Positions 1 to 64,000 of a DNA stretch of 64,000 nt are shown piece after piece. The first letter of the stretch is position 1. Each line of letters starts with the position of its first letter. Made by a program: the position numbers and the translations under genes. This DNA comes from Sarcina sp. DSM 11001 (GTDB lineage: Bacteria; Bacillota; Clostridia; Lachnospirales; Lachnospiraceae): assembly GCF_900101015.1 (NCBI RefSeq), contig NZ_FNFZ01000001.1:75412-139411 (forward strand), read 5' to 3'. A model generated the notes under the pieces. That model did not search any database. It saw only the letters and a list, made by a program, of their open reading frames with translations, and had not been told where the DNA came from.

Positions 1-1
1 A

Positions 2-67
2 AAAAACAAAGCGATATTTCAGCTCCGCAAGCCCAAGGTCACCCATATCGCGAAGATAAAAGAGTGA
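2..67 (+). CDS. possible 3' end of an unidentified gene, cut by the window edge
   Basis: An open frame enters from the left edge and ends at TGA 65-67. It encodes a basic tail ending in THIAKIKE and uses the same G/C-ending codons as the real genes nearby (CTC, CGC, AAG, GTC, ACC, ATC). Only 21 codons are visible, so no family can be named. Other short frames in 1-124 on both strands cannot be excluded; this one is chosen on codon use alone. Confidence 0.3.
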   Translation, partial: KNKAIFQLRKPKVTHIAKIKE

Positions 68-216
68 CAGGATAAAAGCTGACAGGCGTATTTCGTTCTG
101 TCACGATTAACTGTCCTTTTGCCATTATTTATCAGAAAAAATATAATATTCGCAGGAAAAGACCGATAAAAAAGGAAAAAGGAGCTAAAAGACCGACGTA
201 AAAAATAAAAAATTCG

Positions 217-245
217 TTGACAAATGTACCTGTCAATCGTATACT
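217..245 (+). promoter_or_regulatory. sigma-A type promoter for tRNA-Met
   Basis: TTGACA at 217-222 and TATACT at 240-245 are separated by exactly 17 bp, about 60 bp before the tRNA. This is a near-consensus vegetative promoter, as expected for a stable RNA gene. Confidence 0.85.
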
Positions 246-304
246 ATAGAAGCTGACCGAAAGCAGAACGGAAAAAACGGGAAGTGAACGGATACAGTTT
301 ATAT

Positions 305-378
305 GGCGAGGTAGCTCAGCTGGCTAGAGCACGCGGTTCATACCCGCGGTGTCGAGGGTTCAAGTCCCCCCCTCGCTA
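305..378 (+). tRNA. tRNA-Met (CAT), elongator type
   Basis: A full cloverleaf folds. The acceptor stem is GGCGAGG with CCTCGCT, including the G1-U72 wobble seen in elongator tRNA-Met of Bacillus. The D arm is GCTC/GAGC, the anticodon stem CGCGG/CCGCG with loop TTCATAC (anticodon CAT at 339-341), and the T loop TTCAAGT. The discriminator is A378 and no CCA is encoded. The T stem has an A-C mismatch (GAGGG opposite CCCCC). Initiator features are absent. A CAT anticodon could also belong to a lysidine-modified tRNA-Ile2, but the overall sequence fits Met better. Confidence 0.9.
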
Positions 379-387
379 CGTCAAGGA

Positions 388-416
388 CCGGATGTCTTCA
401 AGGCATCCGGTTTTTT
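388..416 (+). terminator. intrinsic terminator of tRNA-Met
   Basis: CCGGATG (388-394) pairs with CATCCGG (404-410), followed directly by six T residues. It lies 10 bp after the tRNA. Confidence 0.85.
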
Positions 417-476
417 CTTTCCTGCCTTCCCTGCATGGAAAATGAATGACAGGGGAGCATCTGATAGAACAGCGAT

Positions 477-557
477 ACCTGAGAAGTGCAGCGCCATATA
501 GAATAACAGCACCTGAGCAGAGCAGCGCCAGATAGAGTATCAATACCTGAGCAGAAC
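477..557. repeat. 34-nt tandem repeat, about 2.4 copies
   Basis: Copies start with ACCTGAG at 477, 511 and 545, exactly 34 nt apart, with a few substitutions. The array sits in the gap between the tRNA terminator and the next gene and runs straight into the 15-16 nt array that follows. Confidence 0.75.
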
Positions 558-622
558 ATTTTAAAAAGCATCATTTTAAAAAGCATCATTTTTAAAAGGC
601 ATCATTTTTTAAAAGCATCATG
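558..622. repeat. 15-16 nt tandem repeat reaching the start codon at 620
   Basis: Units of the form ATTTTTAAAAGCATC begin at 558, 573, 588 and 604, and the ATG at 620 occupies the first position of a fifth unit. The array covers the place where a ribosome binding site should be. It offers only AAAAGC or AAAAGG instead of a clear Shine-Dalgarno sequence. Confidence 0.75.
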
Positions 623-1576
623 AAAAATCATCTGAAACATCATCTCAAAAGAGTACATCAGAAGCTTAGTCCGATCCGGACGCGTCTGGGGCTGAGGGGC
701 GCGATCCGGCTGGGTTTCGCGCTGCTGCTCTACCTTTTTGTGCTGTTTGTTCTTCTGGATGCTTTTGTCATTCCGCGGAATATCGTGGAGTGGGTCCAGG
801 GGGAGGAGGGGCTCAACCGCGGAAGGTACAAGGCGCGCATTACGGAGAACAGCTATGATGATGGAAATATAAAGATAAAGATACGGCAGGAACGGATAGA
901 CGATACGACTTTGTATATTGCGGATGTCAGGCTCTCTGATCCTTCCCTGCTCAAGGCGGGGCTGGCGGAGGACTCCTTCGGAAGGAACGTCGCGGAGGTC
1001 ACTTCCGGAATCGCGGAAAGAAACGGCGCTGTCTTTGCTGTCAACGGTGATTATTACGGTTTCAGGGAAAAAGGCTATGTCCTCCGGAATGGCTACCTGT
1101 ACCGCAGTGCTTCCAATACCAAATATCCCTATGGAGAGGACCTGGTGATCTGGGAGGACGGGTCCTTTGAGGTTATTCATGAGGACGCGTACACGGCAGA
1201 AGAGTTGGAGGGAGCCGGCGCAAGGCAGGTCTTTTCCTTTGGTCCGGCTCTGGTGAACAACGGCAGGATACAGGTGATCGAGGGTGAAGAAGTGGAACGA
1301 GCTCAGATCACAAATCCCCGCACTGCGATTGGCATGATAGAGCCTCTGCACTATATTATGGTAGTCTCTGACGGAAGGACTGAAGAGAGCATCGGCCTGC
1401 CGCTAGACAGGCTGGCAGAGGTGATGCTTGATCAGGGCTGCACTGTAGCCTATAACCTCGATGGGGGCGGTTCCTCAACGATCTGGTTTTTGGGGAAAGT
1501 CCTGAATAAACCGACGACTTACGGTGATGTTTTTGAGGAACGTACGATTAGCGATATATTGTATGTGGGTTATTGA
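620..1576 (+). CDS. membrane-anchored phosphodiester glycosidase (NAGPA) family protein
   Basis: This 318-residue protein has a basic N-terminus, one membrane segment at about residues 28-52, and an outer domain matching the bacterial NAGPA/phosphodiester glycosidase family (PF09992). The diagnostic blocks are AVNGDYYGF near residue 140 and NLDGGGSST near residue 285. Family members cleave phosphodiester-linked sugars such as N-acetylglucosamine-1-phosphodiesters, probably at the cell envelope; the substrate here is unknown. The ATG at 620 lies at the end of a tandem repeat with no good ribosome binding site, so translation may be weak or depend on the repeat. The next gene begins about 26 bp downstream or overlaps it, suggesting a two-gene unit. 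Confidence 0.8.
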   Translation: MKNHLKHHLKRVHQKLSPIRTRLGLRGAIRLGFALLLYLFVLFVLLDAFVIPRNIVEWVQGEEGLNRGRYKARITENSYDDGNIKIKIRQERIDDTTLYIADVRLSDPSLLKAGLAEDSFGRNVAEVTSGIAERNGAVFAVNGDYYGFREKGYVLRNGYLYRSASNTKYPYGEDLVIWEDGSFEVIHEDAYTAEELEGAGARQVFSFGPALVNNGRIQVIEGEEVERAQITNPRTAIGMIEPLHYIMVVSDGRTEESIGLPLDRLAEVMLDQGCTVAYNLDGGGSSTIWFLGKVLNKPTTYGDVFEERTISDILYVGY

Positions 1577-1602
1577 AGCGGGAAAATAGCAGGTTTTTAT
1601 CT

Positions 1603-2145
1603 ATGAAGACAAAGAATAAACCGGTCCGGGAGGATGACTACATAAATAACCTGCGAAGACGCCAGAGGGGTGTACTCTTCCGGTATCTTGCGGTCTCCAT
1701 ATTCTGCCTGGTGTTTTTTGTGGTCTACAGTCATTTTTCGCATGGAATCCAGTCTTTCTGGATGACCTTCCTTTTTGTATGGCCGCTCGTTCTGGGCGGT
1801 ATACCGGCTCTGCTGATTCTGTGTAGTATTCTTCCTGATACGGAAGAGGAGGCTGTGCATAATAAAACCATTGAAAGCGCCGGTCAGAAAAAGAAAGAGG
1901 AGGAACAGGGATATATAGAAACTCTCAGGCAGCTCTGGAAAATCGGCGGGATGCAGAAAGACCTGTACCGTTTCGGAATCGCATCCGTGACATCCGCAAG
2001 TTTCCTTAAAGGAGCTTTGGATATTGCCGGCACAGATTCTTTATATCCGAATCTCCTTCTCTTCGTTGGAATTCTGCTTTTGCTGATCGGGGCAGTGTTT
2101 TATCTCCTGAATATCCGCTGGCAGGCCGGACACGCCGCTCTATAA
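1603..2145 (+). CDS. unrecognised membrane protein
   Basis: I do not recognise this family. The protein is about 180 residues. It has a basic N-terminus (NLRRRQRG), two strong membrane segments close together (about residues 28-46 and 54-78), a charged cytoplasmic-looking stretch with KKKEEEQ, and a C-terminal hydrophobic segment (LLLFVGILLLLIGAVFYLL). A second weaker hydrophobic stretch precedes the last one. I chose ATG 1603, which has a weak AGCAGG 9 nt upstream. A TTG at 1573 in the same frame overlaps the previous stop as TTGA and would add 10 residues and allow translational coupling. Its neighbour is an envelope sugar-phosphodiesterase, so an envelope role is a guess only. Confidence 0.65.
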   Translation: MKTKNKPVREDDYINNLRRRQRGVLFRYLAVSIFCLVFFVVYSHFSHGIQSFWMTFLFVWPLVLGGIPALLILCSILPDTEEEAVHNKTIESAGQKKKEEEQGYIETLRQLWKIGGMQKDLYRFGIASVTSASFLKGALDIAGTDSLYPNLLLFVGILLLLIGAVFYLLNIRWQAGHAAL

Positions 2146-2313
2146 ATGGTTTAAAAACTATTTCTTCTCCAAAGGATGTTTTTCACCGGTTCCTGAACTA
2201 TTACTGTTACAGAAAAAACAGAGCCGGGAAAGTGGCGCAGTACCAGATTAGTGGTGCAATACCAGATTCGGAAAGTCTTGGAAATCCATCATCTATTATC
2301 TTAAGAAACAATG

Positions 2314-2377
2314 AAAAAGAGCCCTTCCGGGGGCAGGCGTTTATTCAACTGCCTGTCAGTCCGGAAGGGCTCTTTTT
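2314..2377. terminator. bidirectional terminator between convergent genes
   Basis: AAAAAGAGCCCTTCCGG (2314-2330) pairs with CCGGAAGGGCTCTTTTT (2361-2377), with an inner stem GGCAGGC/GCCTGTC. A-tract and T-tract flank the stem, so it can stop transcription from both the plus-strand gene pair and the minus-strand penicillin-binding protein. Confidence 0.85.
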
Positions 2378-2384
2378 GTTTCTT

Positions 2385-2466
2385 CAGGTTAAGAAAGATA
2401 TTCTTTCAGGTTAGGAAAGCTATTTCTTCAGGTTAAGAAAGTTATTTCTTCAGGTGAAGGAAGGCT
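2385..2466. repeat. 22-nt tandem repeat, about 3.7 copies
   Basis: CAGGTT-type units begin at 2385, 2407, 2429 and 2451, exactly 22 nt apart (consensus CAGGTTAAGAAAGTTATTTC). They lie in the 3' untranslated region of the minus-strand penicillin-binding protein gene, between its stop and the terminator. Confidence 0.75.
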
Positions 2467-2510
2467 TATTTATAAGGGTTCGTTTATAAAGACTCATTCG
2501 TCTTTTAGAT

Positions 2511-5192
2511 TCATTCGTCTTCGTCCTCATCCTCTTCGTCCCGGCTGCTTCGTCCGGGTCTGCTTGTTCCTCTATTGGTCTTTCCGTCCTCTTCGTCCTC
2601 CTCTTCTTCCTCTTCCTCGTTTTTCTTCTTTTCCCTTTCTTCCTTTTCTTTCTGTTCGCGGGCTTTGCGCTCTGCTTCTTCTCTTTCCTCCTGTTCCTTT
2701 TTCCTTCTCTTTTCTTCCTCTTCTTTCTTCTTCTTTGATCCAAGATAGCAGGTGGCTGTGGGTTCAGTGCCCTTGACGAAATACTCAGTGTAGGTGTGGC
2801 TGCAGTATTTGCTGACGGGAAGGAGTCCGGTCTCGGCGCAGACGACCTTTTCTACGATCCCCTTGGGCCTTTCGAAGTCGGAGTACTTTTTATTGGCGTC
2901 GATATTGGACATGATCTGCCGCCAGATGGTCATGGCGAGGACTTCTTCTGTCTTGTTCAGCTTGGTATTATTGTCATAGCCGGCCCAGACAGTAGCGGTG
3001 TAATTTGGAGAATAACCGGAGAACCAGACGTCGTTGCTCTCCTCGGTTGTGCCGGTCTTGCCGGCAATGGCAGTGGTAGAAAAATAGGCCGGAGTACCGG
3101 TACCCGGTTCTTTCACGACATCTTTCATGGCGCTGGTCAGGAGCCAGCAGGTCGTCTTTTTGAGGACACGTTCTTTTTCCGGTTTGGTGTTGTCCAGAAG
3201 AACGGTCTCAGCCTCGGTCACACCGCCGTGGGAGTCCCTGGATTCGTTGACCATGGTGACTTTGGTATAGAGGCGGGGAACGATGTACTCGCCTCCGTTG
3301 GCGATGGTCGAGAAAGCTGCATTGAGCTCGATATTGCGCACACCGAAGGTGATGCCGCCCAGGGCGAGGGTCTGGTTGACGTCGGAGAAGATCTTTCCGT
3401 TGATCTCCTCGTCATCCACCAGAGTGTTGATCCCGAGATTCTCCGCATATTCAAATCCCACCCGGGGGGTGATCTGGGTCAGGAATTTTACGGTCACGAT
3501 ATTGAGGGAATCCCTGATGGCATTGCGCATGGTCTGAATGCCCCTATATCTCTTCTCTTCCTTTTCATACCAGTTGTGGACCTCTACACCGTTGTCATAG
3601 GCGTATTTTTCATCGACCTGGGTGGAGGCGAGAGTAAAGGGCATTCCGTTTACATCCTTTGCCCTGGCGCTGTCGAGGGCGGCCGAAAAAGTGCTGATGA
3701 CCTTGAAAGTGGAGCCGGGCTGGCGGGTCGTATCCGTAGCGCGGTTCAGGGTGCGGCTGGCTTCTTTTTCACCGCGTCCGCCGAGCATGGCTACGACATA
3801 GCCGGTCTTCTGGTCGGCGACGGTCACGGAGATCTCCGGCTGGGGAGCCAGCTCATAGTTCTCCTCGTAGGTGTCCTCGGGACCGACAACGGCCTTGCGG
3901 AAAGCCTCGACGTCTTCTTTCGCGCGGCTTTTTGACTTATAGAGGATGCTGTAGCTTTCATCCCTGTCGAGGAACCAGGATTCCAGGCTGTTGCTGTCGT
4001 AATTGGTCTGCGACCCGTCAGGGGCAGTGACTGTCAGGGCATAATTCAGATAGTAGAGCGTGTCCTCCGGGTAGTTGCCCGAATTCTCGCTGCATTGTTT
4101 GTCCACGATGGCCTGAATCTTGGGATCCTGGGTGGAGTAGATCCTGAGGCCTCCGCTGTAGAGAAGGGCATACGCCTCATCATCTGTCAGGGGATTGCCG
4201 TTATTAAAGCTCTTGTCCACGATCAGGTCTTCATCCTTGAGGTCGCGCAGGACCTGGCGGATCAGGGCATCGACAAAGTAGGAGTTGACCCTGTTGTCTA
4301 CCTTTTCCTTATCCTTGTTGATGTCCTGGATCTTGGCGTAGACGTCTTCTTTCAGGGCTTCTTTGTATTCTTTTTTAGTGATAAAGCCCTGGCTGTACAT
4401 ATGCTCGAGGACGACCTTCTGGCGCTCGTGGTTGTCCTCCGGAAAGACGATCGGGTCATAGGCGCTGGGGTTCTGGGTTATGGCGGCGAGGACTGCGCAT
4501 TCCGCCAGAGTCAGGTCAGCAGCGTGCTTGTCAAAATAGCGCTGGGAGGCCGCCTCCACGCCCAGGGTATTATGGCCCAGGTTGATCGTGTTGAGGTAGT
4601 TGAGCAGGATCTCGGACTTGTGCATGTTTTTTTCAAGCTCATAGGCGAGATACTGTTCCTGAATCTTGCGCTTGATCCGGTCCTGAGTTGTCTCATTTGT
4701 CCAGTTTGTGAAGACATTGTTCTTGATCAGTTGCTGCGTGATCGTGCTGGCGCCTTCGGTAAAGTCGAACCCGCTTGTCAGCCCGACATAGGCGGCACGG
4801 AAAATGCCCGGGATATCGATCCCGCTGTGCTGGTAGAAACGCTCGTCTTCGATGGCGACAAAGGCATTGGCAAGATTGTCCGGGATCCCCGTCTCATCGA
4901 CCGGGATCCTGTTGGAATCTGTGGAGACGAGAGTGGCGATCTTTCCGCCTTTGTTGTCATAGACAAAAGTGGAATAGCCCTTGGGGCTGACATCGATCGT
5001 GCCGATATCGGGAGAGGTCTCGAGAATGCCCCTGTATGTCCCGTACATGGCGCTGACACCGATAATGCCTCCTCCCGCGACCACGATCACGATGAGCGTG
5101 AGCACCAGGATCCACAGCCGGGAAAAACGCTTGCCGGCGACACTGCGGAGGGCCTTTTTTCTGGAAGATATTGATTTTTTATTAAAACTCAT
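2511..5192 (-). CDS. class A penicillin-binding protein (PBP1A family) with long charged tail
   Basis: This 893-residue bifunctional peptidoglycan synthase polymerises lipid II and cross-links the stem peptides outside the membrane. It has a short basic cytoplasmic N-terminus and a membrane anchor at about residues 26-50. The GT51 transglycosylase domain includes the catalytic block EDERFYQHSG (Glu115) and GASTITQQLIKN (148-159). The transpeptidase domain carries the SxxK motif STFK (Ser494), SLN (562-564) and KTG (712-714). The last 75 residues are unusual: a Lys/Glu-rich helix-forming stretch from about 819, then a nearly pure acidic run ending in DEEDEDEDE, on the outer side of the membrane. 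AAGGA sits 8 nt before ATG 5192. It is monocistronic. The function is secure; the paralogue name (PBP1a versus PBP2c) is not. Confidence 0.95.
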   Translation of the reverse strand: MSFNKKSISSRKKALRSVAGKRFSRLWILVLTLIVIVVAGGGIIGVSAMYGTYRGILETSPDIGTIDVSPKGYSTFVYDNKGGKIATLVSTDSNRIPVDETGIPDNLANAFVAIEDERFYQHSGIDIPGIFRAAYVGLTSGFDFTEGASTITQQLIKNNVFTNWTNETTQDRIKRKIQEQYLAYELEKNMHKSEILLNYLNTINLGHNTLGVEAASQRYFDKHAADLTLAECAVLAAITQNPSAYDPIVFPEDNHERQKVVLEHMYSQGFITKKEYKEALKEDVYAKIQDINKDKEKVDNRVNSYFVDALIRQVLRDLKDEDLIVDKSFNNGNPLTDDEAYALLYSGGLRIYSTQDPKIQAIVDKQCSENSGNYPEDTLYYLNYALTVTAPDGSQTNYDSNSLESWFLDRDESYSILYKSKSRAKEDVEAFRKAVVGPEDTYEENYELAPQPEISVTVADQKTGYVVAMLGGRGEKEASRTLNRATDTTRQPGSTFKVISTFSAALDSARAKDVNGMPFTLASTQVDEKYAYDNGVEVHNWYEKEEKRYRGIQTMRNAIRDSLNIVTVKFLTQITPRVGFEYAENLGINTLVDDEEINGKIFSDVNQTLALGGITFGVRNIELNAAFSTIANGGEYIVPRLYTKVTMVNESRDSHGGVTEAETVLLDNTKPEKERVLKKTTCWLLTSAMKDVVKEPGTGTPAYFSTTAIAGKTGTTEESNDVWFSGYSPNYTATVWAGYDNNTKLNKTEEVLAMTIWRQIMSNIDANKKYSDFERPKGIVEKVVCAETGLLPVSKYCSHTYTEYFVKGTEPTATCYLGSKKKKEEEEKRRKKEQEEREEAERKAREQKEKEEREKKKNEEEEEEEDEEDGKTNRGTSRPGRSSRDEEDEDEDE

Positions 5193-5646
5193 TAACAGGT
5201 TCCTTTCTGCAAAAATCTAAAAGAAAAAAATAAAAGAAAAACTTAAAAAAAAATAGAAGATAAACTTAAATGTAAAAAATAATGCCTTTAGATCACATAA
5301 GCATATAACTGTCATATAACTGGATAGAACACTGTCATATAACTATATAGAACATTATAAGCTTTGAACATTATAAAAACATTATAAGCATTAAAAATAT
5401 AAGCATTATAAATATAAACCTTATAAATAGGAACTTCTCCAATTCCGTCCTATTATAGCAAATTAAATCTTGCTTATAAATACGGAAAATGTGAAAGAGA
5501 AGTTAACAAATCACTGGTCAATAAATTGCTTGCAAAAAGAGTTTTACAGTACAGACCTGTCTGAAGGGAGACATAAAACCGCCCCCTTCCCGAAAAAAAA
5601 AGTGCTGCCTGGCGAATCAATCGCGAATCAATCTTTGCAGAACATT
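5193..5646. other. AT-rich divergent intergenic region
   Basis: This gap between the divergent PBP gene and yigZ is very AT-rich. The stretch 5290-5440 contains many degenerate copies of ATAACTGTCAT- and CATTATAA-like motifs. I see no convincing gene or structured RNA. The PBP promoter must lie here, but the low-complexity sequence prevents a clear call. Confidence 0.6.
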
Positions 5647-5675
5647 TTCACAAATGATGGATTTAATGTTATACT
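5647..5675 (+). promoter_or_regulatory. promoter of yigZ
   Basis: TTCACA (5647-5652), a 17-bp spacer and TATACT (5670-5675), which is preceded by TG to give an extended -10 (TGTTATACT). It is 56 bp before the yigZ start. Confidence 0.75.
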
Positions 5676-5731
5676 ATAGTGTATGGCTGTTTTAGTTTAA
5701 GAAACGAGTTTAAGAGAAAAAGAGGGTAAAG

Positions 5732-6367
5732 ATGGCTTCTTCTGAGTATCTGACGATCAAGGGGACCGGAAACGGTGAATATGAAGAAAAAAAGTCGCGG
5801 TTTCTGGGGGAAGCCATTGCTGTTTCGTCAGAGGAAGAGGCAGCGGCGCATGTGGCGCGCATCAGGAAGCACTATTACGATGCGAGACACCACTGTTATG
5901 CCTGGGTGATCGGAGAGGGATCGGAGAGAAAAAAGTCGTCTGACGACGGAGAACCTTCCGGTACTGCAGGGCAGCCGATCCTGAAGGTGATCGAGGGGAC
6001 GGGCTGTACGAATGTCCTCGTGGTCGTGACCCGCTATTTCGGGGGAACCCTGCTCGGGACCGGCGGGCTGGTGAGGGCTTATACACAAGCCGCCCGGGCT
6101 GCCCTTGAGAACGCGCAGCAGGTGCGGATGTGTCTGTGCAGGCAGCTTGCTGTGACTGTGGAATATCCTGCCCTGGACAGGCTGCTCTATGAGCTGCGGC
6201 GGGACGGGATCGAGATGGGAGAGACGGAATACGGCGCAAATGTGACTCTGCACCTGACAGCAGAGATTTCCGGTGCGGATGCACTGGTTCAGAAAATCAC
6301 TTCACTCACCAGCGGCGGGGCACAGATCGAGGTTGTCTCGGAAGGCTTTTATCCCGTGAGCAGATGA
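5732..6367 (+). CDS. yigZ: YigZ/IMPACT family protein
   Basis: This 211-residue protein has the full two-domain architecture of the family: an N-terminal UPF0029/Impact domain (about 1-120) and a C-terminal DUF1949 domain (about 135-205). Diagnostic blocks are KKSRFLGEA, ARHHCYAW, DDGEPSGTAGQPIL and RYFGGTLLGTGGLVRAY. Eukaryotic IMPACT regulates the kinase GCN2; bacterial YigZ/YvyE proteins have no settled biochemical role. GAGGG lies 6 nt before the ATG. mgtE follows 68 bp downstream on the same strand with its own ribosome binding site. Confidence 0.93.
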   Translation: MASSEYLTIKGTGNGEYEEKKSRFLGEAIAVSSEEEAAAHVARIRKHYYDARHHCYAWVIGEGSERKKSSDDGEPSGTAGQPILKVIEGTGCTNVLVVVTRYFGGTLLGTGGLVRAYTQAARAALENAQQVRMCLCRQLAVTVEYPALDRLLYELRRDGIEMGETEYGANVTLHLTAEISGADALVQKITSLTSGGAQIEVVSEGFYPVSR

Positions 6368-6435
6368 GTTTTGATCCGTTGGCGGATTTACGGTTTTCGT
6401 GAACTGCCTGAGACAGGGCGAAGGGAGGGGATAAC

Positions 6436-7791
6436 ATGGAAGATAAGAACAGAGAATATGAGAACCTGCTTCGTGAGCTTCTGGAGTCAAGGCAATATAC
6501 AAAGTTGAGGCAGACCTGTGCGGATATGCAGACAGCGGATATCGCAGCGGTCATGGACGATATGGAGGATGAGGAGTCCCTCAAGATCTTCAGGATCCTG
6601 CCCAAAGCCATGGCGGCAGATGTATTTGCGGATCTGGAATTTGACGATCAGCAGTATATTATCAACTCCATGTCCGACCGTGAAGCATCGAGCATCATCG
6701 ATAACCTGATGGCGGACGATGCCGCGGATTTCCTGGAGGAGATGCCTGCCAACGTGGTCAAGAGGATCCTCAGCAATGCGCGTCCGGATACGCGGGCGGA
6801 CATCAATCATCTGCTCAGATACCCGGAGGATTCGGCCGGCAGCATCATGACGGTCGAGTATGTGGATCTGAAAGAGAGCATGACTGTGAAGGACGCGATA
6901 GACCGGATCCGCAAGATCGGTCTTGACAAGGAGACGGTCAATGTCTGTTATGTCCTGGATCCGCAGCGTGTGCTGCTGGGTACGGTGGCCCTGCGCTATC
7001 TGGTCATGGCGGATCCCGATACGATCATCGGGGACATGATGAATGAAAATATCATCAGCATCGGGACCATGACCGACCAGGAGGAAACAGCCCTCATTTT
7101 CCAGAAATACGACTTCACCGCCATGCCGGTCGTGGACAACGAGAACCGGATGGTGGGAATCATCACCATCGACGATATCGTCGATATCATCCAGGAAGAG
7201 GCCACGGAGGATATCGAAAAGATGGCGGCTATCCTGCCGACAGACCGCCCTTATTTCAAGACCGGTATCCTGGAGACCTATAAGGCCAGAATGCCCTGGC
7301 TTCTGTTCCTGATGATCTCCGCGACCTTCACCGGCGCGATCATCACGAGAGCCCAGGATGCCCTTGCAAGATATGTAGCCCTTGTCGCCTACATCCCCAT
7401 GCTCATGGACACCGGAGGAAACGCGGGTTCCCAGGCCAGCGTCTCTATCATCCGTGGTATCTCGCTGGGAGAAATAGAATTTAAGGAGACACTGCAGGCG
7501 GTCTGGAAAGAGATCCGCGTGGCGCTGATGTGCGGCGTGACCCTGTCCCTGTGTAATTTTGCCAAGCTGCTCATTTTTGACCGGATCCCGGTTCTGGTGG
7601 CCGCGATCGTGTGCATAACCCTTGTATGTGTAGTCCTTGTCGCAAAGATTATCGGATGCATACTGCCGCTCACAGCAGAGCACATCGGCTTCGACCCCGC
7701 CGTCATGGCCAGTCCCTTCATCACGACTATCGTGGACGCAATATCCCTGACTGTCTATTTCACGATCGCCAAGACGCTCCTGCACATATGA
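6436..7791 (+). CDS. mgtE: magnesium transporter MgtE
   Basis: This 451-residue protein has the usual length and order of MgtE Mg2+ channels: a cytoplasmic MgtE N domain (about 1-130) with the DDAADFLEEMP-type block, two CBS domains (about 135-255), and a C-terminal membrane domain with about five helices. The last carries the pore-lining motif PMLMDTGGNAGSQ. The family imports Mg2+, and the N and CBS domains close the pore when cytoplasmic Mg2+ is high. GGGAGGGG precedes the ATG. I see no M-box Mg2+ riboswitch in the short upstream gap. Confidence 0.96.
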   Translation: MEDKNREYENLLRELLESRQYTKLRQTCADMQTADIAAVMDDMEDEESLKIFRILPKAMAADVFADLEFDDQQYIINSMSDREASSIIDNLMADDAADFLEEMPANVVKRILSNARPDTRADINHLLRYPEDSAGSIMTVEYVDLKESMTVKDAIDRIRKIGLDKETVNVCYVLDPQRVLLGTVALRYLVMADPDTIIGDMMNENIISIGTMTDQEETALIFQKYDFTAMPVVDNENRMVGIITIDDIVDIIQEEATEDIEKMAAILPTDRPYFKTGILETYKARMPWLLFLMISATFTGAIITRAQDALARYVALVAYIPMLMDTGGNAGSQASVSIIRGISLGEIEFKETLQAVWKEIRVALMCGVTLSLCNFAKLLIFDRIPVLVAAIVCITLVCVVLVAKIIGCILPLTAEHIGFDPAVMASPFITTIVDAISLTVYFTIAKTLLHI

Positions 7792-7921
7792 CCGGTTACG
7801 CAGTCGAATACAACGTATATTGCCTGTGCGGGATGCAGTCTTTACACTATGAATTTCTGTTGGTAAATGCTTTATCCTTACCTTGCAGATTATTTCAGCA
7901 GGTTTTCTGCCGGGGGTGAAA

Positions 7922-9109
7922 ATGATCGATGTCTACGGTACTCTGGGGCCATCCTGTGCCTCGGCAGAAGTACTTACACAGATGTTTCTTGCGGGAATGA
8001 CGGGGGTCCGCCTGAATCTCTCCCATGTCAGCCTGCGGGAGAGTGAGGGCCTGCTCAATGTTCTTCACGATGCGGCGCAGAGGGCGGGAGTAAAACCCCT
8101 CCTTCTCGTTGATCTGCAGGGACCGGAGCTGCGGATCGGACCTATGGGAAAGCCGGCTGAGCTGCGCGAGGATGAGGAAGTACGCCTGTGCAGTGAAGAA
8201 GCGTTTTCATTATCCTGTTCAGGAGAAGGAGCACCTTCCAGTCCGGGATACGGGACGTCTTCCTGTTCAGGAGAAGGAGCACCTTCCAGTCCGGGATACG
8301 GGACGTCTTCCTGTTCAGGAGAAGGGGCATCTTCGAGTCCGGGATGCGGGACGTCAGTGTGTGCCGCCGGTGGATCCGGATCTCTTGTGGACATTCCTGT
8401 CCCGGAAGCGGTCTATAATGTTTTGGAAAAAAATACGGAGGTGCTTCTGGATGACGGAAGACTCCTCCTCAGGGTCACGAAGACGGGGGAGGAGAGCATA
8501 TTTGCCCGGGTGGTCCGCGGAGGGAGACTGACGGGCCGCAAGAGCATCAAGGTTCCGGGGGCTGACATTCGCCTGCCTGCCATGACGAAGGCGGACCGCC
8601 AGAACGTACGGGATGCCCTTGGCTGCGGGGTGACCGGTATTATGCAGCCCTTTGTCCGGAGCAGGGAGGACCTCGAAGAGGTCAGAGGAGTGCTCGCGGA
8701 GAATGGGGCGCAGAAACTGCAGCTCGTTGCCAAGATTGAGAACCGCGCCGGGATGGACCAGCTCGCAGAGCTCCTGCCTGCCTGTGATGCTGTCTGTATC
8801 GCCCGCGGAGATCTCGGAAATGACATGGATCTGTGGCAGCTTCCGGCCGCCCAAAAGCAGATCGCGGCGGACTGCAGGGCAGCGGGCAAATATTTTATGA
8901 CAGCCACCCAGATGCTGTCGAGCATGGAACAGAGTGCAGTTCCCACGAGGGCTGAAGTCAATGATATTTTTAACACCGTCGCAGACGGCGCCTCGGGAGT
9001 AATGGTGACCGGAGAGACCGCTGTCGGCCGTTATCCCGTGGAGGTCATCCGCTATCTCGCAAAGACGGCGGCGGAGGGAGAGAGATACAGAGAAATCCTG
9101 AACAGCTGA
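7922..9109 (+). CDS. short pyruvate kinase-like protein with repeat insert
   Basis: This 395-residue protein matches the catalytic barrel of pyruvate kinase (phosphoenolpyruvate + ADP to pyruvate + ATP). It has GVRLNLSHVS (Arg29, Asn31, Ser33, His34), the catalytic lysine in VAKIENRAG (Lys271), the metal site ARGDLGND, and TATQMLSSM followed by PTRAEVNDI and the SGETA-like TGETAVGRYP. It stops after the barrel, so the C-terminal regulatory domain of typical 470-590 residue pyruvate kinases is missing. The mobile B domain contains three copies of a 16-residue Ser/Gly/Pro-rich repeat (residues 98-145). ATG 7922 is chosen because GGGGGTG lies 4 nt upstream; an upstream TTG at 7883 has no ribosome binding site. 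It may be a second, unregulated pyruvate kinase or a relative with altered activity. Confidence 0.82.
   Translation: MIDVYGTLGPSCASAEVLTQMFLAGMTGVRLNLSHVSLRESEGLLNVLHDAAQRAGVKPLLLVDLQGPELRIGPMGKPAELREDEEVRLCSEEAFSLSCSGEGAPSSPGYGTSSCSGEGAPSSPGYGTSSCSGEGASSSPGCGTSVCAAGGSGSLVDIPVPEAVYNVLEKNTEVLLDDGRLLLRVTKTGEESIFARVVRGGRLTGRKSIKVPGADIRLPAMTKADRQNVRDALGCGVTGIMQPFVRSREDLEEVRGVLAENGAQKLQLVAKIENRAGMDQLAELLPACDAVCIARGDLGNDMDLWQLPAAQKQIAADCRAAGKYFMTATQMLSSMEQSAVPTRAEVNDIFNTVADGASGVMVTGETAVGRYPVEVIRYLAKTAAEGERYREILNS
8213..8356 (+). repeat. 48-nt tandem repeat x3 inside the pyruvate kinase-like gene
   Basis: Three consecutive 48-nt units start at 8213, 8261 and 8309. The first two are identical and the third differs at a few positions. 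Because 48 is divisible by three the frame is kept, and each unit encodes a 16-residue block beginning SCSGEGAPSS and ending PGYGTS. Confidence 0.95.
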
Positions 9110-9202
9110 AAATTATGGCTTTTACAGGACAGAGTGAGATCAAATTGAGACAAAAAGGTTTTGCTGAGGCAGCTGACTGAATTTCTGGAAAGGGGAAAAG
9201 AA

Positions 9203-9697
9203 ATGAAGTGTCCTTATTGTGGAAGTGAAGATACCAGAGTGTCTGATTCCAGACCGGTGGAGGAAAACAATTCTATCCGCAGAAGAAGGGTTTGTGATGC
9301 GTGTAAGCGCAGATTCACGACTTATGAGAAGATTGAGACGATCCCCATGGTCGTGATCAAAAAGGACAACAACAGAGAGCCCTATGACCGGTCCAAGATC
9401 GAGGGTGGGATCCTCAGAGCCTGCCACAAACGCCCGGTCAGCGTAAACCAGATCAAGCGTGTTGTCGATGAGATCGAAAAAGAGATTTTTGACCGCGAGG
9501 AAAAGGAGATCTCCAGCTCCGAGATCGGAGAGCTGGTGATCAAGCGCGTTCACAGCCTGGATCCGGTCGCCTATGTCCGCTTTGCCTCTGTATACCGTGA
9601 GTTTAAGGATGTCGGCACTTTCATGGAGGAACTCGGGAAACTGCTCGAGCAGGAAAATGTCCGCGGGAAAACGAAAAAAGCCGGCAGGGATTCCTGA
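9203..9697 (+). CDS. nrdR: transcriptional repressor NrdR
   Basis: NrdR represses ribonucleotide reductase genes by sensing ATP/dATP. The 164-residue protein starts with a zinc ribbon (CPYC at 3-6 and CDAC at 31-34, with the RRRVC and RRFTTYE signatures), followed by an ATP-cone domain (about 49-139: VIKKDNNREPYDRSKIEGGILRA is the start of it, split by the usual nucleotide-binding lysines). ATG 9203 has AAAGGGG 7 nt upstream; an in-frame TTG at 9161 is rejected. No ribonucleotide reductase gene or obvious paired NrdR box is in the window, so its targets lie elsewhere. Confidence 0.96.
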   Translation: MKCPYCGSEDTRVSDSRPVEENNSIRRRRVCDACKRRFTTYEKIETIPMVVIKKDNNREPYDRSKIEGGILRACHKRPVSVNQIKRVVDEIEKEIFDREEKEISSSEIGELVIKRVHSLDPVAYVRFASVYREFKDVGTFMEELGKLLEQENVRGKTKKAGRDS

Positions 9698-9779
9698 AGC
9701 ACATCGTCCGGCTGGGGCGCGGCCGTCGTTACTGGCGCACCATGACCGGGGCGTGGAGTAACTAAGGCACTGTCCCCCT

Positions 9780-9985
9780 TGCCTGTCTCCCTTCAGGCAG
9801 GCCTGGACTGTAACACATCAGCCTCGCTACAGTACACGCCCTATCGAGGACGTGTACTGTAGCTTGCGAAAATCCCATTCCAAATCGCTTCGCGATGGGA
9901 TTTTCGCCGTAAAACTCGGGTTTTTCGCGAAAAAGCCGCGAAAAACGCCTCGAGTTTCGAGCCGGTCTGTACTGTGACCCAGCCT
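9780..9985. repeat. cluster of inverted repeats; member of dispersed palindrome family A
   Basis: The 388-bp gap between nrdR and efp is packed with hairpins: GCTACAGTACACG (9826-9838) with CGTGTACTGTAGC (9851-9863), 13 bp perfect; GAAAATCCCAT (9868-9878) with ATGGGATTTTC (9895-9905); TTTTTCGCG (9921-9929) with CGCGAAAAA (9937-9945), nested in AAACTCG (9912-9918) with CGAGTTT (9951-9957). There is no coding frame with a ribosome binding site and no T-tract. The first hairpin is related to the palindromes at 11871-11910 and 52155-52204; the adjoining CTTGCGAAAAT is shared exactly with the latter. Confidence 0.75.
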
Positions 9986-10017
9986 CCACAGATACTGCTG
10001 CAGTTTTTAAATGGTGG

Positions 10018-10046
10018 TTGAAAAAGTTGCTTCTCTGTTATAGAAT
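10018..10046 (+). promoter_or_regulatory. promoter of efp
   Basis: TTGAAA (10018-10023), a 17-bp spacer and TAGAAT (10041-10046), 39 bp before the efp start codon. Confidence 0.65.
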
Positions 10047-10085
10047 AAACTGGTATTGACGCGATTATCTCAGGAGGTACTTTAT

Positions 10086-10643
10086 ATGATTTCTGCAAGT
10101 GATTTCAGGAATGGCATTACGATTGAGAAAGATGGAAGCGTTCTCGAGATCGTTGAGTTCCAGCATGTTAAACCGGGTAAAGGCGCAGCGTTCGTCAGAA
10201 CCAAGCTGAAAGATATTATCAACGGCGGTGTGACTGAGACAACCTTCAGGCCTACAGAGAAATTCCCTCAGGCCAGGATCGACCGCAAGGAATATCAGTA
10301 TCTGTATCAGGATGGCGAGCTCTATGCGTTCATGGATACAGAGACATTTGACCAGATTTCTCTCGGCAAGGATATTGTCGGTGACAACATGAAGTTCGTC
10401 AAAGAGAACGATATGATCAAGGTCAATTCCTATAATAACATCCCGTTTGCGATCGAACCTCCGATGTTCGTGGAGCTTGAGATTACCGAGACCGAACCCG
10501 GATTCAAGGGCAATACCGCCACAGGCGCTACCAAGCCCGCGATCGTGGAGACCGGCGCGCAGGTCAGCGTACCGCTTTTCTGCAACATCGGCGACAAGAT
10601 CAAGATCGACACCAGGAGCGGTGAGTATCTTTCCAGAGCATGA
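10086..10643 (+). CDS. efp: translation elongation factor P
   Basis: EF-P binds between the ribosomal P and E sites and helps peptide bond formation at proline runs. The 185-residue protein has the usual length and three beta-barrel domains (KOW-like N domain, central OB, C-terminal OB). The N domain loop reads VKPGKGAAF, with Lys32 at the tip position that is modified in many bacteria. The C-terminal signature ending [13 protein letters not shown] is typical. AGGAGG lies 9 nt before ATG 10086, and an in-frame upstream ACG-region start is not needed. No modification enzyme is adjacent. Confidence 0.97.
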
Positions 10644-10729
10644 CATTCCTTTATTTCTATTATACGGAACCGGGGGACCAGGTCTTATCGAGAGCCTGAT
10701 CTTACGGCTTCGGCTTTGTGGATTAAGAA

Positions 10730-10760
10730 GGCAGTGAGTACAAAACTCACTGCCTTTTTT
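10730..10760 (+). terminator. intrinsic terminator of efp
   Basis: GGCAGTGAGT (10730-10739) pairs with ACTCACTGCC (10745-10754), followed by six T residues. Confidence 0.9.
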
Positions 10761-10841
10761 ATGCGTTTAAATTTTAAAGCTTTTTAAATTTCGATGCGTT
10801 TATATTTCAATGCATTTTTGAACGGAGGCAGTAGTTGATCG

Positions 10842-11819
10842 ATGAATTATACAAATAAACAACCTATCAATAAACAACCTTTAAATACACAACATATCAA
10901 TAAACAGAACAGAGAGGGAAACAGCTGCAAAGATAAGGCGGAAGGCCTGTGTGTGAGGAAGTCGGAGTATTATGCCATGCTCCGCTCGGAGCTTGAAAAG
11001 CATTCTGACGAAAATGTGGACATTACTTTCCGCGAGGTGAGGAAAAACAATGGTGTCTGTAAAAATGCCTGCACGATCCGTTTCAATGACGCGCAGGTCG
11101 CTCCGACTATATATCTCGAACCCTACTATGATCATTATCTCCACGGAGAGGCTGTATCGGAATCCGCGGAGAATATCATAAATTATTGCAGGAAAAAAAC
11201 TCCTGGCACTACATTTCCGGATAATTTTTTCTACAGCTACGATTCTGTCAGGAACAGACTGGGGATCAAGCTGATCGGGACAGAGGCAAACAGAGGATTT
11301 CTGAAGGGAGTTCCTCATGTCGATCTCGAGGATTTATCTGCTGTTTTTTACTATCTGATGGAAGATCCGGCTTTCGGGAACGGCATGATCATCGTTAAAA
11401 ATACAGATATAAAACGATGGGGAAAGAATGAACAGGAGCTTTACAGGGAGGTCCTGGAAAACTGCGCGCAGATGCTCCCTCCCGTTCTGCGGCCCCTCTC
11501 TGAAGTACTGGAGGTGGTCTGCCCGGAGACGGACGGAAATCTTTATCTTCTCACCAATGAAACCGGCCTGTTCGGAGCCGCGGTGATCCTCTATCCCGGC
11601 ATGCTGCAGGAAATCTCCAGGAAGATTGGAGGCCCTTATTTCATCCTGCCAAGTTCAGTACACGAACTGATCCTGCTCCCCGACTCCGGCGAGGAGGCAG
11701 AGGATCTGCTCAGTATTGTGACGGAGATCAACCACACGCAGGTGGCAGAGGAGGAGATCCTGACCGACGCTGTGTATAAATACGTTCCGGGGGACGATGC
11801 TTTCACTAAAGAAGCGTAA
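10842..11819 (+). CDS. DUF5688 family protein
   Basis: This 325-residue cytoplasmic-looking protein has no signal peptide or membrane segment. It resembles the DUF5688 family, which is common and often multi-copy in Lachnospiraceae and has no known function. Supporting blocks are the NAPTIYLE-like VAPTIYLEPYYDHYLHG (about residues 86-102), VPHVDLEDLSAVFYYL and the C-terminal LPSSVHELILLPDSG. The first 25 residues are Asn/Gln/Lys-rich and come from a short degenerate repeat (NKQP/NTQH/NKQN). GGAGG is 13 nt before the ATG, rather far. A terminator on each side suggests it is transcribed alone. Confidence 0.65.
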   Translation: MNYTNKQPINKQPLNTQHINKQNREGNSCKDKAEGLCVRKSEYYAMLRSELEKHSDENVDITFREVRKNNGVCKNACTIRFNDAQVAPTIYLEPYYDHYLHGEAVSESAENIINYCRKKTPGTTFPDNFFYSYDSVRNRLGIKLIGTEANRGFLKGVPHVDLEDLSAVFYYLMEDPAFGNGMIIVKNTDIKRWGKNEQELYREVLENCAQMLPPVLRPLSEVLEVVCPETDGNLYLLTNETGLFGAAVILYPGMLQEISRKIGGPYFILPSSVHELILLPDSGEEAEDLLSIVTEINHTQVAEEEILTDAVYKYVPGDDAFTKEA

Positions 11820-11870
11820 GTTGTCGAATCGTTCCGGGAGCATCTGGCTATGGTCAGGCGTGTTCTGATC

Positions 11871-11910
11871 GTTACTGTCCACGCCCCCTCGAGGGGCGTG
11901 GACATGTAAC
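11871..11910. repeat. 40-bp near-perfect palindrome, family A
   Basis: GTTACTGTCCACGCCCC pairs with GGGGCGTGGACATGTAAC around a TCGA centre, with one bulged base on each arm. There is no T-tract, so it is not a standard terminator. It is 52 bp after the DUF5688 stop. Aligned to 9826-9851 it matches 19 of 26 positions of one arm. Confidence 0.75.
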
Positions 11911-11968
11911 GCTGTCAAAAATAAAGCTTCAGGTGTCAAAAATAAACGAAATATGTATTACAGAGATA

Positions 11969-11997
11969 TTGAATAATCTGCCTCAATAGTATAGAAT
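11969..11997 (+). promoter_or_regulatory. promoter of the thrS leader
   Basis: TTGAAT (11969-11974), a 17-bp spacer and TAGAAT (11992-11997), giving a transcript start near 12004, just before the T-box leader. Confidence 0.65.
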
Positions 11998-12003
11998 ATC
12001 ACT

Positions 12004-12411
12004 GTTTATTCTTAGTGGGCTGCAGGTCCTTTTTGCCTGTATCCCGAAATCGTTGATGAGGAAAGTAGGACAGGGGATGTCCCAGAGAGGGCTGCCGGCT
12101 GTGCGCTTTTATGGAGATTCGCGCAGTGGTTCTGGAAGCAGTCCGTCGGAAGCTGTCTGAAGACCACCTCGGAGAGGCTCCAATCAAGCCCGGTGATTCC
12201 GTTATCATCATGAAATGAGTGGCCGCCACAGGGCTGTTCCCTTAATACGTCCGGATCATGATCAGGCATCAGTAGTGTTTCAGCCCTGGCTTGCTTCGGC
12301 TATTGGTTATTGCAGGTTTTAAATGCAGGAGCAGCGGCGGCAAGCAGGGTGGAACCGCGTTCGAAAAAACGTCCCTCGCAAGGCAATTTTTTATGCTGTG
12401 CGGGGGTTTTT
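12004..12411 (+). promoter_or_regulatory. T-box riboswitch of thrS (threonine)
   Basis: The leader contains the invariant T-box sequence AGGGTGGAACCGCG at 12346-12359, followed by a terminator. A typical stem I region lies at 12050-12120 (GATGAGGAAAGTAGGA, then CAGAGAGGGCTGCC). The likely specifier is ACC at 12163-12165 in CTGAAGACCACCTCGGAG, a threonine codon. The UGGN element reads UGGA, which predicts a tRNA discriminator U. Uncharged tRNA-Thr would stabilise the antiterminator and switch thrS on. The exact stem I pairing was not folded in full. Confidence 0.92.
12373..12411 (+). terminator. regulated terminator of the thrS T-box
   Basis: CCCTCGCA (12373-12380) pairs with TGCGGGGG (12399-12406), then five T residues. 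Its position 14 nt after the T-box sequence is standard; the antiterminator would use the T-box bases and part of the 5' arm. A further 230 nt of untranslated leader follows before thrS, with no gene that I can support. Confidence 0.85.
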
Positions 12412-12643
12412 CTATGCACGGCAGGAGGTTCTGCGGGAGATCTCCGTACAGGCATTTCTCCCCGGAGGTTCAGTGTTCCGGGATCCGGATGACAGGTGCC
12501 GGAGCATGTCAGGCACTTTGCGGCGGGGGGTTCATCATACATTTCTGTGAACAGTAACAGTCCATTTTTTGTGGACAGGAGATCCTGCATGGGAGATGAG
12601 GAACATTCCGCGGCGGGCGCTTTAATAAAGGAGGAAACAAGGT

Positions 12644-14425
12644 ATGGAAAGAGAACAGTATCTGGAAGTGTATCGTCATTCCCTGTCCCACATTCTGGCC
12701 AAGGCAGTGTTTGAGATCTTTGGAAAAGAGAACGTACAGTACGCGATCGGACCGCAGATCGCGGACGGTTTCTATTATGATTTCATCCTGCCCAGACAGG
12801 TGAACAAGGATGATTTCAAGCTGATCGAGGATAAGATGAAAGAGATCCTCAAGAGGCGCGAGGACTGGACGGAGAAGGAGATGTCCAGGGATGAGGCACT
12901 GGCTCTGTTCGAGGGACAGAAGTTCAAGACCGAGCTGATCCAGGACCTGCCGGCGGACGAGCGGATCACTGTCTATTATACCGGAGATGATTTCGTGGAT
13001 CTGTGCCGCGGCCCTCATATCTCCAATTCCCAGGAGCTCATGGGAGCGGCCTTTGAGATCCGCAGCGTGTCTGGCGCCTACTGGCGCGGCGATGAGCACC
13101 GTGATTCCCTGCAGAGGATCTATGCCTATGCCTTCCCGGACAAGCAGTCCCTCAAGGCCCACAAAGCCCTGATCAAGGAGGCCATGGAGCGCGACCACAA
13201 GAAGCTGGGACCGCAGCTTGACCTCTTCATGTTCGACGAGACCGCCCAGGGTATGCCCTACTGGCTGCCCCGCGGCTGGAGGGTCTTCAATACCCTGCTT
13301 GAATATTGGCGCGGCATTCACGACCTGCACGGCTATCAGGAGATCTCCGCTCCTATCATCAATAATAAAAAGCTCTGGCTCATCAGCGGCCACTGGGCAC
13401 ACTATGTGAACAATATGTTCATCATCCCGGGCAAGGACGGCCAGATCGAGGCCGATGACACCATGGCGGCCAAGCCCATGAACTGCCCGAACGCCATGAA
13501 CGTCTTCAAGCGCCGCGTGCATTCCTACCGTGACCTGCCGATCCGCTATTCCGAGACCGACGTGGTCCACAGAAAAGAGAAGACAGGCCAGCTCAACGGT
13601 CTTTTCCGTGTGCAGATGTTCCGTCAGGACGATGACCACACCTTCGTGATGGAGAGCCAGATCGAAGACGAGATTAAGGATATCCTGGCTATCGCGGATG
13701 AGATCTATGAGACCTTCGGCCTGTCCTACCGCGCGGAGCTCTCCACCCGCCCCGATGATTTCATGGGCGACATCGAGCTCTGGAACCAGGCGGAAGCCTC
13801 CCTTAAGAAGATCCTCGACGGCATGTACGGCGAGGGCAATTACGAGATCAACGAGGGCGACGGCGCCTTCTATGGTCCCAAGATCGACCTGCAGATCAAG
13901 GATGCCCTGGGCCGCGAGTGGCAGTGCGGCACCGTCCAGCTCGACTTCCAGCTGCCCCGCAACTTCGAACTGACCTACACCGCCAGCGACGGTTCCGAGC
14001 GTGTCCCCGTCGTCATCCACAGGGCCCTTTTCGGCTCCCTCGAGCGTTTCATCGGCATCCTGATCGAGCACTTCAAGGGCGCTTTCCCCTTCTGGCTTTC
14101 CCCTTATCAGGTGGGCATTGTTCCCATCCGTGTGGAGCACAATGAATATGCGAAGAAGGTCGCAGGCAAGCTCGCCGCGAACCGCATCCGCTTTGAGGCT
14201 GACTACTCCGACAAGAATATGAAGGAGAAGATCAAGTACTACAAGAACTACAAGACTCCTTATGTCCTGATCCTGGGCGACAAGGAGGCTGCAGAGGGCA
14301 CCGTATCCCTCAACCTGCGCGGCTCCAACCGCCAGCTCAACAACATTCCTCTCGACACCTTCCTCGACATGTGCCGAAAGATGAATGTGGAGCACAGCCT
14401 GGACCTGATCGATTCCCTGGAATGA
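12644..14425 (+). CDS. thrS: threonyl-tRNA synthetase, form without TGS domain
   Basis: ThrS charges tRNA-Thr with threonine and edits mischarged serine. The 593-residue protein begins almost directly in the editing domain: HSLSH (His12, His16) and CRGPH (Cys121, His125). The N-terminal TGS domain of about 60 residues found in the 640-residue E. coli enzyme is absent, and AAGGAGG 8 nt before ATG 12644 supports the short start. The class II catalytic core contains the zinc cysteine in KPMNCPNAM (Cys281), motif 2 (FRVQMFRQDDDH) and motif 3 (HRALFGSLERF), and a C-terminal anticodon-binding domain from about residue 485. It is controlled by the T-box upstream and followed by a bidirectional terminator. 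Confidence 0.97.
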   Translation: MEREQYLEVYRHSLSHILAKAVFEIFGKENVQYAIGPQIADGFYYDFILPRQVNKDDFKLIEDKMKEILKRREDWTEKEMSRDEALALFEGQKFKTELIQDLPADERITVYYTGDDFVDLCRGPHISNSQELMGAAFEIRSVSGAYWRGDEHRDSLQRIYAYAFPDKQSLKAHKALIKEAMERDHKKLGPQLDLFMFDETAQGMPYWLPRGWRVFNTLLEYWRGIHDLHGYQEISAPIINNKKLWLISGHWAHYVNNMFIIPGKDGQIEADDTMAAKPMNCPNAMNVFKRRVHSYRDLPIRYSETDVVHRKEKTGQLNGLFRVQMFRQDDDHTFVMESQIEDEIKDILAIADEIYETFGLSYRAELSTRPDDFMGDIELWNQAEASLKKILDGMYGEGNYEINEGDGAFYGPKIDLQIKDALGREWQCGTVQLDFQLPRNFELTYTASDGSERVPVVIHRALFGSLERFIGILIEHFKGAFPFWLSPYQVGIVPIRVEHNEYAKKVAGKLAANRIRFEADYSDKNMKEKIKYYKNYKTPYVLILGDKEAAEGTVSLNLRGSNRQLNNIPLDTFLDMCRKMNVEHSLDLIDSLE

Positions 14426-14464
14426 TTCATCGAAATGATCCACCGGAATGATTCCCTGGAATAA
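14411..14464. repeat. duplication of the thrS 3' end
   Basis: The last codons and stop of thrS, GATTCCCTGGAATGA (14411-14425), recur as GATTCCCTGGAATAA at 14450-14464, with degenerate GGAATGAT and GAAATGAT copies between. Confidence 0.7.
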
Positions 14465-14544
14465 AAAGAACTCTGTGAAAACTATGAAAAACAGATGACA
14501 TGAGGTCAGAGCAGCTGGTACAAGGCTCGTTTCCGGGCTTTGTG

Positions 14545-14604
14545 CAATGTACGATGAAGAATAAACAGATTCTACAATGTACAATGAGGAATAAACAGAT
14601 TCTC
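14545..14604. repeat. 30-nt direct repeat, two copies
   Basis: CAATGTACGATGAAGAATAA begins at 14545 and a close copy at 14575, 30 nt apart, each ending ACAGATTCT. It lies in the thrS 3' untranslated region. Confidence 0.7.
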
Positions 14605-14616
14605 TGAAAAACAAAT

Positions 14617-14666
14617 AAAACCAGCCGGAGGAACGACGGATGATCGTTTCTCCGGCTGGTTTTTTA
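14617..14666. terminator. bidirectional terminator between thrS and aldA
   Basis: AAAACCAGCCGGA (14617-14629) pairs with TCCGGCTGGTTTT (14651-14663), flanked by A- and T-tracts. It serves both convergent genes. Confidence 0.88.
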
Positions 14667-14732
14667 CTCGTAAGTGCCGTACCCTTCCGGCGGCTGGACT
14701 TGGACTTTGTTCAGGACCGGGCATTATGCTTC

Positions 14733-16187
14733 TCAGATGCCCTGGGCATTCAGGTCATAGTCGACGTAGCAGACGTGGGTCTCGAGGAATTCTTCAAGGC
14801 CGAGTTCGCCGTCGTCGCCGCCCAGACCGGACTGGCGGACGCCTGCGTGGAAGCCCTGGAAGGCTTCGAAGTGCTCGCGGTTGACATAGGTCTCGCCGTA
14901 GTGCAGCTCGTTGAGGGCGCGCATGATGGTATCCCAGTTGGTGGAGTAGATGGAGGAGGTCAGGCCGTAGATGCAGTCGTTGGCCTTTTCAAATGCCTCG
15001 TCCAGGGTCTTGAAGGTGGTGATCGGAAGGACGGGTCCGAAGATCTCCTCGGTCATGATCCTGCTGCCGTGCTCACAGCCTGTGATGACGGTGGGCTCAT
15101 AGAAGAAGCCCTTGCCGTTTACAGTAGTGGGATGTCCGCCGCAGAGGACCTTTGCTCCGTCCGCGATGGCGCTCTTCACCAGATCGTCCACGTGCTCCTG
15201 CTGTGCCTTGTTGACCATGGGGCCCATGTCGAAGGCGCCTTCCAGAGGATTGCCGTAGGTGGTCTTCTCGAAGCGGGCGACGATCTTTTTGACGAATTCG
15301 TCATAGATGCCTTCCTGGACATAGATGCGCTCCGCGCAGTTGCAGGCCTGGCCGGTGTTGATGATGCGGGAATTGTAGACATGCTCGATGGTCTCGTCCA
15401 GCTTGCAGTCGTTCATGATGATGACCGGAGCCTTGCCGCCCAGCTCGAGGGAGACCTTGGTGATGTTGTCGGCGGCCTTTTTCATGATCTTCTTGCCTGC
15501 CTCGGTGGAACCGGTCATGGAGACCATGGCGACCTTGGGGCTGGAGGAGAGGGCATCGCCGACTACTGCACCGGAGCCGCTGATAACATTGATGACGCCC
15601 TTGGGAAGGGAGCTCTTCTCGACGAGCTTCGCGAACTCATAGCAGCCGTTCGGGGAGTCGCTGGAGGGCTTGAGCACGACTGTACAGCCTGCCATCAGGA
15701 CAGGAGCGACCTTGCGGCCGATGAGGAAGAGCGGGAAGTTCCAGGGCATTATGCCTGCCACGACGCCCAGAGGCATTTTGTACATAAAGATGTTTTCATT
15801 CGGGCGGTCGGAGGGGATGATCTGGCCTTTGATATGGCGGGCCATCTCCGCAAAATAATTCAGATATTCTGTCAGCCATCCGGCTTCATCCATGGACTGG
15901 GCAAGCGGTTTGCCCATTTCCTCGGAATTGGTCCTGGCGAACAGCTCGCGGTTATCAGCTACGAGCTGAGCCAGCTCCCGGACATAGCCGGCGCGTACAA
16001 TAGGAGGTGTCTTGGCCCACTCTTTCTGAGCGGCGGCTGCTGCGTCTATAGCTGCCTCGACGTCTGCCGCCGTAGCTTTGGGGACTTCCGAGATGACTTC
16101 CTCGGTAGCGGGGTTCAGGACCTGAAGCATTTCGCGGTCGCCGTTAGGGATGAATTCGCCATTGATAAATAATTCATACGTTCTCAT
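14733..16187 (-). CDS. aldA: NAD-dependent aldehyde dehydrogenase, lactaldehyde dehydrogenase (AldA)-like
   Basis: The 484-residue enzyme belongs to the aldehyde dehydrogenase superfamily, which oxidises aldehydes to acids with NAD(P)+. It has the cofactor blocks MPWNFPLFLIGRK (147-159), KPSSDSPN and MTGSTEAGKK, the general base Glu248 in LELGGKAP, and the nucleophile in GQACNCAER (Cys282). The GQxCNCAER form, SDRPNENI and NREHFEAFQGFHAG are close to E. coli AldA (lactaldehyde/glycolaldehyde dehydrogenase), so that substrate class is likely but not certain. GGGAGG lies 5 nt before ATG 16187; an upstream frame extension has no ribosome binding site. It is divergent from the transketolase genes and ends at a shared terminator. 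Confidence 0.9.
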   Translation of the reverse strand: MRTYELFINGEFIPNGDREMLQVLNPATEEVISEVPKATAADVEAAIDAAAAAQKEWAKTPPIVRAGYVRELAQLVADNRELFARTNSEEMGKPLAQSMDEAGWLTEYLNYFAEMARHIKGQIIPSDRPNENIFMYKMPLGVVAGIMPWNFPLFLIGRKVAPVLMAGCTVVLKPSSDSPNGCYEFAKLVEKSSLPKGVINVISGSGAVVGDALSSSPKVAMVSMTGSTEAGKKIMKKAADNITKVSLELGGKAPVIIMNDCKLDETIEHVYNSRIINTGQACNCAERIYVQEGIYDEFVKKIVARFEKTTYGNPLEGAFDMGPMVNKAQQEHVDDLVKSAIADGAKVLCGGHPTTVNGKGFFYEPTVITGCEHGSRIMTEEIFGPVLPITTFKTLDEAFEKANDCIYGLTSSIYSTNWDTIMRALNELHYGETYVNREHFEAFQGFHAGVRQSGLGGDDGELGLEEFLETHVCYVDYDLNAQGI

Positions 16188-16409
16188 AATGACCTCCCAT
16201 CTGATAATAAAACTAAGAACCTGTTCATAAGGATGAAACCACAGGAACAGGAGCGCAGGCAAAAATGTCTGCTTTGAAAAACCATTTACAATATTGTACT
16301 TCTAAAAATACAATATTTCAACTGTTGTGTTTATTAATTACAGAAATTTTGCAGATTTCAGAAATCTTCTTGTGCAATTATCACAAAACGGGGACTTCGG
16401 ATTTTGTAC
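16188..16409. other. divergent regulatory region aldA / transketolase
   Basis: No gene is seen in this AT-rich stretch. It must hold the aldA promoter; several A/T-rich -10-like hexamers occur and none stands out. Confidence 0.5.
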
Positions 16410-16436
16410 AAAAAAGGAATAATGTATTCCTTTTTT
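16410..16436. promoter_or_regulatory. perfect palindrome upstream of transketolase
   Basis: AAAAAAGGAATA (16410-16421) pairs with TATTCCTTTTTT (16425-16436) around ATG. The shape is that of a small terminator, but neither flanking gene ends here: both start. A TATAAT at 16450-16455 follows closely. It may be an operator or a terminator of a short leader RNA. Confidence 0.55.
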
Positions 16437-16527
16437 ATTAAGTAATGGTTATAATAGAATCTGCCGGGCGCGGCGGAGCGGGGTCTTCAGATTTGATCAA
16501 GAGTTCAGAGGAGGAAAAGTACAGGAC

Positions 16528-17451
16528 ATGACACCGGAGAGAATCAAGGAACTGAAGCTGTTTGCGAACACAGCCAGAAGGCATATCGTTGAAGATACGC
16601 ATGCGGCAAAGTCGGGTCATCCCGGCGGAAGTCTGGGTGCTATCGATTACATGACATATCTGTATAACGAGGAGATGCGTGTGGATCCGAAAAATCCTCA
16701 GGATCCGGACCGCGACCGGTTCGTCCTTTCCAAGGGACATTGTGCGCCGGGACTCTATGCGGTGCTGGGCCAGCTGGGCTTTTTCCCGGAAGAGGACCTC
16801 ATCACGCTCCGGAAAGTGGGTTCCTATCTGCAGGGACATCCGAACATGAACACGACGCCGGGAGTGGATTTCTCCACCGGTTCTCTCGGACAGGGCTATT
16901 CCGCGGCCTGCGGGATGGCGAATGCGGCGAAGCTGATGAAGAAGGATATCAATGTCTATGCGCTCCTTGGCGACGGCGAGATCGAAGAGGGCCTGGTCTG
17001 GGAGGCTTCCGAATACGCGGCCCATTATAAGCTGGACAATCTCTGTATTGCCGTGGACATTAACGGTCTGCAGATCGACGGCAGCACAAAAGATGTCATG
17101 AACATGGAACCCATCGATGAGAAGTTTGAAGCGTTCGGATTTAATGTGATCAAGATTAAGGGCGCCGATTATAATGAGCTGGAAAAAGCATTTGCCTTTT
17201 TCCATGCATGCAGGGACAGCGGGAAACCCACGGTGATCCTGATGACCACTGTCAAGGGAAATGGTGTCTCCTACATGGAGAATCAGGCCGGCTGGCACGG
17301 CAAGGGACCCAACGACGAGGAGTGCGCGAAGGCACTTGCGGAGATCGACGCGGTCAGGAGAATGATCGAATCCGGAGAGGAGTCCGGCACCGCTTATCCG
17401 GCTTCCTTTTCTTTGACATTCAGGACAGATGCAGACGGGGCGGCACATTGA
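16528..17451 (+). CDS. transketolase, N-terminal (thiamine diphosphate) subunit
   Basis: This 307-residue protein is the N-terminal half of a split transketolase, which transfers two-carbon units between sugar phosphates in the pentose phosphate pathway. It has SGHPGGSLG (His31), SKGHCAPG (His71) and the thiamine-diphosphate motif GDGEIEEG at 148-155 ending in DIN (Asn179). The C-terminal half is the next gene, 16 bp downstream. AGGAGG is present but about 13 nt before the ATG. Split transketolases are common in Clostridia and archaea; related split enzymes include DXP synthase-like proteins, but the pairing and motifs fit transketolase. Confidence 0.93.
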   Translation: MTPERIKELKLFANTARRHIVEDTHAAKSGHPGGSLGAIDYMTYLYNEEMRVDPKNPQDPDRDRFVLSKGHCAPGLYAVLGQLGFFPEEDLITLRKVGSYLQGHPNMNTTPGVDFSTGSLGQGYSAACGMANAAKLMKKDINVYALLGDGEIEEGLVWEASEYAAHYKLDNLCIAVDINGLQIDGSTKDVMNMEPIDEKFEAFGFNVIKIKGADYNELEKAFAFFHACRDSGKPTVILMTTVKGNGVSYMENQAGWHGKGPNDEECAKALAEIDAVRRMIESGEESGTAYPASFSLTFRTDADGAAH

Positions 17452-17467
17452 AAGGAGGCCTGAGACC

Positions 17468-18442
17468 ATGGCAGGAACGAACTTGGTAGAAGGTAATAAG
17501 ATCGCAACCAGAGTCAGCTATGGAGAAACGCTCGTCGAGCTCGGCGCGGCCGATGAGAGGGTCGTCGCCATTGACGCGGACCTGGCAGGCTCCACCCAGA
17601 CCGGTATGTTCAAAAAGGCATTCCCCGGCCGCCACTTCAACTGCGGCATCGCTGAGTGCAATGTGATGGCCACTGCGGCGGGCATGGCCGCGATGGGGCT
17701 CATCCCCTTCGCGTCCAGCTTCGCGATGTTCGCGACCGGCCGCGCCTATGAGGTCATCCGCAATTCCATCGGTTATACACATCTCAATGTCAAGGTCTGC
17801 GCCACCCACGGCGGCATCTCCGTCGGTGAGGACGGGGCTTCCCACCAGTGCTGCGAGGACTTTGCCCTGATGCGCGCCATCCCCGGTATGCTCGTCATGT
17901 CTCCGGCCGACGATGTTGAGGCCAGAAAGATGGTCCGCGCAGCCTACGAGTACGAAGGACCTGTCTACATCCGTCTCGGCCGTGCCCCGATTCCTGTTTT
18001 CCACGACAAGGACTATAAATTCGAGATCGGTAAGGGCGAGGTGCTCCATGAAGGGACAGACATCGCCATTATTTCCAACGGCATCCTGACCTATGAGGCC
18101 CTAAAAGCGGCCCAAATGCTTGAAAAAGAGGGCATCCATGCCCGCGTCATCAACATGGGTACCATCAAGCCCATCGACGCCGACATCGTAGTCGCTGCCG
18201 CAAAGGAGTGCGGAAAGATCATCACAGCAGAGGAACACAGCGTCATCGGCGGTCTCGGAGAGGCAGTCTGCGCATGTCTTGCAGAGAGATATCCCGCCCC
18301 TGTCCGCCGCATCGGCCTCCAGGACGAGTTCGGCTTCTCCGGCCCCATGGCGGAGCTCATGGTGGCCTTTGGCCTCAATGATGAAAATATCGTCAGAACT
18401 GCGAAAGAGTTCCTGGCGGAAAAAGGTTTCGATTACACTTAA
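17468..18442 (+). CDS. transketolase, C-terminal (pyrimidine-binding) subunit
   Basis: The 324-residue protein supplies the pyrimidine-binding domain with the catalytic glutamate in CGIAECNVMATAAGMA (about residue 60), and a C-terminal transketolase domain with GTIKPIDADIV and AEEHSVIGGLGEAV. Together with the preceding subunit it forms the active site. AAGGAGG begins right at the previous stop codon and lies 10 nt before ATG 17468, so the two subunits are translated from one mRNA with tight spacing. Confidence 0.94.
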   Translation: MAGTNLVEGNKIATRVSYGETLVELGAADERVVAIDADLAGSTQTGMFKKAFPGRHFNCGIAECNVMATAAGMAAMGLIPFASSFAMFATGRAYEVIRNSIGYTHLNVKVCATHGGISVGEDGASHQCCEDFALMRAIPGMLVMSPADDVEARKMVRAAYEYEGPVYIRLGRAPIPVFHDKDYKFEIGKGEVLHEGTDIAIISNGILTYEALKAAQMLEKEGIHARVINMGTIKPIDADIVVAAAKECGKIITAEEHSVIGGLGEAVCACLAERYPAPVRRIGLQDEFGFSGPMAELMVAFGLNDENIVRTAKEFLAEKGFDYT

Positions 18443-18528
18443 AGCAGATATTTGAAACAGATATATAAACAGGTAATCCTGTCCCCATAACTGTGGAAAC
18501 GTAACTTGTGACAGGTGCTTTAAAAAGG

Positions 18529-18580
18529 TACTTGAAGCAGATACTTGAAACAGATACTTGAAACAGATACCTGGCTCAGA
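18529..18580. repeat. 13-nt tandem repeat, about 3.5 copies
   Basis: TACTTGAAACAGA-type units start at 18529, 18542, 18555 and 18568, exactly 13 nt apart. Looser copies (AGATATTTGAAACAG) occur from 18445, directly after the transketolase stop. Confidence 0.75.
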
Positions 18581-18593
18581 ATAGAACAGACTG

Positions 18594-18635
18594 AAAAACC
18601 AGCACTGCAGAAACGGCTCTGCAGTGCTGGTTTTT
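18594..18635. terminator. bidirectional terminator between transketolase and purC
   Basis: AAAAACCAGCACTGCAG (18594-18610) pairs perfectly with CTGCAGTGCTGGTTTTT (18619-18635). Confidence 0.92.
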
Positions 18636-18679
18636 AAATACTTTTGTTTATTTTAACTTTTTTGTTTTTTTATCTTGTT

Positions 18680-19549
18680 TTACAGCTTCAGCCCGGTCAG
18701 CAGGGTGTAGGCTTCTTCGTACTTGTCGATGGTCTTGTCGATGACATCCTGAGGAAGCTTGTAGTCACTGTCGGGATTGGCCTTGAGCCAGTCGCGGACA
18801 AACTGCTTGTCAAAGGAGGGCTGGCCGTGGCCGGGTTCGTATCCATCTGCGGGCCAGAAGCGGCTGCTGTCAGGGGTGAGCATCTCGTCGCCGAGAACGA
18901 CATTGCCCTTCTCGTCCAGACCGAACTCGAATTTGGTGTCGGCTATGATAATGCCGCGGCCCTTGGCATATTCAGCGCATTTTTTGTAAAGGGCGATCGT
19001 GCAGTCCCGGATCTTTTCAGCATATTCCTGCCCCTTGCCGGGGAACTGTTTTTCCAGAACCTCAATGCTCCGCTCAAAGCTGATGTTCTCGTCGTGGTCG
19101 CCGATCTCAGCCTTGGTGCTGGGGGTGTAGATGGGCTCGGGCAGCTGAGCGCATTCCTGAAGACCTTCGGGGAGCCTGATCCCGCAGACCGTGCCGTCTT
19201 TTTTGTAGCTCTCCCAGCCGCTGCCGGTGATGTAGCCGCGGACGATGCACTCAATCGGAAGCATGGTCAGCTTTTTGCACATCATGCTGTTGCCGTCGAA
19301 GCGGTCCTGACGGAAAAATTCGGGCATATCGCAGACATCGGTGCTGATCATGTGGTTGGGCAGGATGTCCTTTGTATAGTCGAACCAGAAGCGGGACATC
19401 TGGGTCAGAACGGTGCCCTTTTTGGTGATCTTGTTCTTCAGGATGACATCAAAGGCGGAGATGCGGTCAGTAGCGACCATGATCAGACAGTCGCCGATAT
19501 CGTAGATCTCGCGTACCTTGCCTTCTTTTACCGGGGTGTACTCTTTCAT
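18680..19549 (-). CDS. purC: phosphoribosylaminoimidazole-succinocarboxamide synthase
   Basis: PurC joins CAIR and aspartate with ATP to make SAICAR in purine synthesis. The 289-residue protein is of the standard PurC family: GKVREIYDI in the ATP-binding N-terminus, ATDRISAFD, the VECIVRGYITGSGW-like region (IECIVRGYITGSGW), and LADTKFEFG-type ADTKFEFGLD. AAGGAG lies 11 nt before ATG 19549. It stands alone; no other pur gene is in the window. I see no purine riboswitch in the upstream 300 bp, where a 29-nt direct repeat (ATGCCGGCACCTGGTGT at 19572 and 19601) sits directly before the gene. Confidence 0.95.
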   Translation of the reverse strand: MKEYTPVKEGKVREIYDIGDCLIMVATDRISAFDVILKNKITKKGTVLTQMSRFWFDYTKDILPNHMISTDVCDMPEFFRQDRFDGNSMMCKKLTMLPIECIVRGYITGSGWESYKKDGTVCGIRLPEGLQECAQLPEPIYTPSTKAEIGDHDENISFERSIEVLEKQFPGKGQEYAEKIRDCTIALYKKCAEYAKGRGIIIADTKFEFGLDEKGNVVLGDEMLTPDSSRFWPADGYEPGHGQPSFDKQFVRDWLKANPDSDYKLPQDVIDKTIDKYEEAYTLLTGLKL

Positions 19550-19852
19550 TTTATCCGAACTCCTTTCAAAAATGCCGGCACCTGGTGTCCTGTTCTCATC
19601 ATGCCGGCACCTGGTGTTACGTTTAAGTTCCGCCTTGCTTTTTAAACAACGCTCCTTCTTTATTCAGGCGCATTGCGTTCTTACTATACCACAGAATTTC
19701 TCTGTTTGGATAAAAAAGAGAAAAAATGTCAGGAAAAATGAAGGGTTAAAAGAATTGTGCCACTTATGGCGGGATGCTCTTTATACTTTCATCGGTTATG
19801 CCGGCTCTGCCGATTCAGTTAAAGGACTTGACAGATGAAAGGAATAATGATA

Positions 19853-19972
19853 ATGTTACAAAATCATAAATATGTTTTTTCAGTGAAAGATCAGGTTTTA
19901 GAAAATGACTGCTGTTCGCGTATTCAATCCGGCATACGGCTATTACTTTTACTTTTATGTTTCGGAAAGTAA
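19853..19972 (+). CDS. possible leader peptide upstream of pheA
   Basis: A 39-codon frame begins at ATG 19853 with AAAGGA 9 nt upstream and a TTGACA at 19828-19833. It encodes a peptide with CC, a run of six leucines written with TTA/CTA/CTT codons, and ends CFGK. Codon use is unlike neighbouring genes. It is followed about 90 nt later by a strong terminator and then pheA, the layout of an attenuator. Only two Phe codons are present and they are not adjacent, so classic phenylalanine attenuation is not supported. It may simply be a chance frame in an RNA leader. Confidence 0.22.
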   Translation: MLQNHKYVFSVKDQVLENDCCSRIQSGIRLLLLLLCFGK

Positions 19973-20061
19973 AAGAGTGTTGTGATGCATACAAATAATT
20001 ACAGCGATAGCAGATGCCTGAAGAAAAAGAATAACAGGCAGAAAGATTGATGTAAGACCAG

Positions 20062-20093
20062 CCGTGTGGATCACAGATCCACACGGTTTTTTT
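20062..20093 (+). terminator. intrinsic terminator in the pheA leader
   Basis: CCGTGTGGATC (20062-20072), loop ACA, GATCCACACGG (20076-20086), then seven T residues. It stands 113 bp before pheA and no supported gene ends in front of it (purC is on the other strand). That makes it a candidate attenuator or the end of a small RNA. Confidence 0.85.
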
Positions 20094-20107
20094 GCGCGAA
20101 GCAATGA

Positions 20108-20158
20108 GCCATGCACGAACCTGTCAGCATGGCGAATTGGGGATATTCCAAGCCATGC
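20108..20158 (+). promoter_or_regulatory. mutually exclusive hairpin arms before pheA
   Basis: GCCATGC (20108-20114), GCATGGC (20127-20133) and GCCATGC (20152-20158) allow the middle arm to pair with either neighbour. The two outer copies are both followed by ACG. This could modulate pheA translation or simply be a repeat remnant. Confidence 0.4.
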
Positions 20159-20206
20159 ACGGACGTGTAAATAGAGGGCCGCATTAAAACAGGGCAGGAG
20201 AAAACT

Positions 20207-21298
20207 ATGAGAGATCTGGAAGAAGCGAGGAAAACAGTTCAGGAAACAGACGCGCAGATGGCGGAGCTTTTTCAAAAAAGAATGTCGGCAGTAAAAGATA
20301 TTGCCGCCTTCAAGAAGGAGAGAGGGCTTCCTGTCTTTGATGCAGCGCAGGAAAAAAAGGTCCTGGAGCGCAATAGTGCCCTGATCACGGATGAGATGAT
20401 CAAACCCTATTATCTGACCTTTATGCAGGATGTCATGGAGGTTTCCAAAAAGTATCAGGAGCGTCTGATCAGCGGGGCAAAAGTGGCTTTTTGCGGAACG
20501 ATGGGAGCCTTTGCCCATATTGCCGCCAAGCGGATCTTCCCGGACGGCCGGTGCATACCCTATCACTCTTTTGACAACGCTTATCTGTCCGTTGTGGAAG
20601 GTGAGTGCGATTATGCCGTTCTTCCGATCGAGAACAGTTATGCCGGCGAAGTCGGGCAGGTCGTGGACCTGATGTTCCACGGGAGCCTCTATGTAAACGG
20701 CGTCTATCCTTTTCCGATCGTACATGACCTGCTGGCGGTGCCCGGCGCGAAGATGGAGGAGATCAGGACAGTGATCAGTCATCCCCAGGCCCTGAGCCAG
20801 TGCCAGCCCTATATCAGAAAGCACGCTTTTCTCGAACAGACAGAAGTAAACACAGCGGTTGCCGCCCGCAGGGTGGCGGAGACAGGGGACCGGACTCTGG
20901 CTGCGATCGCGAGCGAGGAGACTGCGGAATTGTATGGCCTTCAGATTCTGGATCACGACATCAATGAGAGTAAGGACAATACCACCAGGTTCGCAGTGTT
21001 CGCGAGGACAAAAAATGTGGAAGACACTGTCCGGGAGGGAAGCACCTTTATCATGCTCTTCAGGGTCAACAATGTCGCCGGAGCGCTTGCGGATGCCCTC
21101 ACAGTGATCAGCCGTTACGGTTTCAATATGAAGGTCCTGAGAAGCAGACCGATCAAAACTACTCCCTGGAAATATTATTTCTATGTGGAAGCCGAGGGCA
21201 GCCCGGCGTCCAAGGACGGTCAGGACATGATCAGTGAGCTCAGGGATCATTGTGATATGCTCAAGATCGTGGGGCAGTATACTGCCGGAAAAAAATAA
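20207..21298 (+). CDS. pheA: bifunctional chorismate mutase / prephenate dehydratase
   Basis: PheA converts chorismate to prephenate and then to phenylpyruvate, the committed route to phenylalanine. The 363-residue protein has a type II chorismate mutase domain (about 1-85), a prephenate dehydratase domain (about 90-270) with the catalytic TRF motif (Thr260-Phe262), and a C-terminal ACT domain (about 279-355). The latter keeps VNNVAGALADAL and a variant RSRP, the GALV and ESRP motifs used in phenylalanine feedback. AGGAG lies 7 nt before the ATG. It opens an aromatic amino acid cluster. Regulation by the upstream terminator is possible. Confidence 0.95.
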   Translation: MRDLEEARKTVQETDAQMAELFQKRMSAVKDIAAFKKERGLPVFDAAQEKKVLERNSALITDEMIKPYYLTFMQDVMEVSKKYQERLISGAKVAFCGTMGAFAHIAAKRIFPDGRCIPYHSFDNAYLSVVEGECDYAVLPIENSYAGEVGQVVDLMFHGSLYVNGVYPFPIVHDLLAVPGAKMEEIRTVISHPQALSQCQPYIRKHAFLEQTEVNTAVAARRVAETGDRTLAAIASEETAELYGLQILDHDINESKDNTTRFAVFARTKNVEDTVREGSTFIMLFRVNNVAGALADALTVISRYGFNMKVLRSRPIKTTPWKYYFYVEAEGSPASKDGQDMISELRDHCDMLKIVGQYTAGKK

Positions 21299-21310
21299 GC
21301 GGAAAATGCC

Positions 21311-21369
21311 CGGCTGTGTACCGGCAGCCGAAAATAAGCTGAAAAAAGTCCGGCTGTGTACAGCAGCCG
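21311..21369. repeat. 40-nt direct repeat, two copies, each a hairpin
   Basis: CGGCTGTGTAC begins at 21311 and again at 21351. Each copy folds as CGGCTG/CAGCCG and is preceded by an AATAAGCNGAAAA stretch; the pheA stop codon (TAA, 21296-21298) lies in the first unit's upstream part. No T-tract follows. Confidence 0.65.
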
Positions 21370-21461
21370 AAAAAGATAAGCTGGATAAGAAAATCGGAAA
21401 ATATAGATGGAATTAAGGGAGCAATAGCTGATATTCCTGATGGAAGGATGGTGGACAGGAT

Positions 21462-22472
21462 ATGTCTCTGCGGGTGAATCTGGGAGTAAACAGTTATGAC
21501 ATCGTCATTGAAAGAGGATGCCTGAAAAAAGCGGGGGATCATCTATCCCTGCAGAGGAAGGTGCTGATCGTGCGGGACAGCGGCGTGCCTCTGCAATATG
21601 CGCAGGCTTTGGCATCCGCCTGTAAAGAGCCCGTCATCTGTACGATCGGGCAGGGTGAGGAACACAAGACTCTGCAGAGCTATGAAATGCTCCTTGCCAG
21701 GATGCTCTCCTGCGGCTTCACCAGAAAGGATTGCGTCGCGGCAGTGGGAGGCGGGATCTGTGGTGATCTTGCCGGTTTTGCGGCCGCCAGCTACATGCGG
21801 GGGATTGATTTTTACAACATTCCGACGACAGTCCTCTCCCAGGTGGACTCCTCCATCGGCGGGAAAACGGCTGTCAACCTGAACGGTATCAAAAATGCCG
21901 TCGGCGCCTTTTACCAGCCCCGGAAGGTTCTGATCGACGCGGATGTCCTAAAAACGCTTCCCCGGCGCCAGGTGTCGGCAGGACTGGCAGAAGCCCTCAA
22001 AATGGCGGTGACCTTTGACGAGGATCTTTTCCGCCTCTTTGAGGAGGGAGATGTCGATGGCAATATTGAAAAAATCATCGAGCAGTCCCTGAAGATCAAA
22101 AAGGATGTCGTGGAAAAGGATGAAAAGGAACAGGGGCTCCGGAAAGCCCTTAATTTCGGCCACACCATCGGGCACGGGATCGAAAGCCAGGCTCTGGACG
22201 GTTCGCTTTTCCACGGAGAATGCGTGGCGATCGGAATGCTGCCCATGTGCAGCCCGGACATCCGGGACCGCCTGCTTTCCATTTATGAAAAAATGCACCT
22301 GCCCGCCTCCTGTCATATGGATCTGGAAGCAGTCTGCAGATCAATGATGCACGACAAAAAGGCGGAGAGCGGAAAGATCACTGTCATCGAGACTGACAGG
22401 ATCGGGACCTTCAGGATGAGAAAAGCGGACGCGTCGGAACTGAAGGAAAAAGCGTCGATGGTGATCTGCTGA
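21462..22472 (+). CDS. aroB: 3-dehydroquinate synthase
   Basis: AroB converts DAHP to 3-dehydroquinate, the second shikimate pathway step, using NAD+ and a divalent metal. The 336-residue protein shows the NAD and substrate blocks GQGEEHKTL, GGGICGDLAGFAAA and TTVLSQVDSSIGGKTAVN. The metal ligands are the Glu in LAEALKMAV and the His residues in NFGHTIGHGIE and LFHGECVAIGM. The ribosome binding site is weak (CAGGAT immediately before ATG 21462). It sits between pheA and aroC. Its final codons and stop are part of a repeat that continues downstream. Confidence 0.95.
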   Translation: MSLRVNLGVNSYDIVIERGCLKKAGDHLSLQRKVLIVRDSGVPLQYAQALASACKEPVICTIGQGEEHKTLQSYEMLLARMLSCGFTRKDCVAAVGGGICGDLAGFAAASYMRGIDFYNIPTTVLSQVDSSIGGKTAVNLNGIKNAVGAFYQPRKVLIDADVLKTLPRRQVSAGLAEALKMAVTFDEDLFRLFEEGDVDGNIEKIIEQSLKIKKDVVEKDEKEQGLRKALNFGHTIGHGIESQALDGSLFHGECVAIGMLPMCSPDIRDRLLSIYEKMHLPASCHMDLEAVCRSMMHDKKAESGKITVIETDRIGTFRMRKADASELKEKASMVIC

Positions 22473-22574
22473 GTGAGATTCTGAATGATTGATGATGATC
22501 CGTTGAAAAAATCTTCTGAATGATCGATGGTGATCTGTCGGATGATCTGATGAATGATCGATGTTGATCTGCTG
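22452..22574. repeat. 34-35 nt repeat derived from the aroB 3' end
   Basis: GTCGATGGTGATCTG at the end of aroB (from 22454) recurs as ATCGATGGTGATCTG (22523) and ATCGATGTTGATCTG (22557). The related TGAATGAT blocks start at 22482, 22517 and 22551. The array fills the whole gap to aroC. Confidence 0.72.
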
Positions 22575-22613
22575 AATTATCCGTTGAACAAAAGAGAGAG
22601 GGCTGCGAAGCAC

Positions 22614-23714
22614 ATGAAAAACACTTTTGGAAACAGTGTATCCGTTACCATTTTCGGCGAGAGCCACGGGAGTGAGATCGGTGTAGTGCTGGACGGGCTT
22701 GCGCCCGGTATTCAGGTTAAAGAAGACGAGATCGCTGAGAAACTCCGGCTGCGCAGGCCGTCGGGATCGATCTCCACAAAGCGTGTGGAGCCGGATCATT
22801 TCCGGATCGTGAGCGGTGTTTTTAACGGAGCTACTACAGGGACTCCCGTCTGTATCCTGATCCCCAATGAAAATACAAAGAGCAAGGACTATTCCGGGAC
22901 CCGGTCTCTTGCCCGGCCGGGACATGCGGACTACACAGCTTATTGCAAATATCATGGTTTTGAGGATTACCGGGGAGGCGGGCATTTCAGCGGGCGCATC
23001 ACAGCCGCCCTCGTGGCAGCCGGGGCCATAGCCCTGTCCGCCCTGGAGGGAAAAGGGATCCTGATCGGGACCCATATTGCCAGGTGTGCCGGGATTCCGG
23101 ACCGCGGGTTTATGGATCTGCAGGAGGATATCCGGAATCTGTCCGGGACCGGTTTTGCTGTCCTCGACAATGAGGCCGCGGTTAAGATGCGGGAGGCCAT
23201 GGAGCAGGCTGCCAAAGAGGGCGACAGTGTAGGCGGCATCCTGGAGACGGCGGTCACGGGACTGCCGGCGGGGATCGGTGAACCCTGGTTTGACTCTCTG
23301 GAGAGTGTCCTCTCCCATGCTCTTTTCAGCATTCCTGCAGTCAAGGGTGTGGAGTTCGGTGACGGCTTTGCTCTTTCGGATCTGAGGGGGAGCGATGCCA
23401 ACGACAGCTTTGCCGTACAGGACGGAAGGATCACGACCAGAACAAACCACAACGGTGGGATCAACGGTGGGATCAGCAACGGCATGCCCCTGCTGTTCAG
23501 GTGCGCGGTCAAACCGACACCCTCCATTTATAAAGAGCAGGATACGGCGGACTTTTTTACCCGGACAGAAAAAAAGATCGTGATCAGCGGCAGGCATGAT
23601 CCCGCTATTGTACACAGGGCAAGGATCGTTGCGGACTGTGTCACGGCGCTTGTCCTGTGCGACGTGCTCGCCCAGAGGTACGGCACGGATTATCTGGCAG
23701 GAGACGGGGAATGA
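22614..23714 (+). CDS. aroC: chorismate synthase
   Basis: AroC removes phosphate from EPSP to give chorismate, using reduced FMN. The 366-residue protein has the signature start FGNSVSVTIFGESHG, the RRPSGS(IST)KR loop, RPGHADYT and GGGHFSGR(IT), and the C-terminal SGRHDPAI(V)HRA block. ATG 22614 is used; an in-frame ATG at 22554 would start inside the upstream repeat and add 20 unconserved residues. GAGAGGG is 12 nt upstream. It lies in the pheA-aro cluster. Confidence 0.96.
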   Translation: MKNTFGNSVSVTIFGESHGSEIGVVLDGLAPGIQVKEDEIAEKLRLRRPSGSISTKRVEPDHFRIVSGVFNGATTGTPVCILIPNENTKSKDYSGTRSLARPGHADYTAYCKYHGFEDYRGGGHFSGRITAALVAAGAIALSALEGKGILIGTHIARCAGIPDRGFMDLQEDIRNLSGTGFAVLDNEAAVKMREAMEQAAKEGDSVGGILETAVTGLPAGIGEPWFDSLESVLSHALFSIPAVKGVEFGDGFALSDLRGSDANDSFAVQDGRITTRTNHNGGINGGISNGMPLLFRCAVKPTPSIYKEQDTADFFTRTEKKIVISGRHDPAIVHRARIVADCVTALVLCDVLAQRYGTDYLAGDGE

Positions 23715-23803
23715 TCCCTGCGGATCGTGAAACGCCACTGTTGGTGACCGCCTCTGCCAAATCCATGCGGCCTGTGAGAGCACCCTTAAAAAGGAGTAAA
23801 GGG

Positions 23804-25060
23804 ATGGAATATGGACTGATCGGGGAGCACCTCCCCCACAGCTTTTCAAAAATCATTCACGAAAAAATCGGGTCTTATACTGGCAGGCCGTATCCCTATG
23901 AGCTGAAGGAGCTGGGACTTGAGGAAGTGGGCAGTTTCCTGGAGGCTGCGGATTTTAAGGGAATTAATGTGACGATCCCCTACAAACAGACGGTGATCCC
24001 CTATCTGGACGGGATCAGTGACCAGGCCCGGCAGATCGGGGCTGTGAATACCATCGTCAACCGGGACGGGAAGCTGTACGGATATAACACAGATTATTAC
24101 GGCATGCGGGATCTGCTCCTGCGGAACAGTATTGATCCTTCCGGAAAAAAGGTCCTGATCCTCGGGACGGGAGGAACGAGCAGAACGGCTCATGCCGTGG
24201 TCTCCGATCTGGGGGCGGCTCAGATCTTCAAGGTCAGCCGGACCAGGAAAGAGGAAGGTACTGTCACTTATGAAGAGGCGCTTGAAAGCCACACGGACGC
24301 GCAGATCATCATCAACACGACTCCGTGCGGAATGTTCCCGGCTATTGACGGCTGTCCTCTGGATCCCGGACATTTCCCGGATCTCTGCGGCCTGATCGAT
24401 GCCGTCTATAACCCGCTGCGGACGACCCTGGTCCTGGAGGCACAGAAACGCGGCATCCCGGCGCAGGGAGGCCTGTACATGCTCGTCGTCCAGGCTGTCT
24501 ATGCTTCCGAACTCTTCATGGACAAAAAGATTGACAGCGGTGTCGCCGGACGGATTTTTCAGGAGATTCTGAATTCCAGGAGAAACATTGTCCTGACAGG
24601 CATGTCCATGTCGGGAAAGACGACCCTGGGGACGGTCCTGGCACAGAAACTGGGCAGGAGGATGGAGGATACTGACGCCATGATCGTCCGGCAGGAACAG
24701 CGGGAGATCACTTCGATTTTCGCTGAAGACGGCGAGCCCTACTTCCGCGACGCGGAATCCGCGGTGATCCGGCAGCTGGCCTCTGAAAACGGCCTCATTA
24801 TTTCCACGGGCGGAGGTGCTGTGCTCCGCCGGGAGAATGTGGATGCCCTGAAAAAGAATGGCTATATTGTTTTTCTGGACCGGCCGCTCAGCCAGATCCT
24901 GCCGGCAGACGACAGACCTCTGGCCAATACGAAGGAAAAGGTCGCCGCACTTCTGGAAAAACGGTATCCAATCTACAGGGCGGTCTGTGACGGCTCCATC
25001 TACAATGACGGATCACCGGAAGAAGGGGCGGAAAAGATCCTGGCCCTGCTGCAAGTCTGA
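23804..25060 (+). CDS. aroE-aroK: fused shikimate dehydrogenase - shikimate kinase
   Basis: One 418-residue chain carries two consecutive shikimate pathway enzymes. Residues 1-255 are AroE: shikimate-binding PHSFSK, the catalytic lysine in NVTIPYKQ (Lys61), NTD (Asp97) and the NADP loop GTGGTSR (121-127). Residues 260-418 are AroK: P-loop GMSMSGKT (266-273), Asp291 and Arg315 (FRDAES) for shikimate, STGGGAV (335-341) and the C-terminal KRYPIYR arginine. All key residues of both halves are present, so both are probably active, converting dehydroshikimate to shikimate to shikimate-3-phosphate. AAGGAG lies 8 nt before ATG 23804. The gene lies between aroC and aroA, whose product uses its end product. 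Confidence 0.93.
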   Translation: MEYGLIGEHLPHSFSKIIHEKIGSYTGRPYPYELKELGLEEVGSFLEAADFKGINVTIPYKQTVIPYLDGISDQARQIGAVNTIVNRDGKLYGYNTDYYGMRDLLLRNSIDPSGKKVLILGTGGTSRTAHAVVSDLGAAQIFKVSRTRKEEGTVTYEEALESHTDAQIIINTTPCGMFPAIDGCPLDPGHFPDLCGLIDAVYNPLRTTLVLEAQKRGIPAQGGLYMLVVQAVYASELFMDKKIDSGVAGRIFQEILNSRRNIVLTGMSMSGKTTLGTVLAQKLGRRMEDTDAMIVRQEQREITSIFAEDGEPYFRDAESAVIRQLASENGLIISTGGGAVLRRENVDALKKNGYIVFLDRPLSQILPADDRPLANTKEKVAALLEKRYPIYRAVCDGSIYNDGSPEEGAEKILALLQV

Positions 25061-25198
25061 ACGCGGGAAAAGGCTTATTAAATACAGCTTTAATACAGCT
25101 TTTGAAGTCCTTTGTCATTGCGGACAGTCGGCGCGTGCTGCAAAAGACTCGCGATCGGGTTTTGGATTAAAGGAAGAGCCTTCCCGGAGGAAAAGAAG

Positions 25199-26437
25199 AT
25201 GATCGTTACGATAAAACCGTCAAAGGCGGAGGGCAGGATGTTCGCTCCGCCGTCCAAAAGCATGGCGCACCGGCTCCTCATCTGCGCGGGATGTGCGGAG
25301 GGGATCAGTGTCATTTCAAATGTGGACCTGTCAGAGGATATTTTGGCCACGCTGGACTGTCTGCGGGCCCTGGGAGCCGGTATCGTCTATAAGGACAGAT
25401 CTGTGACAGTGAGCGGAGTGGATATCCGCCGGACCCCGCATCCTTCTGAGCTTTCCTGCCGGGAATGCGGCAGTACCCTGCGCTTTATGGTCCCGGTCTG
25501 TCTGATGAGCGGGCAGAAAAACACCCTGACAGGAAGTGAAATCCTCCTTAAACGCCCCCTTGGCGTCTACGAGGAGATCTGCAGGGACCAGGGACTGACA
25601 TTTACAAAAGAGGGCAGTCTTCTGACCGTGGAGGGAAGGCTCAGAGCCGGAGATTATGTGGTCCCGGGTAATATCAGCAGCCAGTTTATCAGCGGACTCT
25701 TGTTTGTCCTTCCGCTTCTGGATGAGGACAGCAGGATAGTGCTGGTCCCGCCGGTGGAGAGCCGGCCCTATATTCAGATGACGATGCAGGCGCTGGAGAT
25801 GTTCGGTGTCAGTGTTTTATGGGAGGAAACGGACACGGCCGGCCCGGCACCCTGCGTGATCAGGATCCCGGGCGGACAGAAATACCGGCCGCAGGATCTG
25901 AGTGTGGAGGGAGATTATTCCAATGCCGCCTTTTTTGAAGCTCTGAATCTGATCGGCGGAAAGGTGCTGGTGGAAGGATTGAGCGAAAACAGCCTTCAGG
26001 GCGACCAGGTCTACCGGAGCTGTTTTGAACAGCTTGCGGCGGGGACCCCGGAGCTGGATATCTCTGACTGCCCTGATCTGGGGCCTGTCCTGATGGCGAT
26101 GGCCGCAGGTCTGAACGGCGCCGTCTTTACCGGGACGAAGAGGCTGGAGATCAAGGAGAGCGACCGGGGAGCCGCCATGCAGCAGGAGCTGGAAAAAATG
26201 AACGCCAGGGTGGAAAGGATGGAAAATGAGATCCGGGTCTGGCCGGGTCTGAGCAGTCCCCGGGAAACTCTGGACGGGCACAATGACCACCGGATCGTCA
26301 TGGCTCTCTCTGTCCTGCTCACAAAGACAGGGGGAGCGGTCAGGGGAGCAGAAGCAGTTTCAAAAAGCCTTCCGGATTTTTTTAACAGGCTGAAAGAACT
26401 CGGAATCGAATTTACCGCGGCTGACAGACCGCAGTGA
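25199..26437 (+). CDS. aroA: 3-phosphoshikimate 1-carboxyvinyltransferase (EPSP synthase)
   Basis: AroA joins shikimate-3-phosphate and phosphoenolpyruvate to form EPSP. The 412-residue protein has the N-terminal PPSKSMAHR lysine-serine site, CRECGSTLRF, and the C-terminal KESDRGAAM aspartate and DGHNDHRIVMA arginine blocks. GGAGG lies 8 nt before ATG 25199; the upstream in-frame extension is unconserved. It follows the aroE-aroK fusion by 138 bp. Confidence 0.96.
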   Translation: MIVTIKPSKAEGRMFAPPSKSMAHRLLICAGCAEGISVISNVDLSEDILATLDCLRALGAGIVYKDRSVTVSGVDIRRTPHPSELSCRECGSTLRFMVPVCLMSGQKNTLTGSEILLKRPLGVYEEICRDQGLTFTKEGSLLTVEGRLRAGDYVVPGNISSQFISGLLFVLPLLDEDSRIVLVPPVESRPYIQMTMQALEMFGVSVLWEETDTAGPAPCVIRIPGGQKYRPQDLSVEGDYSNAAFFEALNLIGGKVLVEGLSENSLQGDQVYRSCFEQLAAGTPELDISDCPDLGPVLMAMAAGLNGAVFTGTKRLEIKESDRGAAMQQELEKMNARVERMENEIRVWPGLSSPRETLDGHNDHRIVMALSVLLTKTGGAVRGAEAVSKSLPDFFNRLKELGIEFTAADRPQ

Positions 26438-26471
26438 CGGTCACTCTAAAGGTGGACGGCGCACAATTATT

Positions 26472-26509
26472 CAAGACTCGCTCACGAGTCTTGCGCCCCG
26501 CGTGCGGGG
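26472..26509. repeat. two adjacent hairpins after aroA
   Basis: CAAGACTCG (26472-26480) pairs with CGAGTCTTG (26485-26493), and CCCCG (26496-26500) with CGGGG (26505-26509). Neither has a T-tract. They abut the dispersed repeat at 26506. Confidence 0.65.
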
Positions 26510-26571
26510 TTCCCTTTCTGCGCGTGTATCCCACGTCTGAAGACACGGGTATTACGCGATGAAGAATAAAA
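26506..26571 (+). repeat. dispersed repeat family B, copy 1
   Basis: This 66-bp block aligns without gaps to the reverse complement of 48541-48606; I count 54 of 66 identical positions. It contains an imperfect palindrome at 26521-26558 (CGCGT, CCC, GTCT pairing with AGAC, GGG, ACGCG). It lies 70 bp after the aroA stop. Confidence 0.8.
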
Positions 26572-26650
26572 ACACCCTCTCTGAGATTTTTCCTCTCTGA
26601 GGTTTTTATATAGATTCAATTTAACAGCGAACAGTAAACTATTTTCAAAA

Positions 26651-26665
26651 GGGACAGATTGTCCC
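26651..26665. promoter_or_regulatory. small palindrome upstream of tyrA
   Basis: GGGACA (26651-26656) and TGTCCC (26660-26665) flank GAT, 30 bp before the tyrA start. The size fits an operator half-site pair; no regulator is identified. Confidence 0.35.
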
Positions 26666-26694
26666 TGATCAATGCGGAACAGGAGTGACTTATT

Positions 26695-27555
26695 ATGATG
26701 AACTGGATCAGCGATAATAACATTCTGGTCGTAGGCCTGGGCCTGATGGGCGGAAGCCTGGCAAAGGGGCTTAAGAGACTTGGGTTCAAGGTGGAAGCGA
26801 TCGACAGCAGACAGGAATCGATCGATTATGCCGTCAAAAACGGGATCATTGACAAAGGATATGCTTATCCGGACGAGACGGCGATCCGCAAGGCGGACGT
26901 GATGATCTTTGCCCTGTATCCGCAGGTTTTTAAGGAATGGATCAGGGAGCATCAGTTTCTCTTTAAATACGGCCTCCTGATCACGGATGTGACCGGTGTG
27001 AAAAGCTGCGTCGTCTATGAGATCCAGGATATGCTCAGGGAGGATGTGGAATACGTCCCCGCCCATCCGATGGCCGGCCGTGAGGTCAGCGGGGTCGAGA
27101 ACGCGGACGACGGGATCTTCCGCGGAGCCAACTTCATTGTGGCCCCCACTGAGAAAAACACCGCTTCCGGTATAGCCTGGTGCGAGGCTCTGGGCAGGCT
27201 CCTCGGCTTCCGTAAGATCTCCGTCCTGACACCGGAGGAACATGACAAGATGATCGGATTTGTCTCTCAGCTCACCCATGTCATCGCGGTCAGTCTGATG
27301 ACCTGTAACGACAACACCCACCTGGTCGATTATACCGGCGATTCCTTCCGCGACCTGACCAGGATCGCAAGCATCAATGAGGACATGTGGTCGGAACTCT
27401 TCCTTCTGAACAAAGAGTTCCTGCTCCAGCATATGGATGCCTTTATCAGTGAACTGTCAGAGTTCCGGAATCTTCTGGCAAACGACGACCGCGAGGGCCT
27501 GAAAGACAAAATGCGTCTCTCCACAAAGAGGCACTCCTATTTTATCCAGAAATAG
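26695..27555 (+). CDS. tyrA: prephenate dehydrogenase
   Basis: TyrA oxidatively decarboxylates prephenate to 4-hydroxyphenylpyruvate for tyrosine synthesis. The 286-residue protein has an N-terminal dinucleotide fold (GLGLMGGSLAKGL, about 14-26) and the catalytic histidine in PAHPMAGRE (His124). It lacks the C-terminal ACT domain present in some Firmicutes TyrA proteins, so feedback control may be absent or different. CAGGAG lies 9 nt before ATG 26695; a second ATG follows immediately. It lies between aroA and the DAHP synthase gene. Confidence 0.94.
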   Translation: MMNWISDNNILVVGLGLMGGSLAKGLKRLGFKVEAIDSRQESIDYAVKNGIIDKGYAYPDETAIRKADVMIFALYPQVFKEWIREHQFLFKYGLLITDVTGVKSCVVYEIQDMLREDVEYVPAHPMAGREVSGVENADDGIFRGANFIVAPTEKNTASGIAWCEALGRLLGFRKISVLTPEEHDKMIGFVSQLTHVIAVSLMTCNDNTHLVDYTGDSFRDLTRIASINEDMWSELFLLNKEFLLQHMDAFISELSEFRNLLANDDREGLKDKMRLSTKRHSYFIQK

Positions 27556-27680
27556 GATAAAAAAACAGGATATAAAAAGGATGCGTTTTCTGCGCGATAA
27601 CCCGGGTGAAACCGAAGATAAAAACCAAAAGACGAAAACCAAAAGACCGCTGACAAAGAACAGCGTAAGGAGATCTGGTT

Positions 27681-28733
27681 ATGAATATGGATTTTAAAAG
27701 GAAGCTGACGATCCCGATGGAGGTCAAGGAGATGTATCCCCTGACCGGAAATATGGACAGGATCAAAGAGAAGAGGGATGCGGAGATCCGAAAGATCTTT
27801 TCCGGCAGGAGCAATAAGATCCTGCTGATCATAGGACCCTGCTCCGCGGACAATGAAGTCAGTGTAATGGATTATCTGGAGCGCCTTGCCGATATCCAGG
27901 AAAAGGTAAAGGATCATATTATGATCGTCCCCCGGGTCTACACCAATAAGCCCAGGACGACCGGAGACGGCTATAAGGGCCTGCTGCATCAGCCGGATCC
28001 TCAGGAAAAACCGGATATGCTCAGAGGCATTATCGCCACCAGAGAGCTCCATATGCGCGTGATCCAGGAGACCGGTCTGACCAGCGCCGATGAGATGCTG
28101 TATCCGGAAAACTACAAATATCTGGATGATCTCCTTTCCTATGTGGCGATCGGAGCCAGGTCCGTGGAGGACCAGCAGCACAGGCTCACAGCCAGCGGGA
28201 TGGAAGTCCCTGCAGGCATGAAGAATCCCACCAGCGGAGATTACACGATCATGATGAATTCCATCCATGCGGCGCAGAACAGCCACACCTTTATCTACAG
28301 GGGATGGGAGGCGACTTCGATGGGCAATCCCTATGCGCACGCGATCCTCCGGGGATACACCAACAGCCGCGGCGAGCATTTTTCCAATTATCACTATGAG
28401 GATATCCTCAGGCTCTGTGACGCCTACGAGGCGAGGCCGGAGCTCAAAAATCCTGCAGTGATCATCGACACGAATCACGAGAATTCCGGCAAGGATCCCT
28501 TCCAGCAGCCCAGGATTCTCAAAGAGGTCATGAACAGCCGCAGCTACAGCAGCAGGATCCGGAAGATCGTCAAGGGCTTCATGGTGGAGAGCTATATCGA
28601 GGACGGCCGTCAGGACATCGGCGGAGGCTGCTACGGCAAATCCATCACAGATGCCTGCCTGGGCTGGGAAAAGAGCGAGCGGCTCATCTTTGAGCTGGCG
28701 GAAAGCCTGTCCAAAGAAACAATTTCTGAATAG
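27681..28733 (+). CDS. aroG: 3-deoxy-7-phosphoheptulonate (DAHP) synthase, class I AroFGH type
   Basis: The enzyme condenses phosphoenolpyruvate and erythrose-4-phosphate, the first shikimate pathway step. The 350-residue protein matches the E. coli AroF/AroG/AroH type: GPCSADNE, the KPRTTGDGYKGL active-site loop, GARSVEDQQHR, MKNPTSGD and DTNHENSGKDP, with the C-terminal ESYIEDGRQ block. AAGGAG lies 8 nt before ATG 27681. The following GTPase-nuclease gene starts 8 bp after its stop, implying one transcript. Which aromatic amino acid inhibits it cannot be read from the sequence. Confidence 0.94.
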   Translation: MNMDFKRKLTIPMEVKEMYPLTGNMDRIKEKRDAEIRKIFSGRSNKILLIIGPCSADNEVSVMDYLERLADIQEKVKDHIMIVPRVYTNKPRTTGDGYKGLLHQPDPQEKPDMLRGIIATRELHMRVIQETGLTSADEMLYPENYKYLDDLLSYVAIGARSVEDQQHRLTASGMEVPAGMKNPTSGDYTIMMNSIHAAQNSHTFIYRGWEATSMGNPYAHAILRGYTNSRGEHFSNYHYEDILRLCDAYEARPELKNPAVIIDTNHENSGKDPFQQPRILKEVMNSRSYSSRIRKIVKGFMVESYIEDGRQDIGGGCYGKSITDACLGWEKSERLIFELAESLSKETISE

Positions 28734-28741
28734 TCAAAAAT

Positions 28742-31700
28742 ATGAAAACTGATGAGAAAAAAACAGAGTATTTGTGCATAGGCCTCCTTGCCCACGTTGA
28801 CGCGGGCAAGACGACACTTTCGGAGGCAATTCTGCACCGGACGGGCGCGATCCGCAGCGCGGGCCGCGTCGACCACGGGGATGCCTTTCTCGACACGGAT
28901 GCCATGGAGCGGGACCGCGGGATCACGATTTTTTCCAAGCAGGCGTCTTTTACAACGCATCCTGCACAGCGGACATCCTTACTTGGAAAGCGGGCATCTC
29001 TTCCTGCAGGGCGGGCATCTGTGTCTGCAGGGCGGTCAGCTGTGCCTGCAGCGGAAGTGTCAGCCGAAGATCGTATATGGACGCTGGTGGACACACCCGG
29101 GCACGCGGATTTTTCCACGGAGATGGAAAGAGTGCTTCAGGTGCTGGATTACGCGGTCCTGATCATCAGTGCGGCGGACGGGGTGACCGGTCAGGTCCGG
29201 ATTCTGTGGAGGCTGTTGGACCACTATGGAGTTCCCGTTTTCATTTTTGTGAATAAAATGGATCAGCCGGGGGCGGACCGGGACGCCGTGTACGGGCAGA
29301 TCAGGGCGGAGCTGGGAAATGCCTGCGTAGATCTGCAGGAGGCGTTTTCGGCAGTAGAAGCGGACGGCAGTAAGACCGGGAGCCGCGGTGAATCTGCTTC
29401 TGGATCCCGCGGATCATCAGCAGCCGGTCAGACAGGCGCGGAGCCGGCTGAGCCTGTTCAGTTCAGGGGCTTTTCCGCGGAGCTTCAGGAAGAGACCGCG
29501 GTCTGCGACGACAGCCTGATGGAGCGTTTCCTGGAGGGAGAGGAGATCACCCTGCAGGACGCGGCGGCTCTGGTGTCTGCCAGGAAGCTCTTCCCGCTTT
29601 GCTTCGGGTCAGCCCTGCACGAAGAAGGGGTCGATGTCCTGCTGGCTATGCTGGACACTCTGGCGCCGGCACCTGTCCGCGGGGACAGCTTCGGGGCGCG
29701 GGTATACAAGATCACACACGATGGGAACGGTGCCAGGCTCACCTGGCTGAAGGTGACGGGCGGAGCGCTCCTGCCCCGGCAGATTATTCCGGAAAGTGTC
29801 GACGAGAAGGGGCAGCCGGAGAAGGCTTCCCAGCTGCGCTTCTATAAAGGAGTAAAATTTGAAGCCCTGCAGGAGGCTCCTGCGGGGATCATTGTCGCGG
29901 TGCCCGGCCTGTCCTCCACCCGCGCAGGGCAGGGCCTGGGGGCGGAGGCAGAGACGGCGGAGGCGGAACAGCTCCTGCAGCCCGTCATGCAGAGCCGCCT
30001 CATCCTTCCACCCGGTCAGGACCTGTATGGCGCCTACCGGATGCTGCGGGCTCTGGAGGAGGAGGATCCCATGCTTCACCTCGCCTATGACGAGGAGAAA
30101 AAAGAGATCACTGTCCAGGTCATGGGCCGGGTCCAGAGGGAGATCCTGCAGCGGCTGATCCTGGACCGGTTTGGCATGCAGGTGGATTTTGGCCCTTCCA
30201 GGATCATCTATAAAGAGACAATCGCAGAACCGGCGGAGGGAGTCGGCCACTTCGAGCCTCTGCGGCACTATGCGGAGGTCCATCTCCTCCTTGAGCCCGG
30301 AGAGCCGGGGAGCGGCCTGGTCTTTGAGAGCCGGTGCAGTGTCAATGACCTGGCACTCAACTGGCAGCGGCTGATCATGACCCATCTCGAGGAGCGCCGC
30401 CACAGGGGTGTCCTGACGGGGGCGGAGATCACGGACATGAAGATCAGTATTATCGGGGGGCGCGCCCATGCCAAGCACACGGAGGGCGGAGATTTCCGCA
30501 AGGCGACCTACCGGGCTGTCCGACAGGGCCTGATGATGACCCGCTCTGTCCTCCTGGAGCCGGCCTATGATTTCCGGCTGGAGCTCCCTCAGGACAATCT
30601 GGGCAGGGCCATGGCTGACCTCCAGCAGATGGATGCCTCATTTGGACAGCCGGAGTTTTCAGAACAGACCGGGAACGCTGTGCTGCGGGGAATCGTCACG
30701 GTCGCGACGCTGGGGAGCTACATGGAGGAGGTAGCCGCCTATACCCGTGGGGCGGGGACTCTGCAATGCACTCTGAGCGGCTATATCCCCTGCAAAAATG
30801 CCGAAGCAGTCATTGCTGCTTCCGGCTATGATCCCGAACTGGATGTGCGCAATCCTTCTTCCTCTGTTTTCTGCTCCCACGGGGCAGGCACTATCATTCC
30901 CTGGTATGAGGTGCGCAGTTTCATGCATGTGGACACCGGCTGGCGCTTTCCGGAGGAGGCTCCCGCCATGACCGAGGAGGAATCCCTGGACATCGCCGCG
31001 GAGAGGGCCAGGAAGGCCGCCGAGGAGCGCGAGAAGCAGCGCAGGCTCCTGGAAGAAGGCATTCTTGAACCTGACCGATCATCATTTGACCGATCTTTAC
31101 CGGGAGATGGTCCGGAGGGGACATGGGGAGCACAGACAGGTGTTTCCGCCCCGGGGAAAAACCCGGGAAAAAATCCGGGAAAAAAGAAAGAGGATGCCTT
31201 CCGGCGGCGCCAGCAGGCCGTTTTTGCAGCGGAAAAAGAACTCATGCAGATCTTTGAACGCACCTACGGACCTGTGAAGTCCCGGGCCGGTTCAGAGTCC
31301 GGCCTTTTTGATCCAGATGGATTCGGGTCAGACTCCTCCCGGAAGAAAAAAAGAGAATCCAGCGACCCCTGGGGCCTGGAAAAAACGGGCGCTGACGACA
31401 GGGCGGACAGCAGACCGGAGCGGAAGATAAAGCCGGTCCAGCCCCAGGACCACTATCTGCTGGTCGACGGCTACAACATCATCTTTGCCTGGGAGGATCT
31501 GAGGCAGCTGGCCCTTCGCGACATCAAATCCGCCCGGGACAAGCTGATGGATATCCTGTCCAATTTTGCAGGCTACCGGTCAGAGAAGGTCATCCTCGTT
31601 TTTGACGCTTACAAGGTGGCAGGCGGTCAGGGTGAAGTCCTCCGCTGGCACAACATCGATGTCGTCTATACAAAGGAGGCGGAGACAGCTGACCTCTATA

Positions 31701-31885
31701 TCGAAAAGACTGCCCATGTCCTCGCTAAAAAATACAGAGTCACCGTGGCGACATCTGATGCCATTGAACAGGTCATCATCTTCGGCGCAGGGGCCTTCCG
31801 CATGTCGGCGCAGATGCTCCTGGAGGAGATCATCTTTACCGAACGCGAGATGCGCGAGCAGTACGGGATCGGGACGGATGAGTGA
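28742..31885 (+). CDS. TetM/EF-G-like translation GTPase fused to a Rae1 (YacP)-like NYN nuclease domain
   Basis: This 1047-residue protein joins two ribosome-related modules. Residues 1-760 resemble TetM/TetO ribosomal protection proteins, a branch of EF-G: P-loop AHVDAGKTT (17-25), switch I DRGITIF (58-64), DTPGH (117-121), NKMD (171-174), then domains II-V. Residues 903-1047 are a YacP/Rae1-type NYN (PIN-like) domain with acidic residues in LVDGYN (Asp909), VFDAYK (Asp955), ETAD (Asp984) and ATSDAIEQ (Asp1006). Rae1 of Bacillus subtilis cuts mRNA in the ribosomal A site. Two low-complexity inserts lie in the G domain (72-108, made of 7-residue repeats between switch I and DTPGH, and about 208-239), and a charged, disordered linker (760-900) precedes the nuclease. 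No Shine-Dalgarno is visible; the start is 8 bp after the DAHP synthase stop, suggesting coupling. Tetracycline resistance should not be assumed. Confidence 0.9.
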   Translation: MKTDEKKTEYLCIGLLAHVDAGKTTLSEAILHRTGAIRSAGRVDHGDAFLDTDAMERDRGITIFSKQASFTTHPAQRTSLLGKRASLPAGRASVSAGRSAVPAAEVSAEDRIWTLVDTPGHADFSTEMERVLQVLDYAVLIISAADGVTGQVRILWRLLDHYGVPVFIFVNKMDQPGADRDAVYGQIRAELGNACVDLQEAFSAVEADGSKTGSRGESASGSRGSSAAGQTGAEPAEPVQFRGFSAELQEETAVCDDSLMERFLEGEEITLQDAAALVSARKLFPLCFGSALHEEGVDVLLAMLDTLAPAPVRGDSFGARVYKITHDGNGARLTWLKVTGGALLPRQIIPESVDEKGQPEKASQLRFYKGVKFEALQEAPAGIIVAVPGLSSTRAGQGLGAEAETAEAEQLLQPVMQSRLILPPGQDLYGAYRMLRALEEEDPMLHLAYDEEKKEITVQVMGRVQREILQRLILDRFGMQVDFGPSRIIYKETIAEPAEGVGHFEPLRHYAEVHLLLEPGEPGSGLVFESRCSVNDLALNWQRLIMTHLEERRHRGVLTGAEITDMKISIIGGRAHAKHTEGGDFRKATYRAVRQGLMMTRSVLLEPAYDFRLELPQDNLGRAMADLQQMDASFGQPEFSEQTGNAVLRGIVTVATLGSYMEEVAAYTRGAGTLQCTLSGYIPCKNAEAVIAASGYDPELDVRNPSSSVFCSHGAGTIIPWYEVRSFMHVDTGWRFPEEAPAMTEEESLDIAAERARKAAEEREKQRRLLEEGILEPDRSSFDRSLPGDGPEGTWGAQTGVSAPGKNPGKNPGKKKEDAFRRRQQAVFAAEKELMQIFERTYGPVKSRAGSESGLFDPDGFGSDSSRKKKRESSDPWGLEKTGADDRADSRPERKIKPVQPQDHYLLVDGYNIIFAWEDLRQLALRDIKSARDKLMDILSNFAGYRSEKVILVFDAYKVAGGQGEVLRWHNIDVVYTKEAETADLYIEKTAHVLAKKYRVTVATSDAIEQVIIFGAGAFRMSAQMLLEEIIFTEREMREQYGIGTDE
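28990..29052 (+). repeat. 21-nt tandem repeat in the GTPase domain
   Basis: Units beginning GCGGGCATCT at 28990 and 29011 and GCGGTCAGCT at 29032 are 21 nt apart, encoding GRASLPA-like heptapeptides in frame between switch I and the DTPGH motif. Confidence 0.85.
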
Positions 31886-32193
31886 CGGAAAACGCATTTC
31901 CGGCCACTCCATGACATCAGTTTATTCTCGATTTATTCTCAGTTTATTCATGAAAGACGAAAAAGCTTCCGGAGACCGGTGCATATGTGACGTGTAATGC
32001 AAGGATGGGGCAGAAGACAGGAATTTTGTGCAGGAAACCAGTCTTTAGTTTTAAAATATTTCATAATTTCAGGCCGCCTTTCCCTGTTCTATTTCATGGA
32101 GACATAAGCTATAATGGGATGGAAGCCTGAACCCAGGCTGGATTTCACAGCTTTTACAAAAAGAAACATTGTGCTTTAATAAGGAGGATTATT
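31886..32193 (+). promoter_or_regulatory. gap before the desulfoferrodoxin gene, with candidate promoter
   Basis: A consensus TATAAT lies at 32110-32115, 79 bp before the gene. The matching -35 region is poor (TTCTAT at 32087-32092), so an activator may be needed. Three degenerate 10-11 nt copies of GTTTATTCTC occur at 31919-31950. I see no other gene or terminator here. Confidence 0.4.
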
Positions 32194-32580
32194 ATGGCAA
32201 AATTCAGAGTTTTCAAATGTAAGAAGTGCGGCAGCATGGTGATCAAGATCAACCAGGGCGGCTGCGACCCTTCCTGCTGCGGCGAGCCCATGAAGGAGCT
32301 TCGCGCAAATGATACCGACGGTGCAAAAGAGAAGCACGTCCCTGCAGTGGCGATCGTGGACGGCGTGGTCAGAGTCGAGGTCGGTTCTGTTGCTCATCCT
32401 ATGCTCGAAGAGCACTATATCGGATTTATCGCTCTTGAGACGGAAAAGGGAGTCCAGATCAAATATCTCAATCCCGGAGAGGAACCTGTTGCTGAGTTTA
32501 CGGTATTTGATGACAAGCCGGTCACCGTATACGAGTACTGCAACCTTCACGGCCTCTGGAAAGCGGACATCACTGAATAA
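32194..32580 (+). CDS. dfx: desulfoferrodoxin (superoxide reductase)
   Basis: This protein reduces superoxide to hydrogen peroxide without making oxygen, a defence of anaerobes. The 128-residue protein has the two-iron form: an N-terminal desulforedoxin centre I with Cys9, Cys12, Cys28 and Cys29, and a neelaredoxin-like catalytic centre II with Glu46, His48, His68, His74 and the Cys116/His119 pair in YCNLHG. AAGGAGG lies 7 nt before the ATG. It is flanked by its own promoter region and a terminator, so it is probably monocistronic. Confidence 0.96.
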   Translation: MAKFRVFKCKKCGSMVIKINQGGCDPSCCGEPMKELRANDTDGAKEKHVPAVAIVDGVVRVEVGSVAHPMLEEHYIGFIALETEKGVQIKYLNPGEEPVAEFTVFDDKPVTVYEYCNLHGLWKADITE

Positions 32581-32705
32581 GGACCCGCACCAGACCTGTC
32601 CGGCAGGCGCAGGATAAGGAACTGTTATCTGGAAACTGTTCCCGAACGGCACCATACAATGCGCAGCATAGAGTAATGTTGTTTGCTGTATATCAGATGT
32701 AAGGC

Positions 32706-32739
32706 AGAGCCCGGAGGAAGACTTTCCCCCGGGCTCTTT
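32706..32739 (+). terminator. probable terminator after dfx
   Basis: AGAGCCCGG (32706-32714) pairs with CCGGGCTCT (32729-32737), followed by TTTC. The stem is strong and the T-tract short. Confidence 0.65.
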
Positions 32740-32888
32740 CAGGGACTGGATATCGGGGACAGAATGCATAATAAGGCAGGGACAGGATACCTCACATAAT
32801 AAATGGAAGTGAAAAGGAGAATAGTGTCAACTGCCCATCGCCGGACGGCAACAGGGGCCCTTATACAAATAGCGAAAGGATTTTATTT
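32740..32888 (+). other. gap before rpe with a possible coupled 29-codon frame
   Basis: A frame from ATG 32803 ends in TGA 32890-32892, overlapping the rpe start as ATGA. It has no ribosome binding site and a basic, unfamiliar sequence, so it is not called as a gene. Confidence 0.3.
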
Positions 32889-33542
32889 ATGAATCTGTTA
32901 GCACCTTCTATCCTCAGTGCGGATTTTACCAGGCTGGGCGACGCGATCCGGGCGCTCGATGAGTCTCCGGCGGAGTATGTACACGTCGACGTGATGGACG
33001 GGATGTTTGTCCCGAACATCTCATTCGGTTTCCCGGTCATGAAAAGCATCCGTCCGCTGACAAAAAAGACTTTTGACGTCCATCTCATGGTCCAGGACGG
33101 CGACCGCTACATCGATGCGGCTGCGGAAGCCGGCGCGGACCTGATCTGCCTGCACATTGAGGCGGTCAGGCATCCTCAGCGTGCCCTCTCCTATATCCAC
33201 AGCATCGGGAAAAAGGCGGCCCTTGCCCTGTGTCCCCACACACCCATAAGTGAGCTGACCTGGCTTCTGGACGATCTCGACATGGTCCTGCTGATGACAG
33301 TCAACCCTGGATACGGCGGCCAGTCCTATATCCCCGCGATGACACAAAAGATCAAAGACATGCGGGCCATGATCGACGCCAGCGGGAAAGCGATCGATCT
33401 CGAGATCGACGGCGGAGTGAAGACCTCCAACCTCCAGATGTGCCTGGATGCCGGCGCAAATGTCATCGTGGCCGGATCCGCGGTCTTTGAAGGGAATATT
33501 ATAGAGAACGTGCGGGCATTTAAAGAGATCATGGATCGCTGA
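32889..33542 (+). CDS. rpe: ribulose-phosphate 3-epimerase
   Basis: Rpe interconverts ribulose-5-phosphate and xylulose-5-phosphate, feeding the transketolase encoded at 16.5 kb. The 217-residue TIM barrel shows LAPSILSADF, HVDVMDGMFVPNI, the metal/catalytic HLMV, MTVNPGYGGQ and EIDGGVK blocks in order. GAAAGGA lies 9 nt before ATG 32889. It is followed after 37 bp by the rRNA methyltransferase gene. The usual Firmicutes neighbours rsgA and thiN are not here. Confidence 0.96.
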   Translation: MNLLAPSILSADFTRLGDAIRALDESPAEYVHVDVMDGMFVPNISFGFPVMKSIRPLTKKTFDVHLMVQDGDRYIDAAAEAGADLICLHIEAVRHPQRALSYIHSIGKKAALALCPHTPISELTWLLDDLDMVLLMTVNPGYGGQSYIPAMTQKIKDMRAMIDASGKAIDLEIDGGVKTSNLQMCLDAGANVIVAGSAVFEGNIIENVRAFKEIMDR

Positions 33543-33579
33543 CAGAAAAAAACAGACTTAAGGAAACGGGCTGGAGAAG

Positions 33580-33804
33580 ATGAAGACAGAAAGAAAACAG
33601 ACTGACCGGAACAGGCCGGAGAAGATGAAGACAGAAAGAAAACAGACTGACTGGAACAGACCGGAGAAGATAAAGACGGAAAGAAAACAGACTGACTGGA
33701 ACAGACCGGAGAAGATAAAGACGGAAAGAAAACAGACTGACCGGAACAGGCAGGAGAAGATGAAGACAGAAAGCAGACAGATGTCCGGAAACAGACCTGA
33801 AAAG
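33580..33804 (+). repeat. 45-nt tandem repeat x5 at the start of the rRNA methyltransferase gene
   Basis: Five in-frame 45-nt units begin at 33580, 33625, 33670, 33715 and 33760, encoding 15-residue MKTERKQTDRNRPEK-like blocks. Each unit ends in GGAGAAG, placing a GGAG ribosome binding site directly before the next unit's ATG (33625, 33760) or ATA (33670, 33715). The last unit is the most divergent. Confidence 0.92.
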
Positions 33805-35046
33805 AAGAAAGTGGAAAAAAAGCAGGGAGTCCGAAAAAACCCGGATCCGGTAAAAACTGAAAAAGCTGTAAAAGCGGCAAAAAAGAAATCCCGCTGTCCC
33901 GTTTCCGCTCTCTGCGGCGGCTGTACAATGATCGATGTCCCTTACGATGAACAGATCCTGGGCAAGCAGAAGATCCTCGATGAACTCATCGGGGACTACG
34001 TCACTCCGGATCCCTTTATCCGCATGAAGGCGCCGGAACACTACCGCCATAAGGTAACTTCAGTCTTTGCACCGGACCGTAAGGGAAAGCCGGTCTGCGG
34101 CATCTACCGCGAGGGGACCCATGAAGTCGTACCTGTAAAGGCCTGCCTGATCGAGCATATTCAGGCTGACAGGATCGTCCAGACCATCTATAAGCTCCTG
34201 GCCGACTTCCGCATCCGTGTCTATGACGAGGATCTGGATATGGGGCTTCTCCGCTATGTCCAGATCCGCGCGGCCCGGGCCACAAAAGAGATCATGGTGA
34301 CCCTTGTCCTGACAGACCCTGTTCTTCCGTCCCGCAATACTTTTGTTAAAAAGCTTGTGAAGCTCCATCCGGAAATCACGACGATCTTGGTCAATGTCAA
34401 TGACCGCAATACGACCATGGTCCTCGGAAACCGGGAGACTGTCGTCTACGGAAAAGGCTATATTGAAGACGTCCTCTGCGGAAAGCGCTTCCGCATCTCC
34501 TCCCGCTCCTTCTATCAGGTCAATCCCCTGATGACGGAAAAACTCTATAATATCGCCATCGACTGTGCGGCTCTCTCCGGCAGAGAAACTATCCTGGATG
34601 CCTACTGCGGCATCGGGACCATTGGTATCATTGCCGCCCCCCATGCCCGCCGTGTCATCGGCGTCGAGCTGAACGCGGATGCTGTCCGGGACGCCCAGCA
34701 CAATATCCACATGAACGGACTGACAAACGTCGAGATCCTCCAGGGCGATGCCACCCGCTTTATGGAGGACCTGGCAGCAGGGCACAGGGACATTTCATCT
34801 CCTGACATCGATGTCATTTTCATGGATCCTCCCCGGAGCGGTTCCACGGAAGAGTTCATGCGCGCTGCCTGCGCTGTCCGCCCCAAAAAGATCGTCTACA
34901 TTTCCTGCAGCCCCTGGTCCTTACAGAGGGACCTGGAGTATCTGACACAGAACGGCTACGAGGTCAGAAAGGCGGTTCCCGTGGATATGTTCCCTTTTAC
35001 AGGCGGTATCGAGACTGTCTGTCAAATGGTCCGGACGAACAGTTAA
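33580..35046 (+). CDS. rlmD: 23S rRNA (uracil-5-)-methyltransferase, RumA/RlmD family
   Basis: This SAM-dependent enzyme methylates C5 of a uridine in 23S rRNA. The 488-residue protein begins with about 75 residues of basic 15-residue repeats and a Lys-rich linker not found in the family. The conserved part starts at the iron-sulfur motif CPVSALCGGC (Cys106, Cys112, Cys115, with a fourth Cys in VKACLIEH), then the methyltransferase domain with LDAYCGIGTIG, MDPPRSGS and the catalytic cysteine in YISCSPWSL. No TRAM domain is evident. Start choice is open: ATG 33580, 33625 and 33760 all have GGAG 3 nt upstream with short spacing. The exact target uridine (RlmC, RlmD or both as in RlmCD) cannot be decided from the sequence. 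Confidence 0.9.
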   Translation: MKTERKQTDRNRPEKMKTERKQTDWNRPEKIKTERKQTDWNRPEKIKTERKQTDRNRQEKMKTESRQMSGNRPEKKKVEKKQGVRKNPDPVKTEKAVKAAKKKSRCPVSALCGGCTMIDVPYDEQILGKQKILDELIGDYVTPDPFIRMKAPEHYRHKVTSVFAPDRKGKPVCGIYREGTHEVVPVKACLIEHIQADRIVQTIYKLLADFRIRVYDEDLDMGLLRYVQIRAARATKEIMVTLVLTDPVLPSRNTFVKKLVKLHPEITTILVNVNDRNTTMVLGNRETVVYGKGYIEDVLCGKRFRISSRSFYQVNPLMTEKLYNIAIDCAALSGRETILDAYCGIGTIGIIAAPHARRVIGVELNADAVRDAQHNIHMNGLTNVEILQGDATRFMEDLAAGHRDISSPDIDVIFMDPPRSGSTEEFMRAACAVRPKKIVYISCSPWSLQRDLEYLTQNGYEVRKAVPVDMFPFTGGIETVCQMVRTNS

Positions 35047-35048
35047 AA

Positions 35049-35112
35049 CCTGGACTGATAAAGATATAGCCTGGACTGACAGAGGTATTGCCTGTACTGA
35101 TGATCAGATAGA
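35049..35112. repeat. 21-nt tandem repeat after the rRNA methyltransferase
   Basis: CCTGGACTGA-type units start at 35049, 35070 and 35091, exactly 21 nt apart, directly after the stop codon at 35046. No terminator hairpin with a T-tract is seen in 35047-35301. Confidence 0.72.
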
Positions 35113-35301
35113 ATGTACGGATTCATTCGTGACAGTCCTGACAATATCTGGCTGTAATGAAGGCTTTTGGATCTTACAAATACTGTGAGACCTCCAGCGA
35201 ATCCACTTCTTCAGAAAGTTTCTGTAAATTTTTCATTTATATCAATATACCAACTCTAAGATCAAAAGGACTATCACAGGCCCTGTCAGACCTGAGGTAT
35301 T

Positions 35302-35922
35302 TTAAAAGTTGCCGCCGCCCATAGAGGAACCGATCCGGTTTCCCTTTTTGCTCTTTTCCTTCTTTTCTTTCTTGTTTTTCTGTTTGTTTGAACTGGAATC
35401 AGAGGGATTTGTGGTCTGTGATGCGGGGGCTGTCCATGAGGCGGGAGCCTGAGGGGCAGGCGGATTGTAGACCAGATCATCTACTGTGTGTTCCGGCCTT
35501 GTGCGGGAGGCCTTGTGATCCATCTCGCTGCCTGTCCCGGCATCTGGATCCGAAAGAGGATCCGCGGGCTTTGAAGAGTCTGCTTTCGCTTCGGAGGAAG
35601 GGGCGGTACTGTCTGCGGCAGATGACTGGTCAGGACTTTGCTCAGAGACGGAGAGGGAGGAGTCTTCTGCGGTGGACGAGAGGGATATACTTTCGCCATT
35701 TTCAGGGCTGGCTGCGGTATCAGTGGAGGACCCGCCATCAGTTTCTGTATTGGGTTTCTCCGGATCGTTGTCTCCGGCACTGCGGTCCGAAGCTAGTGTC
35801 TGGTCGGATGCTTTTGATGTATCCGGGCTGCCTGAGCTGTTTGTTCCTGCAGCCTTTCCGCATGAAGCAAGCCCTATTGTGATGATGAGCAGAAGAATGA
35901 ACGGAATGCATTTAGAGCGCAT
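35302..35922 (-). CDS. low-complexity secreted lipoprotein
   Basis: The 206-residue product has a lipoprotein signal peptide: MRSKCIP, a hydrophobic core (FILLLIITIGL) and lipobox LASC-G, so Cys near residue 21 should be lipidated and anchor the protein outside the membrane. The rest is Ser/Asp/Thr/Pro-rich, without a recognisable domain, and ends in a Lys-rich stretch. ATG 35922 is chosen because GGAGG lies 6 nt upstream; an ATG 12 nt earlier would overlap that site. Function unknown. It is the last of three minus-strand envelope genes. Confidence 0.75.
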   Translation of the reverse strand: MRSKCIPFILLLIITIGLASCGKAAGTNSSGSPDTSKASDQTLASDRSAGDNDPEKPNTETDGGSSTDTAASPENGESISLSSTAEDSSLSVSEQSPDQSSAADSTAPSSEAKADSSKPADPLSDPDAGTGSEMDHKASRTRPEHTVDDLVYNPPAPQAPASWTAPASQTTNPSDSSSNKQKNKKEKKEKSKKGNRIGSSMGGGNF

Positions 35923-35948
35923 CTTTACCTCCATCTCAAACTATCAGA

Positions 35949-35979
35949 CCTGTGTGGAACGTTGGAGATTCCACACAGG
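35949..35979. promoter_or_regulatory. hairpin before the lipoprotein gene
   Basis: CCTGTGTGGAA (35949-35959) pairs perfectly with TTCCACACAGG (35969-35979), 27 bp upstream of the lipoprotein start on the minus strand. There is no T-tract, so it may act in the 5' leader or as a protein-binding site. CGAAATCATTT-like direct repeats lie next to it (35981-36050). Confidence 0.5.
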
Positions 35980-36094
35980 CCGAAATCATTTCTTTCGCGT
36001 CGAAGATTTATCTTTCAGGCGAAATCGTTTTTCAGGTTGAAATCATTTCTCTTAAAACACTAAAGGACATGGCGCTGATGCGCCGGGAGAAAGC

Positions 36095-36835
36095 TTATTT
36101 CCCGGCTTTGGTCAGACGGAAACGGAGGGAGTAGTATCCTGAACCGGGAGCCGGCACAGTGCAGAATGCACCGTTGAGTTTTCTCCTGGTGACAATGCGC
36201 ACATAGTAGTTGGCATAGGTCTTCAGTTTTGCACTCCGGAAGCTCTTGATGGTCGCTGTCGTTGAGGTCGCCTTCTGGGTGGTTGCCTGGTTCCAATACC
36301 AGGTACCTTTTGGATTCTGGGTCAAAAAGATATTATAGCCGCTGGAGCCGTAGACAGTGTTCCAGCGGAGGCTGACGTAGGGCTTGCGTGAATCGGGCAC
36401 GGAACCTGCCGCGCTCCGGGGCCAGGGGGTGACATAGACGGGATTGGACCACTGACTGTAGATATAGAAAACAGAACCGGTCTTTTCATTGGTCAATTTC
36501 CATCTGGCTCTGACGGACGCGACCACTACATGATTGTACTCATGCTTATTGATGTTGACCACTCTTTTGGTCGTGAATCCGTGCCAGTAGTGGGTACCAT
36601 TCGTCCAGGTCTCCCTGATCTCATAGTCGGTGGCAGCATTGCCGGCGGAGTCGTAGGCCGTGTTCCATGCAAACCTGCAGGAAGTAAACTGAGTGTTGTT
36701 CCAGCACACAAAATGGAAATTGGCCGGTTTGGAATAGGTGACTGCCTCAGCACAGACAGGCATGGCACATGTAAAGCTGAAGATTGCAAGGAAGATGAGC
36801 AGGACTGCGGTAAAGCGTTTAAAAGAGTTTCTCAT
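36095..36835 (-). CDS. secreted protein with two fibronectin type III-like repeats
   Basis: The 246-residue protein has a clear signal peptide (hydrophobic core at about 8-24, cleavage likely after VCAEA). The mature part contains two related beta-sandwich-like units of about 100 residues. Each has a W-N-x-x-Y-x-S core (FAWNTAYDSAGNAATDYEIR and LRWNTVYGSSGYNIFL) and ends with YYVRI- or SVRARW-type strands, as in Fn3 modules. I see no catalytic motif or anchor, so it is probably released or bound to another surface protein. AGGAGG lies 9 nt before ATG 36835. The LRR pseudokinase gene is directly upstream on the same strand. Confidence 0.7.
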   Translation of the reverse strand: MRNSFKRFTAVLLIFLAIFSFTCAMPVCAEAVTYSKPANFHFVCWNNTQFTSCRFAWNTAYDSAGNAATDYEIRETWTNGTHYWHGFTTKRVVNINKHEYNHVVVASVRARWKLTNEKTGSVFYIYSQWSNPVYVTPWPRSAAGSVPDSRKPYVSLRWNTVYGSSGYNIFLTQNPKGTWYWNQATTQKATSTTATIKSFRSAKLKTYANYYVRIVTRRKLNGAFCTVPAPGSGYYSLRFRLTKAGK

Positions 36836-36904
36836 GTGTGTTTACCTCCTTTGGGGTGAGTCCTTTGGGGCTGAAAAAATCCTGGATCCGGCCGGGCTGC
36901 CGGT

Positions 36905-39709
36905 TCATTGCGGCAGGGTGTAGACATCCGTGGTTTCCGGGAAACGGTCCAGTACGGTGGTGTCAGACAGAATATTTCCTGCCAGATATACTTTTTTCAG
37001 TCCTTTTAATTCTGTAAGTACAGAGACATCGGTCACATTATTATATTCGATATAGAGTCTCTCGAGGTTCTGATGGTTTTTAAGAGCAGAGAGATCCGAA
37101 ACCGAGTTTCTGTTGAGGACCAGGTATTTGAGCTTCAGCATATTTCTGAGAGGTGTGAGATCCGTAATGCTGTTGCTGTAAGCCTGCAGGGTCTCAAGCT
37201 CTGTGCAGCCTTCAAGCGGGGCCAGATCACTGATCGAATTGCTTCCAACGTTGAGCCATGTCAGGTTTTTGTAATTATTCAGGGCAGTGAGGCTGCTGAT
37301 ACTGTTTCCGCTCAGGTCCAGGCTTTGAATATCTGTGAGGAGGGCAAGGGGATCGATCAGAGATATCCAGTTGTCCTGAAGGGCGATCGTGGTCAGCTTT
37401 GTCAGGCCGCGCAGGGCGGCGATATCGCTGATCCTGTTCCTGCCCAGATAGAGGGTCTCGAGACTGTCGAGTCCTGCCAGGGGCATCAGGTCGCTGATGC
37501 TGTTGTTTTCCAGATCCAGGTAAACCAGGCCTGTCAATTGCCCCAGTGGAGTGATGTCCCAGATATAGTTGTCCGAAAGCACCAGTTCCTCCAGAGACTG
37601 GAGGTCTGCGAGCCCGCTCAGATCAGAGATCCGGGTGTTGCCCAGGTTCAGGTAAAGCAGGTCTGTCATTCCGCTCAGATCAGGGAACGCGCCGATCGGA
37701 TTGTTGTCCAGCCAGAGTTCCTGGACAGAGGAAAATTCTCCCAGGGAAGAAAGGTCTGTGATCTGGTTGCCGGTCAGAGTCAGGGAACCCAGCGAGGTAT
37801 TACTCCGCAGCGGGGAAATATCCGAGACCAGGTTGTTGTCGAGACGCAGGGTCTCCAGTTCCCTCAGGTTCGAGAGAGGGGTGATGTCTGTGATGGAGTT
37901 GCTGTCCAGATACAATTCCTGCAGACCTGCAAGAGAGGCCAGCCCGGATAAGTCTGTGACCTCGTTTTCATAGAGGGCCAGACTTTTCAGCTCTGTGAGT
38001 TCCTGCAGAGAAGAGAGATCACTGATCCGGTTTCTGCTCAGATCGAGCCAGGTGAGCTTCCTGAGTCCTTTAACGGCATCGGCGGAGGACAGGCTGTTGC
38101 CATGCAGGTCAAGGGTGCGCAGTCTCTGCAGCCGGCTCAGTGCCGAGAGGTCGGCGTTATCCGAGATGTTCATGCGGCAAAGAGAAAGCTTTTTCAGGTG
38201 AGGAAAGGACTCCAGGCCGGCCAGGCTGACAATGGCTTCCTGAGGATCAGGAGCATCATCGCTGTTTCCAAGAAGGAGCTCTTTCACATTTCTTGTATCA
38301 GAGACCCTGACTTCATTTCCGGGGATGCCGAGCGCTGTGAGAACTGCTCTTTTCAGTACGGGGTCGGGGATCTCTATACTCGTTTCATCGATCACCTGCA
38401 GAGCCCGGTTCCCTGTATCTGAGATGTTTCCTATTGTATTATGGGAGAGAGACCTGGAAAGACCACTCAGTACCGGACGGCAGTTTTGTATGGGGGGCTT
38501 TTTCACCATAAAAACAGTGACTCCTGCGATGATCAGGAGAAGGCCGGCGGCTGCGATCACAAAGGGAGCCGCGTGTATCCGGGATTCCGGGGCTTCAGCC
38601 TCGTATTCCCCTGCTCCGGTGCTGTCCGGAACAAGATCCATTTCGTCGATATTGTCCTCCGTGTCGTCAGGGAAGATGTCCTGGCTGGTGTCGTTTTTTT
38701 TCAGATAAACAGGCACTTCGGGCAGGACAGAAGGCTGCGGGAGAGTTTCCGGATAGGAACTGAGGAGCCTTTTGTGGTCCGGCAGATCAGGGCGAAGACA
38801 GGAAAGCAGGGCCCTGTAAAGTTCGCGGGCGGAAGAATATCTGTCCTCAGGCCGGATCGCGCAGCATTTCCTGATGATACCCTGCAGATTGATGTCCGCG
38901 TCAGGGATGGCAGGGAGAAAGCCGCCGTGGAGACGGCGGTAATTGGCGTTATCTATGTCGGCAGTGGAATACTGCAGAGGGGCTGAGGGCAGAAAAGGCA
39001 CGCGTCCTCTGTTGAGAAGCTGATAAAGCACGAGCCCCAGGGAATACACATCGACAGAGCTGCTGCAGTCCCTTCCCGAGAATTGCTCAGGAGCCACATA
39101 GGAGATTGATCCTCTCTTCGGGATAGAATTGCCGGAAATGAGGGCCTTTCCTAACAGGTCAAAATATCCGAGACGGTAGTTCCCTGTAGGGTCGATAAAG
39201 ATACTGGCAGGGCTGATGCCCATGTGGATAACGCCGGCATCGTGACAGAAGATCAGAGCGCGGCAGATATCAAGCGCAGCCTTAAATACCTCTGATTCCG
39301 GTACGGTTCCGGCTTCGCAGGCCGGCAGTATGGACTGCAGAGCCGGCATATTCTTCATACGGAGAAAGCAGAGGCACTCCTCCCTGTTGCGGATGATATG
39401 ACAATCCTGTAAAGGAACAAGATTGGGAGCATCCTTAAACAGGTCTGTCAGTCCGCCGGGGTCAGGAAGGGCACCCTCAAAACGGTCAGACAGTTCCCGC
39501 ATAGTGACCCGGGTGAACTGGAGCAGGGATTCGGAAGGGGTATTTTTTCTTATATTCCGGATCAGATAAAGGTCTCCCTGGGGAGAAGCTGAGACGATCC
39601 GGACGGTTTCCCAGCCTGGCATTACACTGCCAAGCAGTTCATTTGTGAGGCTGGATTCTGATTGAAACAGATGATCTGTAGTAGTTTGCATAATCAATAA
39701 AGGATCCAC
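36905..39709 (-). CDS. transmembrane pseudokinase with extracellular leucine-rich repeats
   Basis: About 934 residues. Residues 40-310 have a protein-kinase fold: VAPEQFSG (APE loop, 205-212) and DVYSLGLVLYQLL (helix F, 220-232) are well kept. The catalytic loop HRDxKxxN is replaced by HMGISPAS (162-169), losing the catalytic Asp, Lys and Asn. DFG is replaced by YFDLL (182-186), and I see no clear VAIK lysine, so it should be a pseudokinase. An acidic linker leads to one membrane helix (about 380-402), then an internalin-like cap and about 19 leucine-rich repeats of 22 residues (500-930, consensus L..L.L..N.ISD..PL). The likely topology is kinase-like domain inside and LRR outside, inferred by analogy with PASTA kinases. 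The GTG at 39709 and ATG at 39691 are alternative starts; neither has a good ribosome binding site. Confidence 0.85.
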   Translation of the reverse strand: MDPLLIMQTTTDHLFQSESSLTNELLGSVMPGWETVRIVSASPQGDLYLIRNIRKNTPSESLLQFTRVTMRELSDRFEGALPDPGGLTDLFKDAPNLVPLQDCHIIRNREECLCFLRMKNMPALQSILPACEAGTVPESEVFKAALDICRALIFCHDAGVIHMGISPASIFIDPTGNYRLGYFDLLGKALISGNSIPKRGSISYVAPEQFSGRDCSSSVDVYSLGLVLYQLLNRGRVPFLPSAPLQYSTADIDNANYRRLHGGFLPAIPDADINLQGIIRKCCAIRPEDRYSSARELYRALLSCLRPDLPDHKRLLSSYPETLPQPSVLPEVPVYLKKNDTSQDIFPDDTEDNIDEMDLVPDSTGAGEYEAEAPESRIHAAPFVIAAAGLLLIIAGVTVFMVKKPPIQNCRPVLSGLSRSLSHNTIGNISDTGNRALQVIDETSIEIPDPVLKRAVLTALGIPGNEVRVSDTRNVKELLLGNSDDAPDPQEAIVSLAGLESFPHLKKLSLCRMNISDNADLSALSRLQRLRTLDLHGNSLSSADAVKGLRKLTWLDLSRNRISDLSSLQELTELKSLALYENEVTDLSGLASLAGLQELYLDSNSITDITPLSNLRELETLRLDNNLVSDISPLRSNTSLGSLTLTGNQITDLSSLGEFSSVQELWLDNNPIGAFPDLSGMTDLLYLNLGNTRISDLSGLADLQSLEELVLSDNYIWDITPLGQLTGLVYLDLENNSISDLMPLAGLDSLETLYLGRNRISDIAALRGLTKLTTIALQDNWISLIDPLALLTDIQSLDLSGNSISSLTALNNYKNLTWLNVGSNSISDLAPLEGCTELETLQAYSNSITDLTPLRNMLKLKYLVLNRNSVSDLSALKNHQNLERLYIEYNNVTDVSVLTELKGLKKVYLAGNILSDTTVLDRFPETTDVYTLPQ

Positions 39710-40042
39710 TGGCTTAAAAAGCCAGGAGGTCGGATGTATTTAGACGGTTATTGAGAAATCATGATAAAACTCTCACTATTATACAGGATTTTAAGGGATT
39801 TGTTAACTCAACCATCATAAAAATGTACTGCGCTCAAATGTACTTTAAAATATGCCCTGAAGTCAAATATATGCCCTGGACTATATGCCTTTGGATTGTA
39901 TTTTTTAAACTCATACACAAAAAGACGCTTGCCTGTAAATTAGTTCCCTGTTACACTTGATTTTAGTATTACTGTAATTATTTTTTAACATTTTTTTAAC
40001 TTCATTTTTACGAATTAAAAGAAAGGAATAAAGGGGGTAGAC
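39710..40042. other. AT-rich divergent gap
   Basis: This gap lies between the divergent pseudokinase and PsiE-like genes. Apart from a GGCTTAAAAAGCC palindrome (39710-39722 region) directly before the pseudokinase start, I see no gene, hairpin or strong promoter. Confidence 0.5.
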
Positions 40043-40594
40043 ATGGTAAATGCACTGAAAAAAATGATGCTTCATCTGTCGGAGTATGTAGAGATTATTT
40101 TGGCCATTTATCTTCTGATCGTCATCTGCCTGGTGATCGGGAGGACCGTGATGGTAGAAACGCCTTTGATCTTTACAGAAGGCGCGTCCCTTCACCATTT
40201 TCTTGAAGCAAGTCTGACGATCGCGGTCTCCATCGAGTTCCTGAAGATGCTGTGTATGCATACACCCGGTACTCTGATCGAGGTCCTGCTCTTCGCTATC
40301 GCAAGGCACATGATCGTTGAATCGCTGCCCCCGCTCCAGAACCTGCTGATCGTCTTCTCCATCGCAGTTCTTTTCGCAGTCCGCAGATACCTGCTGACGT
40401 CCTCCGACCAGAAGGGCATGAACGAACATATCCATGGAGCGCGCGATATCATTGCGGAGCTGACGCACTCCAATAAAGAAAAAGAGGCACTGCACAGCTA
40501 TAGAGAGAATGTTAAAGAGCAGAAGCAGCTGAACAAGGTGGCCCGCAAGATTCAGAAGGAAGAGGAAAAGAATTCTGATAATCACGGCGCGTAA
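40043..40594 (+). CDS. PsiE-like small membrane protein
   Basis: The 183-residue protein has four hydrophobic segments (about 14-35, 50-70, 78-92, 97-115) and a charged C-terminal helical tail (about 120-183) rich in Lys/Glu/Gln. The segment ARHMIVESLPPLQNLL resembles the PsiE family (phosphate-starvation-inducible membrane proteins of unknown function), and the assignment rests on that and on topology. GGGGG lies 6 nt before the ATG. A terminator follows at 40741. Confidence 0.55.
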   Translation: MVNALKKMMLHLSEYVEIILAIYLLIVICLVIGRTVMVETPLIFTEGASLHHFLEASLTIAVSIEFLKMLCMHTPGTLIEVLLFAIARHMIVESLPPLQNLLIVFSIAVLFAVRRYLLTSSDQKGMNEHIHGARDIIAELTHSNKEKEALHSYRENVKEQKQLNKVARKIQKEEEKNSDNHGA

Positions 40595-40740
40595 AGCCCT
40601 TTCGGCACTGATCCGTTACTGACGTGAGAGTGTTCTGTATTTATTGTTGAGATCATTCTTTTATTGTTGAGATCATTCTTTATGCTTTTGTGATTATTCT
40701 TGTTTACACTTGAGATTATACTGGTTTTATTTTCAGGAAA

Positions 40741-40768
40741 CAGCACCGGCGACGGTGCTGTTTTTTTT
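40741..40768 (+). terminator. intrinsic terminator
   Basis: CAGCACCG (40741-40748), loop GCGA, CGGTGCTG (40753-40760), then eight T residues. It is 146 bp after the PsiE-like gene; a 21-nt duplication (TTATTGTTGAGATCATTCTT) lies between. Confidence 0.88.
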
Positions 40769-40823
40769 GCCCGGACCAGGGCGGTATGATGTATTAAAAA
40801 TCATCTGTCGATGAAAAAAACAA

Positions 40824-40853
40824 TTGACAAACAGATGGACTGAGTGATATTGT
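40824..40853 (+). promoter_or_regulatory. candidate promoter of the adhesin gene
   Basis: Perfect TTGACA (40824-40829) and TATTGT (40848-40853) with an 18-bp spacer. The untranslated leader would be about 285 nt. Confidence 0.5.
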
Positions 40854-41020
40854 AAATTCCACAGCAGAGAAAAGCTGCTGATATATTCATTACATTCTGA
40901 ATTCTGTCCGGATTGGACTTAATACCATGTGCAAAAAATCATATAACGGCAGTCATACTGTTTTTATGCCTGTAAACGGCCTGTCCGATCTGCTTTATTC
41001 CTGATCGTGCAGGATTCGCC

Positions 41021-41105
41021 GGCGAGTCTTGATCTTGATCGTAAAGTACTTTGGCGAGTCCTGATCTTGATCGTAAAGGACTTGCGGGCATGTCCTGATT
41101 TTTGA
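41021..41105. repeat. 32-nt tandem repeat in the adhesin leader
   Basis: GGCGAGTCTTGATCTTGATC at 41021 and GGCGAGTCCTGATCTTGATC at 41053 start 32-nt units; a decayed third copy follows from about 41086 (GCATGTCCTGATTTTTGAT). Confidence 0.75.
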
Positions 41106-41143
41106 TGAAACCAATCCTGTTTTACAAGAAAAAGGAGGATGTT

Positions 41144-44100
41144 TTGAAAAAGAATGTAATGAATCATAGAAGGAATCACCGGCGGCGGGGGTTATCCCGT
41201 GTTCTTCCGGCAGTTCTGGCTGTCATACTTATCCTGCTGTCAGCCGGCAGCAGCATACCGGCGGGTCAGACAGCAGTTTTCGCAAAGAGCCGGGGACGCG
41301 CAGGTTTCACGGAGATCCACAGAAACCTGACAGCTTCTTCCGGGACGGATCACACACAGGTTCCAAAGACAGAGGCTGCGGCCGCAGAAGGGTCATCTCC
41401 GTCAGACAGGGAGAAGACAGGTAATCTGCCTTCATCCGGAAACGGGAAAGACAGAGAGGACACAGACAACAGAGAAAAGACGGAAACCGCTGCAGGAAAA
41501 GAAGACGGCACACCATCTTCCTCTTCTTCTGAGCAGGGCGGGGAGAATACCGGCGAAGCGGATACAGGAGAGGAAAAAACCGGTGGAGACCATCCGGGCG
41601 GGGGTGAAAGTGATGGAAAGGAACCGGCGGACACGGATAACAGTTCAGAGGATGGGAAAGACCAGGTAACCGGAGATAAGGAGACCGGGAACCAGGAAGC
41701 CGGAGAAAAGGAAGCCGGGGGAAATGGATCCGGAGACCAGGAGACCGGAGAAAAGGAAGCCGGGGGAAATGGATCTGGAGATCAGGAGACTGGAGAAACT
41801 GGATCCGGAGGACAGGGAAGCGGAGAAAATGCTTCCGGAGAACAGGAAGCCGGAAAAGATGAATCCGCAGGCCAGGAAGCCGGAAAAGATGAATCCGGGG
41901 ACCAGAAAGCCGGAAAAGATGAATCCGGGGACCAGGAAGCCGGGAAAGATGAATCCGGGGACCAGGTAACCGGAAAAGATGGAAGCGGAGAAAAGGAATC
42001 CCGTGAAAACGGATCCGGCAAGGAGGCTTCCGGCGGGAAATCCGGAGACGGAGAGGACCGGGAGGACAAAGAAGGGGAGAGCGGACAGGACAAGACGGCT
42101 GGATCCGGGGAAGACGGAAAAAAAGACCCTTCCGGGGATCCGGGTTCAGGGGAAGCAGGCAGTAAGCAGGATGAAGGGACTGACCGGGCTGTAACCGGAG
42201 ATAAAGGAAACTCTGGAGACCAGGACAAGACAGGGAAGGAAGCTGTACCGGAGAATAGCGGGCAGGCCGGAGCGGACCCGGCAGCCGGAAAGAATGCCCA
42301 GACTCCTGCTCCGGAGGGCAATGCGGGAGCCGCGGAGGGAAGTACCCTGCAGTCTCCCGCCGCTGTTGAAGCAGCAGAAGAATGGATGACTGCCTCTGAG
42401 TTCAGACGGGCATACAGCAGTGTCTCCCTCGGTGCGGGGGCATTGGGGGCCTCTACTCTCTCAGGCGCGAAGATCGTAAGTAAAGAAAGCGAGATCGATT
42501 ATGAAGATCTGGGGATCGGAGCAGAGGGAAATGGCCATATCAACCACACCACCCCGATCAATGTCCGCGATCAGCAGGGGAATGACTATACGGGTATCTG
42601 CGTTGTCCCGGACGACCGGGGCTGGCCGAAGGGAACAGTCCTGCCCGATGTCAGGAGAGTCACCGATGCCGTGATGATCAAGCTCTATTATTACACAATG
42701 TTAGACAGCTACGGCGAAGACCTGGCCAGGTCCAAGGGCTTTGGCAATACGAGGAAAACGGCGGTCGCTGCCTGCCACGAAGCCATGTCCATGCGGTATG
42801 CGGAGCTGGCCGGGATCGAGTATGACAGGCCGAATCTGAGCAGCGGATTCCGCTCTCTCGTGTCCGCATACCGGTCCGGAGTATCTTCAAAACCAGTACC
42901 GGACCAGGACAGGGTCTTTGTCTATATCAGCGGCAGGACCCAGAGCAGCGGGCACTGGATGCAGGCCTATGTCTTTGGAAGGATGGAAGAGGAGGAAGAG
43001 GAAAAGCCTTCCAGCATCACCCTGATCAAGACGACCTCGGACCCTGATATGCGCAATTCCTACAGCGAGTATTACTGTCTCCATGAGACAGCGTCAGGAG
43101 GGACAGTGGACTTCCGCATGTACGAAGACAAGGCATGTACGAAACGCGTTCATGTGTATACAGGCCCGACGATGACGGTGGAGATCGATCCGATCCAGGT
43201 CGGGCACAACGGAAAGAGCGGCCTCTGGAACCAGAGCATTTTTTACTGTGCTCCCGGAACATATTATCTTAAAGAGGTGAGCACCCCGAAAGGGTATCAG
43301 ACCAGAACGGAGCCCTTTGGCCCGTTTACACTGGCAGAAGGCAGAGGAATAACCATCAAGGCTGAGAATACACCCCGGTATGCGCAGGCAGGGATCCTTA
43401 AAAAGGACGCAAAGAGCGGAAAAGTCCTTGCGGGAGCGAAATTCGGCTTTTATTCCGATCTGGAGGATGCCCGCAATGAGGCTGATCCCGAGGGTGTCTT
43501 TACTACAGGAAGCGACGGCAGATCGAACCTGATCGATGTTCTGGCGGGAAAGACGTATTATGTCCGAGAGCTGAGCGCACCGGAGGGATACAAGCCCATC
43601 AGCGGGGTCAAGGCACTGACAGTGGCAGGCAGCGTCACACAGACAGTATGGACAGAAATAACCAATACTGCGGATGAGCCGGAAACGGGCAAGGTGCAGG
43701 TGCGTAAGAAACCGGCAGACTCCGGAGCAACCGGAAGTCCCTACAGTCTGGCGGGAGCAGAGTATACCCTCTATGACAAGGACGGAAAAAACGCAGGAAC
43801 GCTCAAGACCGGTGAGAACGGCATCTCCAACGTGCTGACAGTCCCCTGCGGGAACTACACTCTGAAAGAGACTTTTCCGTCTCCGGGCTTTGACCTGGAC
43901 ACGAAAACCTATAACGTCACGGTCAGGGCGGACGAGATCAATCTGTTGGAATCTTCCGAACCTCCGAAAAAGGGAACTGTTCAGGTGAATAAGAAATCTT
44001 CGGACCCCAAAGCCACTGAAAGCCCCTACAGCCTGGCAGGAGCAGTGTACACGCTCTATGACAAGGACGGAAAGAGCGCGGGAACACTCAAAACTGGTGA

Positions 44101-47100
44101 GGACGGCACCTCCAATGTGCTGACAGTCCTCTGCGGAAGCTATACACTGGCAGAGACAAGTCCGTCACCCGGCTTCCAGGTGGAAGCTAAAGTCCATAAT
44201 GTCACGGTCAAAGCGGATAAACTCACCGTGGTGGAATCATCCGAAACTCCGGAAAAAGGGACCGTTCAGGTAAAAAAGAGCACGGAGGATCCCGGGGCTG
44301 TGGGCGACCTTTACAGCCTGGCCGGTGCGGAATATACGCTCTATGACAAGAACGGAGAGAGCGTCGGAACACTCAGGACCGGAAAAGACGGCACTTCCAA
44401 CGTGCTGACAGTTCTCTGCGGGAGTTATACGCTGAAAGAGACCTCTGCGCCCACCGGATTTGAGCTGGATACGAAAACCCATAATGTCACAGTCAGGCCA
44501 GTCCTGAACTCCGTAGTGGAGTCTTCGGAGAGGCCTAAAAAGGGGAAGATCACTGTCCGCAAAGTGTCCTCGGAGGAAAAGGAGAAAAAAGAAACCGACA
44601 CTATGCCGGTGGCAGGAGCTGTTTACAGCCTGTATACCACAGAGGAAGATGCCCGGGAAGGAACAGGAGAGACCGGGACATTTGTGATCCGGGAGGACGG
44701 CTCCTCCGATACTCTGGAAGTGCTGGCAGGCAGGACTTATTATATCAGGGAGACGAAAACTCCGGAAGGATACCTGCCTGATGAGAAGATCTACAGGGCG
44801 GAGGTCACTTCCTTTACGGAAACAGTGACAATCGAGAGCGAAGACCGCCTGATCTTCGGCGGAGTCAAAGTATCCAAGCTGGACCGGGAGACCGGAAAAG
44901 GCGCACCGCTCGGAGGAGGATCTCTGTCAGGCGCGGTTTTCAAGATCTGGAATGACGGGGACAGGTCTGTCTATGCGGACGGGAAAAAGATTCTACCGGA
45001 CGGACTTGCCATGACTCTGACTACAGATGAGACCGGGACTGTACAGACCGGGGCGCGGGCTCTCTCCTATGGGAATTACAGGATCGAAGAGGCTTCTGCC
45101 CCGGAAGGATATATGCTGTCAGAGGGAGAAGCCCTGCGATTCGCGATCAGGGAAGATAACACACTTGTAGACCTGACGGGGAGCGAAGACACTTCCATTA
45201 AAGACCAGGTCATCAGAGGAGATTTCTCCCTCAGGAAGATCAACGGATACACACAGAAACGCATGGCAGGCGTCACCTTTGAAGTGACGGCGTTCGATCG
45301 TGAGGGGAATCAGCTGGAAAGCCATCGGTTTACGACTGATGCAAACGGAAACTATGAGAGCACGGCAGAATGGTTCAATGCACAGAAAAAGGAGGAAGAG
45401 ACAGGCCGTCTGTGGTTTGGTATCGATACGGAACCTGATGATTCCATGGGAGCACTCCCCTACGGGGATTATCTGATCACGGAGATCGAAGGGGAAAACA
45501 ACCGTGGAATGAAAATGTTTTCTGACCATTTTTCCATCTATGGACAGAAACAGACAGTCCTGCTGGGAAATATTGAAAATACGATGAAACCGGTCCTGGA
45601 GACAGAGCTGACTGATGAAGACGGGGATCATTTCGCGGACAGCAGCGGGATCGTGACCCTGACAGATACGGTCACTTATGGAGGCATGGAGGAGTATATC
45701 GGAAAAGAAGTGGTCTTCCACGGTGTGATTCATGTCCGGGAGACAGGCGAACCCCTCCTGATCGACGGCAAAAAGGTAGAGGACGTCCGGACGAAAAAAA
45801 TCATGTCCCCTTCCGCGACTGTCACCCTCCGGTTTACCTTCGATGCTTCAAAAACAGAGGGCATGACTCTGGTCTGCTATGAATATGCCTCTGAAAAAAG
45901 CCATCAGGAAGCCGCCGGGCAGGAGGATCCTTCATCCGGTTCGACTGCTCAGACAGCTTCTCCTGAGCCCCCGGCTCCCTGGCATGACAGCACAAACGGG
46001 GGCGAGGATATCGCTTCCCACGCGGATCCTGAGGATGAAGCCCAGACCGTCCGGCTGTGCAGCATCGAGACAGAAGCCGAAGATGCCCTGACCGGAATGC
46101 ATGTCGGAAATGCCCGTGAGGGGGCAGTCACCGTGGATCATGTCACCTGCAGGGGACTGATCCCGGGGAGGACCTATACAGTGACCGGGCACCTGGTCAA
46201 TAAAGCAAATGGTCTGCCTCTGAAGGATAAAGAAGGGAAAAGGGTCACTGCTCAGGCACAGTTTCAGGCTGAGGAGGCGGAACAGACGGTCGATCTGACC
46301 TTTACCTACGATGCCTCCCTCCTGGAAAACACGATAGTTGTGGCCTTTGAACAGCTTTATCTCAAGGGAGAGGACAGCCCGGAGGACCCTGATCTTCCCA
46401 AGGATCCGGAAAGACCCATCGCCGTTCATGAAGATCCGGAGGATGAAGACCAGAGCATCCATTATCCTGAGATCCGGACTTCTGCAGCCGCTGCAGACGG
46501 TGACAGCAAATATATTGAAGCAAAGGGCAGGATCACGGTGCGCGACCGTGTGCTCTGGGAAAATCTGATCACGGGACAGGAGTATCGTCTGAAAGGGAGC
46601 CTGATGAGGAAGGATACCGGAGAGTCTTTCCTGACAGCAGGAAAGGCTGTCGCTTCGGAAGCTGTCTTTACCGCAGAGGAGTCTGCAGGGGAAACTATTA
46701 TCGATTTTAGCTTTGACAGTGCGGAAATTGAACAGGAGCTGGAGAAAGAAGGCCGGGATAAAACTGCCGACAGCAGCCTGCAGAGCCTTGCCCTCGTCGC
46801 TTTTGAAGAATTATATGTGGTTAAAGAAGAGGGAGAGGAGCTCATCGCATCTCACAGGGATCCCGAAGACCCGGCACAGACGGTGATCCTGAGAGAACCT
46901 GACAAGCCGGAAGAACCGGAAGAGCCGGGCGAACCAGAGGAACCTGAAAAACCAGAGGAACCTGAAAAGCCTGAGAAACCCGAGAAGCCCGAGAAACCTG
47001 AAAAGCCGGATAAGCCGGAGAAACCCGAAAAACCCGAAAAACCTGAGAAGCCTGAGAAGCCTGAAAAACCCGAAAAGCCTGAGAAGCCCGAAAAACCCGA

Positions 47101-47311
47101 GAAGCCGGAAAGTACGAAAAATACTGGATCCGGCAGGAAATCGGTGACGCCGGCCTCTCCTTCAACGGTCAGATCCTCCTATGGGGCAAAGACAGGAGAT
47201 GAAACCAATATTCTGTTCTTCCTTGTACCTGTCCTGATCTCTGCGGCCGCTGTTGCCGGACTCTTATTCTACAGGAAAAAGACCAGGAAGTCAGGGCGGC
47301 GCAAAGGATGA
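41144..47311 (+). CDS. giant surface adhesin with thioester, SpaA-like and VaFE domains
   Basis: About 2055 residues. TTG 41144 is chosen because AAAGGAGG lies 5 nt upstream; the ATG at 41105 has none. Order: Arg-rich signal peptide; a 370-residue Gly/Glu/Ser/Asp-rich stalk of decapeptide repeats; a thioester-type domain with Cys486 (TGICVVPDD) and Gln607 (HWMQAYVFG), able in this family to form a reactive Cys-Gln bond; then many SpaA/Cna-B-like modules, including three 95-residue near-copies. Three VaFE-type modules follow, two ending in VVAFEQLY or LVAFEELY. Then come a Pro-Glu-Lys wall-spanning tract, a sorting signal with AKTGDE in place of LPxTG, a membrane helix and a basic tail. It should be attached to the wall by a sortase, which is not in this window, and bind host or neighbour-cell surfaces. 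Confidence 0.9.
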   Translation: MKKNVMNHRRNHRRRGLSRVLPAVLAVILILLSAGSSIPAGQTAVFAKSRGRAGFTEIHRNLTASSGTDHTQVPKTEAAAAEGSSPSDREKTGNLPSSGNGKDREDTDNREKTETAAGKEDGTPSSSSSEQGGENTGEADTGEEKTGGDHPGGGESDGKEPADTDNSSEDGKDQVTGDKETGNQEAGEKEAGGNGSGDQETGEKEAGGNGSGDQETGETGSGGQGSGENASGEQEAGKDESAGQEAGKDESGDQKAGKDESGDQEAGKDESGDQVTGKDGSGEKESRENGSGKEASGGKSGDGEDREDKEGESGQDKTAGSGEDGKKDPSGDPGSGEAGSKQDEGTDRAVTGDKGNSGDQDKTGKEAVPENSGQAGADPAAGKNAQTPAPEGNAGAAEGSTLQSPAAVEAAEEWMTASEFRRAYSSVSLGAGALGASTLSGAKIVSKESEIDYEDLGIGAEGNGHINHTTPINVRDQQGNDYTGICVVPDDRGWPKGTVLPDVRRVTDAVMIKLYYYTMLDSYGEDLARSKGFGNTRKTAVAACHEAMSMRYAELAGIEYDRPNLSSGFRSLVSAYRSGVSSKPVPDQDRVFVYISGRTQSSGHWMQAYVFGRMEEEEEEKPSSITLIKTTSDPDMRNSYSEYYCLHETASGGTVDFRMYEDKACTKRVHVYTGPTMTVEIDPIQVGHNGKSGLWNQSIFYCAPGTYYLKEVSTPKGYQTRTEPFGPFTLAEGRGITIKAENTPRYAQAGILKKDAKSGKVLAGAKFGFYSDLEDARNEADPEGVFTTGSDGRSNLIDVLAGKTYYVRELSAPEGYKPISGVKALTVAGSVTQTVWTEITNTADEPETGKVQVRKKPADSGATGSPYSLAGAEYTLYDKDGKNAGTLKTGENGISNVLTVPCGNYTLKETFPSPGFDLDTKTYNVTVRADEINLLESSEPPKKGTVQVNKKSSDPKATESPYSLAGAVYTLYDKDGKSAGTLKTGEDGTSNVLTVLCGSYTLAETSPSPGFQVEAKVHNVTVKADKLTVVESSETPEKGTVQVKKSTEDPGAVGDLYSLAGAEYTLYDKNGESVGTLRTGKDGTSNVLTVLCGSYTLKETSAPTGFELDTKTHNVTVRPVLNSVVESSERPKKGKITVRKVSSEEKEKKETDTMPVAGAVYSLYTTEEDAREGTGETGTFVIREDGSSDTLEVLAGRTYYIRETKTPEGYLPDEKIYRAEVTSFTETVTIESEDRLIFGGVKVSKLDRETGKGAPLGGGSLSGAVFKIWNDGDRSVYADGKKILPDGLAMTLTTDETGTVQTGARALSYGNYRIEEASAPEGYMLSEGEALRFAIREDNTLVDLTGSEDTSIKDQVIRGDFSLRKINGYTQKRMAGVTFEVTAFDREGNQLESHRFTTDANGNYESTAEWFNAQKKEEETGRLWFGIDTEPDDSMGALPYGDYLITEIEGENNRGMKMFSDHFSIYGQKQTVLLGNIENTMKPVLETELTDEDGDHFADSSGIVTLTDTVTYGGMEEYIGKEVVFHGVIHVRETGEPLLIDGKKVEDVRTKKIMSPSATVTLRFTFDASKTEGMTLVCYEYASEKSHQEAAGQEDPSSGSTAQTASPEPPAPWHDSTNGGEDIASHADPEDEAQTVRLCSIETEAEDALTGMHVGNAREGAVTVDHVTCRGLIPGRTYTVTGHLVNKANGLPLKDKEGKRVTAQAQFQAEEAEQTVDLTFTYDASLLENTIVVAFEQLYLKGEDSPEDPDLPKDPERPIAVHEDPEDEDQSIHYPEIRTSAAAADGDSKYIEAKGRITVRDRVLWENLITGQEYRLKGSLMRKDTGESFLTAGKAVASEAVFTAEESAGETIIDFSFDSAEIEQELEKEGRDKTADSSLQSLALVAFEELYVVKEEGEELIASHRDPEDPAQTVILREPDKPEEPEEPGEPEEPEKPEEPEKPEKPEKPEKPEKPDKPEKPEKPEKPEKPEKPEKPEKPEKPEKPEKPESTKNTGSGRKSVTPASPSTVRSSYGAKTGDETNILFFLVPVLISAAAVAGLLFYRKKTRKSGRRKG
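41660..41995 (+). repeat. 30-nt repeats encoding the adhesin stalk
   Basis: Repeated units such as CCGGAAAAGATGAATCCGGG encode 10-residue GDQEAGKDES-like blocks. Copies between about 41865 and 41970 are almost identical; outer ones are degenerate. Confidence 0.85.
43688..44542 (+). repeat. 285-nt module repeat x3 in the adhesin
   Basis: Corresponding VQV codons lie at 43694, 43979 and 44264, exactly 285 nt apart. Each 95-residue SpaA-like unit contains YSLAGAxYTLYDK and TSNVLTVLCGxYTL-type blocks, with the isopeptide lysine expected in the VQVxKK strand. Confidence 0.88.
46905..47112 (+). repeat. 9-nt Pro-Glu-Lys codon repeats
   Basis: CCTGAGAAG/CCCGAAAAA-type units encode about 20 PEK or PEE triplets. 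It is a typical wall-spanning tract and a likely site for length variation. Confidence 0.9.
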
Positions 47312-47473
47312 CAGATGACACAGTGTTAAGAAATATCGCAGCCTGCCAGCATTTTGTGACCTTGATTGGTCTGCTGCCCGACAATAAGCGGATATAAGCG
47401 GGTATATGTAGAAATTATATGTAGAAATTAAGAAGAAATACGGAATAAAACATCCCGATTTCATGATTTGCTT

Positions 47474-47502
47474 TTCACGAAAAGTGTCTTAAGTGGTATA
47501 CT
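47474..47502 (+). promoter_or_regulatory. extended -10 promoter of the lipoprotein gene
   Basis: TTCACG (47474-47479), 17 bp, then TGGTATACT with TATACT at 47497-47502. The start of transcription should fall near 47509. Confidence 0.75.
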
Positions 47503-47515
47503 GAATGTGTACTGG

Positions 47516-47545
47516 CCGCCGTCATGGTTTAAGCCATGACGGCGG
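47516..47545 (+). promoter_or_regulatory. 12-bp hairpin at the 5' end of the lipoprotein mRNA
   Basis: CCGCCGTCATGG (47516-47527), loop TTTAAG, CCATGACGGCGG (47534-47545), perfect. It begins a few bases after the predicted transcription start and lacks a T-tract, so it probably protects or regulates the mRNA. Confidence 0.6.
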
Positions 47546-47590
47546 TATATCTTCATTATCATTATAATACCAGGGACTAGAGGTCTTTTT

Positions 47591-48541
47591 ATGCACGGAC
47601 ACTATCATTGTTCTGAACATCCTCATCAAAAGCATAAAAGAAAAAACAGAGTGATCACCCGGACAGCAGTTTTGCTGATCGGAATCCTGCTGTCTCTGCA
47701 GGGTTGTGGGAAACCTCAGGCCGGTACAGTATACGGGCCCTCAGATCAGGAGGAAAACCTGTACATTGATGTGACAGCCCAGGAGGCTGCAGCCGAGGAG
47801 CAGGAAAACAGGGAGCTTCCGGAAGCGATGATCAGGGACAGCGGGTATACCATTACCAAAATAGACGAATCAGATGTGTATCCGCCCAAAAAAACAGATG
47901 AAGAGGGAAAGCCGCTGGAGGCCTGGCTGGTGGATTATGCAGTCAGGATAAGCAACAGCGGGAATGACCGGGCCATGATCCGGCCGACAGTGACAGCCGT
48001 GGCTGCAGATGCCGAGGGCAATGAGATTTACTCCAGCAAAAAGACCATCCGCACCTATGTGCTGCCTGGAGATGAGATCGCCTTTGCGTCGGATATGATC
48101 GTCCGCGGAGAGAGGCCTGAGAGTGTCTGGTTTACTGCCAGGTCCGAGGATCCTCAGGTTTTTTATCCCACGGATAAGGAACTGGACATGCCTTCCTCGG
48201 ACAGCTACAGTGCGGGAACGGTGTCCATCCGCGTTTCTCCTGACTATGAGCAGAAAGCCCCCTCCGCTGGAAGAAAGAATTCGGAAGGCCTGGCAAAGGG
48301 ATACTTTCGTTTTGGCGAGCTGCCAGAGCTTTCCGGAGACATCTCCTGTTCGAGGGATACGGACCAGGAGGCTTTTGTAACAGTCCTGTTCAGGCACGGA
48401 GATGTGATCCTGGGAGGAGAGACCGGACGGGTCATGATCCCGGCGGGAAAGACAGCCCGGTATGTCCTGACAGCGGCGGGACCGATCCCGGAGAACACGG
48501 ACAGCTATGAGGTCTGCGCCTGCTCCATTGCCCAGTACTGA
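47591..48541 (+). CDS. lipoprotein with FxLYD-like region
   Basis: The 316-residue protein has an unusual His-rich, basic N-terminus (six His in the first 14 residues) before a lipoprotein signal ending LSLQGCG, with the lipidated Cys near residue 39. The outer part has a beta-rich region at about 85-190 (DYAVRISNSGNDRAMIRP and later VLPGDEIAFASD) that resembles FxLYD/DUF-type immunoglobulin-like domains; this is a fold-level impression only. AGAGGT lies 7 nt before the ATG. It has its own promoter and 5' hairpin. The stop codon is the first base pair block of dispersed repeat B. Confidence 0.7.
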   Translation: MHGHYHCSEHPHQKHKRKNRVITRTAVLLIGILLSLQGCGKPQAGTVYGPSDQEENLYIDVTAQEAAAEEQENRELPEAMIRDSGYTITKIDESDVYPPKKTDEEGKPLEAWLVDYAVRISNSGNDRAMIRPTVTAVAADAEGNEIYSSKKTIRTYVLPGDEIAFASDMIVRGERPESVWFTARSEDPQVFYPTDKELDMPSSDSYSAGTVSIRVSPDYEQKAPSAGRKNSEGLAKGYFRFGELPELSGDISCSRDTDQEAFVTVLFRHGDVILGGETGRVMIPAGKTARYVLTAAGPIPENTDSYEVCACSIAQY

Positions 48542-48606
48542 GTTATTCTTCATCACGCAGTACCTGTGACATCAGCCGTGGCATACACGCGCAGAAAGGA
48601 AACCCG
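48541..48606 (-). repeat. dispersed repeat family B, copy 2
   Basis: The reverse complement of this block aligns without gaps to 26506-26571 with 54 of 66 identities. It starts at the last base of the upstream lipoprotein stop codon, so it may act in that gene's 3' end. Confidence 0.8.
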
Positions 48607-48691
48607 CTTCATCGCGCAGGACCGGCTGGAGAATCCTGTATTCCGCTGTCTGTTTTTTACAGGGAGGGCGGCGGGGATCTCATCCCGGGCA

Positions 48692-48778
48692 ATGAAGGAA
48701 TAGCAGCAATGAAGGTATAGCAGCAGTGAAGGAATAGCAGCAGTGAAGGTATAATAGCAGATGAAGGCATAATAAAGG
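48692..48778. repeat. 17-18 nt tandem repeat, five copies
   Basis: ATGAAGGAATAGCAGCA-type units start at 48692, 48709, 48726, 48743 and 48761. Each contains an in-frame stop, so it is not coding. The array lies about 90 bp before the clostripain gene. Confidence 0.8.
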
Positions 48779-48870
48779 TAGTATTAGGCCTTAATAAGGC
48801 AGTACTTATAGATGTATTATAATGTATGGCGGTTTCTGCCATAGGACACTCATTGCGAAAGGGGGAAGAC

Positions 48871-51354
48871 ATGGATCGGGAACGACCTCGCGCTAGAGAA
48901 AAGAACGTGACAGGCAAGGGTACCGGACTGGGCCGGGAAGGGAGCGGGCTGGGAACCGGTCCTGTAGGCTCCGGAGACGGATACAGCGGACGCGGAAGCA
49001 ATAACGGCAGGGGAGGCGGCGGGATCACCCGCGGTGCCGGATTGAGCCTTCCGGTGATCATTATTATCGTCCTTGTCTATTTCCTGGGAGGCGGAAACCT
49101 GTTGGGAGGAGGCGGCGGTGAAAGCAGCGTCAGTTACGATTACGGCAGCTCCAACCAGAGTTCTGGAGGCAGTTTCGGCGGCAGCTATGGCGGCCTGACG
49201 GGAGGCACTCAGACCAGTACCTCTTCCAGCTCCCAGGGCAGCTGGTCAACAGGAGGCGCCACGGGGAATCTGGATACGGCAGTCGCTTCAGGCTCCCGGG
49301 AGAAACGCACCAGAATACTCGGCGGCGGAAAAGATGTCGTCACCATCATGATCTATCTGTGCGGGACGGATCTCGAATCCCGCAGCAGGATGGCAACTTC
49401 TGACCTGCAGGAAATGGCGTCGGCGGATATCGGGGATAATGTCAATGTGATCGTCTACACGGGCGGCTGCTCACGCTGGAACAATGACATTATCAGCAGC
49501 AGGACCAACCAGATCTATCAGGTCAAAAAGGGAGGACTTCTTCCTTTGGAGGACAATGTCGGAGCACACTGCATGACGGATCCCTCCACTCTCTCCTCTT
49601 TTATCCAGTATTGTTCTAAGAAATTCCCGGCGAACAGAAACGAACTGATCCTGTGGGATCACGGCTGCGGCTCTGTCAGCGGCTACGGCTATGATGAGAA
49701 ATTCAGATCCAGTGGTTCCATGAGCCTGGCCGGGATCAACAAGGCCCTCAGGGAGGGCGGCGTCACCTTTGATTTCATCGGATTTGACGCCTGCCTGATG
49801 GCAACAGCGGAGACCGGACTGATGCTCAATCAGTATGCCGATTACATGGTTGCTTCCGAAGAGACAGAGCCTGGTATCGGCTGGTACTATACCAACTGGC
49901 TGAGCAGTCTGAGCAAAAATACTTCTATGCCGACCCCGGAGATCGGCAAGCGTATCATCGATGATTTTGTCGATACCTGCGCGAGGCGCACTCCGGGCCA
50001 GGGGACTACGCTCTCGATCACGGATCTCGCTGAACTTGCCGGAACTGTTCCCTCCAAACTCAATGCTTTTTCCCAGTCGATTTCAAAATCGATCCAGGAA
50101 AAGGATTACAGGACTATCTCAAGAGCCCGCAGCGGAACGCGCGAGTTCGCCGCTTCCAACAGGATCGACCAGATCGATCTGGCTCATTTTGCCTATAATA
50201 TGGGCAATAAAGAAGGAAAGGAACTGGCGGAGACGATCCGCAGCGCCGTCAAATACAACCGCACATCCTCAGGAATGACCAATTCCTACGGATTGTCGAT
50301 CTACTTCCCCTACCAGAGCACAAGGTACGTGGACAAGGCGACCCAGACCTACGACGCGATCGGCATGGATAAAGATTACGCCCAGGCTATCCGTGAATTT
50401 GCAAGTATGGAGGTCAGCGGCCAGGCGGCGGCAGGCGGCAGCACCACCGGTTCCCCGATTCCTTCACTCTTCGGGACTCTTCTTGGCGGCTCTCCTTATG
50501 GAGGCGGAAGCGCAGCAGGTTCCGGTTCGGGAGGCTCCTCTTATGGCGGCAGCTCTCCCTATGGCTCCGGGATGAATGAAGAGCTGATCGGTCAGCTCCT
50601 GGGGTCTTTCCTGGGAGGCGACTACAGCTCCATCAGCGGACTGTCTTCCTCAAATGCAGGATTCCTGCAGGGACGTATGGTTTCAGATGAGGAGACTGTC
50701 CAGTACATCAATGACAATCACCTCGATACCTCTGCTCTCTATTGGACAGAAAATGAGGAGGGAAAGGCAGTCATGACCCTGTCCGAGCAGCAGTGGGACC
50801 TCATCCACTCTCTCGACCTCAACCTGTTTTATGACGACGGTGAAGGGTTTATTGATCTCGGACTTGATAATATCTACAGTTTTGACAAAGAAGGAAACCT
50901 CGTGGCAGATGAAGGAAAGACCTGGCTTGGCATTAACAACCACATTGTCCCCTATTATCATCTTGACACTTCCGAGGACGGGGATAACTGGACCATTACA
51001 GGCCGTGTTCCTGCATTTCTCAATGATGAGCGAGTGAACCTGATCATTGTCTTTGACAATGACCATCCGAAGGGATTCGTAGCAGGGGCACAGACTGTGT
51101 ACGAGGATGAGAAGATCGAAGTGCTTGCCAAGAATCTCACAGAGATCGCGGACGGAGATGTCCTGACCTTCATCTGTGACTATTATTCCTACGACGGAAA
51201 ATACCAGGACAGCTACAGGATGCCGAAGCCGGTCACTGTGAACGGGGACCTCACAGTCAGTGACGTTCTTCTTCCTGAAGGGAAAGTGAGGCTTACCTAT
51301 CGCCTGACAGATATTTATAATCAGGCTTACTGGACAGAAGCGCTCAACCACTGA
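48871..51354 (+). CDS. membrane-anchored clostripain (C11) family cysteine protease
   Basis: The 827-residue protein has a Gly/Arg-rich cytoplasmic N-terminus, one membrane helix (about residues 52-70, LPVIIIIVLVYFL) and a Gly/Ser linker. The C11 peptidase domain (about 145-500) has the catalytic His in ILWDHGCG and the catalytic Cys in GFDACLMA. Clostripain-type enzymes cut after basic residues, often after self-cleavage. A Gly/Ser/Tyr-rich hinge (about 525-590) leads to a C-terminal beta-rich region of about 230 residues that I do not recognise. There is no cleavable signal peptide, so it should be a type II membrane protein with the protease outside. GGGGGAAG lies 3 nt before ATG 48871. 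A second possible protease gene follows. Confidence 0.88.
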   Translation: MDRERPRAREKNVTGKGTGLGREGSGLGTGPVGSGDGYSGRGSNNGRGGGGITRGAGLSLPVIIIIVLVYFLGGGNLLGGGGGESSVSYDYGSSNQSSGGSFGGSYGGLTGGTQTSTSSSSQGSWSTGGATGNLDTAVASGSREKRTRILGGGKDVVTIMIYLCGTDLESRSRMATSDLQEMASADIGDNVNVIVYTGGCSRWNNDIISSRTNQIYQVKKGGLLPLEDNVGAHCMTDPSTLSSFIQYCSKKFPANRNELILWDHGCGSVSGYGYDEKFRSSGSMSLAGINKALREGGVTFDFIGFDACLMATAETGLMLNQYADYMVASEETEPGIGWYYTNWLSSLSKNTSMPTPEIGKRIIDDFVDTCARRTPGQGTTLSITDLAELAGTVPSKLNAFSQSISKSIQEKDYRTISRARSGTREFAASNRIDQIDLAHFAYNMGNKEGKELAETIRSAVKYNRTSSGMTNSYGLSIYFPYQSTRYVDKATQTYDAIGMDKDYAQAIREFASMEVSGQAAAGGSTTGSPIPSLFGTLLGGSPYGGGSAAGSGSGGSSYGGSSPYGSGMNEELIGQLLGSFLGGDYSSISGLSSSNAGFLQGRMVSDEETVQYINDNHLDTSALYWTENEEGKAVMTLSEQQWDLIHSLDLNLFYDDGEGFIDLGLDNIYSFDKEGNLVADEGKTWLGINNHIVPYYHLDTSEDGDNWTITGRVPAFLNDERVNLIIVFDNDHPKGFVAGAQTVYEDEKIEVLAKNLTEIADGDVLTFICDYYSYDGKYQDSYRMPKPVTVNGDLTVSDVLLPEGKVRLTYRLTDIYNQAYWTEALNH

Positions 51355-51448
51355 GCATATCTTGTATCTGACATGGAGTCGGAAATGATCGACCGCTGAG
51401 CACAACCCGTGCATCTCATTCGCGAAATGAGGACAGAGGAGGATCCTG

Positions 51449-52150
51449 TTGCTGCAGAAATATATGGATTCTAATAAAAAAAAGAACAGGAAGCACGAAG
51501 CGGCCGTACCAGGTCCGGACTGTGCAGCCGGAAAAAGCGGCCGGAAAGGGGGATCCGAAAGATGGATCCCCTTTGCTTCCTGCTGTACGACGGGACAGTT
51601 CGGACAGCTCAGGGAAGGCTTTAAACGCCATTGTGGTCCGACTGCTGCCGTCAACGTTGTCCGGATGGTGGAGAACCGGGCTGCCGCCGAAAGAGCGGAC
51701 GGCTGCTGCAGGTCTGTCAATGCACACAGGATGACACCGCAGGAGCTCTTTCTGGTCTGCGCAGACATCGGCAGACAAACACACAGCTACTGGAACGGAG
51801 ACTTCTTCGGACACTTCGGCGGGACGTCCAATTTCCTGATGCCCTGGTTCCTTCGCAGATGCCTGCGCGAGGCGGGGCTGGAAAACAAGGTGTCCGTCAG
51901 GTTCCACCCGTGGATCACTCCCGATGCTGTCGAAAAGGCCCTGAAGGACGGCGCTATCGTATACCTGGAAGTCTATTTCCATCCCAAATACAAGGATCAC
52001 CATATGATCTGCTATGCCTGCAAAAGAGAGGACGGGAAACGACAGTTTCTTCTTTCAGACGGCTGGTCGCCTGTCCCTGTCTATGTCGGGGACGAGGAGC
52101 TTGGGCACGGTCATTTTATGACGATCGAGCCAATAGACGATTTGATTTAA
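51449..52150 (+). CDS. putative papain-fold (C39-like) cysteine peptidase
   Basis: The 233-residue protein has the triad-like blocks of the papain/C39 fold in order: HCGPTAAVNV (Cys62), YKDHHMICYA (His near 188) and LLSDGWSP (Asp near 205). This suggests a cysteine peptidase or transglutaminase-like enzyme. The first 40 residues are basic and low complexity, with no signal peptide or membrane helix, so it is probably cytoplasmic. The start is TTG 51449, supported by AGGAGG 6 nt upstream; the ATG at 51464 has no site. It follows the clostripain gene by 94 bp. It could also be an inactive relative, as no close family was recognised. Confidence 0.55.
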   Translation: MLQKYMDSNKKKNRKHEAAVPGPDCAAGKSGRKGGSERWIPFASCCTTGQFGQLREGFKRHCGPTAAVNVVRMVENRAAAERADGCCRSVNAHRMTPQELFLVCADIGRQTHSYWNGDFFGHFGGTSNFLMPWFLRRCLREAGLENKVSVRFHPWITPDAVEKALKDGAIVYLEVYFHPKYKDHHMICYACKREDGKRQFLLSDGWSPVPVYVGDEELGHGHFMTIEPIDDLI

Positions 52151-52154
52151 TGGG

Positions 52155-52204
52155 AGGGCATTTTCGCAAGCGAATTCTCCCCTCGACAGGATGTGTACAG
52201 TGAC
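52155..52204 (-). repeat. dispersed palindrome family A, half copy
   Basis: Read on the minus strand, GTCACTGTACACATCCTGTC followed by GAGGGG matches the arm at 9826-9849 at 18 of 24 positions. The nearby CTTGCGAAAAT (52160-52170, minus strand) equals 9863-9873 exactly. The second arm of the palindrome is not preserved. Confidence 0.6.
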
Positions 52205-52281
52205 TTAAAGCGTGAAAAATAAAGCTGAAAATATAAAGCTGAAAATAGTTGAAAATATAAGGTTGAATGTTAAAAAAACTG

Positions 52282-52314
52282 TTGACAGCATCATGCGGAC
52301 TGTGGTAGTATACT
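52282..52314 (+). promoter_or_regulatory. promoter of tRNA-Thr
   Basis: TTGACA (52282-52287) with TAGTAT (52306-52311, 18-bp spacer) or TATACT (52309-52314, 21 bp). The better hexamer has the worse spacing, so the exact -10 is uncertain. Confidence 0.6.
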
Positions 52315-52342
52315 TTTGTTGCGGAAAACAACAAAACAATTT

Positions 52343-52415
52343 GCTGGCATAGCACAGTCGGTAGTGCGTCGCATTGGTAGTGCGGAGGTCACGAGTTCGA
52401 TTCTCGTTGCCAGCT
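52343..52415 (+). tRNA. tRNA-Thr (GGT)
   Basis: Acceptor stem GCTGGCA/TGCCAGC, D stem GCAC/GTGC, anticodon stem TCGCA/TGCGG with loop TTGGTAG (anticodon GGT at 52376-52378), T stem ACGAG/CTCGT with loop TTCGATT. The discriminator is T52415 and no CCA is encoded. It reads ACC/ACT threonine codons and matches the thrS T-box at specifier (ACC) and UGGA. Confidence 0.95.
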
Positions 52416-52422
52416 CTGAGAG

Positions 52423-52458
52423 TCCCTGAAGCCTGTTTTAAGGCTTCAGGGATTTTTT
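52423..52458 (+). terminator. intrinsic terminator of tRNA-Thr
   Basis: TCCCTGAAGCC (52423-52433) pairs with GGCTTCAGGGA (52442-52452), followed by six T residues. Confidence 0.92.
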
Positions 52459-52638
52459 GTTTTCATCCCGCCTGTTGAGCCCGGAACCGTATCGGGACTT
52501 ATGGCTTTGTGTTAAAATGAGACAGGATTAAATACAGGATTAACGAAAAGACTAAAGACGGGGTAAGAGGCGTGATCAAAGACAGGATTTGCTTCTGAAT
52601 GGATCTTGATTCAGACAGGAAAGAGAAAAGGAGAAAAA

Positions 52639-52929
52639 ATGGAAATTTATGATGCGATGTCAGCTCTTCGTGAAAAAGCACTAATGGACAGAACATTCCG
52701 GCAGAAGCTTCTGGATACATACAGGAGTGAGACACCGCTGTCGGATTTCTGCAGATTGAGTACAGAGGCAGGCATCCCTCTGTATGAAATGGACCTGCTG
52801 TCCGCGGGAGAGGATTATTATGCTGCGATGCGGCGTTCAACGAACGGAGGGGGCGAGAATTCGCCGCTGCTGACAGGGGAGGATGATTATTACGAGCTGT
52901 TTATCGAAGAGCTCAAGGGAATGGAATAA
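52639..52929 (+). CDS. small Nif11-like protein
   Basis: The 96-residue acidic protein has no signal peptide. Its first 60 residues (MEIYDAMSALREKALMD and later LCRLSTEAGIPL-type spacing) resemble the Nif11 helical fold found in leader peptides of some ribosomally made peptides and in free proteins. The second part has a Gly-rich hinge RRSTNGGGENSP and an acidic end with DDYYELFIEELKG. There is no double-Gly cleavage site with a Cys-rich core and no maturation enzyme beside it, so a peptide precursor role is not shown. AGGAG lies 7 nt before ATG 52639. Its stop region GGAATGGAATAA is echoed by GAGATGGAATAA and AATGAAATAA just downstream. Confidence 0.55.
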   Translation: MEIYDAMSALREKALMDRTFRQKLLDTYRSETPLSDFCRLSTEAGIPLYEMDLLSAGEDYYAAMRRSTNGGGENSPLLTGEDDYYELFIEELKGME

Positions 52930-53050
52930 GAGATGGAATAAATAATGAAATAAAGGAAGAGGAAGAGAATAAAGAATAAAGGAAGAGGAAAGGAATAAGG
53001 AAGGATACGACAGGAGACCTCCGGGAGAATCCAGGAAAGAATCCAGAAAA
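52930..53050. repeat. purine-rich low-complexity spacer
   Basis: Degenerate GGAATAA, GGAAGAGGAA and GAATCCAGGAAA units fill the gap to the HD-domain gene, including three AGAATCCAG copies near 53010-53060. Confidence 0.6.
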
Positions 53051-53097
53051 GAATCCAGGAAACGGCAGGAATATAGGAATACACGAAGGAGCTAGAT

Positions 53098-53811
53098 ATG
53101 CTTTATACGAATCTGACGCAGAGGGCTATGGATATCTGTTTTAAGGCACACAGCGGGCAGAGAGACAAAGGGAATATGCCCTATGTGTTCCATCCCTTTC
53201 ATCTGGCAGAGGAAATGGAAACGGAGGATGAGGTCTGTACAGCGCTTCTGCACGATGTGGCGGAGGATACGAAATTGACTCTGGAGATGCTTGCGGCTAA
53301 AGGATTTCCGCCGGCAGTCATGGAAGCCCTTACCCTTCTCACGCACGCTGATGACACACCTTATCTGGATTATGTGCGCCGCCTGAAAGACAATCCCCTT
53401 GCCGCCCGGGTGAAGCTGGCGGACCTGCGCCACAACAGCACAGCCGGACGGCTCAAGACCATGGGGGATAAAGAAATTGCGAGAATGAAGAAATATCTCC
53501 GCGCCCAGGCAATCCTGACTGGAGGAGAAGCGGACCTTGAGAAGATGACCCTGAAACTGACCTGCCGGATCCCTTATCTGGAAAAAGAAACAAATACAGG
53601 AGAGGGGGAAACAGAGATCCCAAAAGGGCAGGAGAGATCAGCCCTCCTGACCGTTTTTCTGAAACCGGACGGAAAGGTTAAGAAGTATGTCCTCTCCCTG
53701 CCGGATGCAGAGGAGGAACAGACTTATACTTCTGATGAGGAACTGCTTGAGGAAATCCAGCAGGAACAGTTGTCTGTTGCAAAGACCTTCGGGTTCATTT
53801 CCAGAAAATGA
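53098..53811 (+). CDS. HD-domain phosphohydrolase, RelA/SpoT-hydrolase-like
   Basis: The 237-residue protein has an N-terminal HD domain (about 1-150) of the RelA/SpoT/MESH1 type: HSGQRDKGNMPYVFHPFHLA, LLHDVAEDT (the HD pair), DNPLAARVKLADLRHN. These metal-binding residues suggest hydrolysis of a phosphorylated nucleotide such as (p)ppGpp, though no synthetase domain is present and the substrate is unproved. The C-terminal 80 residues are not recognised. AAGGAG lies 7 nt before ATG 53098. It could be a small alarmone hydrolase or a diverged HD enzyme. Confidence 0.8.
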   Translation: MLYTNLTQRAMDICFKAHSGQRDKGNMPYVFHPFHLAEEMETEDEVCTALLHDVAEDTKLTLEMLAAKGFPPAVMEALTLLTHADDTPYLDYVRRLKDNPLAARVKLADLRHNSTAGRLKTMGDKEIARMKKYLRAQAILTGGEADLEKMTLKLTCRIPYLEKETNTGEGETEIPKGQERSALLTVFLKPDGKVKKYVLSLPDAEEEQTYTSDEELLEEIQQEQLSVAKTFGFISRK

Positions 53812-53910
53812 CCGAATAACAGGACTTGCTTTATCCGAATAACAGTGCTGGATTGATTGAATAACAGTAGCTGCCTTGATTGAATAACAGGAGCTGCCTT
53901 GACTCAAAAA

Positions 53911-53947
53911 CAGGAGCTGCCGCTTTATTGGAAAGCGGCAGCTCCTG
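53911..53947 (-). terminator. terminator of the leftward sufB operon
   Basis: CAGGAGCTGCCGCTTT (53911-53926) pairs perfectly with AAAGCGGCAGCTCCTG (53932-53947), 16 bp. On the minus strand the stem is followed by TTTTTGAG, so it terminates leftward transcription; on the plus strand no T-tract follows. The arm sequence AGGAGCTGCC is itself part of a 25-nt repeat at 53855-53920. Confidence 0.8.
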
Positions 53948-53966
53948 CTATAATCTGGCTTATTTA

Positions 53967-54083
53967 ATCTGGTTTTTTAATCGCAATTCTTGTTTTGATC
54001 TGGATCTGGTTTTTTAATCGCAATTCCTGTTTTGATCTGGATCTGGTTTTTTAATCGCAATTCTTGTTTTGATCTGGATCTGT
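53967..54083. repeat. 37-nt tandem repeat, about 3.2 copies
   Basis: ATCTGGTTTTTTAATCGCAA begins at 53967, 54004 and 54041, and a partial copy at 54078, exactly 37 nt apart and almost identical. The array runs up to the stop codon of the sufB-like gene on the minus strand. Confidence 0.92.
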
Positions 54084-54084
54084 T

Positions 54085-55020
54085 TTATTTCAGGAATCCG
54101 TTGATGATCTGTTCCTCAGCTTCCGCTTTGGTCAGGCCGAGGGTCATGAGTTTGATGATCTGTTCACCGGCGATCTTGCCGATCGCTGCTTCGTGGACGA
54201 GGGCGGCTTCGGTACTGTTGGCTTCGAGGGAAGGGACAGCGAGGATCCGGCCATTGTCCATGATGATGGAATCGCACTCAGTGTGTCCGCTGCAGGCGGC
54301 GTTGCCGACGACACAAAGGTCAAGCTTCTGGAAGGAATTGTCGCGGGCAACGGAACGGGAGACGACATCCGCGCTGGAGCCGTCGCCTTTGAGATCGACA
54401 TGGTAGATGCTGTAGGCGTCCTGGGTGCCGTGGGTCATGAGGCGCTCATGTACAACGAGGCGCGCTCCGGCCTTCAGCTCAGCCTTTGTATCCCGCTTTG
54501 TGGAGTCGACGCCCTTGATCTGGACCATTTCCATCTCCATGGTGCTGTCTTCTTCCATATAGACTTCCGTACCCGGATTGAGGAGACGTTTGCCGGTTCC
54601 GTCGCCGGAACCATAGTGCTTTTCTACATATTTGACTTTGGAGCCTTTGCCGATGAAAAAGCGGTGTATTCCGTCGTGCTGGGAATCCTGGGTTCCGCAG
54701 TTGTCAATACCGCAGCCTGCCACGATGACGACATCGCAGTCCTCTCCGATGAAAAAGTCGTTGTAGACGACTTCCTTGAGGCCGCTCTGGTTCAAGACGA
54801 CGGGAATATGGACGCTTTCGTTTTTGGTGCCCGGCTTGATCTTGATGTCGATACCGGAGCCATTCTCCTTGGAGACGATATCAATGTTCGCGGTGGTATT
54901 GCGGATGGCGAGTTCGCCGTTCGCGCGGATATTGACGGCACCTTCAGGCACCTTGTGGAGGTCGGCGACTTCCATCAGCAGTCTTTTCTGGATCTCATCT
55001 ATTTCTTTTATTTTCAGCAT
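54085..55020 (-). CDS. sufB: SufB/SufD-type Fe-S cluster scaffold (SmsB-like)
   Basis: The 311-residue protein belongs to the SufB/SufD family in its short form. It has the beta-helix core with HDGIHRFFIGKGSKVKYVEKHYG, the family signature SVARDNSFQKLD, and the C-terminal block HEAAIGKIAGEQIIKLMTLGL, with conserved Cys in GCGIDNCGTQ and ACSGHTECDS. Paired with the adjacent ATPase it fits the minimal two-gene SmsCB iron-sulfur assembly system. GGAG lies 8 nt before ATG 55020. It is the last gene of a DUF134-sufC-sufB operon. No cysteine desulfurase gene is in the window. Confidence 0.88.
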   Translation of the reverse strand: MLKIKEIDEIQKRLLMEVADLHKVPEGAVNIRANGELAIRNTTANIDIVSKENGSGIDIKIKPGTKNESVHIPVVLNQSGLKEVVYNDFFIGEDCDVVIVAGCGIDNCGTQDSQHDGIHRFFIGKGSKVKYVEKHYGSGDGTGKRLLNPGTEVYMEEDSTMEMEMVQIKGVDSTKRDTKAELKAGARLVVHERLMTHGTQDAYSIYHVDLKGDGSSADVVSRSVARDNSFQKLDLCVVGNAACSGHTECDSIIMDNGRILAVPSLEANSTEAALVHEAAIGKIAGEQIIKLMTLGLTKAEAEEQIINGFLK

Positions 55021-55054
55021 GTCTTTTCTCCATTTGTTGGTTTAGCGCAGCAGT

Positions 55055-55801
55055 TTATTTGGATTTCAGGATTTTGCAGGCCTCGACTGCCGAGGGAGTG
55101 CCGATCAGGGCGGGGAGGATCTCCTCTCTGGGGCCGCTGGCATCGATCCGTCCATCCCTGAGGACCACGATCTCATCAGCGATCTCGAGGATACGCTCCT
55201 GATGGGAGATGATCATGATGGAACTGTCGTGGATCTGTGCGCGCATTTTTTCAAAGACCTGAATGAGGTTCTGGAAGCTCCACAGGTCGATCCCGGCCTC
55301 GGGCTCGTCAAAGACGGAGAGCCGGGTGCTGCGGGCGAGTACAGTGGCGATCTCGATGCGCTTGAGTTCGCCGCCGGAGAGACTGGCGTTGACTTCGCGG
55401 TTGATATAATCCTTGGCGCACAGGCCGACCTCGGCCAGGTACTGGCAGGCGTCAGCAACTGTCATTTTCTTTCCGGCTGCCAGCCGTATGAGGTCGAGCA
55501 CCTGGATCCCCTTAAACCGGACAGGCTGCTGGAAAGCAAAACTGATCCCGGCTTTTGCCCGTTCCGTGACGTTAAGATCTGTAATGTCCTTTCCATCAAG
55601 GAGAATGCGGCCGGATGTGGGTTTCTCGATACCGGCAATGATCTTGGCCAGAGTAGATTTGCCTCCGCCGTTGGGGCCGGTGATCACGACGAACCGGTTG
55701 TCCCCGACGGTGAGGCTGATGTCGTTGAGGATCTCTTTATTGACAGAGCCGCCGCCATTGTCTTCGGTGACGCCAAACGAAATATTCTGAAGTTCCAGCA
55801 T
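55055..55801 (-). CDS. sufC: SufC-type ATPase (SmsC-like)
   Basis: The 248-residue ABC ATPase energises Fe-S cluster assembly on the SufB-like partner. It has Walker A GPNGGGKST, the Q loop in FAFQQPVRFKG, the signature LSGGELKR, Walker B LSVFDEPEAGID and the switch His in ISHQERIL, all in the order of SufC. No membrane partner is nearby, which argues against a transporter. ATG 55801 has GGAGG 6 nt upstream; an ATG 15 nt earlier would swallow that site. The sufB-like gene starts 34 bp downstream. Confidence 0.9.
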   Translation of the reverse strand: MLELQNISFGVTEDNGGGSVNKEILNDISLTVGDNRFVVITGPNGGGKSTLAKIIAGIEKPTSGRILLDGKDITDLNVTERAKAGISFAFQQPVRFKGIQVLDLIRLAAGKKMTVADACQYLAEVGLCAKDYINREVNASLSGGELKRIEIATVLARSTRLSVFDEPEAGIDLWSFQNLIQVFEKMRAQIHDSSIMIISHQERILEIADEIVVLRDGRIDASGPREEILPALIGTPSAVEACKILKSK

Positions 55802-55820
55802 GTTTTTCCTCCACACTATT

Positions 55821-56300
55821 TTAATGATGTTCTGTTTTATCTTTGTCTTTAGTCATGTCTCTTGATACGCCTGCAGCGATGGAAGAATGGGTTCCGGCTG
55901 TGTCAGGCATCTGTCCGTCGGTGTGCTCTGTGACATGGTTTTCCTCCCTGCGGGTGCAGGAGTCGAGAAAGCAGTCATCCCGTCCTCCTTTGCACAGTTC
56001 CCAGCTGCCGCCTTCGATGATCAGGTCTTTGCCGCAGACTATGGCTTCAGCAACTTTTTTTCGCGCGGATTCGCAGATCTCTGTTGCGGTTGTCCGGGAA
56101 ATATTCATCTGAGAGGCGCATGCACTGTGCGTGAGTCCCTCGTAATCCACCAGACGCAGCACTTCATACTCATCAACCGTAAGAATAACGGCATTCTGCA
56201 GACTGGAGGGATCCGCCCGGGGACCAGCGAAGGGAGCAGGTCCAAAGCGGATAACACCCGGAATATTGCAGATCCGGCGGCTTTTCTGCGGCCTTGCCAT
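55821..56300 (-). CDS. DUF134 family DNA-binding protein
   Basis: The 159-residue protein has the DUF134 (UPF0251) domain in its first 100 residues: MARPxKxRRI start, then a helix-turn-helix (VLRLVDYEGLTHSACASQMNISRTT is the recognition region, with the usual ISRTT) and an LIIEGG-type strand. The C-terminal 55 residues are polar and variable, with Cys in CKGGRDDCFLDSC. The family is presumed to bind DNA. It is the first gene of the sufC-sufB operon, 19 bp before sufC, so it may sense iron-sulfur status and regulate its own operon. AGGAG lies 7 nt before ATG 56300; an upstream in-frame start is not conserved. Confidence 0.85.
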   Translation of the reverse strand: MARPQKSRRICNIPGVIRFGPAPFAGPRADPSSLQNAVILTVDEYEVLRLVDYEGLTHSACASQMNISRTTATEICESARKKVAEAIVCGKDLIIEGGSWELCKGGRDDCFLDSCTRREENHVTEHTDGQMPDTAGTHSSIAAGVSRDMTKDKDKTEHH

Positions 56301-56780
56301 AGTACTTCTCCTCTTTATAGACAGGTTGCGAAACTCCCTATAACAAAAAGACACAGTGTTTCATGGTCACACTCTGTTCAGGGTGTGATCGGAAACGCTT
56401 GTAATTTGGAAACGATTGTTATTGTTATTGAAAGCATTCGATACCCGATGACAGTTCGGTACAGGGAACAGACCTTGTACAGATTATTTTCGACATAAGT
56501 CGATTATAGGGAAGGAATATATGGTTTGTCCATGCTAATTGCAGCCGGAGCCGATTTTTTAAAATACCTTTCCTGATAATGCGCATTTTGATAACCGGTA
56601 CAGCCGTACCGGAGGCAGGGGACGCCATCATCGGTAACTTTCGTAACTTTCAGGATGCCCCGCGTGTGAGGGAGCAGATTATAAAAGGGCGGGGCTAGAC
56701 CGGCTGTCACAATCAGCAGCTTTATGAATAACCCGCAATATGATATCATCGGGACAGAACGTGTCAAAGAGGAGGCTGAC
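56301..56780. promoter_or_regulatory. divergent gap before the suf operon and fruK
   Basis: TCACAC (56367-56372) and GTGTGA (56383-56388) form an inverted repeat 67 bp upstream of the DUF134 start, a candidate operator. CCGGTAC (56595-56601) and GTACCGG (56606-56612) form a hairpin. GTAACTTTC is repeated at about 56634 and 56643. I see no supported gene and no known riboswitch. Confidence 0.45.
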
Positions 56781-56813
56781 GCAAAGACAGCGCAAAGACA
56801 GCGCAAAGACAGC
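56781..56813. repeat. 11-nt tandem repeat x3
   Basis: GCAAAGACAGC occurs at 56781, 56792 and 56803, perfect, in the leader of the fruK-like gene. Confidence 0.9.
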
Positions 56814-56942
56814 GCGGACAGTTACCGCACGTAAAAAGACAAACAGAGGAATCGTCAGGAAATGGTGTGACTCGGGAATGATGACGATTTGGCAGTTTTA
56901 ACTTTAAAAATGATTGAGACAGCACACTAGCGGAGGACAGAA

Positions 56943-57848
56943 ATGATATATACTGTGACGTTTAATCCGTCCCTTGATTATATTGTCGGTGTAGAAAATT
57001 TCAGGGCTGGTGAGATCAACCGCACCAGGTCCGAAAAGCTTCTGCCGGGAGGCAAGGGACTCAATGTCTCCATGGTTTTGTCCAACCTGGGACACAACAG
57101 CGTGGCACTGGGGTTTCTCGCAGGTTTTACCGGGCGGGAGATCGAGAGCAGGATGCGGGAGTTTGGCTGCATGACCGATTTTATCCATGTTGAGGAAGGT
57201 TTTTCCCGTATCAACTGCAAGATCATGTCTGATCAGGAGACGGCGGTCAACGGACAGGGACCAAAGATCAGCCGGAAGGATATTGAAGTGCTGGGCAGGA
57301 AACTCGACAAGCTGCAGGCGGGAGATATCCTTGTGATTTCCGGGAGTATTCCCAACACCCTTCCAGAGAATATGTACGAACGGATCCTCTGCAGGCTGGA
57401 CGGCAGAGGAATCGAGACCGTAGTGGATGCGGAGGGGAGTCTTCTGACCAATGTGCTGAAGTACCATCCCTTCCTGATCAAGCCCAATCACCATGAACTG
57501 GGCGCGATCTTTGGGGTGACCCTGAAGACCCATGAAGAAGTCATACCCTGGGCAAAGCTGCTCCAGGAGCAGGGCGCACGCAACGTGCTGGTGTCCATGG
57601 GCAGTCACGGGGCAGTGCCCATAACAGAGGACGGGCAGACCTACAAAGAGGACGCTCCCCGGATCAAGGCAGTAAACACCGTCGGGGCCGGGGATTCCAT
57701 GGTGGCAGGCTTTATTGCCGGTTATGTGGAATCCGGTGACTTCGAAAAGGCATTCAGACTCGGACAGGCTGCGGGCAGTGCCAGTGCTGCCTCTGTGGAA
57801 CTTGCGACCGGGGAAGAGGTCCGCAGGTTAGTATCTGCCGGTGAATAA
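56943..57848 (+). CDS. fruK: 1-phosphofructokinase (PfkB family)
   Basis: The 301-residue PfkB-family kinase phosphorylates fructose-1-phosphate or a similar hexose phosphate (tagatose-6-phosphate in LacC). It has the start TVTFNPSLDYI typical of FruK/LacC, LLPGGKGLNVS near residue 34, and the catalytic NTVGAGDSMVAGF with its Asp near residue 247. The usual fruR and PTS fruA genes are not next to it, so the sugar is not fixed by context. GGAGG lies 6 nt before the ATG. Confidence 0.88.
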   Translation: MIYTVTFNPSLDYIVGVENFRAGEINRTRSEKLLPGGKGLNVSMVLSNLGHNSVALGFLAGFTGREIESRMREFGCMTDFIHVEEGFSRINCKIMSDQETAVNGQGPKISRKDIEVLGRKLDKLQAGDILVISGSIPNTLPENMYERILCRLDGRGIETVVDAEGSLLTNVLKYHPFLIKPNHHELGAIFGVTLKTHEEVIPWAKLLQEQGARNVLVSMGSHGAVPITEDGQTYKEDAPRIKAVNTVGAGDSMVAGFIAGYVESGDFEKAFRLGQAAGSASAASVELATGEEVRRLVSAGE

Positions 57849-57890
57849 GATGCAGAAAAAGATGAGGAAAAATGAGAAAAAGATGAAAAA

Positions 57891-57936
57891 AACTCCCGCG
57901 AAACGGTCAGGTGTCTGATGATGTCTCGCGGGAGTT
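57891..57936 (-). terminator. terminator of the glgC-glgD operon
   Basis: AACTCCCGCGA (57891-57901) pairs with TCGCGGGAGTT (57926-57936). On the minus strand the stem is followed by a run of T (the plus-strand A-tract at 57886-57892), so it stops leftward transcription; it may also slow the plus strand. Between it and glgD lie AGGGCCTTATCCC repeats about 24 nt apart (58044-58100). Confidence 0.8.
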
Positions 57937-58118
57937 ATTTCATCGTAAAAAACGGGATGATATCTGTCTGAAAAACGGGATTTTATATCTCCGTCAGGGC
58001 TTTAGCCTTTTTTCAGAGCCGTATCCCCTTTGTCAGGGGGCAGAGTATTATCCCCTTTCAGGGCCTTATCCCTTTGTTCCAGGGCCTTATCCCTTCTTTC
58101 GGGGTATTTTTCAGAGTA

Positions 58119-59228
58119 TTACAGAATATCGCTGCGTTTGATGTATCCGGGCTGGTCGGGCTCAGCAAGGATCTTGTTTTCATGGATGACCTTTGCGTAT
58201 TTGTCGACGATCTGGTTCTGCAGGACGACATTTTCACCGATCTCGGAATGTGCATTGACAACACAGCCTTTGATGACGGCACCCTTGCCGATGGTAACGC
58301 CGCGCCCGATGACGGAATCCTCAACGGATCCGCGGATCTCGCAGCCGTTGGAAACAAGGGAGTTCTTGACTACGGCTTCATCATAGAACTGGGACGGGCA
58401 GGAATCGGAAGTCCTGGTATAGATCGGCCAGTCCGCAGTGAAGAGGGAAGCGGCTTCATCAAAATCGATGAGGTTCATATTTGCCTTGTAATAGGTCTCA
58501 AGGCTGGTGATGGGAGCAAAGAAGCCGTGGTGCTCAACTCCGCGCACATCGAGCTCGCCGCATTTTGCGTTGACGATGTTGGCGAGTGTGTAGACAGAGG
58601 ATGTCTGGTGTGCCGCATCCATCAGGTCGAGAAGGAGATCCTTCTTCATGATGAAGGATTCCATGAACATGTCCTTGTTGTCCTCATCACCGAGGTTGGG
58701 GGCGATACCCTTTACCTTATCGCCGTCCAGCTCGAGGGTATTGCAGGTGGTGTAGCCCTCCTTCGCGTCAAATACCTTGTGGTAGAGGAGGGTAATGTCC
58801 GCGCCGGATTTGGCGTGCTGCTGGAGCAGCTCGTCATAGTTCTGGGTGAAAATCATGCAGCTGGGCGCGATCACGACGTACTCCTGCGACTGTTTGCGGA
58901 TGTATTCAATGTTCGAGAAGAACGAATTGATATTGGTGTTGTAGATAGGATTGACCAGTTCCTCGTCGGGGACGACGATTTGGATCTTACCGCGCTTGGA
59001 GTTGATGTTGTAATGACGGCCGGTACCGATGTGTGCGACCAGGGACCGGGGCTTTTTGGTGATATAAACCTGAATATTATTAATACCGCTGTTGCTCAGG
59101 TTGGAAATCGGAAAGTCGATCACACGGAACCTGCCGAGGAATGAGAAAGCTCCGATCGAGCGGTAGTTCTGCATTCCTTCAACCTTGTGCTGCGGGGAAG
59201 ATGTAACGATACCAAATGCTTTTGCCAT
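58119..59228 (-). CDS. glgD: glucose-1-phosphate adenylyltransferase, GlgD subunit
   Basis: GlgD is the partner subunit of the ADP-glucose pyrophosphorylase that starts bacterial glycogen synthesis. The 369-residue protein has the nucleotidyltransferase fold (FRVIDFPISNLSNSGI) but lacks the GGRGxRL substrate loop present in GlgC; its start reads GIVTSSPQH. The C-terminal left-handed beta-helix shows hexapeptide repeats (SVIGRGVTIGKGAVIKGCVV). Subunits like this are regulatory in Firmicutes. AGGAGG lies 6 nt before ATG 59228. It follows glgC in one operon. Confidence 0.94.
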   Translation of the reverse strand: MAKAFGIVTSSPQHKVEGMQNYRSIGAFSFLGRFRVIDFPISNLSNSGINNIQVYITKKPRSLVAHIGTGRHYNINSKRGKIQIVVPDEELVNPIYNTNINSFFSNIEYIRKQSQEYVVIAPSCMIFTQNYDELLQQHAKSGADITLLYHKVFDAKEGYTTCNTLELDGDKVKGIAPNLGDEDNKDMFMESFIMKKDLLLDLMDAAHQTSSVYTLANIVNAKCGELDVRGVEHHGFFAPITSLETYYKANMNLIDFDEAASLFTADWPIYTRTSDSCPSQFYDEAVVKNSLVSNGCEIRGSVEDSVIGRGVTIGKGAVIKGCVVNAHSEIGENVVLQNQIVDKYAKVIHENKILAEPDQPGYIKRSDIL

Positions 59229-59349
59229 TGTTTCCTCCTTATGGTAGCGCCTTGCGCTGAATACGATTGACCATCATGGAAGCGCTTTACGCTGAATATC
59301 GTTTCCTGTCACCACACGTTGAACAGTGTGCGGGCAGTAACGAAAAATC

Positions 59350-60486
59350 TTATACATCTGTTGCCTGCAGCAGAATCTCCTTGCTGTCAGCACTGCCGAC
59401 GACTGCGCCTGCGGCGATCTTGATATTATCCGCGACGAGGGTCCTGGTAACAACAGCGCCGTCCCCGACATTGGCGCCGGGCATCAGGACGGAATCGATG
59501 ATCTGCGCGCCCTGGCCTACGGTCGCTCCGGTAAAGATAACAGAGTTTTTGACCTTGCCGTTGACATGGCAGCCCTGGGTGATGTAGGCGCGATCGATAT
59601 CCGCGTCCGGACCGATATAGGCGGGAAGGCCGAGAAGTCCGCCGGCATCCTCGGTGTAGATCTTCCAGGTGGGATCGTCGAGGTTCAGCTCGCAGTTTTC
59701 ATCGAGCAGATCCATGTTTGCTTCCCACAGGGAGTCGATGGTTCCGACATCCTTCCAGTAACCCTCAAACTTGAAGGCAACAAGCTTGTCGCCGCTGTTG
59801 AGCAGGGTGGGGATGATGTTCTTGCCGAAGTCATGCTCGGAATCGGGATCATCCATATCCTTGACCAGGAGCTCGCGGAGTCTGGGCCAGGAGAAGATGT
59901 AGATACCCATGGAAGCGAGCGTGCTTCTGGGATTGGCCGGCTTCTCTTCGAAATCGATGATATTATCGTCTTCATCCGTGATCATGATACCGAAACGGCT
60001 TGCCTCCTCCATGGGGACAGGCATGACAGCGATCGTTGCCGCCGCGCCCTTCTCCTTGTGACAGTCAAGCATCTTGTCGTAATTCATTTTATAGATATGG
60101 TCACCGGAGAGGACTAACAGATATTCCGGATCATAGCTGTCGATAAAATCGATATTCTGGGAGATTGCGTCCGCAGTGCCGCGGAACACTTCAAGACCGG
60201 TATCTGCCTTTTCACGGGGAGTCAGAACAAAGACACCGCTGTCCTTGGTATCAAGTCCCCAGAGTCCGCCCTTTGCTACATAGCTGTTGAGCAGGACGGA
60301 TTCATACTGAGTCAGGACGCCTACGACGTCCACACCGCTGTTGGCACAATTGCTGAGGGGGAAATCGACGATGCGGTATTTTCCACCGTATGCAACTGCA
60401 GGCTTGGCAACTTTGTTGGTGAGGTCATGCAGACGACTTCCCCGGCCGCCGGCCAGGATCATTGCTAACATTTCAGTTTGTTTCAT
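59350..60486 (-). CDS. glgC: glucose-1-phosphate adenylyltransferase, GlgC catalytic subunit
   Basis: GlgC makes ADP-glucose from glucose-1-phosphate and ATP. The 378-residue protein has the catalytic loop [41 protein letters not shown] and EEKPANPRS, and ends in a beta-helix ([13 protein letters not shown]). ATG 60486 is used, with GAGAGGG 7 nt upstream. glgD starts 121 bp downstream. The gap contains a 37-nt direct repeat (AGCGC-TT-CGCTGAATA). Later glycogen genes (glgA, glgB, glgP) are not in the window. Confidence 0.95.
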
Positions 60487-60724
60487 GATGAGCCCTCTCT
60501 TTCCTAATGATTGGCAGCAACCGGCAGGCACCGCGCTGACGTGATCTTCAGAGGAATCCGCCCCGGAACTGGTCTTGGAGACAGATTCCGGATCCGCGAC
60601 AGCAGGGAGTCAGTATTCCTGCACAGGCGGCGGCTGTGTATGGCGGTACATGCCAGACTGCGGCAGGATCCTGCCGCATTCACCCGGAGTTTTCGCAACT
60701 TCACACCGGGCACAACTTATACAT
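60487..60724 (-). promoter_or_regulatory. long structured 5' leader of glgC
   Basis: About 230 nt separate the predicted start of transcription from glgC. The leader contains a perfect 18-bp palindrome, GCGGCAGGATCCTGCCGC (60659-60676), and CCCGG/CCGGG arms around 60690-60710. No T-tract terminator and no known riboswitch motif is recognised. Confidence 0.4.
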
Positions 60725-60753
60725 ATTGTACAGGAATAGGGACATAAAGTAAA
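60725..60753 (-). promoter_or_regulatory. promoter of glgC-glgD
   Basis: On the minus strand, TTTACT (60753-60748), 17 bp, TACAAT (60730-60725). Confidence 0.5.
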
Positions 60754-61167
60754 TAATCTCTGACTTATTGCATAAAAATAATTCAGTGATATTGCTCTGT
60801 TCAGGCGGCGGAAAAGCCATCTTTCTGGTCATTCAGATATGAAATGTACGAAGCGGCGAGCCGCCTGCCGGCCAGAGACGGGAGAGCTTTGCTTTTCATG
60901 GAGGTGAAGCAGGTTACAGCCTGGCCCAGGGGGGTGACCATAAAAAGTTACGAAAAAGTTCATAATATGCGAATGTGTAAAGCCTGTTCATTTATCAGGT
61001 AAAATGATATGATAAAACGATCTTAAAAACAGGCTGCCGTCACAGGACAGCAGGTTGATCCACAACCTCCGGCTGCGGAAATGGACAAAAACGGAGATCA
61101 GGAACAGCTCCTGATGGACCGGAACGATTATATTCAAGATTATACTCAACAGGAAAGGAATACTAAT
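60754..61167. other. gap with a GC-rich, structured stretch
   Basis: 60805-60955 is GC-rich and self-complementary in places (GCGGCGAGCCGC near 60860; GGCCAG near 60875 with CTGGCC near 60925), in contrast to the AT-rich flanks. I recognise no RNA family. An in-frame ATG at 61081 is rejected as the start of the next gene. Confidence 0.4.
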
Positions 61168-62292
61168 ATGCGCTATTGTCAATATTGCGGAATGCCGATG
61201 GAAGATGATGATTTGTTCTGCACCAGGTGCGGAAAAGCGGCAAAAGGAATTCAGAAAGAGACTCAGGACAGGGAGAGCAGTCGTGGGACCGGCCGTGGAC
61301 CGGCAGAAGGCAAAGCTGTGCGTATGGGATATGTTTCCGCCGGCAGCGGAGCCGGAAAACCCGCAGGCAAGGAGGATCCGGGAAGACAGGGAAATTCCTC
61401 CGGCGGTTCCAATACCTCCGACTATGAAGTTTATGATGAGTATGACGAGTATGAAGAAGAGGAAATGGGACGCAAGAGGATGATCCTGATCATTTCCTGT
61501 CTTGCGATCGTTGTGGTGGTCGGTGTGCTTGTCGGCCTCCTTCTCACGACTCCCGGCCGGAGGGGAAGCGATTCTGCTCAGCAGGCTGCTGTCAGTGAGG
61601 ATGGTTCCGGAGAGCAGGAAGAGAACCTGATTTCTGAACAGGAGAATAAGACTGCAGAAGCGGATGACGCCGGAAAGGATACAGCGATCAGGGACGGGCA
61701 GACAGGAGAAGGAACAAAGGACAGCACAGAGAACGATTCTCAGAAGTCTTCAGAAAAAGAATCCTCGCAGCAGGGCAGAGAGTCAGATGAAGCAGCAGAC
61801 CGCGGAAATGAGGAAAATACAGCCCGGGAGAAGGAAGAGGATGATCAGGAAGAGTCCCGGGAGCCTGCCGTTGTAAAAACGGAACAGAATGAAGAGACAG
61901 CGGAGGGGATCGAGGAGCTTGAAAAGAAAGATCAGGAAGATCAGGAAAACAAAGAGGCCCTTGACAGCAGCTACATTCTCGCCGACAGCAATTCCCGTCT
62001 TTACAGCCGTGAAGAACTGGAGCGAATGGACAACTATACGCTCCAGATGGCTATTAACGAGATCTATGCCCGACACGGCAGGAAATTCAAAACGGACAGT
62101 ATCAGGGAGTATTTCGAAGGCAAGTCCTGGTATACAGGTACGATCGAACCCGAAGCCTTTGACGGAAATGAGGGGAATTATTTTAATGATTATGAGTCAG
62201 CAAACCGTGAGCTGATGGCCAGGATCCGCGCCTCCCGTGAGGAGAAGACAACAAGTTCTGAAAAAAAGGAAAAAACAAATAAGAACGATTAA
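61168..62292 (+). CDS. zinc-ribbon membrane protein with YARHG domain
   Basis: The 374-residue protein begins with a double-CxxC zinc ribbon (CQYC and CTRC, residues 4-25). A flexible Gly-rich and acidic stretch follows, then one membrane helix (about 104-127, ILIISCLAIVVVVGVLVGLLL). A 150-residue Glu/Asp/Ser-rich linker leads to a C-terminal YARHG domain (about 270-355, with INEIYARHGRKF and WYTGTIEP). The ribbon should be inside and YARHG outside. YARHG domains are found in extracellular parts of many Firmicutes proteins; their ligand is unknown. ATG 61168 has AGGAAAGGA 8 nt upstream. The DUF3298-like gene follows and may act with it. Confidence 0.82.
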   Translation: MRYCQYCGMPMEDDDLFCTRCGKAAKGIQKETQDRESSRGTGRGPAEGKAVRMGYVSAGSGAGKPAGKEDPGRQGNSSGGSNTSDYEVYDEYDEYEEEEMGRKRMILIISCLAIVVVVGVLVGLLLTTPGRRGSDSAQQAAVSEDGSGEQEENLISEQENKTAEADDAGKDTAIRDGQTGEGTKDSTENDSQKSSEKESSQQGRESDEAADRGNEENTAREKEEDDQEESREPAVVKTEQNEETAEGIEELEKKDQEDQENKEALDSSYILADSNSRLYSREELERMDNYTLQMAINEIYARHGRKFKTDSIREYFEGKSWYTGTIEPEAFDGNEGNYFNDYESANRELMARIRASREEKTTSSEKKEKTNKND

Positions 62293-62310
62293 AAACAGGG
62301 TGTTCACAGC

Positions 62311-62335
62311 TCCACCCCGCCGGGTGGGGGCTGAA
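62311..62335 (+). repeat. GC-rich hairpin after the YARHG gene
   Basis: AGCTCCACCC pairs with GGGTGGGGGCT around CGCC, with small mismatches and no T-tract. It may slow or process the transcript between the two membrane protein genes. Confidence 0.5.
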
Positions 62336-62369
62336 GACGAAATGGAAAGGCAGGATCGGGAAAGCTTAA

Positions 62370-62480
62370 GAGGAAAGCTTAGCAGGAAAGGTTAAAAAAG
62401 GAAAAGCGTAAAAGGAAAAGTTTAAAGGGAAAGATTAAAAAAGGAAAAGCGTAAAAGGAAAAGCTTAAAAGAGAAAGGTA
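62370..62480. repeat. AAAGGAAAAGC-type tandem repeats
   Basis: Short AGGAAAAGCTTAA-like units fill this gap; a larger unit AAAAAAGGAAAAGCGTAAAA starts at 62394 and 62437, 43 nt apart. Confidence 0.75.
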
Positions 62481-62556
62481 AGAGCGATACAGGCCTATGG
62501 TAAAAAAGAGCGCAGAAGATAAGATGGCAGAGGGAAAGGATATTAAGGACGGGAAT

Positions 62557-63636
62557 ATGAAAAAGAAACGGATATTCCCCGCACTGATCGTGGTAGTGAT
62601 CCTTATTGCGGCGGCCTGCGCCGGAGGGAGGTACTATTATTATAATCTCCCGGAGCAGAGGTTTTCCAGGATCATGGAACAGGCAGAGCTGGATATGCAA
62701 AGCGGGGAATATGAGACCGCAATGACGGCATATGAATCGGCTCTGGAGATCAATTCCCTTGATCCGGATGCGCGCATGGGCAGGGTCCGGGCTCTTTCCC
62801 TTCAGGCGGACGGGCTGGCCGGAAAGACAGACAATCCCTCAAAAGCAAAGGCCTGTGAATATTACGGGCAGGTGATCTCGATGACAAAAGAGTATGAGAT
62901 GACAGACGGGGAGGGAAAGGAGACAGCCGATGCCGCCCGGGAGAGGATCTCCGCTCTGGAAGAGGAGATCGCAGCCTCCTGTAAATCTGTGGACTGCGAG
63001 ACTGTGAGAGAAGACAGATCCGGGGTGGTCATGGAGCCGGACGGGACCCAGATCTCTTATCTGTGGTACTATGATCAGGTCAGGGTCATTGATGAGTATT
63101 ATCCCTATGCGGAGCAGATCAACAGCTCCCTCAGCGCGGGTATGGATGCGTTTTTTAACACAGAATCCAACGATCCGTCCGCCGCTCTGGTCAAGGCGTC
63201 AGACAGACAGGGAGAATGGCAGGACTATGTCGGCGCGGCAGGCATTTATTCGGGAGATGGACTCCTGAGTATCAGAATGGCAGAGGTAAGGGTGCACGGG
63301 AATACACATAGCAATTATTTCCGCGGGCAGACTTTCCGTCTCTCCGATGCGCAGAGACTGACTCTCCTTGACCTGACGGACAGGACAAAATCAAGCCTGC
63401 GGCGCATGGTGCGCCGCAGGATCTGGGCTTTTCTTGAAGAGGGAGGCTACAGGAATATTTCCAAGGCGGACGTCAGGGACTATGTGGAGAGCACAGATCC
63501 CGAAGACTATAAATTCTGTATCATGGAGGACGGAACGATCTGCCTGATCATTGATCAGGAGATGTCCTTTTTCTCCGCAGAGGATGAGATCCTGGAGATC
63601 CCTCTCGAGGACACTTCAGCTGTTGAAGGGGAATAA
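62557..63636 (+). CDS. membrane-anchored protein with TPR-like and DUF3298-like regions
   Basis: The 359-residue protein has a basic start, a membrane helix (about 6-24) and an outer part. First comes a TPR-like helical pair (about 38-110, AELDMQSGEYETAMTAYESALEIN region). Then comes a domain resembling the DUF3298/RsiV C-terminal domain (about 150-345), with N..Y..G..LRL-like RGQTFRLSDAQRLTLLDLT and a long helix. In RsiV that domain binds lysozyme; binding here is only a possibility. ATG 62557 has AAGGA 7 nt upstream. An in-frame ATG at 62497 would add 20 polar residues with a poor site. Its 3' end overlaps the convergent gene by 82 bp. Confidence 0.68.
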   Translation: MKKKRIFPALIVVVILIAAACAGGRYYYYNLPEQRFSRIMEQAELDMQSGEYETAMTAYESALEINSLDPDARMGRVRALSLQADGLAGKTDNPSKAKACEYYGQVISMTKEYEMTDGEGKETADAARERISALEEEIAASCKSVDCETVREDRSGVVMEPDGTQISYLWYYDQVRVIDEYYPYAEQINSSLSAGMDAFFNTESNDPSAALVKASDRQGEWQDYVGAAGIYSGDGLLSIRMAEVRVHGNTHSNYFRGQTFRLSDAQRLTLLDLTDRTKSSLRRMVRRRIWAFLEEGGYRNISKADVRDYVESTDPEDYKFCIMEDGTICLIIDQEMSFFSAEDEILEIPLEDTSAVEGE

Positions 63637-64000
63637 TCGGCGCTGACCGATTCGAGGATCTCAAGAGACTTCTCTTCGTCGTAACAGATATCCTCATAGG
63701 GGCGGGCAAAGAAATCCATCGCGGCCCCGAGGATCTCGGGATCCCGGACGGTCACGATCTTGAGGTTTTCCTGCTCATCGGAAATCTTGATATCGGCAAA
63801 ATTCTTGTCCAGAAGGAGCGAGATTCTGGAGCAGGTTTCCGTCAGGGTCTCCCTGATAATATGGAAGGAAATGTGCTGTTCCCGCATGGCTCTTATGTAG
63901 TGCTGTAGTACATCCAGCCGGTCCCCGGGTTCAAGCGGGTTGTAGAGGGAGGAAGGATATTGGTAAATCCTTCCGGTCTCCATGAAATCCCGGATCCCTT
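63555..64000 (-). CDS. unidentified gene, 5' part beyond the window edge
   Basis: The minus-strand frame is open from the right edge (codons before the ATG at 63983 read on without a stop) and ends at 63555. The visible 147 codons encode a soluble, mostly helical protein with blocks such as QHYIRAMREQHISFHII and VTVRDPEILGAAMDFF. I do not recognise it; a C-terminal region of a transcription regulator is conceivable. Its last 82 bp overlap the convergent DUF3298-like gene, and its final 25 codons are Ser-rich and may be weakly constrained. Confidence 0.55.
   Translation of the reverse strand, partial: GIRDFMETGRIYQYPSSLYNPLEPGDRLDVLQHYIRAMREQHISFHIIRETLTETCSRISLLLDKNFADIKISDEQENLKIVTVRDPEILGAAMDFFARPYEDICYDEEKSLEILESVSADYSPSTAEVSSRGISRISSSAEKKDIS

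Follow-up and report, generated by a model that had tools for sequence, protein, structure and literature searches.

A single gene in the window (the whole 64,000-nucleotide stretch of Sarcina sp. DSM 11001 DNA analysed here) encodes a translational GTPase joined through a linker to a YacP/Rae1-type NYN nuclease. We consider that this fusion is best read as a chromosomal core translation-linked factor, a putative ribosome-directed mRNA endonuclease in Rae1's place, rather than as a resistance gene. The fusion is a widespread and conserved chromosomal factor across many Clostridia families, and comparison of genomes suggests that it displaced the free nuclease gene in the bacteria that carry it.

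The gene is one unbroken open reading frame with an ATG start (Table 1). Pfam gathering cut-offs were passed by GTP_EFTU, EFG_III, EFG_IV and EFG_C (residues 603–687), which places this part in the translational GTPase superfamily, and by NYN_YacP at residues 906–1041 (E 4e-44, 150.9 bits against a cut-off of 24.6); domain II (EF-G_D2) reached 20.7 bits against a cut-off of 27. The identical architecture was found in 154 open reading frames from relatives' loci, 149 of them distinct with the window's protein included, and among the best 80 named loci of a longer match list a complete frame was obtained in 78, all 78 fused, with no complete frame from the remaining two. The domain E-values and this recurrence at 78 of the 80 loci exclude a chance fusion. 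A preliminary description of this DNA had recognized a complete EF-G-like GTPase joined to an NYN domain, with all four YacP/Rae1 acidic positions present (D909, D955, D984 and D1006), as the single frame and Pfam matches confirm; the linker, put at 140 residues there, measured 176 residues from the end of the post-domain-V element at residue 727 to the NYN start at residue 904.

Table 1. Features of the fusion gene, with positions in the window and residues of its protein.
Feature	Position	Strand	Evidence
Whole gene, GTPase–linker–NYN fusion, 1047 aa	28742..31885	+	ORF, translation, Pfam
GTP-binding (G) domain, residues 11–309; P-loop AHVDAGKTT, DTPGH (His121), NKMD	28772..29668	+	Pfam GTP_EFTU, E 9e-48
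21-base tandem repeat, 3 copies; low-confidence G-domain insert, residues ~84–104	28990..29051	+	TRF; pLDDT <50 at 82–105
Domain II, residues 319–398	29696..29935	+	Weak Pfam match EF-G_D2, below cut-off
EF-G domain III, residues 434–484	30041..30193	+	Pfam EFG_III
EF-G domain IV, residues 487–599	30200..30538	+	Pfam EFG_IV
Domain IV tip, first loop GVGHFEPLRHYAEV, residues 500–513; H503, E505, H509 invariant	30239..30280	+	149/149 fused, 27/27 unfused, plus L249
Domain IV tip, later loop GRAHAKHTEGGDFR, residues 573–586	30458..30499	+	Alignment to TetM; conservation
EF-G domain V, residues 603–687	30548..30802	+	Pfam EFG_C
Post-domain-V element SVFCSHGAG...W, residues 708–721, predicted beta hairpin	30863..30904	+	AlphaFold; conservation
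Linker, residues 728–903; mostly low confidence, two predicted helices	30923..31450	+	pLDDT, DSSP
Short conserved linker motif, consensus ELxxIFxRTYG, residues 833–843	31238..31270	+	E833 144/149, T841 137/149
NYN_YacP/Rae1 nuclease domain, residues 904–1041; D909, D955, D984, D1006 and E988	31451..31864	+	Pfam; 5mq8/5mq9

Judged by curated models and conserved motifs, the GTPase is a translational GTPase subfamily of its own, distinct from the Tet proteins. Its closest curated model was NCBIfam tet_protect, on which the window's protein scored 389.5 bits against a cut-off of 775, and it scored 241.8 bits on the EF-G model TIGR00484 against a cut-off of 659.4. On tet_protect, a fused relative (L033) gave 445 bits and two unfused relatives (L266 and L254) 430 and 450 bits, and L078, a control protein of Tet(M/W/O/S) type from within the same family, reached 819 bits there and 1285 bits on tet_protect_M_W (cut-off 1100). 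The TetM domain IV tip YYSPVSTPADF aligned with AHAKHTEGGDF in the window's protein, in which SPVSTPADF is absent; fused and unfused members have in common a tip of the subfamily's own, HxKHTxGGDF plus GHFEPLRHYAE, and the SVFC hairpin after domain V. Because the scores lie far below the Tet cut-offs and the domain IV tip differs, we do not regard the protein as a Tet protein, and the 'TetM' label used in the preliminary description has to be given up.

Conservation of the tip extends over the whole subfamily sample. In 149 fused and 27 unfused proteins, H503, E505, P506, H509, A511 and E512 of the first loop and H579, T580, G583, D584 and F585 of the later loop were invariant, and K578 was kept in 148 of 149 and 26 of 27, respectively; rows had been picked by an HTxGGDF-like later loop, DTPG, DGYN (fused) and the P-loop (unfused), with H503, E505 and H509 not among the picking criteria. 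The unfused protein L249 (genome G211), whose later loop deviates (QYTDGGDL) and which falls outside the 27 unfused rows owing to the later-loop selection pattern, has a normal first loop. The G-domain residues D20, G22, K23, T24, T25, T62, D117, H121, N171, K172 and D174 were present in 149/149 fused proteins (DTPG was used for row picking). A separate 727-aa frame with an EF-G-like match lies elsewhere in the same genome. The fold search covered mostly residues 4–697, and the NYN domain was assigned by sequence match.

That match was to the B. subtilis YacP structures 5mq8 and 5mq9 (E 2e-26), with the four acids aligned. D955, D984 and D1006 were found in 148 of 149 fused proteins, the remaining row being a gap, and D909 in all 149, at a position that had been used for row picking; four low-scoring or divergent members kept the acids as far as their sequences extend. 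No loss of the acidic residues in homologues, which the preliminary description had named as evidence against its proposal, was seen, and both catalytic sites are kept family-wide. The window's NYN domain has 143 aa of up to 165 and stops ~22 residues short of the usual YacP C terminus; all 25 free domains reach 160 aa, as do 102 of the 145 fused ones. The YacP C-terminal tail is not known to be needed.

The NYN family was found in 180 of 200 genomes of the window's family (one per genus), and its frames were mostly ~850–1000 aa, that is, largely fused, among the matches listed. In an order-level sample, 123 of 146 genomes had an NYN domain, which was fused with the GTPase in 49 and free in 74. 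The class-level sample gave NYN domains in 156 of 236 genomes and the GTPase in 104 of 236 at E 1e-130, a count that includes a few Tet-like proteins or fragments at 449–513 bits; in the phylum-level sample, 23 of 299 passed the same GTPase threshold, three of them only at 486–497 bits. G042, whose gene is split with a GTPase frame just upstream, and G095 and G128, which lie at contig ends, were not counted as free; the second NYN of G039, at a contig end, may be free or fused, and that of G173 is broken across contigs.

Fused genomes appear to manage without a second nuclease of this type. The expectation, voiced in the preliminary description, that species with the fusion lack a free yacP/rae1 gene was borne out in the order-level sample of 146 genomes, in which the fused copy was the sole full-length YacP in 49 of 49 fused genomes; a search of the window's own genome for NYN_YacP likewise found no second YacP. 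In G054 and G519 the ordinary gene is flanked by rlmB and sigH, and in G254 it adjoins sigH. In the window's genome, rlmB and sigH are 109 bases apart with no yacP between them. No intact yacP stood upstream of sigH in any of 39 fused genomes inspected, and six of the 39, from four families, had a decayed yacP remnant there.

The first eight fused genomes (G000, G102, G127, G155, G362, G529, G220 and G248) had no intact yacP at this slot, and remnants scored 75 bits with in-frame stops (G248), 39 (G220) and 37 bits (G362), against 8.9 bits for the best of 6600 shuffled translations; intact yacP controls at the slot scored 262 (G054) and 178 bits (G519). No intact yacP was found within 1500 bases upstream of sigH in the next 30, among which remnants scored 27 (G200), 13 (G421) and 12 bits (G446; best control 6.3 of 5400), and G487, at 9.0 bits, was marginal, with 8.9 as the best of the other control set. 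Fused G343 had neither yacP nor remnant upstream of sigH, and no remnant was found there in the YacP-less unfused genomes G365 and G413. These counts rest on sigH being found in 15 of 19 genomes, with fused G162 among those lacking a match, and then in 39 of 43, of which 30 were examined; rlmB was located in 8/8 of the first set and 20/30 of the second, and not at G343, and G050, in the first slot set, had no NYN at all and was uncounted.

Together, these data suggest that the fused enzyme replaced the ordinary yacP/rae1 gene. Because the six remnants fall in four families, decay of yacP in place probably happened more than once. None of the 39 fused genomes had more than a remnant in the slot, so that the separate intact rae1 that the preliminary description had held would speak against it was absent there, and we regard this absence or decay as the best argument for the fused enzyme having taken on Rae1's work.

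The joining of the two halves itself probably happened once, since all 45 fused GTPases in a quick maximum-likelihood tree fell into a single clade within the unfused ones (SH-aLRT 99); its 80 rows (45 fused, 29 unfused, three Tet or Tet-like and three EF-G) were hand-chosen, and it was built without bootstrap. Four rows of YacP-less unfused GTPases branched beside the fused clade. In a quick NYN tree without bootstrap (43 fused and 32 free rows), the fused label needed three changes; the free rows that fell amid the fused were the split G042 and G095, which a contig end truncates.

Gene neighbourhoods offered no partner. Clustering (75, 20 and 26 loci) gave no recurrent gene neighbour, the commonest occurring at 8 of 75 loci. 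A DAHP synthase gene lies 8 bases upstream of the fusion gene in the window; at E 1e-20 none of the 80 named loci, not even that of the nearest relative L123, had a counterpart, and we rejected it as an operon partner because it is not recurrent and the neighbourhood is not conserved. A role in anti-phage defence was also rejected (0 PADLOC families at E 0.001).

Taken as a whole, the explanation that we favour, and in which we place about half of our confidence, is that a translational GTPase of its own subfamily was fused a single time to the Rae1 (YacP) endonuclease through a flexible linker, and that the fused enzyme then took over from rae1 as a translation factor that cuts in the A site. 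Its architecture, its catalytic residues, the one fused clade and the absence or decay of rae1 are read from sequence; ribosome binding, GTPase activity and A-site cutting are ascribed to the fusion by analogy with its relatives, and the order of events, the coupling of GTP hydrolysis to cutting, the GTP-driven delivery to the A site and the trigger are conjecture on our part. In EF-G-like factors, domain IV reaches into the decoding region. The EF-G-shaped GTPase would bind the ribosomal factor site with its histidine-rich domain IV tip in that region; GTP hydrolysis would release it, and the tethered NYN domain would enter the vacated A site and cut mRNA there or, alternatively, cut on a neighbouring ribosome. 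Both modules would claim the same A site and could not occupy it together, so the model requires either that one gives way to the other in turn or that the nuclease acts on a neighbouring ribosome. With 63 residues as its shortest measured length, the linker could reach from domain V to the A site, and tmRNA, which is present in the window's genome, could then free the truncated complex. More tentatively, the fusion might be a GTP-driven surveillance nuclease: KHTxGGDF GTPases would sample empty or abnormal A sites, and fusion to Rae1 would have united inspection and cutting in one reaction, displacing the older Rae1 in many Clostridia families. Arguing against such a coupled machine are the YacP-less unfused GTPases, free Rae1 in Bacillus, the lack of a conserved neighbourhood and the missing NYN tail; in addition, the AlphaFold model, with much of the linker at pLDDT <50, leaves the NYN position unfixed.

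A looser arrangement, in our judgement rather unlikely, is one in which the GTPase has a separate job on the ribosome (rescue, recycling or stall relief) and Rae1 is merely parked on it, with hydrolysis and cutting uncoupled. In its favour, six of 12 unfused class-level genomes (G536, G365, G397, G513, G413 and G370, from four genera; fragments G387, G464, G511 and G471, Tet-like G479 and the second match of G540 excluded) have the GTPase and no YacP at all, which indicates that the GTPase has a task of its own apart from the nuclease, and the unfused proteins L255, L258, L263 and L264 keep the same tip. We dropped strict dependence of the GTPase on YacP on account of these exceptions. In the family, an unfused GTPase occurred in 6 of 10 free-YacP genomes versus 0 of 16 tested without YacP (p 0.0009, from genomes that are related and not independent; 16 of the 20 genomes without NYN were searched, presence was set at 500 bits or more, and G016 at 306 and G068 at 444 bits were scored as without). 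In the order, free YacP occurred in 12 of 13 unfused-GTPase genomes versus 62 of 83 others, which was not significant (Fisher p 0.29; G281, at a contig end, was left out and G237, a broken gene at 306 bits, was entered by hand as fused). Tethering alone would also agree with the NYN domains, as 33 positions were at least 90% conserved in both 145 fused and 25 free domains and none was conserved (85%) in one set but rare (<30%) in the other, and with a linker that is long and variable (63–207 residues, median 82, in 143 measured fused proteins). However, the halves remain joined across many families, free rae1 is gone from every fused genome inspected, and the short conserved motif inside the linker suggests that it is more than a string.

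In free-yacP genomes, yacP has rlmB next to it and mrnC nearby, two genes of rRNA whose names we take from the Bacillus gene order. This position would fit an enzyme of rRNA or tRNA maturation acting on ribosomes or precursors, an earlier proposal for YacP domains according to PMC4342817, but we consider such a role very unlikely, as B. subtilis Rae1 is reported to be an mRNA endonuclease acting on the ribosome and the positions conserved in free NYN domains are kept in fused ones. Least probable of all is the 2015 guess (PMC4342817) of a tetracycline-type ribosomal protection protein that gained an RNase: although tet_protect is the closest curated model and NCBI names a plasmid relative as TetM family, the four members tested scored 389–450 bits where 775 is needed and where a same-family Tet protein clears its own cut-off, KHTxGGDF replaces the TetM tip, the NYN family is spread over nine-tenths of the family's sampled genera, and resistance would not explain the loss of free rae1. 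On the curated cut-offs, the tip motif and the distribution we reject drug resistance as the main role, in agreement with the preliminary description, which had favoured another role.

The bare architecture is known. The accessible part of Atkinson 2015 (PMC4342817) gives one sentence to a Tet-NYN architecture in ten Clostridiales, filed under Tet with a guess at drug resistance, so the architecture cannot count as undescribed; no other mention was found in the accessible parts of PMC10100781, PMC11780869 and PMC12320835. Our literature search, which did not extend to the primary Rae1 papers of 2017, 2018, 2023 and 2025, found no functional study of or experiment on any fusion member, and we recognized no tetracycline MIC data for the fusion protein in it. 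As far as these searches show, three findings are new: the GTPase subfamily as a group apart, the one clade formed by its fused members, and the displacement of rae1 with the remnants left behind. A large bacterial group in which Rae1 was joined to a GTPase expected to bind ribosomes, and the free form was subsequently lost, amounts to a natural experiment, suggesting that a GTPase partner can supply Rae1 targeting, which is directly testable. Some database entries for 'TetM-type resistance' may in fact be core translation factors belonging to this subfamily, of which one example was found, and resistance-gene counts would then be too high; NCBI names a fused Monoglobus member a 'translation factor GTPase family protein'.

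Among known systems, TetM and TetO (3j9y, 3j25 and 4v6v) have other tip loops; compared with them, the fusion protein has an additional SVFC hairpin, a linker and a nuclease, and it scores below the curated Tet cut-offs. EF-G and archaeal EF2 also differ, as the fusion protein lies far under the EF-G cut-off and the genome's EF-G-like frame is separate. The fusion would resemble RelE-type endonucleases in cutting mRNA at the ribosome's A site, but these have a different fold and no GTPase, and the fusion gene has no recurrent neighbour at its loci. The Tet-NYN proteins of PMC4342817 have the same architecture of an EF-G/Tet-like GTPase and a YacP-like NYN domain, and a separate subfamily and the replacement of free yacP go unmentioned in the accessible part of that account. 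The accessible part of PMC12320835 names RelE-type A-site mRNA endonucleases and describes Rae1 of B. subtilis as an mRNA endonuclease on the ribosome, among the few bacterial nucleases that cut mRNA inside translating ribosomes. B. subtilis Rae1/YacP has a like NYN domain and the same four acids but is a free protein (181 aa in the PDB entry), whereas the window's version is fused to a GTPase and ends without the C-terminal tail.

The fused gene, which joins an EF-G/TetM-type GTPase to a NYN_YacP/Rae1 nuclease, lies approximately 3.5–12 kb from sigH in two families (genome contigs G551:C1, G236:C1, G257:C96 and G277:C2). In other genomes free yacP adjoins sigH; this proximity may hint at the site where the fusion originated. 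Variant family members were also observed: a single genome, G454, encodes two unfused GTPases of the subfamily (L260 and L261) together with one YacP, and divergent fused members include L076 (G130), with a NYN domain interrupted by an insert, and L069 (G043), with an altered TSDxxEQ region.

Elsewhere in the window, two repeat-bearing features were recorded. The 45-base tandem repeat lies in the coding sequence of an RNA uracil methyltransferase-like protein, whose N-terminus it makes repetitive and rich in lysine/arginine.

Other features in the window
Feature	Window position
45-base tandem repeat, 6 copies	33541-33845
Protein of 2069 aa that contains multiple repeat arrays as well as SpaA and T-Q ester-bond domains	41102-47311

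Matches spanning 86–89% of the fused protein were present in two 'Bacteriophage sp.' records originating from human faeces (MT835563.1 5397-7964 and MT835514.1 15255-17792), representing either host DNA within the virome or a carried copy. Among plasmid records, 33 of the 38 with matches came from Ligilactobacillus, and in those listed the match was limited to the GTPase part. In one plasmid relative examined (L331 (H4); NZ_CP020859.1 153995-155914), the GTPase is unfused, the domain IV tip reads VHTVGGDF and the SVFC element, a predicted hairpin after domain V, is present; its NCBI resistance-gene label, TetM/TetW/TetO/TetS, is thus probably a mislabelling.
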